From: Verrucomicrobiota bacterium
GTDB taxonomy: Bacteria; Verrucomicrobiota; Verrucomicrobiia; Chthoniobacterales; JAFAMB01
Length of the DNA: 41,037 nt
Direction: 5' to 3'
Assembly (NCBI GenBank): GCA_019247695.1
Contig: JAFBAP010000130.1
Coordinates: 1 to 41,037, forward strand
The notes below the pieces were generated by a model. It did not search any database. It had not been told where the DNA came from and saw nothing but the letters and a program-made list of their open reading frames with translations. Position numbers and translations under genes: made by a program. Of the stretch, positions 1-41,037 are shown piece after piece (within the stretch, counting starts at the first letter, position 1; every line of letters starts with the position of its first letter).

Positions 1-63
1 TGTGGCGGCGCGCCGATTAGCATCATTCGGCAATACATCGAACAGCAACAGACGCCCGATTAA
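1..63 (+). CDS. IS200/IS605-family transposase TnpA, 3' end only
   Basis: Frame 1 is open from the window edge to a TAA at 61-63 and ends in GGAPISIIRQYIEQQQTPD. This matches the usual C-terminus of the small Y1 (HUH) transposases of the IS200/IS605 family, where a Gly-Gly-Ala-Pro turn precedes the last helix (I-x-x-Y-I-E-x-Q). These enzymes move single-stranded DNA and recognise hairpins at the element ends, and a hairpin of the expected kind lies 42 bases downstream. The HUH motif and catalytic tyrosine are outside the window, so whether the enzyme is intact cannot be judged. Confidence 0.72.
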   Translation, partial: CGGAPISIIRQYIEQQQTPD

Positions 64-154
64 GCACGAACCCGGAAACGCCGTTTCAGGAGCGGCGCTA
101 TCCTTCCCCGCCATCAATGGCGGGGCTTGCCGCGCGTTCTGGTCAAAAGCTCAA
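64..154 (+). mobile_element. Right end of the IS200/IS605-type element with subterminal hairpin
   Basis: A perfect hairpin sits at 106-125: a 9-bp stem (CCCCGCCAT / ATGGCGGGG) with a 2-base loop. IS200/IS605 elements lack terminal inverted repeats and are cut beside such subterminal hairpins, usually at a short tetranucleotide. TCAA occurs at 143-146 and 151-154 and either could be the right cleavage site. The exact boundary is inference; the hairpin and its position after tnpA are seen directly. Confidence 0.55.
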
Positions 155-608
155 GAGGAAGCCTTACGCCTCGCCCGATAAAGCGCGGATCACCAGTGAT
201 TCGCCCGGACCGGTCCACGGCTCCGCAAGGGCGGCAGGGCTTTAAAGATCATTGCAGGGACCCGTGGTCTGAAACAGGCGGAGCCATGAGCGGTTGACGA
301 GGTAGGTCAGTTTCAACGGAACGAATTCCACTTCGGGTACCAGGGGCCGTTTACTGCTTTTAACAATGCTCCATGAAAGTGCGGTGACGGATGCGTAGGT
401 AATGGTGTCCATGGTCTTTTGTGACGTGCCTTCAGGGATTGGTTTCAACCATACGACGGACGGGACGCCGGTATCTGGACCGTGACCTCAAATCTTTTCC
501 GTTCGCGGCAGGTCACGCACGCAACGTTGGGCTTCGGACGGTCGGGATGGCGGCGGGTTGCGCTGTGCATGGAAAAACCATCGGCCCATCTGCTGCCGAA
601 CCGTTGAC
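155..608. other. Intergenic stretch with no confident gene
   Basis: No convincing gene is visible. A minus-strand frame at 242-448 (68 codons from a TTG, or 57 from an ATG at 412) is open. It has no recognisable domain, no clear ribosome binding site and unremarkable composition, so I do not call it as a gene. The stretch lies between the insertion-sequence end and the secreted protein at 609 and may contain remnants of older insertions. Confidence 0.4.
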
Positions 609-1121
609 ATGAGAAAAACTGTAGCTGCCGCGTTAGGCGTAGCCATAACCCTTTGCAGCCAACCCGCTCCCGCCGCGGATGATCCGAACTCCCTTCCCGA
701 GCGCCTTAAAGAAGCTGCACGCGAGGCAGGTGATGCCCTGCGCCGGGGCGCCAATGCGGTCGCAGAAGGGGCGACCCAGGCCTGGGACAAGAGCCAGGCA
801 TACCTGTCCGACGACCCCGCCACGTATCGGGCAGGCGCGGCCAACACCCTCCAGGAACTCGGCGGTGAAGTCGCCCAACTCCGGCAGCAGTCGGCCGCGG
901 TGGCTCCGGACCGCGCGTATCTGCAAACGCTGCTGGCCGCCCTCGAGCAAATGCGCCAGTACGCCGTCCAGCAACTGGCGGCGCTAAGCCCGGAGGCCAT
1001 CCATGCAGGTCGTGAAGGCAGTCGCCGGAGCTTGGACAATACGATGCACTACCTCGAAAGCCACGTCGACCTGGCGCGCTCTGAGTTGCGGGACCTTGTC
1101 GGGACACCCACGCGCCGGTGA
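609..1121 (+). CDS. Small exported helical protein of unknown function
   Basis: A 170-residue protein. I chose the ATG at 609 because it opens directly on a Sec signal peptide: MRKT, a hydrophobic core (VAAALGVAITLCS), then APAA, with cleavage likely near residue 22-23. The open frame extends upstream to 558, but those codons would bury the signal peptide. The mature part is rich in Ala, Gln, Arg and Glu and looks almost entirely alpha-helical (residues ~28-60 and ~75-165), possibly a coiled coil. No family is recognised. No strong Shine-Dalgarno is seen. It is probably periplasmic and stands alone: a repeat region follows, and the next genes run on the other strand. Confidence 0.6.
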   Translation: MRKTVAAALGVAITLCSQPAPAADDPNSLPERLKEAAREAGDALRRGANAVAEGATQAWDKSQAYLSDDPATYRAGAANTLQELGGEVAQLRQQSAAVAPDRAYLQTLLAALEQMRQYAVQQLAALSPEAIHAGREGSRRSLDNTMHYLESHVDLARSELRDLVGTPTRR

Positions 1122-1259
1122 GTGGCGGGTGGCGGGTGCGGAGCCGGTGGCCGGGGGTGATCTCCGGGTAACAAAAACCGCCCGGGACGTGACGGAGCCG
1201 GTGTATACTTGGGATAAGCCGGTACGTATTCTCGTTTTCCGCTTTCGGATCATCCCCGG

Positions 1260-1327
1260 AACCCAGCGCTCGACGTGTGTCCGGAAGGATTCGGCTTCGG
1301 CCAGGAGTTCTGCCGCCTCGGTTTCAT
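1260..1327 (-). pseudogene. Duplicated 3' fragment of the HEPN gene
   Basis: These 68 bases match 1761-1828 inside the neighbouring HEPN gene in the same orientation, with few mismatches. Translated on the minus strand they give ETEAAELLAEAESFRTHVERW, against ETEAAELLAEAESFRTYVERW in the intact gene. Nothing upstream of this segment (the N-terminal two thirds of the HEPN protein) is present. The homology stops where the interspersed repeat at 1326 begins. It is therefore a gene scrap, not a gene. Most differences are synonymous or conservative, so it derives from a functional relative rather than long drift. Confidence 0.75.
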
Positions 1328-1640
1328 ACCATTTCGATGGCCATCGAGGTAAATTTTTGTCGTCCTTCCCAGGTACCCTGCCAGGGTTAAACCTATTAAA
1401 CCGTATAAACGGCCTAGGCCCGACGGGCCGGCAGAACATAGCCCGGGGTTTACCCTGGGAAGGCGTTTCCCTCCCCCGACCGGGCCCTGAAGGGGCGGCA
1501 GAAGGTGTTGCCGGTGGGTTCTGCCGCCTTTTCAGGGCTCGATCGTGATTTTACGGTTACCCAGGGTAAACCCTGGGCTAAGTTCCCTTGGCCCTTCAGG
1601 CCATCAAACCGTCTGCCGGCCCGCCGGGCCTAAAACCGAT
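1326..1640 (+). repeat. Interspersed palindromic repeat, family R1, copy 1 (extended)
   Basis: The part at 1326-1489 aligns along its length with the reverse complement of 4710-4868 and, in its first ~85 bases, with 40953-41037. Shared landmarks in order are ATACCAT, a run near AAATTTTTGTC, CTTCCCAGG, the palindrome CCGTATAAACGG at 1401-1412, the perfect palindrome GGCCCGACGGGCC at 1417-1429, and a hairpin CCCGGGGTTTACCCTGGG at 1442-1459. This copy continues to about 1640 with a hairpin flanked by GGCAGAA/TTCTGCC and then an inverted, diverged repetition of the palindrome block. No coding capacity is seen. It resembles a REP/BIME-type or MITE-type non-autonomous repeat. Confidence 0.75.
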
Positions 1641-1719
1641 TCAACCATCTACCGAGCATCCTCCGGCGCCGGCAATCTGGAGTAGTGGTGCGCCAGACGA
1701 GCCTGTTACCGGCGCAGCA

Positions 1720-2178
1720 TCATTCGGGTGCGAGCCAGGCAAAGGCCGGATTGACCGAAGCAATCCAGCGCTCGACGTATGTTCGGAACGATTCGGCTTC
1801 GGCCAGAAGTTCTGCCGCCTCGGTCTCAGTCGCGACAAACGCAGCATCGTAGTCAATGACGTTGCGCTTACGCCGGCTCGCCTCGAAATAATCCAGGAAA
1901 CGGTCCGAGCCGGGGCCGAGCGCCAGACGGGCGGCCTCAAAATGCAATCGATGATGACCGGGAACCGCGGCGACCCGGTACCCTGAACAGGCGATGGCCA
2001 TTTTAGCGATCTGGAGAGCCGCATTGTAGGCGGTGGCGAAGCGCCGGTCGGCGGATAAGGCCGGCAGGGCGGCATCCGCCAGATCCCGGTCGATCAGCGC
2101 GCGCAGGCCATCCAGTTCCTGCTTGCCGGTCGTGTGCGGGTGGACCCTACGTTGCGCCAGCAACTGTCGCCAACTCAT
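1720..2178 (-). CDS. HEPN domain protein, probable toxin partner of the adjacent nucleotidyltransferase
   Basis: A 152-residue all-helical protein with the general look of HEPN proteins. HEPN toxins are metal-independent RNases whose active site is R-x(4-6)-H. Here R68 and H75 give R-x6-H within GYRVAAVPGHH, followed by RLHFEAARLALG, so the catalytic pair seems intact. The start ATG (2176-2178) lies inside the 3' end of the upstream nucleotidyltransferase gene (32-bp overlap), which implies translational coupling and the HEPN/MNT arrangement known from toxin-antitoxin and phage-defence modules. The tyrosine modified in the HepT R-x4-H-x-Y motif is not obvious here, so neutralisation by AMPylation as in MntA/HepT is not implied. 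Confidence 0.8.
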   Translation of the reverse strand: MSWRQLLAQRRVHPHTTGKQELDGLRALIDRDLADAALPALSADRRFATAYNAALQIAKMAIACSGYRVAAVPGHHRLHFEAARLALGPGSDRFLDYFEASRRKRNVIDYDAAFVATETEAAELLAEAESFRTYVERWIASVNPAFAWLAPE

Positions 2179-2752
2179 GTGCAGAACCTTTCAGCATCAC
2201 CCGTTCACCTTTCAGGAGGGAGGTTAGAAAATGGTCCCCGTGGCGAACTTTCCGGTAAAATTCGTCTTCGGAATAGCGCGTGACGTTAATCTCACGGCCG
2301 AATCGCCGTTCCAAGCGCTTGAGCACGGGGACTAACTCCGCAGTGGTGACCGAGCCGACCACCATCACGTCGACGTCGCTGTGCGCTCCTTCCCCACCCC
2401 GGGCCACCGATCCGTAAAGGAAGGCCCAGGTGATGCCGTGGTCAAAAGCTTTCAGCTCACCCTGCAGGGCCGGAACCAGCCCCGCGGTCTTGGCGAACAA
2501 GCTTTCCAAGTCAGCAAACGCGGGTGAGGCCGTATTGGCTCTATAATAAATCCGGCGTCCATCCTGCCTGCGCTCCAGGAGGCCGCTGCGGGTAAGGGAT
2601 TCAAGTTCCCGCTGCAAGCTGGAAGGCGAGGTATCCAGGTGGGCCGCCAGTTCGGTCAGGTACCACCATTTATCGGGCTGAAGCAGGGTGGCTGCGAGGA
2701 TGCGCCGGCGGCCGGCGGGAAAAAGCGCATTGAGAAGCGGGGAGGTACGCAT
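2147..2752 (-). CDS. HTH-nucleotidyltransferase (MNT) protein, probable antitoxin and autorepressor
   Basis: 201 residues from the ATG at 2752; an in-frame ATG at 2773 would add seven. Residues ~10-72 form an ArsR-like winged helix (YLTELAAHLDTSPSSLQREL, then GLLERRQDGRRIYYRAN). Residues ~105-180 are a minimal nucleotidyltransferase fold with G114-S115 and D126-x-D128 (GSVARGGEGAHSDVDVMVVG). The third acidic position falls in REINVTRYSEDEF, where Asn stands in place of Asp, so metal binding may be altered. I prefer the 2752 start because a promoter-like pair (TTGACG at 2785-2790, TAACAA at 2763-2768, 16-bp spacer) would begin transcription near 2756. The gene is followed by, and overlaps, the HEPN gene. 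The HTH and the upstream repeated operator suggest it represses its own promoter. Confidence 0.82.
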   Translation of the reverse strand: MRTSPLLNALFPAGRRRILAATLLQPDKWWYLTELAAHLDTSPSSLQRELESLTRSGLLERRQDGRRIYYRANTASPAFADLESLFAKTAGLVPALQGELKAFDHGITWAFLYGSVARGGEGAHSDVDVMVVGSVTTAELVPVLKRLERRFGREINVTRYSEDEFYRKVRHGDHFLTSLLKGERVMLKGSAHELATVAGAT

Positions 2753-2790
2753 TTTGCGTAGATTGTTACGCATTTATCGTAGATCGTCAA
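2746..2790 (-). promoter_or_regulatory. Promoter with tandem operator for the HEPN/MNT operon
   Basis: Two near-identical ~19-bp units lie at 2746-2764 and 2767-2785, exactly 21 bp apart, about two helical turns. Unit one contains a perfect palindrome TACGCA-TTT-TGCGTA (2746-2760); unit two has TACGCATTTATCGTA (2767-2781), a degenerate version. They overlap a TTGACG -35-like box (2785-2790) and a TAACAA -10-like box (2763-2768), read on the minus strand. This is the expected site for autorepression by the HTH-nucleotidyltransferase. The repeats are seen directly; the promoter and the binding are inference. Confidence 0.6.
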
Positions 2791-3097
2791 TTCCCGCTTC
2801 AGGCCGGCGCCGTGCGGGGCCGGTCCTGCCGGCGCGAAACGGCTGCGTCCGCCGGGAGGGTTGCGTCCTCCCCCTGCGCCACCCCGGTCAGGACGACTCA
2901 TAGCCTCCCGGCATTCACGGGGACGACCCGTGTAAAGAATTTGTCACAGAGATAAATCTTGTCTTTGCTCGCGGCAGCGGCTGAAAGTCGGGCTCAGCCT
3001 TAACCAATGCGCGATTCCGTCCCGCTGCAGATGCACCGGCGATGCCGGGGCGTTAGGGCCGGACTCCAGGGACGCGCTTCAACCGAACAACGAGAGA
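2791..3097. other. Divergent intergenic region upstream of porin 1
   Basis: No gene is visible. The first ~90 bases are GC-rich with short GCCGGC-type inverted repeats. From about 2930 the sequence turns AT-richer (TAAAGAATTTGTCACAGAGATAAATC), which is where a promoter for the porin at 3098 would be expected, but no convincing -35/-10 pair can be fixed. The last bases before the porin (CAACGAGAGAGTG) resemble the leader of porin 2 (CAACGAGAGAAG), so the two leaders appear to be related. Confidence 0.4.
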
Positions 3098-4621
3098 GTG
3101 AAGATAACATTATCCACCCGAAAGGGCCTTGCCGTGGCTGGGTTCCTAACCGCGTTGGCGGTCAGCCCCACGTTTGCGACCGATCAAGCCCTGCTTGATG
3201 CTTTGGTCCGCAAAGGCGTGTTAACCGACAAAGAAGCCCAGCAAATCGAGGCGGAGGTTTCCAAGGAACCTGCGACGCCTGCTCCTGACCTCGGGAGCAA
3301 GATCAAGCTGGGCGATTGGGTCAAGGAGCTCAAGATCTACGGCGACATCCGGCTACGTGGCCAGTACGATGTCGAGCAGCCGCAGATTCCCTCCGCCCCG
3401 CGCCAGACTGACTATCCCAACGAGTTCCAACGCTGGCGCTGGCGTTTCCGCCTGCGGCTCAACGCCGACGTGCAACTCGCCGGCGGCTGGTTTGCCGGGT
3501 TCGGCCTGCAGACGAATAATGCGTCCGATTCAGCCAATCAGACCTTTACCCAAGGATTCGACAACTACAACATCTACATCAACAAAGCCTTCATCGGTTA
3601 CAGCCCGGTTGACGGCATCACGGCGATCGCCGGCAAGCAGGCCAACCCCTTCTACACCACCGACCTGTTCTGGGACCCGGACATTTTCCCGCAAGGGCTG
3701 GTCGAGCGGATAGACTTCCACAAGCTCTTTAACCTGAGTTTCGGTGAGCCGGATTACAGTAAGGAGGGCAAAGCCCCGGTGGCTCCGCCGCCTGAGGGAC
3801 CCCGGAACGCGCTTGAGTTGTCGCTGATTGCCGGGCAGTTCATCTTCTACGACAATAACGAGTTCAACGAGGTTACGGCGGCAACCGGCAACATCAAAAA
3901 CGACGCGTACGAGTTCGAGACTCAGTTGCTGACGCGGCTGAAACTGGGCAACGGCTTCAGCGTCACGCTGGCGCCCGCCGTGTTCATCACGAATGACGCC
4001 GAAGTCGGTTCGGCCGGCAACCCGGCCATCGCGCTCAACAACACCCTGGCGTTCAACGGCACCCAGCGCGACGAACTCATCCTGCTGGCGCCTGGTGATA
4101 TCAGCTTCAAGATCGGCAAGCTGCCGGTAAAGCTGTACTGGGACTTTGCCTATAACACGAACGGCAACGACCGCTGGAACAGCGTGTACGGGCCGCTGTT
4201 CAGCGCCGTGACGTACAACGCCGCGCGTACCGCCGTGACCGGTTTCCCGGCAGCCAACCGGTGGAGTCCTTCGTTCTCGGATAACCTCGCATGGCTGATC
4301 GGGATCCAGTTCGGCCAGAACAAGAAGCAAGGTGACTGGTCGATCTTCGGCAACTTCCGCCAGATCGGTCTGACGTCGATCGATCCGAACATCAACGACT
4401 CGGATTTCGCGCTAAGCAACCTGAACATGCAAGGGTTCAAGTTCGGCCTGGCGTATAACCTGACGGACTACGCGGTGTTTGCCGTGACCGGCTACATCAC
4501 CTGGAACCTGACGGAGAACCTCTACGGCGGGGCGGCGAACACCCCGAGCAACCTGCGGGCCGGCATCGCCCAGGACACCACGGCTGACACCGTACAGGTC
4601 GACCTGAACGTGCAGTTCTGA
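3098..4621 (+). CDS. Putative outer-membrane porin, paralogue 1
   Basis: 507 residues, exported beta-barrel. Start is a GTG at 3098. A signal peptide follows, with a likely cut after A27 (PTFA/TDQ). Residues ~28-55 form a short helical segment with the K-G-(V/I)-L-(T/S)-x-K-E-A pattern reminiscent of SHOCT-like motifs. From residue ~70 (LKIYGDIRLRGQYD) alternating-residue strands rich in Tyr, Asn and Asp continue to the end, and the chain ends in Phe (DLNVQF), the usual BAM recognition feature of barrels. It closely matches the protein at 6575-8107 along its whole length, for example in the shared block GLVERIDFHKLFNLSFGE. Family knowledge assigns it as a putative porin; the substrate is unknown. 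Confidence 0.88.
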   Translation: MKITLSTRKGLAVAGFLTALAVSPTFATDQALLDALVRKGVLTDKEAQQIEAEVSKEPATPAPDLGSKIKLGDWVKELKIYGDIRLRGQYDVEQPQIPSAPRQTDYPNEFQRWRWRFRLRLNADVQLAGGWFAGFGLQTNNASDSANQTFTQGFDNYNIYINKAFIGYSPVDGITAIAGKQANPFYTTDLFWDPDIFPQGLVERIDFHKLFNLSFGEPDYSKEGKAPVAPPPEGPRNALELSLIAGQFIFYDNNEFNEVTAATGNIKNDAYEFETQLLTRLKLGNGFSVTLAPAVFITNDAEVGSAGNPAIALNNTLAFNGTQRDELILLAPGDISFKIGKLPVKLYWDFAYNTNGNDRWNSVYGPLFSAVTYNAARTAVTGFPAANRWSPSFSDNLAWLIGIQFGQNKKQGDWSIFGNFRQIGLTSIDPNINDSDFALSNLNMQGFKFGLAYNLTDYAVFAVTGYITWNLTENLYGGAANTPSNLRAGIAQDTTADTVQVDLNVQF

Positions 4622-4709
4622 CCGGAACAGGCCTTCGTGACCTGGAGGAGGCAGCAGGCGATTGCGGGCGCGCGACCCAAGGTACAGGCGTGACGCCTTA
4701 GGAGGGCTG

Positions 4710-4868
4710 GGCCGGGGGGGGAAACGCCTTCCCCGGGGTAGACCCCGGGGCTAAGGTCCCCCGGCCCTGTGGGCCTGGGCCGTTTATACGGTCTAATAGG
4801 TGTAAAGCTGACAGGGCACCTGAGAAGGAAGACAAAAATTTTGCCGCCATAGCCGTCGAGATGGTATA
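4710..4868 (-). repeat. Interspersed palindromic repeat, family R1, copy 2
   Basis: Reverse complement of the family described at 1326. Its CCGTTTATACGG palindrome lies at 4780-4791, the CCCCGGGGT hairpin at 4732-4750 and the AAATTTTTGTC landmark around 4834. The spacer palindrome differs from copy 1 in its middle bases but keeps its symmetry, as expected if the folded form matters. It fills most of the gap between porin 1 and the lipoprotein at 4926 and carries no open frame of note. Confidence 0.75.
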
Positions 4869-4925
4869 AGTGGCGAGTGACCGGGTAAACTGCTACGATC
4901 GCCCCTGGAGAGGAACGCGGTAAAA

Positions 4926-5159
4926 ATGTCTGTTTATACCCGCATGGTTCGATGGCGGTGGGCTCGGGCCGGCGGGCCATTCAAAGCCGGCCTGCTCGCT
5001 CTCGCCCTGTTTCTTCCGGCTTGCACGGGGCATCCCGATCGCGACCGGCAAGCTAACCGGGGCGACAACTCAGCACCCGCAATGGGTCCCTACACGTACA
5101 ATCCCACCGCTCGGAATTACGAACGGCCATGGCCATTCGGCCCGCTCGATGGACATTAA
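4926..5159 (+). CDS. Small lipoprotein
   Basis: 77 residues with an N-terminal basic region, a hydrophobic stretch (AGLLALALFLPAC) and a lipobox LPAC with Cys at residue 33, so signal peptidase II processing and membrane anchoring are expected. The mature part is short, polar and ends in RNYERPWPFGPLDGH. I know no family for it. A purine-rich GGAGAGG lies 12 bases before the ATG, a slightly long but plausible Shine-Dalgarno. It lies between the two porins together with two other small lipoproteins (6127, 8221), so a role at the outer membrane is a reasonable inference. Confidence 0.68.
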   Translation: MSVYTRMVRWRWARAGGPFKAGLLALALFLPACTGHPDRDRQANRGDNSAPAMGPYTYNPTARNYERPWPFGPLDGH

Positions 5160-5212
5160 AACGGATGTTGGATAGTTAGCGGATCTCCGATTCCGCGGGA
5201 TTCCGATCACTT

Positions 5213-6097
5213 CTATCGCAGCTCAGCCCGGAGGTCGAGGTCCTCGTCGTATGCGAGGCTCAGGAGCACGGTTTTCCCGGCGTGACCTTCCAGTTTGCAA
5301 TCCGCTGCAAGGCTGCGGGCAACCATGACGGAACGCTCTCCGGGCTCGTCATGGTAAATCCAGACGTCGACGGCTTTGATTTCATGAGGACCGGCGGATA
5401 ACGGCGGGCAAAGCAGGCCGGTGCTTGGCGGTTGAGTGGAGAGGTAGCCGACGGCGTGGCCATCCACGACAAGGATCATCTCAGCCCGATTGATGTAGCC
5501 CGGTGCGAGTTGCACGCGGGCGACCGGTCGCTCCGCCGCCGCAAGTTCACATCGGCGCCGGTAAAGGATCAGCCTGGCGGGCCAGTCCCGCAGCGGTAGA
5601 TCCCCGCTTTCCGCCACCCGTAATGCCCGGTCCAGGTTGGACCCGTAAAGGGGATCAAACATCTCGGGCCGTCGCAAAAAATGCGCTACCGCGGCGGAGA
5701 GCACTTGCCGGCCGCCGCGAGTGCCCTTGAGCTGCGTTGCCGCCCAACGATCGGCGGCCCCCTCATCGCGGGTGCAAAGTGCTAAGTGGCCGTATTCATG
5801 CACCAGGAAAAATCGGGACGCGCTCGGGTTGGCTGCCTCGATGGCCCGGGCTCGCTCCGGACACAAAAAGATGGCCCCGCGCGGGTAGACGAAATTAGGC
5901 TGGATCGCTACACCGATGCCGTGCCGGGTGTGGGCACAATCCCAACGGACGCGAACCCCGCTCAGTTCCGGCGGCGGCGACCAGGCGGCTTCGGGAGGGT
6001 GGAAAGGGCCTGCGACACCCTGGGCAGCCGCGCAAGCCACCAGGCTTTTCAGCACCCACGCGGTCAGGGCGGCTCTGAGGACACCTGAGCACAGCAT
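5213..6097 (-). CDS. Exported HExxH zinc metallopeptidase-like protein
   Basis: 294 residues from the ATG at 6097. A signal-like hydrophobic stretch (LTAWVLKSLVACAAA) precedes the mature protein at about residue 25-30. The zinc motif H100-E101-x-x-H104 (VHEYGHLAL) is followed by DEGAADRWAA; E112 or D116 could be the third ligand, as in gluzincin-like families where E-x-x-A-D follows the motif. The C-terminal ~110 residues look like a beta-rich accessory domain. The start region contains (ATGGC)x3 on the plus strand, giving three overlapping ATGs in different frames; only the last is in frame, with an in-frame TTG 15 bases earlier. It lies 29 bases after the lipoprotein stop at 6127, probably in one operon. 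The substrate is unknown. Confidence 0.75.
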   Translation of the reverse strand: MLCSGVLRAALTAWVLKSLVACAAAQGVAGPFHPPEAAWSPPPELSGVRVRWDCAHTRHGIGVAIQPNFVYPRGAIFLCPERARAIEAANPSASRFFLVHEYGHLALCTRDEGAADRWAATQLKGTRGGRQVLSAAVAHFLRRPEMFDPLYGSNLDRALRVAESGDLPLRDWPARLILYRRRCELAAAERPVARVQLAPGYINRAEMILVVDGHAVGYLSTQPPSTGLLCPPLSAGPHEIKAVDVWIYHDEPGERSVMVARSLAADCKLEGHAGKTVLLSLAYDEDLDLRAELR

Positions 6098-6126
6098 GGC
6101 ATGGCATGGCAAGCGCGCGGGTGCGG

Positions 6127-6306
6127 CTACCTCGCGGCGCTCGGGTCCTGAAACTCCCGAAGCGGCGCGCTATAGGGACGTGGCGTGCTTGACGCCTCCG
6201 GGCTGGTCGCCGCACTCGGATAGGTGCCGGAACGGTTGGCGCAACCCCCTGACAAGCCCAGCGTGAAGACCAAAAGGATCGCTGCCGGAAGCGTGAGTGG
6301 TTTCAT
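6127..6306 (-). CDS. Small lipoprotein (59 residues)
   Basis: Reading the minus strand from an ATG at 6306 to a TAG at 6127 gives 59 residues. The N-terminus is MKPLTLPAAILLVFTLGLSG, followed by GCAN, a clear lipoprotein signal with lipobox SGGC (Cys 22). The mature part is Ser/Pro/Ala-rich (SAATSPEASSTPRPYSAPLR) and would be a flexible tail. The gene is easy to miss because of its length. It ends 29 bases before the metallopeptidase start on the same strand, so the two are probably co-transcribed. No family is recognised. Confidence 0.62.
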   Translation of the reverse strand: MKPLTLPAAILLVFTLGLSGGCANRSGTYPSAATSPEASSTPRPYSAPLREFQDPSAAR

Positions 6307-6574
6307 GCGAAGACGTCCGAACGAATCTAAGCCGGTTGCCGTTTGCAGGTCGATCCCGAAATGGGTCGCCGGGATGCTTCATCGCATATTCGTCGGATCG
6401 GCGCAATCTGATTCATTCGTCTTGCGCAGGCGGGGCGGGAAACATTTTCGCGTTGACCCGCACGGCTCCGATACTCTACTGGTTCAGTAGCCATTTCTGA
6501 AGGCGCCGGCGGTGTTTACCCGTCCCGCAGGCGCCGGACGCCGCGGCGCCTGAACCAACGAGAGAAGAAAACCG
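6307..6574. other. Divergent promoter region between lipoprotein and porin 2
   Basis: 268 bases without a gene, between a minus-strand lipoprotein and plus-strand porin 2. AT-richer patches occur around 6378-6420, and a good ribosome binding site (AACGAGAGAAG) lies just before the porin ATG at 6575. No promoter can be fixed with confidence. Confidence 0.4.
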
Positions 6575-8107
6575 ATGACCCGAAAGAGTATCCCTGCATG
6601 GGCGCTGTTGGCCCTGCTCTCCCTGACAGCCCCTCCCCTGCACGCCCAACAGGATCAAGCGTTGATCGATGCGCTTGTCCGCAAGGGGATCCTTTCCCAA
6701 AAGGAGGCTGAGCAGATCCAGGCCGAAGTCGAAAAGGAGGCCGATCAAACCCCTGCGCCTCCACAGAACAAAATCAAAATCGGCGACTGGGTCGACGAAT
6801 TGAGACTTTCCGGCGAAATTCGCCTCCGCAACCAGTGGGACGACAGCACTCCCCAACTGCCGAAGGCGCCCCGGCAGACCACCTATACCAACCACTCGCA
6901 GCGCGACCGGTGGCGCTTCCGCCTGCGCCTGAATGCCGACTTCAAGCTCAAGGGCAACTTTTTCGGCGGTGTCCAGTTGAGCACTTCCCAAAACGGCGCG
7001 ACCGATTCCTCCAATCAGACCCTGGGACAAGGCTTCGACAATTATAGCATCTACATCACCCGCGCGTTCCTTGGATGGGCACCGGCGGATGGTTTAACCT
7101 TCGTCGGCGGCAAGCAGCCAAATCCCTTTTACACCACCGAAATGGTTTGGGATCCGAACGTTAACCCCCAAGGGCTGGTCGAGCGCATCGACTTTCACAA
7201 ACTTTTTAATTTGAGCTTCGGTGAATCGAGTTACGCCAAAGACGGTAAGGCACCGGCCGCGCCGCCACCTGAGAAACCGGCCAACGCGCTCGAAGTCAGT
7301 TTGATCGCCGGTCAGTTCATTTTTTTCGACAATAACGAGTCTAACCTGGTCACGAGCGGCACGGGCCGCGTTAATCAGGACGCCTACCTGTTCGAAACCC
7401 AGTTGCTGACCCGGCTGAAGCTCGGCAAAGCGCTCGCCATCACGGTGGCTCCCGCCCTGTTTGTCACCAACGATTCGGTGGCGGGCCTGGCCGGCAACCC
7501 ACCCATTGCGTTGCAGAACACGCAGCCTTTCCAGGGACCGACCCGTGACCAACTCATCCTCCTGGCCCCCGGCGACGTGAGTTTCCTGATCGGCAAGATC
7601 CCCGTCAAGGCCTACTGGGACCTGGCCTACAACTTCAGCGGCGACGACCGCTGGAATAACGAATACGGCCCGCTGTACAGCAACGTAACCTTCAACCGGG
7701 CCGGGACCGCAATCACGGGTTTTCCCGCAGCAAATCGCATCGGACCTTCGTTCTCCGACAACTTTGCCTATGAGGTCGGAGTCAAAATCGGTGAGAACAA
7801 AAAGCAGGGCGATTTTGCGATCTTTGGTGATTGGCGGCAAGTTGGCCTGACGTCGGTCGACCCGAACCTAAATACGCCCGACTTCGCCTTGAGCAGCCTT
7901 AACACTCAAGGGATTCGGTTAGGTCTGGCCTACAATGTCACCGACTACGCGACGTTCGCCGTAACCTGGTACCACTCCTGGGCTTTGACCCGCAACCTCT
8001 TTGGCGGTGCAGCCACCGGCACCATTCCCGCTTCGACCATCAATAACAGCATCGCGCCGTTTAACCACGTTGACGTGCTGCAGGTAGATTTCCTGGTGAA
8101 CTTCTAA
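6575..8107 (+). CDS. Putative outer-membrane porin, paralogue 2
   Basis: 510 residues. The ATG at 6575 has a purine-rich ribosome binding site (GAGAGAAG, 8 bases upstream) and opens on a clear signal peptide cleaved near A24 (LHA/QQD). Residues ~27-52 repeat the helical segment of paralogue 1 (ALIDALVRKGILSQKEAEQI). The barrel follows from about residue 75 and ends in Phe (DFLVNF). Conserved blocks shared with paralogue 1 include NPFYTT, GLVERIDFHKLFNLSFGE and SLIAGQFIF-DNNE. The pair probably arose by duplication and may differ in loop specificity or expression. Confidence 0.9.
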   Translation: MTRKSIPAWALLALLSLTAPPLHAQQDQALIDALVRKGILSQKEAEQIQAEVEKEADQTPAPPQNKIKIGDWVDELRLSGEIRLRNQWDDSTPQLPKAPRQTTYTNHSQRDRWRFRLRLNADFKLKGNFFGGVQLSTSQNGATDSSNQTLGQGFDNYSIYITRAFLGWAPADGLTFVGGKQPNPFYTTEMVWDPNVNPQGLVERIDFHKLFNLSFGESSYAKDGKAPAAPPPEKPANALEVSLIAGQFIFFDNNESNLVTSGTGRVNQDAYLFETQLLTRLKLGKALAITVAPALFVTNDSVAGLAGNPPIALQNTQPFQGPTRDQLILLAPGDVSFLIGKIPVKAYWDLAYNFSGDDRWNNEYGPLYSNVTFNRAGTAITGFPAANRIGPSFSDNFAYEVGVKIGENKKQGDFAIFGDWRQVGLTSVDPNLNTPDFALSSLNTQGIRLGLAYNVTDYATFAVTWYHSWALTRNLFGGAATGTIPASTINNSIAPFNHVDVLQVDFLVNF

Positions 8108-8220
8108 GTTTTTACACCCGCGGACGCGGAGCTCTGGTGCCGGCAGACCCGACCCTGATCTGGGCGGGTGGCATTGGTTGTTCGGGCGTCCGGGGCGTGC
8201 GCCTGGGGCGGCCCTTTGAT

Positions 8221-8442
8221 CTAGCGGCCGCCGGTGTTGTTGCGCTGTGGTCCGTACGGCGCCTGGCGGACCGGGTTTTGCGCGCCGGCATTGTATGGCG
8301 GCGGCGTTCCGCTGGCCACTGAGTTAACGTCAGCTCCACCGGATCTCTGGGTTATCCGGCCGTTAGAGCCGGAGCATGCCGTTAACGTCAAGAGTGGCAC
8401 CACGGTCAGAAAGCCAAGCGCGAAGAAGGATGTTTTTTTCAT
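8221..8442 (-). CDS. Small lipoprotein
   Basis: 73 residues: MKKTSFFALGFLTVVPLLTL followed by TACSG, a textbook lipoprotein signal with lipobox LTAC (Cys 23). The mature region is Gly/Asn/Pro/Gln-rich without a recognisable domain and ends QRNNTGGR. It is convergent with porin 2. No strong Shine-Dalgarno is visible before the ATG. Together with the lipoproteins at 4926 and 6127 it makes three small lipoproteins around the two porins. Confidence 0.7.
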   Translation of the reverse strand: MKKTSFFALGFLTVVPLLTLTACSGSNGRITQRSGGADVNSVASGTPPPYNAGAQNPVRQAPYGPQRNNTGGR

Positions 8443-8507
8443 CAGGCAAGTGAGTCGTAAGTACGATTTGCAAAAAAGACAACGTTTTCTTTTCTACGCC
8501 ATGGCGT

Positions 8508-8552
8508 CGCAGAAGGCGGCCTCCGGCGTTCTACCGCCTCTTCAGGGCTCAA
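8508..8552 (+). repeat. Fragment related to the extended part of repeat R1 copy 1
   Basis: The segment GCAGAAGGCGGC...TTCTACCGCCT...CTTCAGGGCTC resembles 1497-1545, which reads GCAGAAGGTGTTG...TTCTGCCGCCT...TTTCAGGGCTC. Both can fold, but with different pairing: GGCAGAA/TTCTGCC in the first, AGGCGG/CCGCCT here. It occupies the gap just downstream of clcB and could act as its terminator. Confidence 0.5.
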
Positions 8553-9929
8553 TCATGGCGCCCGCGGCTGGGCGGCAGCCTCGGTGGAGGTATCCTCCTC
8601 GATCGCGGTGCCGCGATGCAGAACGTCGTAGTAGATCGACTCAGGCCGGAGCGCGCGCGAGACATGGTAGGCGGCGAGGCAGGCCAGCATCAGCGCCGGC
8701 ACCAGTTGATACTCCAGGGTCATCTCGAACACGATGAGGAAGGACATCAGCGGCGCGTGCGTGGTGGCGGCCAGAAACGTGCCCATCCCGATCACCGAAT
8801 AGACGGTGGGCAGCGATGAACCGGGCCAAAGCGCATGGGCGGCGCTGCCGGTGAGCAGGCCGAGCATGGCGCCGACGAAAATGGTCGGCGTGAACACCCC
8901 ACCGACGGCGCCTGATCCGGCGGTGGCGGCAGTGGCGAGGACCTTGGCGATCAAGATCAACAGAATCAACGACAGCGGCCCGGGCGTATGCAGCGCACCG
9001 TTAACCACGCTGTAGCCGTTGCCCCAGACCTCAGGCCGCCAAGCCGAGATTGCGCCGACCAGCAACCCGCCCAGCGCGAGCTTCAGAGGGAGGGCCAGCG
9101 GGAGACGTTTGGCCAACCGGCGCGCGCCATCCAGTACGCCCATGAACAGGGGGGCCAGCGCGCCCAACAGCAACCCCATTAGCAGGAAAAGCGGCAGTTC
9201 CCAGAGCGAAGTGACGTGCAGCGGCGGGATTTTGTACACCGGCTCGTAGCCCAGCACCTGGTGAACCGTGGCATTGGCCGTCACGGAGGCCACCATCAGG
9301 GGTCCCAACCGGCGTATCACCAATGTACCGTAAACGATCTCCGCGATGAAAATCGCGCCGGAGAGTGCGGCGTCGTATGCAGAAGCAAAGCCCGCTGCCG
9401 CGCCGCAGGCCAGCAGCAGGCGCAGATCATCGCGGGGGAAGCGGCCCAACCGCCCGATCCAGGAACCGGTGGCCGCCGCCAGTTGTACCATTGCGCCTTC
9501 CCGTCCGATCGAGCCGCCGGACGCAATGGTGCAAAGGGACGAGGCGCAACGCACCAGGGTGCCGCGCACGTCCTGGCGGCCGTCGCCGACCGCGATGGCC
9601 TCAAGGTAATCGGACCGCTTTTTGCCCTGGGTGATCCGCTGCGCCCACCACAGGAACACACCGGCCGCGACCCCACCGAGCGCCGGAGTAATGGTGCGAC
9701 GCCACGGCGCGAGCGCATCCGCCGCGGTCACGAGACTGCCGGGATGGCCGGTGGCGAGACGCTCGGTGAACGTCATGCCCTCATGGAATGCCACCGTAGC
9801 CAGCGCACCGGCGACGCCGATCAACGCCGCCCACAGCAGCAGCCAGCGATCGTCGCCGCGGCAATCGGCCCCGCGCGCACCGGGCTGCGTGCCCGCAAAG
9901 GTCCGGACGGCATGAGGTGAATCGTTCAC
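8553..9929 (-). CDS. clcB: ClcB-type chloride channel/transporter (CLC family)
   Basis: 458-residue integral membrane protein of the CLC fold. The gating-glutamate motif is GREGAMVQ (within ASGGSIGREGAM) and the anion-site motif is GGVFTPTIFVG, after GSGAV. The flanking blocks SDYLEAIAVGDG, CGAAAGFASAYDAALSGAIFIAE, WGNGYS and AATTHAPLMSFLIVFEM match E. coli ClcB better than ClcA. As in ClcB, the second of two consecutive glutamates in ClcA (the internal proton glutamate, E203 in ClC-ec1) is not acidic here (AEI). Whether it works as a channel or an exchanger is therefore open. It starts at a GTG (9929), 41 bases after the upstream lipoprotein, so the two may be co-transcribed. Confidence 0.9.
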   Translation of the reverse strand: MNDSPHAVRTFAGTQPGARGADCRGDDRWLLLWAALIGVAGALATVAFHEGMTFTERLATGHPGSLVTAADALAPWRRTITPALGGVAAGVFLWWAQRITQGKKRSDYLEAIAVGDGRQDVRGTLVRCASSLCTIASGGSIGREGAMVQLAAATGSWIGRLGRFPRDDLRLLLACGAAAGFASAYDAALSGAIFIAEIVYGTLVIRRLGPLMVASVTANATVHQVLGYEPVYKIPPLHVTSLWELPLFLLMGLLLGALAPLFMGVLDGARRLAKRLPLALPLKLALGGLLVGAISAWRPEVWGNGYSVVNGALHTPGPLSLILLILIAKVLATAATAGSGAVGGVFTPTIFVGAMLGLLTGSAAHALWPGSSLPTVYSVIGMGTFLAATTHAPLMSFLIVFEMTLEYQLVPALMLACLAAYHVSRALRPESIYYDVLHRGTAIEEDTSTEAAAQPRAP

Positions 9930-9970
9930 GGGCTGTGCGGCTTTGCGCGGGCACTCCGCCCATCATAGGG

Positions 9971-10432
9971 TCAGTGGCCGGTCCCGATGAACCTTGCATA
10001 GCAGGTTCCGAAGCGCGCGATCCGGCCAAGCTGCGGAGTCTCTGCCGTAACGTAACCGAAATCATTTGCCAGACGACCGGTTCTGGCGTCGAAAATCAGG
10101 ACGCCGTGGAGCAGGAAATCGTGATAGGCAAGGTCCTCACCCCCATGCGCAAGCACGCCCGCCGAAGTTTCGGCGCTGATGAGCTTGGGCCAAAGGTTCT
10201 GAACTTCACTCGGGAGGATCGTGCCTGCCGCGACCGCCAGGTAAGGGGGCGCAGATTTCGAACCGGCCGGGTTCCGGCCCTGGTAACTCCTGACGCGCGC
10301 CTCAGCCAGCCGTAACTCGTTCGATTTCGGACGGTAAGTATCGATGGCAAAGTTCCGATCGTCCACGCGGTAGCCGCCAACCGCGCAGCCGGCCACGAGA
10401 AAGCACGCCAAACCGCAAAAGAGCCGCTTCAA
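9971..10432 (-). CDS. Hypothetical lipoprotein
   Basis: 153 residues from a TTG at 10432: LKRLFCGLACFLVAGCAVGG, a signal with lipobox VAGC. The frame is open much further upstream, to 10699, but that part translates the intergenic repeat at 10592-10904 and is unlikely to be real. The TTG is an unusual start, chosen only because it places the signal peptide at the N-terminus. The mature protein (YRPKSNELRLAEARVRSYQG and on to ARFIGTGH) is not a family I recognise. It precedes clcB on the same strand. Confidence 0.55.
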   Translation of the reverse strand: MKRLFCGLACFLVAGCAVGGYRVDDRNFAIDTYRPKSNELRLAEARVRSYQGRNPAGSKSAPPYLAVAAGTILPSEVQNLWPKLISAETSAGVLAHGGEDLAYHDFLLHGVLIFDARTGRLANDFGYVTAETPQLGRIARFGTCYARFIGTGH

Positions 10433-10591
10433 CCTGCCGCTTCGAAAACTGCCTGGCCGGAGTGTTCCACGCCGTCGAACAGCGGACGACTCGTCGAAAA
10501 ACCCGATGTCCCGGTTCTGAACCACAAAATTACTCGTATGCACTCGCTTAGCCCAACTCGGCCACCGGCGCAATTGTGCCGGCATCAAAAT

Positions 10592-10904
10592 CATCCGCAG
10601 AACACGCAGAAGGACGCAGAAGGACGCAGAAAAGAGAAAACATCCACAGATTACACAGATTAACGTCACACGGCGGGCACTGCGATCGGGCGGGCACAAT
10701 GACAGAGTTCACACGGCGACCACGGCGACCACGGCGGGAAGAGGGAGAAGGGGAAAGAGTTCGGCGTTCGGAGTTCGGAGCGGCATCATGGGTGCGAGAT
10801 GCCCATATCAATTCTAAAGTTCCTGTTCCTGCCGGGTCCTTTTAATCTGTGTCAATCTGTGTAACCTGTGGATGCTTTCCTCTTTTCTGCGTGTTCTGCG
10901 GATG
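10592..10904 (+). repeat. Compound repeat, family R2, locus A, with long inverted arms
   Basis: The left arm (10592-10672) begins CATCCGCAGAACACGCAGA and passes through CATCCACAGATTACACAGATT. The right arm (10843-10904) is its reverse complement with small gaps, ending TTCTGCGTGTTCTGCGGATG. Between them lie CACACGGCG-type 9-bp units, a purine run and GTTCGGA-type 7-bp units. The same order and arms recur at 15069-15369. The structure is that of a MITE or a large foldback element; no transposase is encoded. Confidence 0.75.
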
Positions 10905-10928
10905 ATCTTGTCAACCCCGGACAGGGCG

Positions 10929-11714
10929 TTACGGTCCGCCTCGAGAACGGAACCTGATCGCCCGCTGGTCCGTGCCGTTGGAGATCACCACCTCGGAGAG
11001 ATTCGGATTTACGCTGGGGCGCACCTCGACGACGCGCAGGTTGTCTCTGTCCGGTTCCGAGGTTATTTGCCGGACCGCCTTCGTCTCGGTATTTTCAAGC
11101 AGAACCGTGTCCTTGCCATTCGCGTTGGACCAACTGACTAGAGCCAGGTTATCAAAGATGCCCGCCGGCGGGCCCGGGGTCGGTGATGGTAAAGGCGCCG
11201 GATGATCCGGAACCGGCACGGCCGGCGCCTGGACTTCGGGTGAGCGCCCGGTCTGGTCGGGGATCGAACCGCCGGCACGATAGGCGGCGGTTGTACCGGG
11301 ACCGCCATCGGGTGGGGCTGCGGGCGCGGCGCCAGGGGGGTTAATTATGATGTAAACCGGATTCGGGGAATATGCGCCCGGGACCGGCCCCTGTGGCACC
11401 ACCACCGGAACCGGGTTCACTCGAGGGCCTGCATCGACCGCGGCGTAGTCCCCGCCCGGGTAATCGTACAGGTACCCGTCCGTCGGGGGATATACCCAGG
11501 GTAAGGCAAAGGTGTTGTAGCCAAGCACCGGAAACACCGGGTACCGGCGATGCCGGCCGATGAAACGGCTGCGGCTCGAAAGACCAAACCCCCGCCTCGC
11601 AACGGCCCGGCCCCCGCCTCGGAAGCCGCCACCAAAAGGGCCCGCGCGGGCTTCACCCAAAAGGACGGACATACCGGTGACCAGCACGCCGGCAACAAGG
11701 AAAGGTGTTTTCAT
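10929..11714 (-). CDS. Exported Gly/Pro-rich protein of unknown function
   Basis: 261 residues from the ATG at 11714, chosen because it opens a signal peptide (MKTPFLVAGVLVTGMSVLLG, then EARA/GPFGGGF); the frame is open 147 bases further upstream without one. Residues ~25-60 are Gly/Arg-rich (GGGFRGGGRAVARRGFG), ~60-190 are Pro-rich low complexity, and the last ~80 residues (IFDNLALVSWSNANGKDTVL...) look like a small folded beta domain. No family is recognised. It is divergent from the Tyr-rich peptidoglycan-binding protein at 11985, and both look like envelope proteins. Confidence 0.65.
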   Translation of the reverse strand: MKTPFLVAGVLVTGMSVLLGEARAGPFGGGFRGGGRAVARRGFGLSSRSRFIGRHRRYPVFPVLGYNTFALPWVYPPTDGYLYDYPGGDYAAVDAGPRVNPVPVVVPQGPVPGAYSPNPVYIIINPPGAAPAAPPDGGPGTTAAYRAGGSIPDQTGRSPEVQAPAVPVPDHPAPLPSPTPGPPAGIFDNLALVSWSNANGKDTVLLENTETKAVRQITSEPDRDNLRVVEVRPSVNPNLSEVVISNGTDQRAIRFRSRGGP

Positions 11715-11984
11715 CAATCGATTAACCACCGGAAGCGATGCGGCATCACTGCGCCATAAACGTCGTGAGGCATTCACCGTTGTCAAGCGGTGCAGCCGGA
11801 AACCAGGAGGCCCGCCCTCCGCGGATGGGCCGCGGTTCCGGACCACTTCCAAATGTCGCAAGAGTTACGGCAATTACCAATCGTAAGGCGCGCCAGGACG
11901 GTTAGCATTCGTTTCGCCTAACTTTGTGCGCAACGGGCCCGGGGACACTGGTAAAACTGCCGCTCCTATGTTAGTAGTTTCTCC

Positions 11985-12686
11985 ATGAAACGGGCTTACA
12001 CGTGGGCCGGACTAGTCTTGTTCGGCGTCTGGTTGGCGTCTTCGGCCGTGGCGAATCCGGGACGAGCGTATCGAGGTGTAGTTTTTACCAGAGGCAACGT
12101 GCGTATCGCTCCTGCCTTTCGCAGCAACCCCCTCGTTCGTGATGCTACGATTTCCAGCCGGACCGCCGCGTTGGGCCGGACCGCACTCATCCGTGACGCC
12201 ACTCGCGTGGGCCCCTTCCTCAATGGGGTGAGGTTCGGCCCGTATGCCTATCAATCCCGTAACGGTCACTGGAATTACCGTGATAGATTCGACCGGGGCC
12301 GGGATGGTTACCCGAACGACTCCGGGTACTATGGTTATGCGGCCCCGTACGGCTACGCAGACGCGCCGTACGGCTATGGTTACGCCGACAACTATCCTTC
12401 TGCGGGCAACTACGATGCCTACATCGGCCCTCCCGGGTACGGGTACCCGGCTGTAGATGCGGCTGCGGTGCCGCCGGTGGCGACCGGCGCCGGGCTGGTA
12501 ACCGCGGTCCAAACCAGATTGACGCGCCAGGCGTACTACGATGGTCCGATGGACGGGATGATCAATGCGGAGACCCGGCGCGCAATCCGTGAGTACCAGC
12601 AGGACCACGGGCTGCAGATCACCGGCTTGATCAACCCGGAACTCCTGTCGTCGATGGCGATCCGCTATCTCTCCCCGCTGTCGTAA
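11985..12686 (+). CDS. Exported protein with C-terminal peptidoglycan-binding domain
   Basis: 233 residues. The signal peptide (MKRAYTWAGLVLFGVWLASS, then AVA/NPG) is cleaved near residue 23. Residues ~85-150 are a Tyr/Gly/Pro/Asp-rich linker (PYGYADAPYGYGYADNYP). Residues ~168-228 match the PG_binding_1 fold: VTAVQTRLTRQAYYDGPMDG, INAETRRAIREYQQDHGL, ITGLINPELL, with the alternating helix-turn pattern and the D-G-x-x-G turn. Such domains bind cell-wall peptidoglycan. No catalytic domain is present, so it is probably a wall-anchored structural or adaptor protein. Confidence 0.8.
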   Translation: MKRAYTWAGLVLFGVWLASSAVANPGRAYRGVVFTRGNVRIAPAFRSNPLVRDATISSRTAALGRTALIRDATRVGPFLNGVRFGPYAYQSRNGHWNYRDRFDRGRDGYPNDSGYYGYAAPYGYADAPYGYGYADNYPSAGNYDAYIGPPGYGYPAVDAAAVPPVATGAGLVTAVQTRLTRQAYYDGPMDGMINAETRRAIREYQQDHGLQITGLINPELLSSMAIRYLSPLS

Positions 12687-12822
12687 CAGCCGGGCCGCCG
12701 GGGCGTTCACCGGAGGCAAGGGTGTTGACCGGGGTTATAAGCGGGCACTAGAGTTCCCGCATGCTGGCCGCATCACGAGGAGGGTATCCCTCCCCCCTGG
12801 TGAAAGGCTACGCCCGACGACC

Positions 12823-14967
12823 ATGCAGCCTTCCAATCGTGACCCCGCGCATTACGTCAACCGCGAACTCAGCTGGCTGGAATTCAACCAGCGCGTGCTC
12901 GAAGAAGCCCTGGACGCTACCAATCCCCTGTTGGAACGGGTCAAATTCCTTTGCATCGTCAGTTCCAACCTTGACGAATTTTTCGAGGTGCGCGTGGCGG
13001 GCTTGCGCCAGCAACGGTCGCACAATATCAGCGAAACCGGCCCGGACGGGTTGAGCCCCGGCGAACAACTCCGGGCCATCTCGCAGCGGGCCGAAAAAAT
13101 GGTCGCCGACCAGTACCGGCTCTGGAACGAGGACTTATTGCCGGCGCTTGAACGCGAAAACATTTTTTTCCTGCAGTGGGACGAGTTGACCAAGGAGGAA
13201 AAGGAGTATTACACCGGCTACTTTCAAAGTTCGGTGTATCCGGTGCTGACGCCGCTGGCGGTCGATCCGGTGCACCCCTTTCCGCAACTCCTGAACAAGA
13301 GCCTTAACGTTGCGGTGGAACTCGAAGGCGAGGAACTGACCACCAATCTGGCGGTCGTCCAGGTGCCGCGGATTCTGCCGCGATTGCTGCCGTACCGTGC
13401 GGCCGAGAGCGGTACTTACCGGTACATCTTTATCGGCAACCTCATCCAGGCCCACGTGCACCGTCTATTTCACGGCGTCACGGTCCGGGGGGCATACCCG
13501 TTTCGAGTCACCCGGAATAGCGACCTTTACCTGGACGAGGAAGAAATCGCCAATCTCCTCAAGACGATTGAAACCGAGCTGCGGAAACGCAGCCGCGGCG
13601 ACGCGGTGCGACTCGAGGTCCAGCAAGACTGCCCGCAACACATTACCGACCAGCTGTTGCAAACCTTCGGTTTAAGCGAGGCCGAGCTGTTCCGGGTAAA
13701 CGGCCCGATCAACTTCATGCGGCTCATGCCCGTCATCAGCGGCTTTGACCGCCCGGACCTCAAGTACCGGCCCTTTGTGCCGCGGGCCGTCACGGCGCCC
13801 GCGCATGACGAGGACATATTTACCCAGATCCGCCGCCGGCCGGTTCTGTTTCATCACCCCTACGAAAGCTTCCAGGGCGTGCTCGACTTTATCAAGGAGG
13901 CGGCCGAAGACCCAAACGTGCTGGCCATCAAACAAACGCTGTACCGCACTAGCGGCGACTCGCCGATCGCGGCGGCGTTGGCCGATGCCGCTCAGGGCGG
14001 CAAGCAGGTCACGGCGGTAATCGAACTGAAAGCGCGGTTCGACGAAGCGGCGAACATCAAATGGTCACGTACGCTGCAGGAGGCCGGCGTGCATGTGGTG
14101 TTCGGGCTCGTGGGCCTCAAGACCCACGCCAAGCTGGCCCTGGTCGTGCGTAAGGACGAGGATGGGATTCGGCGGTACCTGCATCTCGGGACCGGGAACT
14201 ATCACCCGTCCACGGCCCGGCTTTACACGGATCTGGGTCTGCTGACGTGTGACCCGGTCCTGACCAATGATTGTGCCGAGCTATTTAACTGGATTACCGG
14301 GGTCTCGGTTTTTCCAGAGCTTCAGAAGATCAAGGCTGCGCCTGAAGCCCTCCACGATTTTGTGCTTGAAGGCATCCATCGGGAAGCCGAACACGCCAAA
14401 GCCGGACGGCCGGCGTCGATTTTCGCCAAGATCAATTCCCTGGTGGACCCGGATGTCATTCAGGCGCTGTACGCGGCCTCGCAAGCCGGCGTGGACATCA
14501 GGCTCCTGGTGCGGGGGGTGTGCGGCCTGCGCAGCCGAATCCCTGGCGTCAGTGACCGGATCACCGTGCGAAGCATTGTCGGCCGTTTTCTCGAGCACAG
14601 CCGCATTTACCGATTTGAGAATGGGGGCCAGCCGGAACTTTACCTGGCGAGCGCCGACTGGATGCCGCGCAACTTTTTCCGCCGGGTGGAGACCTGCTTT
14701 CCGGTGGACGAGCCAGTCCTCAGGGCGCGGCTGGAGGATTTATTTGAGGTTTACTGGAGGGACAACGTCAAGGCCCGGCAGCAGGGAGAGGGCCTTACCT
14801 ATGACCGGCTGACCGGCGCGGGCGAGGAACGTTTTAACGCGCAGGCCTATTTTCTGGAGCAACTGACGGCACGCCAGCGGCCGGATCGCGGGGGCAAGAG
14901 CGTGGCGGCTAACAAGCCTGGCGCGATGCCCACCCCCCGGCGTGACCGTCCCCAGGCGCAGAGTTGA
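12823..14967 (+). CDS. ppk1: Polyphosphate kinase 1
   Basis: 714 residues, the usual length. PPK1 reversibly transfers the gamma phosphate of ATP to polyphosphate through a phosphohistidine. The N domain (ELSWLEFNQRVLEEA, IVSSNLDEFFEVRVAGL) and the two phospholipase-D-like catalytic halves are complete. The catalytic His is H435 (GLKTHAKLAL) and the second is H592 (FLEHSRIYRFENGG), the same numbers as in E. coli. DPNVLAIKQTLYRT and LGTGNYHPSTARLY are also present. The ATG at 12823 begins the conserved domain almost at once. No ppx follows; a repeat cluster lies downstream. It probably serves phosphate storage and stress survival. Confidence 0.96.
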   Translation: MQPSNRDPAHYVNRELSWLEFNQRVLEEALDATNPLLERVKFLCIVSSNLDEFFEVRVAGLRQQRSHNISETGPDGLSPGEQLRAISQRAEKMVADQYRLWNEDLLPALERENIFFLQWDELTKEEKEYYTGYFQSSVYPVLTPLAVDPVHPFPQLLNKSLNVAVELEGEELTTNLAVVQVPRILPRLLPYRAAESGTYRYIFIGNLIQAHVHRLFHGVTVRGAYPFRVTRNSDLYLDEEEIANLLKTIETELRKRSRGDAVRLEVQQDCPQHITDQLLQTFGLSEAELFRVNGPINFMRLMPVISGFDRPDLKYRPFVPRAVTAPAHDEDIFTQIRRRPVLFHHPYESFQGVLDFIKEAAEDPNVLAIKQTLYRTSGDSPIAAALADAAQGGKQVTAVIELKARFDEAANIKWSRTLQEAGVHVVFGLVGLKTHAKLALVVRKDEDGIRRYLHLGTGNYHPSTARLYTDLGLLTCDPVLTNDCAELFNWITGVSVFPELQKIKAAPEALHDFVLEGIHREAEHAKAGRPASIFAKINSLVDPDVIQALYAASQAGVDIRLLVRGVCGLRSRIPGVSDRITVRSIVGRFLEHSRIYRFENGGQPELYLASADWMPRNFFRRVETCFPVDEPVLRARLEDLFEVYWRDNVKARQQGEGLTYDRLTGAGEERFNAQAYFLEQLTARQRPDRGGKSVAANKPGAMPTPRRDRPQAQS

Positions 14968-15068
14968 GGGATTCCGGACTGCGTCGACGACGAGGAAAGC
15001 GCTCGGCGTTCGGAGGCGTCCGGTAACTGGATCCAATCTTTCCGCGGCCCCCGGCGGGAAGACAGAAT

Positions 15069-15369
15069 CATCCGCAGAACACGCAGACGGACGCAGAAAA
15101 GAGAAAGCATCCACAGATTACACAGATTGACACAGATTAAGGTCACACGGCGGGCGCGGCGATCGAGCGGGCATGACGTAAGAGTTCACACGGCGAACAC
15201 GGCGAGCCACGGCGACCACGGCGGGAAGAGGGGGAAAGAGTTCGGAGTTCGGAGCGGCATCCTGGGGATGGGTGCGAGCGTCAACCTTGGAGTCGCCGCC
15301 GGGTCCTCTTGATCTGTGTAATCTGTGGATGCTTTCCCTTTTCTGCGTGTTCTGCGTGCTCTGCGGATG
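15069..15369 (+). repeat. Compound repeat, family R2, locus B, with long inverted arms
   Basis: Begins CATCCGCAGAACACGCAGA and ends in its inverted counterpart TTCTGCGTGCTCTGCGGATG, as locus A does. The central part has CACACGGCGGGC, then GTAAGAGTTCACACGGCG, tandem CACGGCGA(A/C) units, a GGAAGAGGGGGAAAGAG run, and GTTCGGAGTTCGGAGCGGCAT. It follows ppk1 by about 100 bases. The arms could form a very long hairpin in RNA and so could end ppk1 transcription. Confidence 0.75.
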
Positions 15370-15375
15370 ATTTAA

Positions 15376-15594
15376 TCTTCCCGCCGTGTTCGCCGTGGCC
15401 CGCCGTGTTCGCCGTGTGAACTCTTACGTTGTGCCCGCCATACCCGTCGTGTTCGCCGTGTGACCGAACTCCGAACTCCCTCCTCTTCCCGCCGTGGTCG
15501 CCGTGGCCCGCCGTGTTCGCCGTGTGAACTCTTACGTGGTGCCCGCCATACCCGCTGTGCCCGCCGTGTGACCGAACTCCGAACTCCGAACTCT
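15376..15594 (-). repeat. Compound repeat, family R2, locus C: two tandem core copies
   Basis: Two tandem copies of the core lie in reverse orientation, at ~15376-15479 and ~15483-15594, offset by 107 bases. Each reads TCTTCCCGCCGTG, CGCCGTGTGAACTCTTACG, GCCCGCCATACCC, GTGTGACCGAACTCCGAACT. They lack the inverted arms, directly abut locus B, and run almost up to the start of the PLP enzyme at 15623, so that gene's promoter must lie in or very near the repeat. Confidence 0.75.
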
Positions 15595-15622
15595 ACCCGA
15601 CACCCGACACTCTCTTCCATTT

Positions 15623-16636
15623 GTGGCATTGTCCCAGGTGAGTTCCGTCCTTCGACCTGAACCGGGGGCTGCCGCGACAATTGCGACGCTTGCCGACGTG
15701 CGGGCTGCCCACCGACGCATTTATCGATTTATCCATCGTACCCCGGTGCTTACCAGTGAAACGCTCGACGCGGGGATCGGCGGTGGCGCGCACCTTCTTT
15801 TCAAGTGCGAAAACTTCCAAAAGGTCGGTGCGTTCAAGGCGCGAGGCGCGCAGAACGCGATTTTTCAGTTGGCCGACGCAGAAGCCGTCCGAGGAGTGGT
15901 GACCCATTCCTCAGGAAATCACGCGGCCGCGGTTGCTCTGGCTGCGGGCCGTCGCGGGATACCGGCGCACATCGTCATGCCCCGCACCGCCAACCGGGTA
16001 AAAAAGGCAGCGGTGGCTGCCTACGGCGGGCACATTGTCGAATGCGAACCGACGCAGGCGGCCCGGGAAAGCACGGCCGAGGCCATCCGCCAAGCCACGG
16101 GCGCGGCGCTGATCCCGCCTTACAACGACGAACGCATCATCGCCGGCCAAGGCACTTGTGCGTTGGAATTTCTGGAGCAAGCGGGCCCGGCCGGCCTCGA
16201 CGTGCTGCTCGCACCGGTAGGTGGCGGAGGGTTGCTGGCAGGCGTCGCGGTCGCGGTCAAGGCGCTCAGTCCGGGGACACGGGTCATCGGTTGCGAGCCC
16301 GAGGCAGTTGACGACGCTGCGCGCGGCTTCACCGCCGGCGTGCTTCAGCCTGCGTTCGGGCCGAAAAGCATCGCCGACGGGCTGTTAACAGCGTTGGGCG
16401 ATAAGACTTTTATCATCCTCCGCGCGCTGGTGGATGATGTAGTCACCGTTGCCGAGGAGAGCATCATCAAGGCGATGCGCATGACGTGGCAAACCCTGAA
16501 GATCATCATTGAACCGAGCGCCGCAGTGCCGATCGCCGCGCTGATGGAAGGAAAAATCGCGATGCCGGTTGACCGCGCGAGGGTGGGAATCATCCTGACC
16601 GGCGGTAACGTGGATCTGGACGATCTACCTTGGTAG
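15623..16636 (+). CDS. Serine racemase / threonine dehydratase-like PLP enzyme
   Basis: 337 residues, fold-type II PLP enzyme without the C-terminal regulatory ACT domain of IlvA. K72 (GAFKARGA) is the Schiff-base lysine, HSSGNH at 95-100 the phosphate/asparagine loop, and PVGGGGLLAG from 198 the glycine loop. HSSGNH matches serine racemase, where the second Ser (here S97) is the re-face base; threonine dehydratases usually carry Ala there. The C-terminal ILTGGNVDLDDLPW also resembles eukaryotic serine racemase. It may make D-Ser or deaminate Ser/Thr. The GTG at 15623 is uncertain: another in-frame GTG lies seven codons later (15644), and both are only just downstream of repeat locus C. Confidence 0.82.
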   Translation: MALSQVSSVLRPEPGAAATIATLADVRAAHRRIYRFIHRTPVLTSETLDAGIGGGAHLLFKCENFQKVGAFKARGAQNAIFQLADAEAVRGVVTHSSGNHAAAVALAAGRRGIPAHIVMPRTANRVKKAAVAAYGGHIVECEPTQAARESTAEAIRQATGAALIPPYNDERIIAGQGTCALEFLEQAGPAGLDVLLAPVGGGGLLAGVAVAVKALSPGTRVIGCEPEAVDDAARGFTAGVLQPAFGPKSIADGLLTALGDKTFIILRALVDDVVTVAEESIIKAMRMTWQTLKIIIEPSAAVPIAALMEGKIAMPVDRARVGIILTGGNVDLDDLPW

Positions 16637-16640
16637 CAGC

Positions 16641-16898
16641 GTTCGGAGTCCGGCGTTCCGCATTCGGGGTTCGGACCGGCATCCCAGGGACCTCCTTCCG
16701 GCGTCGGGCTTCGGGTTTATGGACCGGTCTCTCCTTTGCCCGCGTGGCCGGTGGAAAGATCGGACCCGGTTCTACGACGCCCCCGAACTCCAAGTGCCGA
16801 ACCCCGAACTCTGTCCTCTTCCCGCCGTGTTCGCCGTGTGAACTCTTACGTTGCGCCCGCCAAACCCGCTGTGCCTGCCGTGTGACCGAACTCCGAAC
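16641..16898 (-). repeat. Compound repeat, family R2, locus D
   Basis: At 16815-16898 lies a reverse-orientation core: CTCTTCCCGCCGTG, TTCGCCGTGTGAACTCTTACG, CCCGCCAAACCC, GTGTGACCGAACTCCGAA. It is preceded by GTTCGGAGTCCGGCGTTC-type units at 16641-16674 and their inverted form (CCCCGAACTCC...CCCCGAACTC) at 16781-16813, which could pair with each other. The rest of the gap between the PLP enzyme and the phosphatase holds no gene. Confidence 0.65.
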
Positions 16899-16906
16899 GC
16901 GACCGC

Positions 16907-17563
16907 CTACGGGCGTTTCGACTCGGGGCAGTCGGCGCTTAAACCGTCGAGCCCTTCGTGATCATGGGTAAACGAGATCGGGTTGGCAGCGTTATGCCGG
17001 TCAATCCGCAGCACGTAAAGGCTGTCGTAATCGTCAGCCGGCCATGGAGGCACCTCTGCGCCATTGCCCCCGAACCTGATCATGAGTCGCTTGACCATTT
17101 CGTCCAGCATCCGGTGTTCCCAGGCGACAAAGATGGTTTTGCCATTATAACGCGGGCGGGTCAGTTCCCGTTCCAGACGATTGATGGCCAGAAATCCGAA
17201 ATCGGTATCGACCGGGAGGCCAACGCGGATAGCCGTCGGCTCGATCGTGGCCAAGGGCCGCACGTAGTCGTAGCCGGTAACCGTTCCGTCGAACACCTTC
17301 ACCGCCGGGTCCGGGGCAAAGATGTAGTCCGGCGTTCCGAATTTGCCCAGCAGCACCGCGGGCAACGCGAGCGCGCGGTTCAGGCCTTGACACGTCAACT
17401 GGCCCAGGCCCCGGGGTGGTTTTTCGCCGTGCCGCAAGCAAACGATCGTCTCCACGCCCGTGCCTACCGGGGTTGGAGAAGGCGCCGGTTGCTGGCCGGC
17501 GGCCTCCAACTCAAAGGCGAGGATAAGCGTTGCAATGGCATAAGCGTAAGACCGGGCTCTCAT
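16907..17563 (-). CDS. Exported histidine phosphatase superfamily protein
   Basis: 218 residues. The N-terminus (MRARSYAYAIATLILAFELE, then AAGQ) is a signal peptide followed by a Pro-rich linker. The branch-1 hallmark R44-H45-G46 (VCLRHGEKP) carries the histidine that is phosphorylated during catalysis, and the second active-site His is probably H150 (FVAWEHRML). Members hydrolyse varied phosphate esters; the substrate cannot be told from sequence. It is divergent from the P450 gene, with about 245 bases between. It is probably periplasmic. Confidence 0.8.
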   Translation of the reverse strand: MRARSYAYAIATLILAFELEAAGQQPAPSPTPVGTGVETIVCLRHGEKPPRGLGQLTCQGLNRALALPAVLLGKFGTPDYIFAPDPAVKVFDGTVTGYDYVRPLATIEPTAIRVGLPVDTDFGFLAINRLERELTRPRYNGKTIFVAWEHRMLDEMVKRLMIRFGGNGAEVPPWPADDYDSLYVLRIDRHNAANPISFTHDHEGLDGLSADCPESKRP

Positions 17564-17808
17564 GGAAAAGATTTATGCAGGGTAAACGTTACCACTTTGA
17601 GGTCATCTGCCAACAGCCGCGAGTTTAAGGTACCCGGAAGGGGTATCGGCCTTGCTGAGCGCCGGATCCGTCCGCCTTGTTTCCGGTCCGGCCTCGACCC
17701 TGCCGACCCTGGCCGGTACGATTTACCCTTGATTTGGCGCGGAGGGAGCCGAGTTGCCGTTCGAGGCATTTCGTGGCAAGGACACTGACTGCAAAGCAGG
17801 AACCCCTT

Positions 17809-19212
17809 ATGCCGCTTCCCGATGGACCGAAGTCGCCCCGAACCTGGCAAATGCTCCAATGGATCGCCGCGCCATTTTCCCTGATGCGACGCTGCCGGGA
17901 TCGCTACGGCGATTGCTTCACGGTAAGCCTGAGCCGGAGGTTCCCTCCGATTGTCTTGTTGAGCCATCCGAAGGCATTGCAGGTTCTTTTGGCGAACGAT
18001 AATTCCGGACAGTTCGATTCACCCGGCGAGTTGAACGCGATCCTTGAACCTCTCCTGGGCACGCAGTCGCTGATGGGATTAAGCGGCGATCGCCACCGGC
18101 GGATGCGGCAGTTGCTGATGCCGCCTTTGCACGGAGAACGGATGCGTTCTTACGGACAACTCATTCGAGCGATCACGGAAGAAGTCATCAAACAGCAGGG
18201 AATCGGGAAACGCTTTCCCGTCCGGAAGGTCATGCAGACCCTCTCGCTGCGCGTGATCCTGCGGGCCGTCTTTGGTCTGCATGAGGGCATCCGTTATCGG
18301 CAGTTCGAGCGGCTCCTCGGATCGATGCTCGACGCGATGGGTAGTCCGGTCGGTGTAAGCCTGCTTTTCTTCCCGATTCTGCGCCAGGACTTCGGCCCGT
18401 GGAGTCCCTGGGGTCGTTTCGTCCGCCTCCGGCGCCAGGTCGATGACCTTCTCTATGCGGAAATCGCTGAACGCCGAAAGGATCCCGGCGTTCCCCGCGA
18501 CGACATCCTTTCTCTGCTCATGTCGGCGCGCGATGAGAACGGCGACGCGCTGACGGAGACGGAACTCCGCGACGAAGTGATGACCCTGCTGGTGGCCGGT
18601 CATGAAACCACGGCCACCGCTCTCACCTGGGCGTTATACTGGATTCACAAACTTCCGGCAGTCCGGAAACAACTGTTGGGTGAACTTCAAGGCGTTGACG
18701 GCGCGGCGGATGAGGCCGCCCTATTTCGACTGCCCTACCTCAATGCCGTCTGTTCTGAAACGCTGCGGATTTATCCGGTGGCCATGCTCACATTCGCGCG
18801 GGTCGCGAGGTCGCCCGTCGAACTGGAAGGGTGCTCTCTTGAACCGGGCGCCATCGTTCTCGGTTGCATCTACCTGGCTCATCGCCGCCGGGAGACTTAT
18901 TCAGATCCGGACGAATTCAGGCCTGAACGCTTCCTGGAGCGACGCTATTCCCCTTTTGAGTATCTGCCGTTCGGCGGGGGTGTGCGGCGTTGCATCGGGA
19001 TGGCGTTTGCTCAGTTCGAAATGAAAGTGGTACTCAGCACCATCCTGTCGGGATTTGAGCTGGCGCAGGCTGATGACCGGCCCGTCTGGCCGGTGCGTCG
19101 TGGCCTGACGTCAGGGCCGTCGCCGTTTCGTATGCTGATCAAAGCGCGCCGTCCTGATCAGCCAGTAGCCGTGCCGGACCCGGCGGCGACCGGTCTCTCC
19201 CGGAGCGGCTGA
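17809..19212 (+). CDS. Cytochrome P450
   Basis: 467 residues from the ATG at 17809, chosen because GCAGGA lies seven bases upstream; the open frame extends back to 17677 without conserved sequence. The I-helix oxygen-activation motif is A263-G-H-E-T-T268, the K-helix E-x-x-R is E317-T-L-R320, and the heme loop FGGGVRRCIGMAFA has C395 as axial ligand. The sequence style (ETLRIYPVAMLTFARVA, PDEFRPERFLER) resembles class II-like bacterial P450s such as the CYP110 group, but I do not assign a subfamily. No ferredoxin or reductase gene is adjacent, so redox partners must lie elsewhere. The substrate is unknown. Confidence 0.95.
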   Translation: MPLPDGPKSPRTWQMLQWIAAPFSLMRRCRDRYGDCFTVSLSRRFPPIVLLSHPKALQVLLANDNSGQFDSPGELNAILEPLLGTQSLMGLSGDRHRRMRQLLMPPLHGERMRSYGQLIRAITEEVIKQQGIGKRFPVRKVMQTLSLRVILRAVFGLHEGIRYRQFERLLGSMLDAMGSPVGVSLLFFPILRQDFGPWSPWGRFVRLRRQVDDLLYAEIAERRKDPGVPRDDILSLLMSARDENGDALTETELRDEVMTLLVAGHETTATALTWALYWIHKLPAVRKQLLGELQGVDGAADEAALFRLPYLNAVCSETLRIYPVAMLTFARVARSPVELEGCSLEPGAIVLGCIYLAHRRRETYSDPDEFRPERFLERRYSPFEYLPFGGGVRRCIGMAFAQFEMKVVLSTILSGFELAQADDRPVWPVRRGLTSGPSPFRMLIKARRPDQPVAVPDPAATGLSRSG

Positions 19213-19233
19213 AATTTAAGGGTCAATAAAGGG

Positions 19234-19509
19234 TCAAGCCGCCTTCGCCGAGATCTGGCCGGTCACTTTGTTGACCCGGACGATGAACCCGGCCCAGTCC
19301 TGGATATCGAGCGCCTGGTCAAAGCGGATAATGACGTCATGGCCGGTATCCATCGCTTCGGTCACGCTCCACGCCGACCCTAAATCTTTGGCGAGCCGTG
19401 CACGCTCGATGCAGCACTCCACGTCACGCCGCAAAACGCCCGCGAACTCCGCACCGGCCTTACTGAGAAGGCGGCTCACCGCCTGCAATTTTTTCGAATG
19501 CCTGTTCAC
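19234..19509 (-). CDS. Small hypothetical protein
   Basis: 91 residues from a GTG at 19509 (VNRHSKKLQAVSRLLSKAGA). The first two thirds look helical (RRDVECCIERARLAKDLGSA) and the end forms strands (HDVIIRFDQALDIQDWAGFIVRVNKVTG). It has no signal peptide and no recognised family. It is convergent with the P450 gene, 21 bases apart. Its balanced composition makes it more credible than random open frames in this GC-rich DNA. Confidence 0.5.
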   Translation of the reverse strand: MNRHSKKLQAVSRLLSKAGAEFAGVLRRDVECCIERARLAKDLGSAWSVTEAMDTGHDVIIRFDQALDIQDWAGFIVRVNKVTGQISAKAA

Positions 19510-19800
19510 CGTGATGTGTTCGACAGGGTACGCTTGTTTATTGGAAATACGCTGTTAGTGGGAAATACCAGGAATGTACCCTAAAGGCATTTAAACGGCG
19601 CGTTAGGCGGCAGGTTTAGCCGATTCCGCAACGTATCAGAGCCGGGGCCGCAGCCTCGGCCGGCAGGTTCGTGCGTACGCGCGCGGGTCCGAGAGGCCGC
19701 GCGGCCGGGTGTGCATTGATTGAGCGGCGCGACGGTCAAGCGGCTTGGTCCGGTCCAGGATCGTGCCGGAAGTGGTTTTTGAGCAAGGCAGGATGAGCCG

Positions 19801-20322
19801 TCAGGCCGGTATACCGAGGGGTGGAACGAACTCAATCCGGTACTCGTTGCTGATCGCCAGGAGCCGTGCCAGATCGGGAGTCCCGCCCACGCCCGCCTCC
19901 GCGAAAATTTCGGCACTCCGGGCAAAGAACTGTTCGAACGCGCTCGGGGTGATGATGATCAACTGGCGGCAAGGCGTTCGACCGGCGTTCTGGAACGTGT
20001 GAACCGCGCCTCGGGGAGTATAAACGATGCTGCCCGGGGCCAGTGGTTCGGTCCATTCGCCGTTAGCCAGGAATCGGACGCTGCCTTCCAGGACCAGAAA
20101 CATCTCGTCTTCATTGTGATGGCGGTGAGGCGGCGGACCGCCGCCCGGCGGAGTGGCGGTGACGACGACGGACATCGATCCGTTCGTCTGCTCGCCGCTG
20201 AGCTTTATCTGCGCCGTGTCGCCGTAGGCAGCCAGCGTTTTGCCTTCGCCCGGCATAATAACCAGGGTGCGCGGCTGCGACGCAGCCTCGGCGATGGTGG
20301 GGAGATCAGGTGGGACGCACAT
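19801..20322 (-). CDS. Cupin domain protein
   Basis: 173 residues with a single cupin beta-barrel. Motif 1 is GGGPPPHRHHNEDEMFLVLEG (H66, H68, E73) and motif 2 is PGSIVYTPRGAVHTFQN (H108), a complete 3-His/1-Glu metal site. The N-terminus (TLVIMPGEGKTLAAYGDTAQ) and overall shape resemble quercetin 2,3-dioxygenase-like small cupins. Function could be dioxygenase, isomerase or metal-dependent binding, and sequence alone does not tell. It stands alone; repeat locus E lies upstream. Confidence 0.82.
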   Translation of the reverse strand: MCVPPDLPTIAEAASQPRTLVIMPGEGKTLAAYGDTAQIKLSGEQTNGSMSVVVTATPPGGGPPPHRHHNEDEMFLVLEGSVRFLANGEWTEPLAPGSIVYTPRGAVHTFQNAGRTPCRQLIIITPSAFEQFFARSAEIFAEAGVGGTPDLARLLAISNEYRIEFVPPLGIPA

Positions 20323-20390
20323 GCAGGCCGTAGATTAAAATCGGCGCGGGCCGGCGCTGTCAATGCTTTGGTGGGTAGTCGGAGCTTGGT

Positions 20391-20556
20391 CACACGGCGG
20401 GCACAGCGGGGTTGGCGGGCACAACGTAAGAGTTCACACGGTCATACGGCGGGCCACGGCGAACACGGCGGGAAGAGGGGGGAAAGAGTTCGGGGTTCGG
20501 AGTTCGGAGTTCGGAGTTCGGGGGTCGGAGGTCGGAGGTCGGAGGTCGGGGTGCGG
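20391..20556 (+). repeat. Compound repeat, family R2, locus E, with a 7-bp tandem array
   Basis: The core reads CACACGGCGGGCACAGCGGG, GGCGGGCACAACGTAAGAG, TTCACACGG, CACGGCGAACACGGCGGG, GAAGAGG. From 20486 to 20556 follows a run of 7-bp units: first GTTCGGA/G, then GGTCGGA/G, each repeated about four times. The array changes unit midway by a single base, as in a minisatellite grown by slippage. It lies between the cupin gene start and mtnA. Confidence 0.75.
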
Positions 20557-20617
20557 AGCCGGCGACGCGCCACAACCGGTAAAATGCCGGCGACGCAGAC
20601 AACCAGGCGTGGGCCGC

Positions 20618-20641
20618 TGTGCCGTCTCCTAAGACGGCACA
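20618..20641 (-). terminator. Perfect hairpin downstream of mtnA
   Basis: TGTGCCGTCT-CCTA-AGACGGCACA is a perfect 10-bp stem with a 4-base loop, 27 bases after the mtnA stop. No T-run follows on either strand, so if it terminates transcription it would not be a classical intrinsic terminator; it may instead protect the 3' end of the mRNA. Confidence 0.5.
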
Positions 20642-20667
20642 CTTGTACGGTTCTCGGGTCCGCTCCG

Positions 20668-21768
20668 CTATGCTTCAGCCGACTCAGGGAACAATCGCTT
20701 CAATCCCAACGCAGACGCCGCGCAGACGCCGCGCTCAGTGATGAGGCCGGTCACGAGGGCGGCGGGCGTGACGTCAAAGGCGTCGTTTCGAGCAGAAATC
20801 TCCGCCGGCGTGAGGCGCACCTCTTCACACCTGCCCGACCCGGTTGCGCCGATCAAGTGCGTGATTTCACGGGCATCACGCCGTTCTATCGGAATTTCCG
20901 CAATGCCGTCCTCGATGGCCCAATCGATCGTGCTGGCCGGCAGCGCGACGTAGAACGGCACCCCGTGCGCGCGGGCAGCCAACGCCTTGAGGTAAGTGCC
21001 GATTTTGTTCGCCACGTCGCCGCGCGCGGTGGCACGGTCGGCGCCCACGATCACAACGTCTACCATGCCGCGCTGAATCAGGTGCCCCGCGGCGTTGTCC
21101 GCGATCACGGTCAGCGGCACGCCGGACTGACCGAGCTCCCAGGCCGTCAGGGCGGCGCCCTGGTTCCGGGGCCGGGTCTCGCTTACCCACACGTGGATCG
21201 GCAAACCATTTTCGCGGGCCAGATACACCGGTGCCGTCGCCGTACCCAGGGCCACGGTTGCAAGGCGCCCCGCGTTGCAGTGCGTCAGGATCTGCAGCGG
21301 TTCGCCGGAAGGTTTCGCACCGGCCAACGAGCGGAACAGCCCCAGTCCGTGCTCACCGATGGCGCGATTGGTCGCGACATCCTCCTCGACCAACTCTGCC
21401 GCCCGGGCGTAGGCCGCGGCGGCGCGCTCGGACGGGCTCAGGGGCAACACTCGCGCCCGCACTTCATCGAGGGCCCATCCAAGGTTGACGGCCGTAGGGC
21501 GCGTGCTACGCAGCAACGCGTCAGCCGCGGCTAAAGCGTGATCGGATGCATCGGCCCGAAGCGCGAGGGCCAGCCCATAAGCTGCGGTAACCCCGATAAG
21601 GGGCGCACCGCGCACCTGCATGGTCTTGATGGACCGCACGGCGTCCTCGACCGAGCGCAGGCGCGCAATGCGCACTTCGTGAGGCAGTTTTGTCTGGTCG
21701 ATGATTTCCACCGACCAGCCGTCCGGCGCAAGCCAGAGGGAGCGTTGGGTTGCTTGAGAAGTAGTCAT
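20668..21768 (-). CDS. mtnA: S-methyl-5-thioribose-1-phosphate isomerase
   Basis: 366 residues. It converts methylthioribose-1-phosphate to methylthioribulose-1-phosphate in the methionine salvage pathway. Visible motifs are MQVRGAPLIG (51-60), the catalytic cysteine C164 in THCNAG, ETRPRNQGA, catalytic D244 in VGADR and NKIGTYLKA (254-262). Length and order are normal. The ATG at 21768 has AGGAGA about a dozen bases upstream. No other methionine-salvage gene (mtnK, mtnP, mtnB, mtnD) is adjacent, so the pathway is dispersed or completed otherwise. The eIF2B-alpha-like relatives lack THCNAG, which favours MtnA. Confidence 0.95.
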   Translation of the reverse strand: MTTSQATQRSLWLAPDGWSVEIIDQTKLPHEVRIARLRSVEDAVRSIKTMQVRGAPLIGVTAAYGLALALRADASDHALAAADALLRSTRPTAVNLGWALDEVRARVLPLSPSERAAAAYARAAELVEEDVATNRAIGEHGLGLFRSLAGAKPSGEPLQILTHCNAGRLATVALGTATAPVYLARENGLPIHVWVSETRPRNQGAALTAWELGQSGVPLTVIADNAAGHLIQRGMVDVVIVGADRATARGDVANKIGTYLKALAARAHGVPFYVALPASTIDWAIEDGIAEIPIERRDAREITHLIGATGSGRCEEVRLTPAEISARNDAFDVTPAALVTGLITERGVCAASALGLKRLFPESAEA

Positions 21769-21793
21769 GTACAGAGGAATCTCCTGAAAACCT

Positions 21794-22093
21794 TTATCGC
21801 GAGGTCAGGAGATCTGTCACTGCGCTTTTGAGCCGGAGCAAACGTGCCTCGCAGTCGGGGAGCCACCGCTGCTGCCGGAACAGGAGATTGAAAATGTCAT
21901 CTCGCGTCTGGCGAACGATGGTCCGCGCGGTTAATCGCGCGCGGCGCGCCCGCCGGATAATGGCGGTCAGATTGTCGGCCGGTCTGCCTTGGCGGAACGC
22001 CGCAACCAAATGGTCGAGCGATGAGCCTGCATTCGTAGTTCTTGTCCGTCTCTCAACTTTCGTTAAAATTGACGCATGGTTGTCCGACCTCAT
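21794..22093 (-). CDS. Possible small hypothetical protein
   Basis: 99 codons, rich in Arg and Leu, helical in appearance (LDHLVAAFRQGRPADNLTAI, then RLLRLKSAVTDLLTSR). The start at 22093 overlaps the first codons of the divergent Uma2 gene by 18 bases. No domain or ribosome binding site is recognised, and a plus-strand frame of similar length covers the same DNA, so this is tentative. If it is not a gene, the stretch from 21769 to 22075 has no other content I can identify. Confidence 0.3.
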   Translation of the reverse strand: MRSDNHASILTKVERRTRTTNAGSSLDHLVAAFRQGRPADNLTAIIRRARRARLTARTIVRQTRDDIFNLLFRQQRWLPDCEARLLRLKSAVTDLLTSR

Positions 22094-22636
22094 GCGCCGC
22101 CTCTGACCGTCGAGGAGTACAAGAACCTACCGGAGACCGGGCCTCGTTACCAGTTGATCGAAGGAGACCTTTACATGGCACCGGCACCGAATCGTTTTCA
22201 CCAGGACGTTTCGCGCAACCTCCAGGGTGCGCTTGATCGTTATCTGGAAGCGAATCCGATCGGCGTTTTTTACAATGCTCCGTTCGATGTCTACCTGACG
22301 AACACGGATGTTTTTCAGCCGGACCTGCTGGTCGTCCTTAACCCGAATCGATCCATCCTGACCGATGCCGGTGCGGAAGGGCCGCCGGATCTGGTGGTTG
22401 AGATCCTGTCGCCGAAGACCCGGCAACTCGATCTGGTCAACAAAAAGCGGGTTTATGCTCGGCTCGGCGTAAAGGAACTCTGGATCATTGATCCCGAACC
22501 CGGTACCATCGCCATTCACCGGTTTGTGCAAAACCAAACGGATCCCGTGGGGGTGTTGTACCCGCATGACACACTTACCACTTCCTTGCTACCGGGATTT
22601 TCGGTCAAGGCTGCTTCGATTTTCCGGCGGCCATGA
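22076..22636 (+). CDS. Uma2 family endonuclease (PD-(D/E)XK fold)
   Basis: 186 residues of the former DUF820 family, abundant in cyanobacteria and other multicellular-lifestyle bacteria. N-terminal LTVEEYKNLPETGPRYQLIE and GDLYMAPAPNRFHQDV are typical. The restriction-like core has D83 (VFQPDLLVV) and E109 (PPDLVVEILSPKTRQLDL), then KKRVYARLGVKELWIIDPE. The catalytic acids seem intact. The biological role of Uma2 proteins is unresolved; they are not clearly tied to a restriction system. No methyltransferase is adjacent. The start has no good ribosome binding site. Confidence 0.88.
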   Translation: MVVRPHAPPLTVEEYKNLPETGPRYQLIEGDLYMAPAPNRFHQDVSRNLQGALDRYLEANPIGVFYNAPFDVYLTNTDVFQPDLLVVLNPNRSILTDAGAEGPPDLVVEILSPKTRQLDLVNKKRVYARLGVKELWIIDPEPGTIAIHRFVQNQTDPVGVLYPHDTLTTSLLPGFSVKAASIFRRP

Positions 22637-22746
22637 TCGGCACGAGGTGCAACGGGGTTCACCCGCGCCGGGATCAGGTTGTAACCGGTTAACCTGGCCT
22701 TCGCGCTCCGGAGCGGCAAAAAGACCGGCGCGACCATGAGGCGGCG

Positions 22747-23772
22747 TCACGACACCTTGACGGCCTTGCTCCGGAACCGGCTGACCGTCTCCGGCTGGGC
22801 GACCCGGCAGCTTATCGGCGGCAGGCCGCGCGCCAGCAATTCTAAGTCGGCAAGCACCAGGCGTCCGATTTCATGGAAAGCTTCCCGGATGCCGCCGGAC
22901 CGGTGGGCTGAGAGGAGCACGTTGGGCAGATCGCGAATCGGGTGGTCTTTCACGAACGGCTCGTCGGGAAACACGTCCGTCGCCACCTTCAGCCGCCCTG
23001 AACGGGCGGCGGCTGTTAATGCCTCAAAGTCCACCACCCCCGCCCGGCTCATCAGGATAAAGAGGCCGCCGGGCCGAATCAGCCCGAATTCACGCTCGCC
23101 TAGAAAACCCTGGTTTTCCGTCGTAACGCTCGCGAAGACAAACACCGCGTCGGAAGAAGACAGCACCTCGTCCAGGCTCGCCGGCGTGCAGTCGTGGAGC
23201 AGGATCTCGCGCTCCGGCAGCCACGGGTCATAGACTTTCACCGGGCAACGGAACGGGCGCACCAGCGGCCGGAAGGCGCGGGCCAGGTCGCCGAAGCCGA
23301 TGATGCCCACGCGGCAGCCGGTAAAGAGGAACGAATCCCGGTTGCTTTGCAGTCCATAAACTTCGTGGCGTTCGCGAAAGGCGCGGTCGTTCCGGCTGAC
23401 GTCGCGCGCCAGGTCAAGGCCGAAAGCGAGGGCCATTTCGGCGACCGGGACCGCAAAGGCCGGGCTCGCGACGAGGACCCGGATGCCGTGCGTGAAACAG
23501 TAATCATAGTCGATATTAGGCAGGAAGTTACCTTCCACGTTAAAGATGGCCCGCAGCCTGGGGGCACGTTCCAGCCGTTCCCGGGGCAGGTCGGTCTGGC
23601 CGATCAGGATCTCGGTTTCGGGCAGGGCCTTTTCAAGCATCTCGACGGGCATGGGACCGGCGTCAAAGACCGTGAGTTCGGCCACCGTCGACAGCTTGCG
23701 CCGGGCCTCCGCATCGAAAATCATGTCCATCGTGCGCGGCTGGGGGTCAATGAGGATTTTCGGTGTATTCAT
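22747..23772 (-). CDS. D-isomer-specific 2-hydroxyacid dehydrogenase family protein
   Basis: 341 residues. The NAD-binding Rossmann segment is CRVGIIGFGDLARAF (153-167). The catalytic triad residues are at R243 (MSRAGVVDFEAL), E271 (FPDEPF) and H290 (SAHRSGG). N- and C-terminal parts form the substrate domain (LRAIFNVEGNFLPNIDYDYC). The family interconverts 2-ketoacids and D-2-hydroxyacids, such as glycerate, phosphoglycerate or lactate; the substrate is not evident. It stands alone on the minus strand, divergent from the glycosyltransferase at 23886. Confidence 0.88.
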   Translation of the reverse strand: MNTPKILIDPQPRTMDMIFDAEARRKLSTVAELTVFDAGPMPVEMLEKALPETEILIGQTDLPRERLERAPRLRAIFNVEGNFLPNIDYDYCFTHGIRVLVASPAFAVPVAEMALAFGLDLARDVSRNDRAFRERHEVYGLQSNRDSFLFTGCRVGIIGFGDLARAFRPLVRPFRCPVKVYDPWLPEREILLHDCTPASLDEVLSSSDAVFVFASVTTENQGFLGEREFGLIRPGGLFILMSRAGVVDFEALTAAARSGRLKVATDVFPDEPFVKDHPIRDLPNVLLSAHRSGGIREAFHEIGRLVLADLELLARGLPPISCRVAQPETVSRFRSKAVKVS

Positions 23773-23885
23773 AGGACCTGTCTCCTATCTTAACAGACCG
23801 CTCCCAAACATTACCACCTTTCCAAGCGGGAACGCGCTTATCCCCGGGTCCCCACAAATTCATTGTTTGATAACTCCCGCCGGTT

Positions 23886-25349
23886 ATGGTTCCCGAAATG
23901 TCCGACGTGAAGCATATTTTGATCACGAACATTCAGCTTTGCATGCGAACCGGCACAGAGATCGTAACTCGGGATCTCGCCAGGGGATTTCAGTCGCTCG
24001 GTAAGCAACCGATGGTTTACAGTCCCTCTCTCGGAGCCATCGCGGAAGAGATCGCCGGCGCCGGAATCCCCGTCGTCGACCGGTTAACCGACCTGCCGGC
24101 GGTGCCCCAGATTATCCACGGGCATCACCACGTCGAGACCCTCATGGCCTTGCACGCCTTTCCAACGGCTCCCGCAATTTTCGTCTGCCACGATCGGACT
24201 GCCTGGCATGACTACCCTCCCGTACATCCGCGCCTGCGGACTTATGTGGCGGTAGATTTTAACTGTCGCGAGCGATTGGTAGAGGAAGCATTCATCGGCG
24301 AGGAATGCGTACGAATCATTCCTAACGTGGTGGATCTCGCGCGGTTCCGCTCGCGCACTCCATTACCGAAAAAGCCGGCGCGTGCGCTGGTCTTCAGTAA
24401 CTATGCTGAACCGGGCGGTTGGCTGGATACCGTGCAGGCAGCCTGCACCCAAGAATCGCTTGCAGTCGATGTGATCGGCTCCGGAACGAACCGCGGAACG
24501 CATGTTCCGGAGGAGGTTCTGGGAAAATATGACTTGGTTTTCGGCAAAGGGCGGTGTGCGTTGGAGGCCCTTGCCACTGGTTGCTCGGTCGTGATCTGTG
24601 ATTCTCGCGGACTTGCCGGCCTGGTGACGACAAAAAACGTGCGAGCCTGGCGGGATTGGAATCTCGGCGCGCGCTTGATGACGCGCTCATTACTCGTCGA
24701 AAGCATCCGCGAGGAAATTCACCGGTATGACCCTGACGACGGCGCCGACGTTTCGCAGTTCATCCGTGAGACCGCGGGACTGGAGAGCGCGCTCCGAGCA
24801 TACCTCAATCTGTACGGCGAGGCCGTGCAAGCTCAGCCTGAAAATCTTTCCTGGCCGGAGCGTCTCCGGCTGCAACTGCAATCGCGCCAGCAACAGCGGG
24901 ACAGAGCAGCGAGCTCTTCGCCGATGGTCGTGCTTCAGGCCTCTGATGTGGAGAAGCTCCGCGTCGTGCTTGATGCCACTCCGGCCGAGGTCGGGTGCGC
25001 AGGCCGCTTCACCGTGCGAGGCCATTTGCACAACGGCACCGCGCACGTTCTCTCCAGCATGGGCGGAAACCCGGTGGCGTTCAGCTACCATTGGCGGGAG
25101 ACGCGCACGGACCATATGGCGGTGTTCGAGAATCCTCGGGCCCTCTTGTCGATGCCGGTGCCGCCCGGATACACGCTGCCTTTCAGCATGACGGTCATCG
25201 CTCCGGAGAGACCCGGCACCTACACCCTGGAGTTCACGCTTCTACAGGAACGTTTGGTGTGGTTTGATGGCCTTGCGCCTCAATTTCCGGTCAGACGAGA
25301 GGTTTTCGTCGTCGAAGCCCCCTCACTGGTTTGGCAGTCCTGGACCTAA
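23886..25349 (+). CDS. GT-B glycosyltransferase-like protein with C-terminal beta-sandwich domain
   Basis: 487 residues. Residues ~8-330 look like a GT4-type GT-B fold: the N lobe starts ILITNIQLCMRTGTEIVTRD, the interlobe region is IIPNVVDLARF, and the donor lobe has FSNYAEPGGWLDTV and FGKGRCALEALATGCSVVIC, with a KGRCALEAL element in place of the canonical E-x7-E. Residues ~365-480 form a separate beta-rich domain (GRFTVRGHLHNGTAHVL, SYHWRE, MPVPPGY, RPGTYTLEFTLLQERLVWF) of immunoglobulin-like character. That domain could bind carbohydrate or the acceptor. An alternative start is the ATG at 23898. It may belong to the polysaccharide locus downstream although it stands apart. Confidence 0.72.
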   Translation: MVPEMSDVKHILITNIQLCMRTGTEIVTRDLARGFQSLGKQPMVYSPSLGAIAEEIAGAGIPVVDRLTDLPAVPQIIHGHHHVETLMALHAFPTAPAIFVCHDRTAWHDYPPVHPRLRTYVAVDFNCRERLVEEAFIGEECVRIIPNVVDLARFRSRTPLPKKPARALVFSNYAEPGGWLDTVQAACTQESLAVDVIGSGTNRGTHVPEEVLGKYDLVFGKGRCALEALATGCSVVICDSRGLAGLVTTKNVRAWRDWNLGARLMTRSLLVESIREEIHRYDPDDGADVSQFIRETAGLESALRAYLNLYGEAVQAQPENLSWPERLRLQLQSRQQQRDRAASSSPMVVLQASDVEKLRVVLDATPAEVGCAGRFTVRGHLHNGTAHVLSSMGGNPVAFSYHWRETRTDHMAVFENPRALLSMPVPPGYTLPFSMTVIAPERPGTYTLEFTLLQERLVWFDGLAPQFPVRREVFVVEAPSLVWQSWT

Positions 25350-25360
25350 AACAAACGCGT

Positions 25361-25459
25361 TTCGACTCCGCGGCCTGCGTCCGCGGCGGAGTTCGACATG
25401 GGCGGGGCTTAACCCGACTGAAGCGGGGGCGTTTGGCCTGTGAGTGGTTCAGTCGGGTT
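25361..25459. terminator. Two hairpins between convergent genes
   Basis: Hairpin one: TCGACTCCGC (from 25362) pairs with GCGGAGTTCGA at 25386-25396 with one bulged base. Hairpin two: AACCCGACTGAA at 25411-25422 pairs perfectly with TTCAGTCGGGTT at 25448-25459 around a 25-base loop. They lie between the convergent glycosyltransferase and phosphodiesterase genes, suitable for bidirectional termination. The rest of the gap (25460-25556) has nothing recognisable. Confidence 0.6.
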
Positions 25460-25556
25460 TCGGTCGGCCGAGGCTTTCGCTTGCGGCCGCCCTCCAGCGG
25501 GCGACCGCCAAGTCACCCCCGCGGGATGCTGCGACATGCAGGGCCGTAGAGCCGGC

Positions 25557-27326
25557 TTAGAAGAGGGGCGGCGTGCCCTCGATACGGACCGCCTGGAGCT
25601 CGTTGGGGTCGAGACCGAGCAACTCCAGGATGGTTGGGGCTATCTGCGTCGTTTCGACGGGCGCCGTAACGGCCGTACCGCCAGCCGCCCCGGGCCAGGC
25701 GACCAGGATGGGCACATTCCGATCGTCGAGGTGATCACCGCCGTGCTCGGCGATCTTGCTCTGGTGGCTGGTGTAGACGACCCCATACTGCGCGATGCCG
25801 ATCACGTCGGGCACCCGAGGATCACTCCGATCGACGCCGATAAGCTGCGCCGCAGCGGCGCCGGCGTAGACCTGTAAAAGACCGGCAGACGTGACGGGCT
25901 TGCCGTCGATGCTTGCGGACGAATCATTGTAGTTTAGGAGGAACTGGCGCGCGAAGTCGGTGGCGGCCTCGGACCGGTCGTTGAGCCAGAGGAGCATGCC
26001 GTCGTCATCGGTCCCCAAAGCTACCAGTGGTGCGGCGCTCGAATTCCCGCCCTGGCTGGAGCTGTTCCACGCAGCGTTGAGGGCGGCGATGATCTGGCCG
26101 TCTTTGATCCGGTTGAGGGCCGCGGGGTTCATCGGCGACTGGCCGTGCTTGGCCGACACGATGATCGCGGTGCGCTCGAGAATGCCGCGCCGCGCGAGGG
26201 CGCTCATCATGCTTCCCAGGGATTGATCGACGAAGTCGAGCGCGTTGCTCAAGACCGGCCCGGGGGTCGCGCCATCGGCGAGGTAGCCGCCTGTAGCGGT
26301 TCCCGACAAATCACCCTCCGTCCTGGAAGTAGGCAGCTTCTGGGCCGTCGAGACGCTCTGGAAGTTCATGCCAAAGATCGCCGGAGTCCCCGGGTCGCCG
26401 GAACCATCGTGGTTGTGACCAGTGATCCAGTTAAGGACGGCCTGAACCTTGTAGTTGTCGTACTGCTGGGTCGCGAGGTTGTCGGTGGTCCAATCCGGCT
26501 GACTCGCGTCGGTCGGAGCGGCCGGGTTGGCGCTGCTGTTGATTTCGGGAGTAAAGTAATCATCAACCCCTTTCCCGGACGGACCGGACAGGATCAGGTA
26601 GGCGGGGTGCTTGTCGGACCACGCGGTCCGCAAATGGTGCCGGTGGGCCACCTCGAAAATCGTGTTCACCTGCAGGTATTGGTTGGGGTAGAGCGGCTGG
26701 CAAGTCGAGGGATCGACGGGCAGCTTCGAGGGATCAATCACGTTCACGGGGTTGCGGGTCATCTGCAGAATGTTGGCCCAAGGATCATTGCCCGGGGCCG
26801 GCACGATGCCCTGACCCGCGTCGAGGGCGCCTTGATTTTTGTCGATGGCCTCGAAGTAGGTGACCTCGGTGCCCGGCGCGATCCCGGCGCAGTCCGTGGT
26901 CCCTGGTGGGAGCAGCGCATGGTTCCAGGTATCGTCATAGTAGATGCCGGAGCTAGAAGGATTGCCTCCCGTCACTTGGCCGACCATTCCCGGGAAGGAG
27001 TCCGAGGGAAAGGGCGTGCTCGCGTTGGAGTAGTCGACGCCCTGCGCCATCAACGCTGCCATCGTGGATTTAGGGTGGGTCTGGACGTACCAAGCCAGGT
27101 CGGACTGATGCATTCCGTCGACCGACACCAGCAGCACGTGATCGACCCTTCCGCGGTTGCCGCCGTCGCCATAACCGCCGGCCACCGCCGGACCTACCCA
27201 CACAATGCCGGCAACGGCGGCAGCGAGCATCGCGGGTGTGCACCGGAGTTTTTGGGGTCGCGGACGGGAGAATGCGCAGGTCTTATTTGCATCGTTTGAC
27301 CGATTGGTAGGCGATTCGGTTTTCAT
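25557..27326 (-). CDS. Exported alkaline phosphatase-fold protein (type I phosphodiesterase / nucleotide pyrophosphatase-like)
   Basis: 589 residues from the ATG at 27326; the frame is open further upstream but without a signal peptide. The leader is long (about 30 polar residues, then AMLAAAVAGIVWVGPAVAGG), perhaps an extended Sec signal. D70 (VLLVSVDGMHQSDL) binds metal, and S110 in TPFPSDSFPGMVGQVTGG occupies the nucleophile position, where NPP enzymes have Thr and some relatives Ser. Later metal ligands are in IIVSAKHGQSP (the usual DHG is KHG here) and EHGGDHLDDRNVPI. It hydrolyses phosphodiesters or monoesters outside the cytoplasm; the substrate is unknown. A near-palindrome lies 152 bases upstream. 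Confidence 0.85.
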   Translation of the reverse strand: MKTESPTNRSNDANKTCAFSRPRPQKLRCTPAMLAAAVAGIVWVGPAVAGGYGDGGNRGRVDHVLLVSVDGMHQSDLAWYVQTHPKSTMAALMAQGVDYSNASTPFPSDSFPGMVGQVTGGNPSSSGIYYDDTWNHALLPPGTTDCAGIAPGTEVTYFEAIDKNQGALDAGQGIVPAPGNDPWANILQMTRNPVNVIDPSKLPVDPSTCQPLYPNQYLQVNTIFEVAHRHHLRTAWSDKHPAYLILSGPSGKGVDDYFTPEINSSANPAAPTDASQPDWTTDNLATQQYDNYKVQAVLNWITGHNHDGSGDPGTPAIFGMNFQSVSTAQKLPTSRTEGDLSGTATGGYLADGATPGPVLSNALDFVDQSLGSMMSALARRGILERTAIIVSAKHGQSPMNPAALNRIKDGQIIAALNAAWNSSSQGGNSSAAPLVALGTDDDGMLLWLNDRSEAATDFARQFLLNYNDSSASIDGKPVTSAGLLQVYAGAAAAQLIGVDRSDPRVPDVIGIAQYGVVYTSHQSKIAEHGGDHLDDRNVPILVAWPGAAGGTAVTAPVETTQIAPTILELLGLDPNELQAVRIEGTPPLF

Positions 27327-27640
27327 AGGAATCTTTTTATTTTTCCTGTCGTCATGTCTCGACCCGAGCCGTCCGGTGGTGCTGATCCGCTCCTTTGGTT
27401 GACGGCGCGCGTTAGCCATTTCCGGGGGGAAGTTTCTGGCTGACTGGACCAAACCGTGCGTTGGAAGGCAACGCGGCGATTGTAACAATCTCTTGACAAA
27501 GACGGAGCGGGAGGCCGCGGCAAAGCGGGGGCTCGAAGCCCGACCGGCTTAGCCAGCGACCGCCTTTTTCGGATGGGCTGCGGCGCTTTGCACCGCGGTT
27601 CAGGCATTTCGAACTTTTTTCTTCCCGCCGGGCGTTCAGA
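27327..27640. other. Intergenic region upstream of the phosphodiesterase
   Basis: About 310 bases between two minus-strand genes. It contains the palindrome at 27478-27490 (annotated separately) and a T-rich patch at 27613-27622. It must carry the phosphodiesterase promoter and the end of the previous transcription unit's intergenic space. No open frame looks real and no clear hairpin terminator is seen. Confidence 0.4.
27478..27490. promoter_or_regulatory. Palindrome upstream of the phosphodiesterase gene, possible operator
   Basis: GATTGT-A-ACAATC is a perfect 13-base palindrome. On the minus strand it contains TACAAT, a good -10 sequence, preceded nine bases earlier by TTGTCA, too close for a normal -35. 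A repressor or activator site overlapping the promoter is a reasonable but unproven reading. Confidence 0.35.
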
Positions 27641-28420
27641 TCACGCTTGCTTAAGGCCTAGACTCGCCCTGAGTCGTTCCACGAGCGGTCGAACATGACG
27701 GTGGAAACGAATTACGTCGGGAAATACCCCCTCGCGCACACGCTGTTCGCCGAGCACCTCATAATCAGGAGGTTGCCGGAACATAGCTTCCAGCGGCAAC
27801 CGGCAGGGCGCGGGGAAATAGACCTCGCGACGAAACGGAGCCTCGCCGAACCTGTCCAGCGCGCGTTGCAACTCGTTTCGCAATTCCTCGTACCCATGTG
27901 CCGCCGCTTTTTTGGCGGCGAACTCCGCGTCGTCCAGATTCATCACCACAGCGTCGTCTTTCCTCGCGAACGGAACGACCCCAGGGGGGCCATCGAGGAA
28001 GAATCCGTGATTTACAATTCGTCTGCCGGTCTCCCGCGCGAGCAGGTCTGTGGCCGCGTCGAGCATGAAGCGACAGAGATCGTGGCTCGGGCTGAACCCT
28101 TCCAGGGCATCTCCCGCGACCAGCGTGACAAAATTCTCCCGCAGCATCGCCGCCAGGCGGATCGTCCATTCGACAAAGGGTGTGACTTCCCCGGCCAAAA
28201 TTATTCCGTAAATTGCCGTATCCGAAATCTCTCCCATCCAGCAACCCTCCCGGCAGTCATTCTCCCGCAGAATTTGTTGCGTTCTCGCGATCCGGGGTTC
28301 GCCTTGGCTGCCGGACCCGTCCGTCAAGATTGCAACCTTGGGATGATAACGTCGCAAAAATCCGAACGCACGAAGTTCGTGACCCGGATGCGCGATGACA
28401 AGGGCAGCGGAAACAGGCAT
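27641..28420 (-). CDS. PIG-L/LmbE-like deacetylase family protein
   Basis: 259 residues from the ATG at 28420; an in-frame ATG at 28456 would add 12. The N-terminus, ALVIAHPGHELRAFGFLRRY and then PKVAILTDGSGSQGEPR, aligns with the PIG-L/LmbE opening strand and AHPDDE motif, but here it reads AHPGHE (H11, G13, H14, E15). The general-base Asp is Gly and the second metal ligand is His. A divergent subfamily with this motif is known to me from other surface-glycan contexts, so this is probably not mere decay. It may be a sugar N-deacetylase or a derived enzyme. It lies downstream of gmd on the same strand, with a 233-base gap. Confidence 0.6.
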   Translation of the reverse strand: MPVSAALVIAHPGHELRAFGFLRRYHPKVAILTDGSGSQGEPRIARTQQILRENDCREGCWMGEISDTAIYGIILAGEVTPFVEWTIRLAAMLRENFVTLVAGDALEGFSPSHDLCRFMLDAATDLLARETGRRIVNHGFFLDGPPGVVPFARKDDAVVMNLDDAEFAAKKAAAHGYEELRNELQRALDRFGEAPFRREVYFPAPCRLPLEAMFRQPPDYEVLGEQRVREGVFPDVIRFHRHVRPLVERLRASLGLKQA

Positions 28421-28653
28421 GGCAGTCGTTGTGGTTTGATGCCTGACACAAACCATAGTCGTGAGGGCGGTTCCAGGGGAAGGTCAAAATGGCGTCACCG
28501 CTTCACTTCTTTGACTCTGGATTCAAGAGCCAACCTCGAGTTCCCCGATAGGCGTTAAACCGGGGTCCTCGTGAATTGAGCACCGCGCCGACCGGCCGCC
28601 GCGCAAAAGCCGGTAACACGCGGAAGAGCCGAGCCCGCGACTAGCTTAACTAC

Positions 28654-29640
28654 TCAGTTGGGCGAGGCACCCTCCGCTTCCTGCAGTTCGGCCCGGACGG
28701 CGTCTACCATCATTCGGGCAACGTCCGCCATCCGGTACCTCGGCCGCCAGTTCAGGATGGCGGCGGCTTTGCCGGCGTCGCCTCGTCCAAACATGAGTTC
28801 CGTGGGACGATAAAGGTCGCCGTTAATGACGAGGTGATCCTCCAGTTTCAGGCCGGCGTGCTCAAAGGCCACCCTGGCAAACGTCTCGAGCTTTTCACTT
28901 TGGCCGGTCGCAATTACGAAATCCTGCGGTGTGTCGATCTGGAGCATCCGATGCATGGCATCGACGTACTCAGGCGCCCAGCCCCAATCCCGTCGGATTT
29001 CGACGTTTCCCAGGACGAGGGATTTTTGCCGGCCCGCGGCGATCCGGGTGGCCGCCGCTACAATTTTCTTGGTGACGAACCGCTCCGGCCGGAATGGGGA
29101 CTCATGGTTAAAGAGGATTCCCGAGCAGGCAAAGAGCCCGTACGCTTCCCGATAATTGGCCACTTGCCAGTAGGCGGCGGATCTGGCAACCGCGTACGGA
29201 CTTCGGGGATGAAACGGTGTATTTTCGTCTGCCGCCTGTCCGTGTAAATCCCCGAAACACTCGCCGGAGCCTGCGTTGTAGAAACGAATTGGTTTCCCGG
29301 TAAAGCGGATGGCTTCCAGGAGGGTGAGGGTCGCGCCGTAAATGCTTTCCTGCGTTTCGACCGGCTGTTCAAATGATAACGCAACTGACGATTGGCCCGC
29401 CAAATGATATACCTCCTCCGGTTCAAACTTGAACAGAACTTGGAGCACACTGCGAAAATCGTTCAAAGCAACGGAGGCATATTGGATTCGGTCCCGGATT
29501 CCCAGCCGATGAAGGTTATGGAAAGTGGCAACCTGGGCATCACGCGACGCGCCGCAAACCCAGTAACCTTTGTCCAGAAGCAGTTTCGCCAGATAGGCAC
29601 CATCCTGGCCGGAGATACCGGTGATCAAGGCCCGTTTCAT
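28654..29640 (-). CDS. gmd: GDP-mannose 4,6-dehydratase-like NDP-sugar epimerase/dehydratase
   Basis: 328 residues, extended short-chain dehydrogenase. The NADP-binding G-x-x-G-x-x-G is G8-I-S-G11-Q-D-G14. Gmd-specific blocks are present: YHLAGQSSVALSFEQPVET, NYREAYGLFACSGILFNHES, FVTKKI, RDWGWAPEYVDAMHRML and DFVIATG. Gmd makes GDP-4-keto-6-deoxymannose, the precursor of GDP-D-rhamnose, GDP-fucose and perosamine. Two active-site positions differ from E. coli: YxxxK is Y149-x-x-x-R153 (SPYAVARSAAYW), and the T-S-E motif reads S125-G-E127. No RMD, fucose synthase or perosamine synthase gene is visible nearby, so the final sugar is unknown. It is divergent from the GT4 gene at 29796. Confidence 0.85.
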   Translation of the reverse strand: MKRALITGISGQDGAYLAKLLLDKGYWVCGASRDAQVATFHNLHRLGIRDRIQYASVALNDFRSVLQVLFKFEPEEVYHLAGQSSVALSFEQPVETQESIYGATLTLLEAIRFTGKPIRFYNAGSGECFGDLHGQAADENTPFHPRSPYAVARSAAYWQVANYREAYGLFACSGILFNHESPFRPERFVTKKIVAAATRIAAGRQKSLVLGNVEIRRDWGWAPEYVDAMHRMLQIDTPQDFVIATGQSEKLETFARVAFEHAGLKLEDHLVINGDLYRPTELMFGRGDAGKAAAILNWRPRYRMADVARMMVDAVRAELQEAEGASPN

Positions 29641-29795
29641 ACAACGCTAGGTAATCAACAATGCAAATAAGCGCAATATGGAAGGAAACATCAACGCGGA
29701 TCGCTTATAGGATCGAAGAAAGTGATGCTGTCTGAGTCCGGGCGCGAATTGCTGGCTTGGCAATCATCAATCCTTCTTTGTTAAGAGGAGAGTCA

Positions 29796-31118
29796 ATGCG
29801 TGTGGAACCGTTTCCAGGTAAACCTTGCCATTCATGCGGCCGGGATCGGCCCGTACGGGTGGGCGTTGACCTAACCCCAATGCTCCCCGGCGCGGCCAAC
29901 GGGGGCATTAAATTCGCAATTCTGCAACTTCTGGAAGGTCTGCTGGAGCGTTATCGCGATCAGATCCGGCTTACGCTGTTTGTGCCCGAAATCACCCGCC
30001 AGGAACTTGCGGCGCGTTTTGAAAACCGCACGGGGTTTCACTGCACTCGCGCCGGGCGACGACGGGGTTCTCTCTTGCGGGAAGCTTGCCGGGAGGTCCG
30101 AAGCCAGTCGATCATCCGGCGACTCGCGAGGCGCGAGAAACTCGATGTGCTTTATTCCCCGTTCGGCCGTCATCTGCCGGTTCCGGCGAACGTCTGCCTG
30201 GTTGCCTTGATTATGGACCTGCTGCATGAAGACTACCCGAAAAGTCTTACCTGGAAGGATCGTTTTTGGCGCCGATTGAACCTCAGGAAATTAGCTTTCA
30301 GCCGCGCCCGGTTTCAGGTACCGTCCGAGTTCACCCGGCAACGTCTCAAGGCTGTATACCGGATTCCGTACGCACGAACCTTCCGGACGTACTTGCTGAT
30401 CCATGAGCGGCTTGGCCCCGGACGGAGATTTCAAGCCGCGCCATTCTTTTTCTACCCTGCAAGGCCGTGGAAGCACAAGAACCAGCAAACCCTCCTGCGC
30501 GCTTTTCGGCTTTATCGGGAACGGGCCGGGACCGATGCGTGGCGTCTGGTGTTGATTGCAGGCGACGATCAACGTGCGGCTAACCTCAAACGACTGGCCG
30601 CTGAGTTGGAACTGAGCGACCACGTGGATTTTACCGGAGACGTCAATGAAGAGCAACTGGCCGGTTACTATCGAAGCGCTGCAGCCCTGGTGTTTCCATC
30701 GTATTACGAAGGATTTGGGATTCCGTTACTCGAAGCCATGCATTTTGGCCTGCCGATCATCTGCGGTCGCGGCGGCAGCCAAACGGAAGTTGCGGGTGCG
30801 GCAGCGCTTTATGTTGACGTTGACAGTGTTGAAGAACTCGCCGGGGCGATGCGGCGGATTTCGTGCGACGCAGATCTGCGACAACGCCTGGCTCACTGCG
30901 GTCAGCGGCAATTGGCCCGGTTTGTCTGGCGGTCGGAGGTGCAAACGTTGGCGGATGCGTTCAGACAGGCTTCGGATGCACCCGCCGGCCACCCGGGCGG
31001 ATGTGTAATTCGCCAGATTTTCCTGGTTGGGTTTGACTTGATTTATGCCTTGGTGGTGGTATTAGCGGCGGTCCGTGATCTGGCAAAGCCGAAAAACCGG
31101 GGCTCCCCCACGGGCTGA
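29796..31118 (+). CDS. Glycosyltransferase family 4 protein
   Basis: 440 residues. The ATG at 29796 has a strong Shine-Dalgarno (AAGAGGAGAG, about six bases upstream), which decides it over the earlier in-frame ATG at 29757. GT-B fold: N lobe VRVGVDLTPMLPGAANGGIK, then donor lobe FFYPARPWKHKNQQTLLRAF, VLIAGDD, HVDFTGDVNEEQLAGYYRSA and E-x7-E in PSYYEGFGIPLLEAMHFG. Such GT4 enzymes transfer a sugar from an NDP donor. The last ~35 residues contain a hydrophobic segment (IFLVGFDLIYALVVVLAAV) that may associate with the membrane. The methyltransferase starts 24 bases downstream; they form an operon. Confidence 0.88.
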   Translation: MRVEPFPGKPCHSCGRDRPVRVGVDLTPMLPGAANGGIKFAILQLLEGLLERYRDQIRLTLFVPEITRQELAARFENRTGFHCTRAGRRRGSLLREACREVRSQSIIRRLARREKLDVLYSPFGRHLPVPANVCLVALIMDLLHEDYPKSLTWKDRFWRRLNLRKLAFSRARFQVPSEFTRQRLKAVYRIPYARTFRTYLLIHERLGPGRRFQAAPFFFYPARPWKHKNQQTLLRAFRLYRERAGTDAWRLVLIAGDDQRAANLKRLAAELELSDHVDFTGDVNEEQLAGYYRSAAALVFPSYYEGFGIPLLEAMHFGLPIICGRGGSQTEVAGAAALYVDVDSVEELAGAMRRISCDADLRQRLAHCGQRQLARFVWRSEVQTLADAFRQASDAPAGHPGGCVIRQIFLVGFDLIYALVVVLAAVRDLAKPKNRGSPTG

Positions 31119-31141
31119 ACCGTCCGCTAAGCAGCGAATCC

Positions 31142-31975
31142 ATGTTAACAGGACTGATCGCATATACAAGGACTGCCCTCCTGTACCGCCTGTTGCGAGG
31201 TCGTTGGGTGACTCGAGAGGCTTTGCAACAATTCTCCGGCGATAGTCCCGAAAACGTCGCCTGGAAACTCCTGTTGAGTGCAGAAGGACTGGAACGCTGT
31301 TGCAATCTCAGTCTTGAACTTCATCTCCATTTTATTCACAACGCTCGCCTTAAAGTCGTTCGCACGTTGCTTCCACCCGGGGATGTCATCCTTGATTTAG
31401 GGGGTGCCTATTCACCTTTGTACCGGATGGGTTACCCTCACCCGTTCAAGAAACTTGTGCTGATTGATCTTCCTCCGGAACGACGGCACCAGGAATTCAG
31501 AAGGGTTGAACTCGAACGCCACAGCCGCGGAGGCGAGATTTCGATCTTATACGCCGATATGAGCGAACTTTCAGGCATCGACGATGGCAGCGTCGACCTG
31601 GTTTGGGCCGGTCAAGTGATTGAGCATTTGTCGCCTGAGACCGGCCGCCGCATGAGTCAGCACGTCTTTCGAGTGCTGCGTCGTGGTGGATCCTTTTGCC
31701 TCGATACGCCAAACGGCTTACTCTCGTCGATGCATGCAGCCACCGCCGGGAAAAGGATGATTCACCCCGACCATAAGATCGAGTACGGGCCATCCGATCT
31801 CCGTCGCATGCTAAAAGCCTGCGGCTTCGACATCGCCGTCGAGAAAGGCCTCTGTCACATGGTGCGCACGTTGCGGTCCGGACAATTCTCGTATGAAGAC
31901 TTCATTTTTGGAAATCCGATTGCTGATGAGGTCGAAGACTCTTACTTGCAGTATTATCAATGCGTGAAACCCTGA
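31142..31975 (+). CDS. SAM-dependent class I methyltransferase
   Basis: 277 residues. Motif I is VILDLGGAYSPLYRMGY (strand beta-1 and the glycine loop), the acidic end of beta-2 is LVLIDLP, and motif IV/post-I are SVDLVWAGQVIEHLSPETGR and RVLRRGGSFCLDTPNGL. The fold is that of Methyltransf_11/23-like enzymes. N-terminal ~70 residues form a helical cap with weak hydrophobicity. It is co-transcribed with the GT4 gene, so methylation of a glycan, either along the chain or at its non-reducing end, is the natural guess. A hairpin follows three bases after the stop codon. Confidence 0.85.
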   Translation: MLTGLIAYTRTALLYRLLRGRWVTREALQQFSGDSPENVAWKLLLSAEGLERCCNLSLELHLHFIHNARLKVVRTLLPPGDVILDLGGAYSPLYRMGYPHPFKKLVLIDLPPERRHQEFRRVELERHSRGGEISILYADMSELSGIDDGSVDLVWAGQVIEHLSPETGRRMSQHVFRVLRRGGSFCLDTPNGLLSSMHAATAGKRMIHPDHKIEYGPSDLRRMLKACGFDIAVEKGLCHMVRTLRSGQFSYEDFIFGNPIADEVEDSYLQYYQCVKP

Positions 31976-31977
31976 CG

Positions 31978-32006
31978 GGCATGGTAACGGCGCAAGCGCC
32001 GATGCC
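31978..32006 (+). terminator. Hairpin after the methyltransferase gene
   Basis: GGCAT (31978-31982) pairs with ATGCC (32002-32006), and inside them GGCGC (31989-31993) pairs with GCGCC (31996-32000) around AA. It lies between two convergent genes. A short A-run follows but no T-run, so termination efficiency is uncertain. Confidence 0.45.
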
Positions 32007-32112
32007 GAAAACGCAGTGCCGTGCGAGGCGGGTGCGCAATCAAGGGGTCGTATCTACCTTGAAATGCGCTTTGCGCGAAGTTCGAGGCCCGCCCATTTGG
32101 CCCGGACCTGAC

Positions 32113-35100
32113 TCATGGCCGGGGCATGTGGTCCGCGCCAGGCCACCACTTGTACCATCGAGCGTCGAGCACCATTTTAATCAGCTGACGGCTGCTCTCG
32201 CACCAGGTCAGCCATTTGATTCCGTGAGGCTTGGGGATCCGTTCGCCGAGAGCCAGCCAGGTGCGCAGGGCATCGGCAAGCCTGTCCGGCTCGCGGCCAT
32301 GGAAATAGTACGCGTGTTCACCGGCTACTTCCTGAAAAACCGGGATTGCCCGAGCAATAATTGGCAGCCCGTAGCAGGCGGCTTCAATCAGCGGCAGGCC
32401 GAAGCCTTCCCCCTCTGAGGCGGCGAGCAGTCCGCGAGCACGGCGGTAGATCTGTTCGAGCAACTCATCGCTTGCTGCCTGGAGCCAGAACAGGCGCGTG
32501 CCGTGTTGGGGGTGCACACGGATTTCCGCCGCAAGGTCCTCGATCATCCATCCCTGGTTGCCGACGATTACCAAACTTGCCTCGACGCCGTCTGCCCACA
32601 GGCGCTCCATAGCCCGAAGGGCCTGACGGTGACCTTTGCGCGGCTCCAAAGTGCCTACCATCAAAAAGGCGGGATAACGTGCAATCCTGGAAAAAAGCGC
32701 CGGCGCATCCGGCGGAAGTTCCGTGCTGGGCAGACTGGCGCGCAGGTCCCCGCCCAGATGAGAAAAGCCGATCGGGAACCGGCGGACGGGCGGTGAGTCC
32801 GCGCGAGCCAGCCAGTCATAAAGTTCGTCGGCAACGGTGCGCGAGTCACACACGATCCCGTCCGCGATTTCGACCAGCGCGCTGAGCCAGTTAGCCATCA
32901 GCGGCCCGACGGCTGGAAGAAAGACCTCCGGCCGAAGCAGAGGTAGAATGTCATAGACCATGAACACGGTTCGTAATCCCCGGTGGCGCTGCTTCGAAAA
33001 CCAGCCTTTCAAGGTAGGTAAGACGTCAGGGCACCAATCGATTCCAAGGAACAGATCGCCTGAGCCCACCTCCACCGGATCGTCCTCCAGGCCCGCGTCG
33101 GGTAGATCAAGGCACCGGGATGTGAACCGGCGAGCGTAAAGGTATTGATCAGCAACCGCTCGAACCGGCTCGACCCGATACTTGTCCGGCGGGTTTGCGA
33201 TGATGGCCATCGCCATGGCTCGAGTCACGCGCTGGATGCCGGTCCGGAGATCCGACGCCGCAACGTGCGTCACGTCGATCAGGATCTGGGGCCGCCCAAG
33301 CCGCTCCCGGTTGCCCGCAATTGCGACGGCGGTTGCCGCCAGGTCCGTGGCGGCCGGCCGAATCGGCGCGAGATAATGCCCGATCGCCTCCACCAGCGAT
33401 TGCTCCCGCGCCGAGGGACTGTCTGCGTAGAAGTGCTCGATTGCCTCCCGGTAAAGGTCGGCCACGCGTTCCGGGTGATGCGTCCTGCGCACGTACAGCT
33501 GACCCTCGACGACGAGTTTCTGCCGGAGGTAGGGATCGGATTTCATCAAAACCAGCGCGTCGGATAACCGGGCATCACTGAACTGGTCCGGAAGCTTCAG
33601 GACCACTTCGTCAGGAAGCTCCGGTACCGCGCCGTGCGCGTTAACCACGAGCGGCACGCCGCCGCGTAAACAGTCGAAGATAGCGGCCGAGGTCTCGCCC
33701 CTGCTGCCGGTTCGAAGTTGTACGGCGATGTCGGCGGAAGCCAGGTAATCGCGGTATCGATCCTCGTCCACGTAATCTGTGATCGTGATCCGCGAACCTG
33801 CCTCACACTGCGCAATCCGCTCCAAGAGCCGTTTACCATAGTCGCCGCCCTCGTTACCGCCGACGAAAATCAATCGAGACGTCTCGTCCGCTGCAAGCGG
33901 TGAGTCAAGCCAGGCGTTGAGCAATCGATCGTTGAGTTTGCACGGTGCGATCCAGCCGAAGCTGCAAACGAGGAAGGCGCTGTCCGGTAAACCCAACCTC
34001 GCACGCGCGGCTTTACGTTGGCAGGCCTCAGGAGGAAAAGGCAGGAAGTCTACCCGGCGGAAACGCGTGGCCATTTGCTCTCCATAACACTGCCGGGCGT
34101 AGTCAATGGCGTGTTGCGAGTGAACGATCACGCCGACGCTCTCCTGCAAGACCTGCGCGTTGCACGGGTAGGCGTTAACCGTTTCGGCCGGATTCTCTTT
34201 CAGGTGGTCGAAGCATGAGAATCCATGCGCTGCATAGAGCGCGTTGACGAAGGCATTTCCGGCGTAGCCGGTCTCCTCCATCCACTTTAACAGCGAACTC
34301 AGGTAAAAGTCGTGCAGCGTCACCACGCCAGGGTGCCGGGCCAGCAGATCGAACATGTGTTTGTGCGCCGGCGAGTTCCCGAAGTGGTAGAGCACGCGAT
34401 CAAACTTACCCGCGTTCAGTTCAAACCATCGGATGTCGCGAATGGCGAATCCGGCCACGACCCATGGGTCGGTGACTTCGGCCTGATCCACGATACAGGT
34501 GATTTCATAGTGGCGGGCAAGGTACGGCAATAAGCGGGCGGCGTAACCGGCAATCCCGCTCCGGACCGGAGGTAAAGGCGAAAGGAAGGCCAATCGAAGG
34601 GGACATTTTCCATCGGCAAATGAGACTCTCGACCCACGTTGCGCCTGCGACTTTGCCGCCAGCGCTTCGAACGACTGCAGGGCGGTGGCGGCGCTGGCGT
34701 TCCAGGTAAACGCCCTGGCCCTATCTAAGCCCCAAAGGGAGAGGCTTTGCCGGAATTTGCTATCCGTTAAAACTTCATTGAGCCGGGTTGCAATCTGTTT
34801 CGGCCGGTGCGGGTCAAACAACGCATCCTCACGGTTGATGATCTCCGAGACGCTCGTAAGGTTGGAGCCGATCACCGGGGCTCCACAAGCCATGGCTTCA
34901 ACCGCGGGAAGTCCGAATCCTTCATGAAGCGACGGCAACACAAAAGCGATGCAGGTGCTATAAAGCAAAAGGAGTTGTTGGTCTGACACGTACCCGACGC
35001 TGATTACTTCATCGTGCGCCAATTCTCTCTTACGTTTCAAAAAGGCAAGGCGCCGGACCTCGTCGGGTTGGAGGTCGCCGATGAGCGCCAACTGGCAAGC

Positions 35101-35868
35101 CGCTCTCACGCATTTTGGCAATGACGAATATGCTTCGAGAAGTCCCTCCAGGTTTTTGCGAGGTTCGAGGCCTCCCGCGTATAGGAGAAACGGCCGCTGC
35201 AAGCCAAAAGCCGCCATCAACGATGCTTTGTCTTCGGTGGAGACTTCAACTCGTTTGAAAAACGGAGACACGCCAGCCGAAATGTTGACGATGCGTTCAT
35301 CTGGGATTTGCAGTGCTTCAATCGCCTCGTTGCGCGACGCCTCAGAGATCGTCAGGATCAAATCGGCCCGCCTGAGCGACTGCATACGCCGCGCGTAAAT
35401 GGCCCTGAAGGCGGGGCTCTGCAGGTATTTTTGCGGGTTCAGCAAAGGGATTAGATCGTACAAGGTTACGGCGGTAGGCACCCCGGCGTGCAACCGGCCG
35501 ATCGAGGCGACAACCTCGTTGTGAAATCCCTCGAATAACGTTGAGGCATGCACGATGTCGGGACGCAAGCCGGCCAGAAAATTTTCGCGCACCAGTTCTG
35601 CCGCGTGCGCGCGCCAAGCGTTTGCGGGGTCAAGTTCAGCGACCGGCCCAGGCAATTCGAAAATGCGAATTCGCTCCGGAGGAACCAATCCGGCAAAGGC
35701 GTCACGGAGCGGATCAAGGGACTCCGGGAAGCGGCCGCTCAGGGCCAGCCAGACTTCGTGCCGCCCTGCTCCGGCGACGATGGCTTGCGCCAGGGCCAGC
35801 GAGTATCGGCCGATTCCGCGAAAGCGGCTATCACTTTGTGCGCCTTGCAGGTCCAGAACAATTCTCAC
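32113..35868 (-). CDS. Giant glycosyltransferase with three GT-B domains
   Basis: 1251 residues, about three times a normal GT4 enzyme. Domain 1 (~1-410): MRIVLDLQGAQ, FRGIGRYS, LLYAGGLEPRKNLEGLLEAY and E-x7-E in LHEGFGLPAVEAMACG. Domain 2 (~420-840): LRLAFLSPLPPVRSGIAGYA, FGWIAPCKLND, and RGETSAAIFDCLRGGVPLVV, where E-x7-E is modified. Domain 3 (~860-1245): ILIDVTHVAASDLRTGIQRV, MVGTLEPRKGHRQAL and EGEGFGLPLIEAACYG. The arrangement recalls multidomain polymerases such as E. coli WbdA, which build mannose repeat units with different linkages. A GTG start at 35868 is preceded by AAGGAGGT about 13 bases upstream. It is the last gene of the wzm-wzt operon, so it probably assembles the exported chain in the cytoplasm. 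Confidence 0.88.
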   Translation of the reverse strand: MRIVLDLQGAQSDSRFRGIGRYSLALAQAIVAGAGRHEVWLALSGRFPESLDPLRDAFAGLVPPERIRIFELPGPVAELDPANAWRAHAAELVRENFLAGLRPDIVHASTLFEGFHNEVVASIGRLHAGVPTAVTLYDLIPLLNPQKYLQSPAFRAIYARRMQSLRRADLILTISEASRNEAIEALQIPDERIVNISAGVSPFFKRVEVSTEDKASLMAAFGLQRPFLLYAGGLEPRKNLEGLLEAYSSLPKCVRAACQLALIGDLQPDEVRRLAFLKRKRELAHDEVISVGYVSDQQLLLLYSTCIAFVLPSLHEGFGLPAVEAMACGAPVIGSNLTSVSEIINREDALFDPHRPKQIATRLNEVLTDSKFRQSLSLWGLDRARAFTWNASAATALQSFEALAAKSQAQRGSRVSFADGKCPLRLAFLSPLPPVRSGIAGYAARLLPYLARHYEITCIVDQAEVTDPWVVAGFAIRDIRWFELNAGKFDRVLYHFGNSPAHKHMFDLLARHPGVVTLHDFYLSSLLKWMEETGYAGNAFVNALYAAHGFSCFDHLKENPAETVNAYPCNAQVLQESVGVIVHSQHAIDYARQCYGEQMATRFRRVDFLPFPPEACQRKAARARLGLPDSAFLVCSFGWIAPCKLNDRLLNAWLDSPLAADETSRLIFVGGNEGGDYGKRLLERIAQCEAGSRITITDYVDEDRYRDYLASADIAVQLRTGSRGETSAAIFDCLRGGVPLVVNAHGAVPELPDEVVLKLPDQFSDARLSDALVLMKSDPYLRQKLVVEGQLYVRRTHHPERVADLYREAIEHFYADSPSAREQSLVEAIGHYLAPIRPAATDLAATAVAIAGNRERLGRPQILIDVTHVAASDLRTGIQRVTRAMAMAIIANPPDKYRVEPVRAVADQYLYARRFTSRCLDLPDAGLEDDPVEVGSGDLFLGIDWCPDVLPTLKGWFSKQRHRGLRTVFMVYDILPLLRPEVFLPAVGPLMANWLSALVEIADGIVCDSRTVADELYDWLARADSPPVRRFPIGFSHLGGDLRASLPSTELPPDAPALFSRIARYPAFLMVGTLEPRKGHRQALRAMERLWADGVEASLVIVGNQGWMIEDLAAEIRVHPQHGTRLFWLQAASDELLEQIYRRARGLLAASEGEGFGLPLIEAACYGLPIIARAIPVFQEVAGEHAYYFHGREPDRLADALRTWLALGERIPKPHGIKWLTWCESSRQLIKMVLDARWYKWWPGADHMPRP

Positions 35869-35874
35869 CGGATA

Positions 35875-36306
35875 TCAGTTGACCTCCTTGCTCCTGGTCA
35901 CGGCAGCCTCTAACCTGCGAAAGATCGGACGCGCCGAGGCCGGCAAAACCGCTGAGATATCGGCGTCCATCCCGGTATTCGGCCCCGCGCCGCCGGTGCG
36001 GCTGGAGGCGGCAGAGCGGGCCTCGGACGGGTGGTCATCATCGGCAGAAACATCACCGGCCGCAGGCATTGCCGTGCCCGGAATGACGTCGTGAAGAGAG
36101 GCGGCCGTGTTCGGGGATAACCGCACGAACCTGGGCACGAGAGCGGCAAGCGGCGGATGGTTCACTAATACCCGCCTTCCCAGGGCCCGTAGCCCGCCCC
36201 CGGTGAGTTGATCACCGGCGACTCGAAGTCTCTGAAAGAGGCGCCGCATCATTCTGGACTGACTGGTGAGTTCTTCGCCCAAACGCCCGATCATCACGTC
36301 TCTCAT
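35875..36306 (-). CDS. Unknown protein between wzt and the triple glycosyltransferase
   Basis: 143 residues from the ATG at 36306, 10 bases after the wzt stop and six bases before the glycosyltransferase start, so tightly coupled in the operon. Residues 1-50 are basic and amphipathic-helical (MRDVMIGRLGEELTSQSRMM, RRLFQRLRVAG). The middle (~75-125) is disordered and Asp/Ser/Gly-rich, and the end is again helical (PASARPIFRRLEAAVTRSKE). No signal peptide, no transmembrane segment and no recognised family. Position suggests a partner of the exporter or the polymerase, such as an anchor or chain-length factor; that is only inference. Confidence 0.62.
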   Translation of the reverse strand: MRDVMIGRLGEELTSQSRMMRRLFQRLRVAGDQLTGGGLRALGRRVLVNHPPLAALVPRFVRLSPNTAASLHDVIPGTAMPAAGDVSADDDHPSEARSAASSRTGGAGPNTGMDADISAVLPASARPIFRRLEAAVTRSKEVN

Positions 36307-36316
36307 GTTCGTTTCT

Positions 36317-37138
36317 TCAAGTATCGTCAACCCGTGCAGCGTCCTGCCGGGACCCGGTTGCACGGGTAGTTTCCTTTTCATAAGCGGAGACAACCTCCGG
36401 GGTCGGACCGAACATTTCGATGCGGCCGCGCTTCAGCCAAAGGCACACCTGGCTCATCCGCCGGACGTGCCCCAATCCATGACTAACCACGATCGCCGCG
36501 TGACCCTCGTTGATGATTTCCTCGATGCGCTTGAAACATTTTTGTTGAAATGCGGCATCTCCCACGGCGAGAACTTCATCTAAAATCACGATCTCCGGGT
36601 TGAGATGCGCTGCGACCGAAAACGCCAGTCGCACGTACATACCGCTCGAGTAGTTCTTAACCGGGACGTCGATGAACTCGCGAATTCCGGAAAACTCGAC
36701 GATTGGATCAAATCGGGCGCGGATCTCTTTTCGGGAAAGCCCGAGCATTGCGCCGTTGAGATAAATGTTATCCCGACCCGAAAATTCAGGGTGAAACCCG
36801 GTTCCCACCTCAAGGAGACTGGCCACCCGGCCATAAACTTTCACGGTGCCAATGGTCGGTTGGGTGATCCTGGACAGGATCTTTACTAACGTCGACTTAC
36901 CGGCACCGTTCTCACCGATGATCGCCAGGGTTTGTCCCTGCGAGACCTGGAACGAGACATCCCGAAGCGCCCAGAAGTGGCGCTTCGGGTTCACGTCGCC
37001 GATCATTTGGCTCGGATGAAGCAACCGGCGGAGTCTGTGCATCGCGTCCAAGGTAATATCCTCAAAAAACGCCTTCTGGTTGCGCTCCCCCAGGAAAAAG
37101 CATTTCGAAAGGTGAGAAGCCTCGATAATGGCAGGCAT
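36317..37138 (-). CDS. wzt: Polysaccharide ABC transporter ATP-binding protein (Wzt-type)
   Basis: 273 residues. The ATG at 37138 shares one base with the wzm stop (TGATG), which fixes the start; the frame is open upstream only through wzm. Walker A is GENGAGKS (75-82), the signature is [12 protein letters not shown], Walker B is [12 protein letters not shown] and the H-loop is VVSHGLGHV. The N-terminal extension with [20 protein letters not shown] is typical of polysaccharide exporters. The C-terminus ends ~25 residues after the H-loop region, so the carbohydrate-binding domain of long Wzt proteins (O8/O9a type) is missing. It powers export of a lipid-linked polysaccharide with Wzm. Confidence 0.93.
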
Positions 37139-37980
37139 CAAATCGAGTCGGTGAAGGTGCCTTCGGCCCGCATGAAACGCCAGAGTCCCGCCGCCAAAAT
37201 TATGAGGATAATCAGCGCGGCGATCAAGGCGGGCTGGGCGGGGGCGTGTTCCGTCCCGAAAAGGCTCGACCGGTAACACTCGACCACGCTTGCCATCGGG
37301 TTCAGCAGGAGTAAACCTTGCAGGTGGTCCGGAACCGACGACCGTGGATAAATCACCAGGCTGCCGTACATCCAGAGTTGCAGCGTGTATCCAACGATGA
37401 TGTTCAAGTCCCGGTACCTGACCGTCGCCGACGCGATCAGACAGCCCAGGCCGAGGGCCAAGCCGGCCATTTCCAGGAGCCAGAGCGGAAGCAACGCAAT
37501 CCGGGGGCTGAGGTCGACCTTGGCGCCGCCGAGTTTACAGGCGGCAACGACCAGCAAAAGGGTCAGCAACTGAGCCAGGAAATTCAGTAGATTCATGCTG
37601 ATCTGGCTTAACGGGATCACCAACCGCGGGAAATAAATCTTCCGGAAGAGGCCACCGCTGCCGAGAAAGGTATAGGCAACCTGCGACAAACTGTTTGCGA
37701 AAAAGCTCCAGGCGATAATCCCGGACATGTAGAAGACGAGCGGCGGCAAGTCGCTCGTGGGGAGCCGGGCGATCTGGCCGAAAACCACGACGTAAACCAG
37801 GGCCGCAAGGAACGGCTGGAAGAAAAACCAGAGCGGACCCAGCACGGTTTGCTTGTATGCCGCCACAAAATCCCGTTTGACGAGGAGGATGAACAACTCG
37901 CGGTAATTCCATAACTCCCTCGGATGACTGCTGAGCAGGCTGCCGGCATCGACAACATAAGTCGGCTTTCGAACGCTCAT
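37138..37980 (-). CDS. wzm: Polysaccharide ABC transporter permease (Wzm-type, ABC2 family)
   Basis: 280 residues with six predicted membrane segments. The N-terminal amphipathic element [20 protein letters not shown] and [20 protein letters not shown] is the ABC-2 permease signature for O-antigen, teichoic acid and capsule exporters. Further segments include [18 protein letters not shown] and [20 protein letters not shown]. The C-terminal [12 protein letters not shown] is the usual end of this family. It is first in the operon wzm-wzt-unknown-triple GT. It forms the membrane channel for the glycan in the inner membrane. Confidence 0.93.
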
Positions 37981-38225
37981 TTGTCATTGGGCCAGGACGC
38001 CATCGAAGGACGTCGTTCGTCGATGGAAATCCGGGGACACTCGGGTACTGGACTCATAACTTTTCGCAGGCGTACAGAGGCGATGTACCCTTCAAAAACC
38101 GTTCCTGTAAAGCCTGAATTTGGCGACCTGTTTGCGCCGATGCTTGCCGGCAGATTGTGGTTGTGCTTGTACTCTGGACAGCGAAGACGGGCTGTGCGAT
38201 CACTGGGGCCGGTTTTCGGTTGGTT

Positions 38226-39635
38226 ATGCTGTTCACCGCACCTGTTTTCCTGTTTTTCTTTCTGCCGGCGTTCCTGGCACTTTACTTCGCGCTGCGCGGC
38301 CGACGAAACGCGGTGATACTGGCCGGCAGCCTGTTTTTCTACGCCTGGGCTGAACCGCGGTTTATTTTTTGGGTGCTTAGCTCCGCGGTGCTGGATTGGT
38401 GGCTAAGCCGCCTGATCGCGGGTGCACCCCGCCAAAGCGCCAAACGTGCCTGGCTGACGACGGGCATCACCGCTAATTTAGCCCTGCTTTTGTGGTTTAA
38501 GTATGCCAATTTCCTCTACGGGAGTTTGCTGGCAATGTGCGCCAGGGCCGGCATCGGCCCACCGCCGCTGGCCCACATTGCGCTGCCTATCGCGATCTCA
38601 TTTATCGTTTTTGAGAAGATCACCTACCTGGTTGATGTGTACCGTAGGGTGGCCAATCCGGCCAACGATATCTTCAGCTATCTGACCTACGTGTTCTTTT
38701 TTCCCAAGCTGCTGGCCGGACCGATCATTCGTTATCACGACATCGAGCCCCAGTTCCACACGCGGGCGATTTCCTGGGAATCGATGCGTTCAGGCATTGC
38801 CCGCTTCGTGCTGGGCATGGGCAAAAAAGTATTGATTGCCGATTATGTCAGTCGAATCAGTGATCAAGCCTTCCAGCTTCAGCCGGAGCAACTCGACACC
38901 TGCACGGCCTGGCTGGGTGTTCTTTGCTTCACCATCCAGATTTATTTCGACTTTTCCGGCTATTCCGACATGGCGATCGGCCTCGGTCGCATGCTTGGTT
39001 TCCGCCTCAGGGAAAACTTCTGCAACCCCTACATCGCCGAAAATTTTACTGACTTCTGGCGCCGCTGGCACATCAGCCTGTCGAACTGGATTCGTGAGTA
39101 TCTGTATATTCCTCTCGGCGGAAACCGAAAAGGTTCGACCCGGACGTATATAAATCTCTGCACGTGTTTCGTGCTTTCGGGGCTCTGGCACGGCGCCGCC
39201 TGGCATTTTGTCATCTGGGGCGCGTTTCACGGAATGATGCTTATGGCCGACCGGTTATTTTGGAGGGATCTTCAGCGGCACGTGCCGAGGCCGGCCAATG
39301 TGGCCATAACGTTTTTCCTGGTCATGATGAGCTGGGTCGTTTTTCGCTGCGACTCGTTCCGTCAGGCTGAAAACTACTTCATCGCCCTGTTTGTTCCCGG
39401 CAGGAGTGCTCCGAACCTGGTCTGGGTGAGCCCGGATATCGCGCTTATGCTCACGATGGGATTGCTGATTTCGTTTGCGCCGCTGCTGCCGCGATTTATG
39501 CAGTTGCAGAACGTCTATGGCGCTCTTCGGTGGAGGCCGCTGGCCGAACTCCTGGCGTGCTTTCCGGTGTTTCTCATTGCACTCGCCAAAGTCTCAGTGA
39601 GTTCGTTTCAGAGTTTCATTTACTTCAGGTTTTAA
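38226..39635 (+). CDS. MBOAT family O-acyltransferase (AlgI-like)
   Basis: 469 residues from the ATG at 38226; the frame is open back to 38157. Multi-pass membrane protein. The N-terminus (MLFTAPVFLFFFLPAFLALY) and SLFFYAWAEPRFIFW are typical of AlgI/DltB-type MBOATs. FWRRWHISLSNWIREYLYIP and GGNRKG follow at ~277-303, and the catalytic His is H322 in LSGLWHGAAWHFVIWG. The family moves acetyl groups across the inner membrane for O-acetylation of exported polysaccharides. The partner SGNH-like gene begins 14 bases downstream. It is divergent from wzm, so acetylation of the exported glycan is a reasonable inference. Confidence 0.92.
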   Translation: MLFTAPVFLFFFLPAFLALYFALRGRRNAVILAGSLFFYAWAEPRFIFWVLSSAVLDWWLSRLIAGAPRQSAKRAWLTTGITANLALLLWFKYANFLYGSLLAMCARAGIGPPPLAHIALPIAISFIVFEKITYLVDVYRRVANPANDIFSYLTYVFFFPKLLAGPIIRYHDIEPQFHTRAISWESMRSGIARFVLGMGKKVLIADYVSRISDQAFQLQPEQLDTCTAWLGVLCFTIQIYFDFSGYSDMAIGLGRMLGFRLRENFCNPYIAENFTDFWRRWHISLSNWIREYLYIPLGGNRKGSTRTYINLCTCFVLSGLWHGAAWHFVIWGAFHGMMLMADRLFWRDLQRHVPRPANVAITFFLVMMSWVVFRCDSFRQAENYFIALFVPGRSAPNLVWVSPDIALMLTMGLLISFAPLLPRFMQLQNVYGALRWRPLAELLACFPVFLIALAKVSVSSFQSFIYFRF

Positions 39636-39649
39636 CCGGCCCGCGTGAA

Positions 39650-40906
39650 ATGCGTTTAATCGAGAAAATCCTTGTGACGCTGTTTCTGGTACTGCTCGGA
39701 ATCCCCGGCATCCTGGGATTGGCGTTCAGCAGCATACCCGGCCTGCCCCTGGAATGGAGGTGGCTGCAAAACGGTAGCCTGGCAGGGGTCCGGCAAGAGC
39801 TTAAGCCCACCCGCCTTACTTCGAAAAGCTGGTTCCGGACGGCGTTTCAGGAATTCGCCACGAAAAAAGCGAGTGAAACGTTTTTCGGACGCGACATGCT
39901 GATCCGAAGTCTGAATGAGGTGCTCTATCGAGGGTTCCGCAAATCGTACATGAGCGGCGAGACGCTGATCGTCGGCAACCACCGCGACTTATTCCAACTG
40001 CATTACCTCGCTTACTTCGGACACCTCGCCCCGAGCGCTTCGGAGGGATACCTGCAACACCTTACTGACGACATCGTTGCGGCCCGGCAACGTTTCCGGC
40101 GGCTGGGTTCTGAGATCATCGTTATGATCACCCCAAGCAAGACCAGCCTTTATCCGGAGGATGTACCTGATCGGTTTCGGGCGCATCCAGGTAAGGATGC
40201 CGCGACTCCGGCCGGCTATCGTCGTCTGGCCGCGCTTCTACAGCAAAAAGGCGTTCCGCTGGTTGATGGACGGGCGCTGAGCCTGCAACGCGTGCACGAG
40301 CTTCCGGGTCGTGGATTTGCGAAAACGGGGATCCACTGGACCTACCCGCTTGCCTGTTTCACCGTCCAGGCAGTTTTGGATGAACTTGGCCGGTTGAAAG
40401 GAACGCGGTACGCTTCGATCGAGCAGAGAAACCTGCGGGTTGATCACTCGCCTGAAGGGGTTGACCAGGACCTTTTCTCGCTGTTAAACCTTCTGGAAAG
40501 GCCAAAGGAATCCTACCTCCATGCGGACTTCAGGGTCAGCGACGAGCAGGCCGCCCGTCCGCATTCGCTGACGTTTGTCGGCGGCAGTTTCACCCATGAA
40601 ATCATCGAGGTAATCGAGCGTTCCAGGGCCGCCGGTCACGTTGCTTACTACAATTATTTTGATACGTTCGTCGAGCATTGGCCCGAGCAATCGCTCGTCC
40701 AAAGACCGGAGGTTGCACAGATCCCCTGGGAGCGCGATTTTGCGCGTGCAGACGCCGTTGTGCTTGAAGTGAATGAAGCGGCGATCGTGTCCTCCTCTCA
40801 CCTGACTCGCTTCCTTCAAGCCGCGCCGGAGTACCTTGAGCGAGTGCGGCCGGAAGCACGTCCTGACTTGACGGTTGGCGCCGTCCGTGAAGATCTGTCA
40901 CGATAA
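39650..40906 (+). CDS. AlgJ/AlgX-like SGNH O-acetyltransferase partner of the MBOAT protein
   Basis: 418 residues. An N-terminal membrane anchor (LIEKILVTLFLVLLGIPGIL) places the rest in the periplasm. The fold matches AlgJ/AlgX: IIVMITPSKTSLYPEDVPDR, GIHWTYPLACF at 227-237, and the nucleophile motif FVGGSFTHEII with S313. In AlgX and AlgJ the His belongs to D-x-H-W; here the Asp position is G227, so the triad acid must come from elsewhere or activity is changed. It takes acetyl groups from the MBOAT partner and places them on the glycan. The ATG at 39650 is preferred because it opens the anchor helix; earlier codons overlap the MBOAT gene. Confidence 0.82.
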   Translation: MRLIEKILVTLFLVLLGIPGILGLAFSSIPGLPLEWRWLQNGSLAGVRQELKPTRLTSKSWFRTAFQEFATKKASETFFGRDMLIRSLNEVLYRGFRKSYMSGETLIVGNHRDLFQLHYLAYFGHLAPSASEGYLQHLTDDIVAARQRFRRLGSEIIVMITPSKTSLYPEDVPDRFRAHPGKDAATPAGYRRLAALLQQKGVPLVDGRALSLQRVHELPGRGFAKTGIHWTYPLACFTVQAVLDELGRLKGTRYASIEQRNLRVDHSPEGVDQDLFSLLNLLERPKESYLHADFRVSDEQAARPHSLTFVGGSFTHEIIEVIERSRAAGHVAYYNYFDTFVEHWPEQSLVQRPEVAQIPWERDFARADAVVLEVNEAAIVSSSHLTRFLQAAPEYLERVRPEARPDLTVGAVREDLSR

Positions 40907-40952
40907 GGGTGCACCGATGATGGCGGCCCCGTGTTGGGTTCGGAGCGGTTAC

Positions 40953-41037
40953 AGCATTTCGGCGGCCATGAAGGTAAAATTTCGTCTTCCTTCCCAGCGC
41001 CCTGCCGGCGTTACACCTCCCAGACCGTATATACGGT
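40953..41037 (+). repeat. Interspersed palindromic repeat, family R1, copy 3 (cut by window end)
   Basis: GCATTTCGGCGGCCATGAAG, then AAAATTTCGTCTTCC, CTTCCCAGCGCCCTGCC, TTACACCT and the perfect palindrome ACCGTATATACGGT at 41024-41037 follow the same order as 1326-1412. The copy lies just after the AlgJ-like gene and runs out of the window. Confidence 0.7.

Follow-up and report, generated by a model that had tools for sequence, protein, structure and literature searches.

The 143-residue protein P0001, encoded between wzt and a WbdA-like polymerase gene in the 41,037-nucleotide stretch of DNA from a soil bacterium (Verrucomicrobiota bacterium) analysed here (the window), is a genuine gene product, conserved as part of a WbdA-type polysaccharide operon. 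Sequence comparisons suggest that, on balance, it is probably the C-terminal module of WbdD-type chain terminators occurring as a separate protein, serving as a membrane anchor for the polymerase without either the cap or the ruler. Computation established its position, its conservation in three relatives, and the similarity of its module profile to the tails of proteins found in the same slot elsewhere, WbdD being reached by way of intermediates. The operon and its surroundings comprise the following features, in window positions:

37138 to 37980, minus strand: Wzm-like ABC-2 permease (PF01061)
36317 to 37138, minus strand: Wzt, ABC ATPase, 273 residues from the likely start, no Wzt_C match
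35875 to 36306, minus strand: P0001, 143-residue stand-alone module, ATG at 36306, stop codon ending at 35875
35882 to 35889, minus strand: SD-like sequence AAGGAGGT of the polymerase gene, within the last codons of P0001, read from the sequence
32113 to 35868, minus strand: WbdA-like polymerase P0002, three GT4 domains, 1251 residues, start GTG at 35868
31142 to 31975, plus strand: class I methyltransferase on the opposite strand, by eye with no coiled coil
29757 to 31118, plus strand: GT4 glycosyltransferase, in this region and also on the opposite strand
28654 to 29640, minus strand: GDP-mannose 4,6-dehydratase-like sugar gene (PF16363), downstream

The order on the minus strand is Wzm-like permease, Wzt, P0001 and three-GT4 polymerase, with spacers of 10 bases between the end of wzt at 36317 and P0001 and of six bases between P0001 and the glycosyltransferase start at 35868, exactly as laid out in the original prediction made from the letters of the DNA alone. 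Since the SD-like sequence of the polymerase gene lies within the last codons of P0001, translation of the two is probably coupled. The openness of the frame is in itself weak evidence, because open runs of at least 143 codons on that strand occurred in 2894 of 20000 first-order Markov sequences, and the evidence that counts is conservation. Beside wzm, on the other strand, lies a gene pair for an MBOAT O-acyltransferase and an AlgX-like protein (38157-39635 and 39530-40906), probably engaged in acylation of the polysaccharide; two Porin_5 genes occur in one stretch of the window (3098-4621 and 6575-8107).

P0002 was identified as a multi-domain GT4 protein similar to WbdA by its 37% identity to an annotated O9a-type WbdA over residues 1-408 and 41% over 841-1231. 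When plasmid records were searched with P0002, 28 gave a match at E up to 1e-60, nine of them (including Novosphingobium, Rhizobium, Jannaschia and Azospirillum) covering at least 80% of the query; annotated wbdA genes matched it in pieces. The O9a-type record was ordered wzm, wzt, a methyltransferase protein matching WbdD PDB chains, and wbdA; the order in a Klebsiella record was identical, the slot gene being annotated WbdD, and an O8-type Serratia record contained wzm, wzt, a methyltransferase and a glycosyltransferase. Azospirillum, Peteryoungia and Marivivens each presented a permease, an ATPase, an FkbM methyltransferase and a glycosyltransferase, and Pseudomonas ANT_H62 a permease, an ATPase, an 88-residue hypothetical protein (L129:6733-6999) and a glycosyltransferase. 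These matching gene orders indicate that P0001, positioned between wzt and a WbdA-type polymerase as WbdD terminators are, occupies the WbdD slot.

A separate observation concerns E. coli plasmid NZ_CP022158.1, in which a 153-base unit encoding 51 residues is repeated without change 3.1 times in the WbdD coiled coil (L128:5919-6387), the protein having 810 residues as against the 708 given for the published O9a WbdD in PMC3482155; the repeat represents a natural lengthening of the ruler, for which longer chains are predicted.

Four of 147 related genomes gave a match to the polymerase at E 1e-100 or below. The upstream side can be seen for four orthologous polymerases (in the window, on contig C278 of G003, on contig C439 of G005, and for a partial gene on contig C46 of G002), and the module precedes all four; in three it is a small protein, and in the fourth it is part of a fusion. 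G003 and G002, which belong to the same family as the window's genome, encode proteins of 154 and 147 residues respectively between Wzt and the polymerase, the slot order wzm-wzt-X-GT being common to all three; Pfam returned nothing for either small protein. The G005 protein directly before the polymerase has 806 residues, with the module fused behind an FkbM methyltransferase (PF05050, E 5.5e-26) in the order FkbM, 14-residue repeats, the GDRLTGGGIR helix in tandem (a 69-base repeat, 2.1 copies), a middle part and the end LPASARSTYLQLR. The 14-residue units, each of two heptads, are encoded by nine copies of a 42-base repeat (L094:4956-5335) and are coiled-coil-like; a ruler so built could lengthen or shorten in unit steps. 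At L092:1483-1809 on the same G003 contig, the C-terminal part of a 586-residue protein was 38% identical to the middle of the G005 slot protein, at E 5.9e-12, and the two may possess a domain common to polysaccharide-locus proteins.

Smith-Waterman comparison of P0001 with its counterparts in G003, G002 and G005 (the last query consisting of two joined pieces of one protein) gave z values of 13.9, 11.9 and 12.1, with 0 of 1000 shuffles in each case. Residues identical across the three small proteins include G31, T35-G38, R40, A41, R45, L47, P51 and L53, and towards the C-terminus L121, S124-R126, L132, A134 and A135. Upstream of the G003 polymerase paralogue (C72), around 250 to 320 bases separate a divergent gene from the likely start, and open reading frames of at least 40 residues there were unlike the module by eye; the upstream side of the G005 paralogue (C354) ends at the contig end. 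The three relatives with the operon all have a homologue, and the accepted homologues are located in polysaccharide loci directly before the polymerase, so the function in the same process that had been argued from operon position is supported.

Searches with single sequences and early alignments were also conducted more widely. With P0001 as the query, a cut-off of E 1 gave matches in 48 of 97 genomes, one of them its own; the matches in G003 (4.1e-5), G005 (0.004) and G002 (0.007) are real by synteny, and the others were treated as chance. A P0001 contig search returned 255 pattern stretches with no relative among them, and a search with the three-row alignment 61 stretches at two loci, namely the G003 and G002 contigs themselves. 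The G003 protein matched 31 of 197 genomes at E up to 0.1, the best match outside G000, G002, G003 and G005 (5.9e-4) containing two internal stops. Within the class, alignment A1 matched 6 of 384 at an E cut-off of 0.01 (G000, G003 and four more, the best at 7.3e-5 with an internal stop); within the phylum it matched 23 of 288 at a cut-off of 0.1 (G000 plus 22 more, the best at 0.002). Of 117 genomes, 14 were matched by alignment A3 at an E cut-off of 0.01, the fused G005 protein being missed. The 17 matched stretches comprised the three known proteins and 14 more, 12 of which fell within profile positions 2-44, the coiled-coil-end region, for which reason they were not counted. Plasmid tblastn matches in Gemmatirosa (E 0.4) and Methylobacterium (E 3) were rejected as out of context, the C-terminal part of the G005 protein gave no plasmid match, and the Rhizobium tail and the Pseudomonas 88-residue protein as queries returned self-matches only. 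Within the window's genome, the one tail match at E up to 0.01 was P0001 itself, and six FkbM matches were all on other contigs. No account of such a stand-alone protein was found by title or abstract in the open-access papers searched.

Tail homology was assessed by profile ranking in both directions. The three small verrucomicrobial proteins were made into a profile which, when run against 3144 stop-to-stop frames of at least 40 residues from 19 proteobacterial plasmid loci (an earlier run having covered 11 loci and 2179 frames), placed slot proteins in all top four positions: Rhizobium CB3090 (2.2e-5; residues 391-450 of a 468-codon frame), Marivivens (0.037), the Pseudomonas 88-residue protein (0.039) and Peteryoungia (0.29). 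As only Rhizobium CB3090 was significant alone, it is the ranking that constitutes the evidence. Slot proteins were absent from the first four positions with 38 of 40 column-permuted profiles; one of the remaining two had a single slot protein there and the other had two, and the best E of any permuted profile was 0.016. The slot list consisted of 14 proteins, five of the 19 loci being left out: Formicincola (glycosyltransferase start at the record end), Paraburkholderia (TPR protein upstream, a differing slot), A. thermophilum, Pseudomonas R124, and Acidisoma (long FkbM protein before the glycosyltransferase; profile E 0.13). The slot proteins of Jannaschia, Novosphingobium and Sphingobium were missed by the profile, and that of Rhodovastum was reached only at E 0.43.

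In the reverse test, ten proteobacterial tails ranked the G003 (3.6e-5) and G002 (0.005) proteins first of 1326 verrucomicrobial frames, with P0001 seventh (E 1.9) and second among window frames. Once G003 and G002 were included with the proteobacterial tails, P0001 was first of 604 window frames (E 7.8e-4, the next being 0.17); with block 1 (defined below) dropped, it was still first of the window frames with that profile (E 0.039), and fifth (E 4.9) with the proteobacterial tails alone. A WbdD-free profile of verrucomicrobial, alphaproteobacterial and Pseudomonas sequences found WbdD tails as its first untrained matches (Klebsiella 2.8e-7, O8 type 1.3e-6, O9a type 6e-4), part of this signal arising from a coiled-coil-end block (SxSWRLTxPLR) not clearly common to the small proteins. 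With that block removed, three WbdD tails were still the first untrained matches, at 4.8e-5 (602-694), 0.025 (389-482) and 0.39 (761-849), of which only the Klebsiella tail was significant by itself. Used by themselves as a profile, the three WbdD tails found none of the verrucomicrobial proteins, and there was no direct significant match between P0001 and WbdD, the apparent relation being a chain through intermediates; among PDB chains, none matched the tail profile below E 0.77.

The absence of a direct match, together with the lack of any Pfam or NCBIfam match for P0001 and the short, biased nature of the sequences, would suit a lineage-specific small protein unrelated to WbdD, its tail similarity reflecting convergence of short basic helices beside polymerases. 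We consider this quite improbable, given that the rank tests in both directions picked slot proteins from among thousands of frames, that permuted profiles mostly failed, and that a fused form exists in G005.

A signature near the C-terminus ([AV]xx[ILVTY][YFL]xx[LM], looked for in the last 30 residues) was present in all four verrucomicrobial and seven of 14 proteobacterial slot proteins as against 17 of 455 other frames of at least 150 residues, a count that is descriptive rather than an independent test, because the pattern was composed after these related sequences had been viewed. Hypothetical proteins of Novosphingobium (149 residues, L124:6552-7001) and Sphingobium (143 residues, L131:6570-7001) overlap the start of a WbdA-like glycosyltransferase gene by one base; the former ends in a similar motif, yet the profile misses both.

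Within P0001, three blocks were recognised:

36166 to 36234, minus strand: block 1, residues 25-47 (RLRVAGDQLTGGGLRALGRRVLV), basic helix common to the verrucomicrobial members (alignments A1 and A2; coordinates counted by hand from the ATG)
36112 to 36159, minus strand: block 2, residues 50-65 (HPPLAALVPRFVRLSP), corresponding in shortened form to the HPxL helix of other tails (alignment A3; predicted helix 51-62)
35899 to 35952, minus strand: block 3, residues 119-136 (AVLPASARPIFRRLEAAV), C-terminal helix and proposed polymerase-binding part (alignments, motif count, best-scored helix)

The AlphaFold2 model built from three sequences was of low confidence (mean pLDDT 55.7, pTM 0.22), as was a second (three sequences, mean pLDDT 55.3) in which the expected helices were also present. 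In the former, low-confidence model, helices were predicted at residues 3-35, 38-49, 51-62, 117-120 and 123-142, with 63-116 devoid of regular structure, the C-terminal helix being the best part (block means 81 and 76). This agrees with the basic helices, disordered centre and helical tail originally described, the amphipathic signal being modest in that the best 18-residue hydrophobic moment of 0.69 was reached by 12 of 200 shuffles. Neither Pfam nor NCBIfam gave a family match for P0001 at E up to 1, and the longest helix in the low-confidence model has 33 residues; the suggestion that P0001 might be a length ruler gained no support from these results, whereas a membrane-surface anchor or scaffold for the polymerase is, from the sequence evidence, probably what it is. 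Nor is it the wholly new component that had been envisaged, since it probably corresponds to the tail of WbdD-type terminators, the only region of theirs that has counterparts in P0001.

Among the copies of the module, P0001 has diverged most, with part of the hydrophobic helix of block 2 missing and an unstructured middle, and a long form is still present in G005. These features, and the location of the polymerase SD-like sequence inside P0001, would fit a decaying remnant of an ancestral terminator that lost its enzyme and ruler, the tail being retained mainly for the polymerase ribosome-binding site and hence translational coupling. Such decay seems unlikely, for the small forms in three genomes keep the same blocks, the C-terminal helix most clearly, and a stand-alone 88-residue form exists in Pseudomonas.

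The preferred reading of P0001 as a free anchor entails that its basic N-terminal helices would rest against the cytoplasmic membrane on its inner side, and that its C-terminal helix would bind the WbdA-like polymerase encoded by the next gene and keep it beside the Wzm-Wzt exporter, with no methyltransferase, kinase or coiled-coil ruler attached. Membrane binding, polymerase binding and the absence of capping are what we infer for this system. The window Wzt lacked a Wzt_C match at E up to 1, and at 0.01 from its likely start; it therefore has no detectable C-terminal carbohydrate-binding domain of the kind associated with terminator-coupled export, and unterminated chains would probably be exported, their length being set by the balance between polymerase and exporter. 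In Klebsiella systems, export is described as limited to terminated chains recognised by the Wzt domain (PMC11231755), and some ABC systems are described as exporting unmodified chains whose length is set by stoichiometry (PMC6286764). These descriptions and the Wzt result together point to a terminator-free reading, which is not a clean rule. Indeed, a rule that the lack of a terminator accompanies the lack of Wzt_C was rejected, since G003 combines a weak Wzt_C (5.5e-5, below the cut-off) with a slot protein without enzyme. G003 and G002 both have a longer Wzt and an enzyme-free slot protein, and the Wzt of G002 gave no Wzt_C match at 0.01. In G005 the enzyme is present together with a weak Wzt_C (8.5e-4), and Pseudomonas ANT_H62 has a strong Wzt_C.

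This Pseudomonas system, with its strong Wzt_C, small slot protein and a methyltransferase downstream of the glycosyltransferase, bears on whether P0001 could instead be the anchor of a two-protein WbdD, the chain being capped by a separately encoded methyltransferase. The ANT_H62 enzyme (L129:9983-11077) carries tandem RRELLEQISTN-type repeats of coiled-coil-like appearance ahead of its enzyme domain, and is possibly a terminator with the coiled coil at the other end; it is one cap candidate, the other, perhaps, being the class I methyltransferase near the window operon (31142-31975), a possible separate cap enzyme. For P0001 a split terminator is nonetheless rather unlikely, the window methyltransferase being on the other strand and by eye without a coiled coil, and the window Wzt giving no Wzt_C match.

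If P0001 is indeed a free anchor, it may be that tethering is separable from capping and measuring, terminator-free ABC export retaining the WbdD-type tail as a free adaptor that brings a WbdA-type polymerase to the membrane and exporter, a generalisation that we advance tentatively. Were it true, such free adaptors would make up a class of small proteins so far without annotation, spread over several phyla (Verrucomicrobiota, Pseudomonas and perhaps sphingomonads). The three jobs of WbdD (tether, ruler and cap) have been studied in one protein, and a natural tether-only protein would show that recruitment matters alone; it raises the question of whether capping of chains can disappear while tethering stays. 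A P0001-type protein would also provide a small construct for solving the tail-polymerase interface, and the 'hypothetical protein' that recurs ahead of WbdA-like genes would become a component open to testing.

Comparison with WbdD itself (E. coli O9a/O8 type and Klebsiella) reveals the same slot between wzt and a WbdA-type polymerase, and tail blocks that rank first among untrained frames. The WbdD tail is described as containing a membrane helix and a polymerase-recruitment site (PMC11231755; tail function also in PMC3482155, PMC3447403 and PMC5082667), its C-terminal domain being given as structurally uncharacterised in a 2018 review (PMC6286764), and its ruler as an extended coiled coil with the capping enzyme at the far end (PMC11231755, PMC5082667). 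By way of difference, WbdD has a methyltransferase (plus a kinase in O9a) and a coiled-coil ruler, and P0001 has none of these: at 143 residues and with no Pfam or NCBIfam match it includes no N-terminal methyltransferase or kinase, and its longest helix, in a model of low confidence, falls short of an extended coiled coil. The proteins combining FkbM, coiled coil and tail before WbdA-like glycosyltransferases (Rhizobium CB3090, Peteryoungia and Marivivens, and G005) share the slot and tail similarity with P0001, and differ in having the enzyme and coiled coil attached. The 88-residue protein of Pseudomonas ANT_H62 is shorter than P0001 and accompanied by a Wzt with a strong Wzt_C, but like P0001 it stands alone between an ABC ATPase and a WbdA-like glycosyltransferase, and it is matched by the verrucomicrobial profile at E 0.039.
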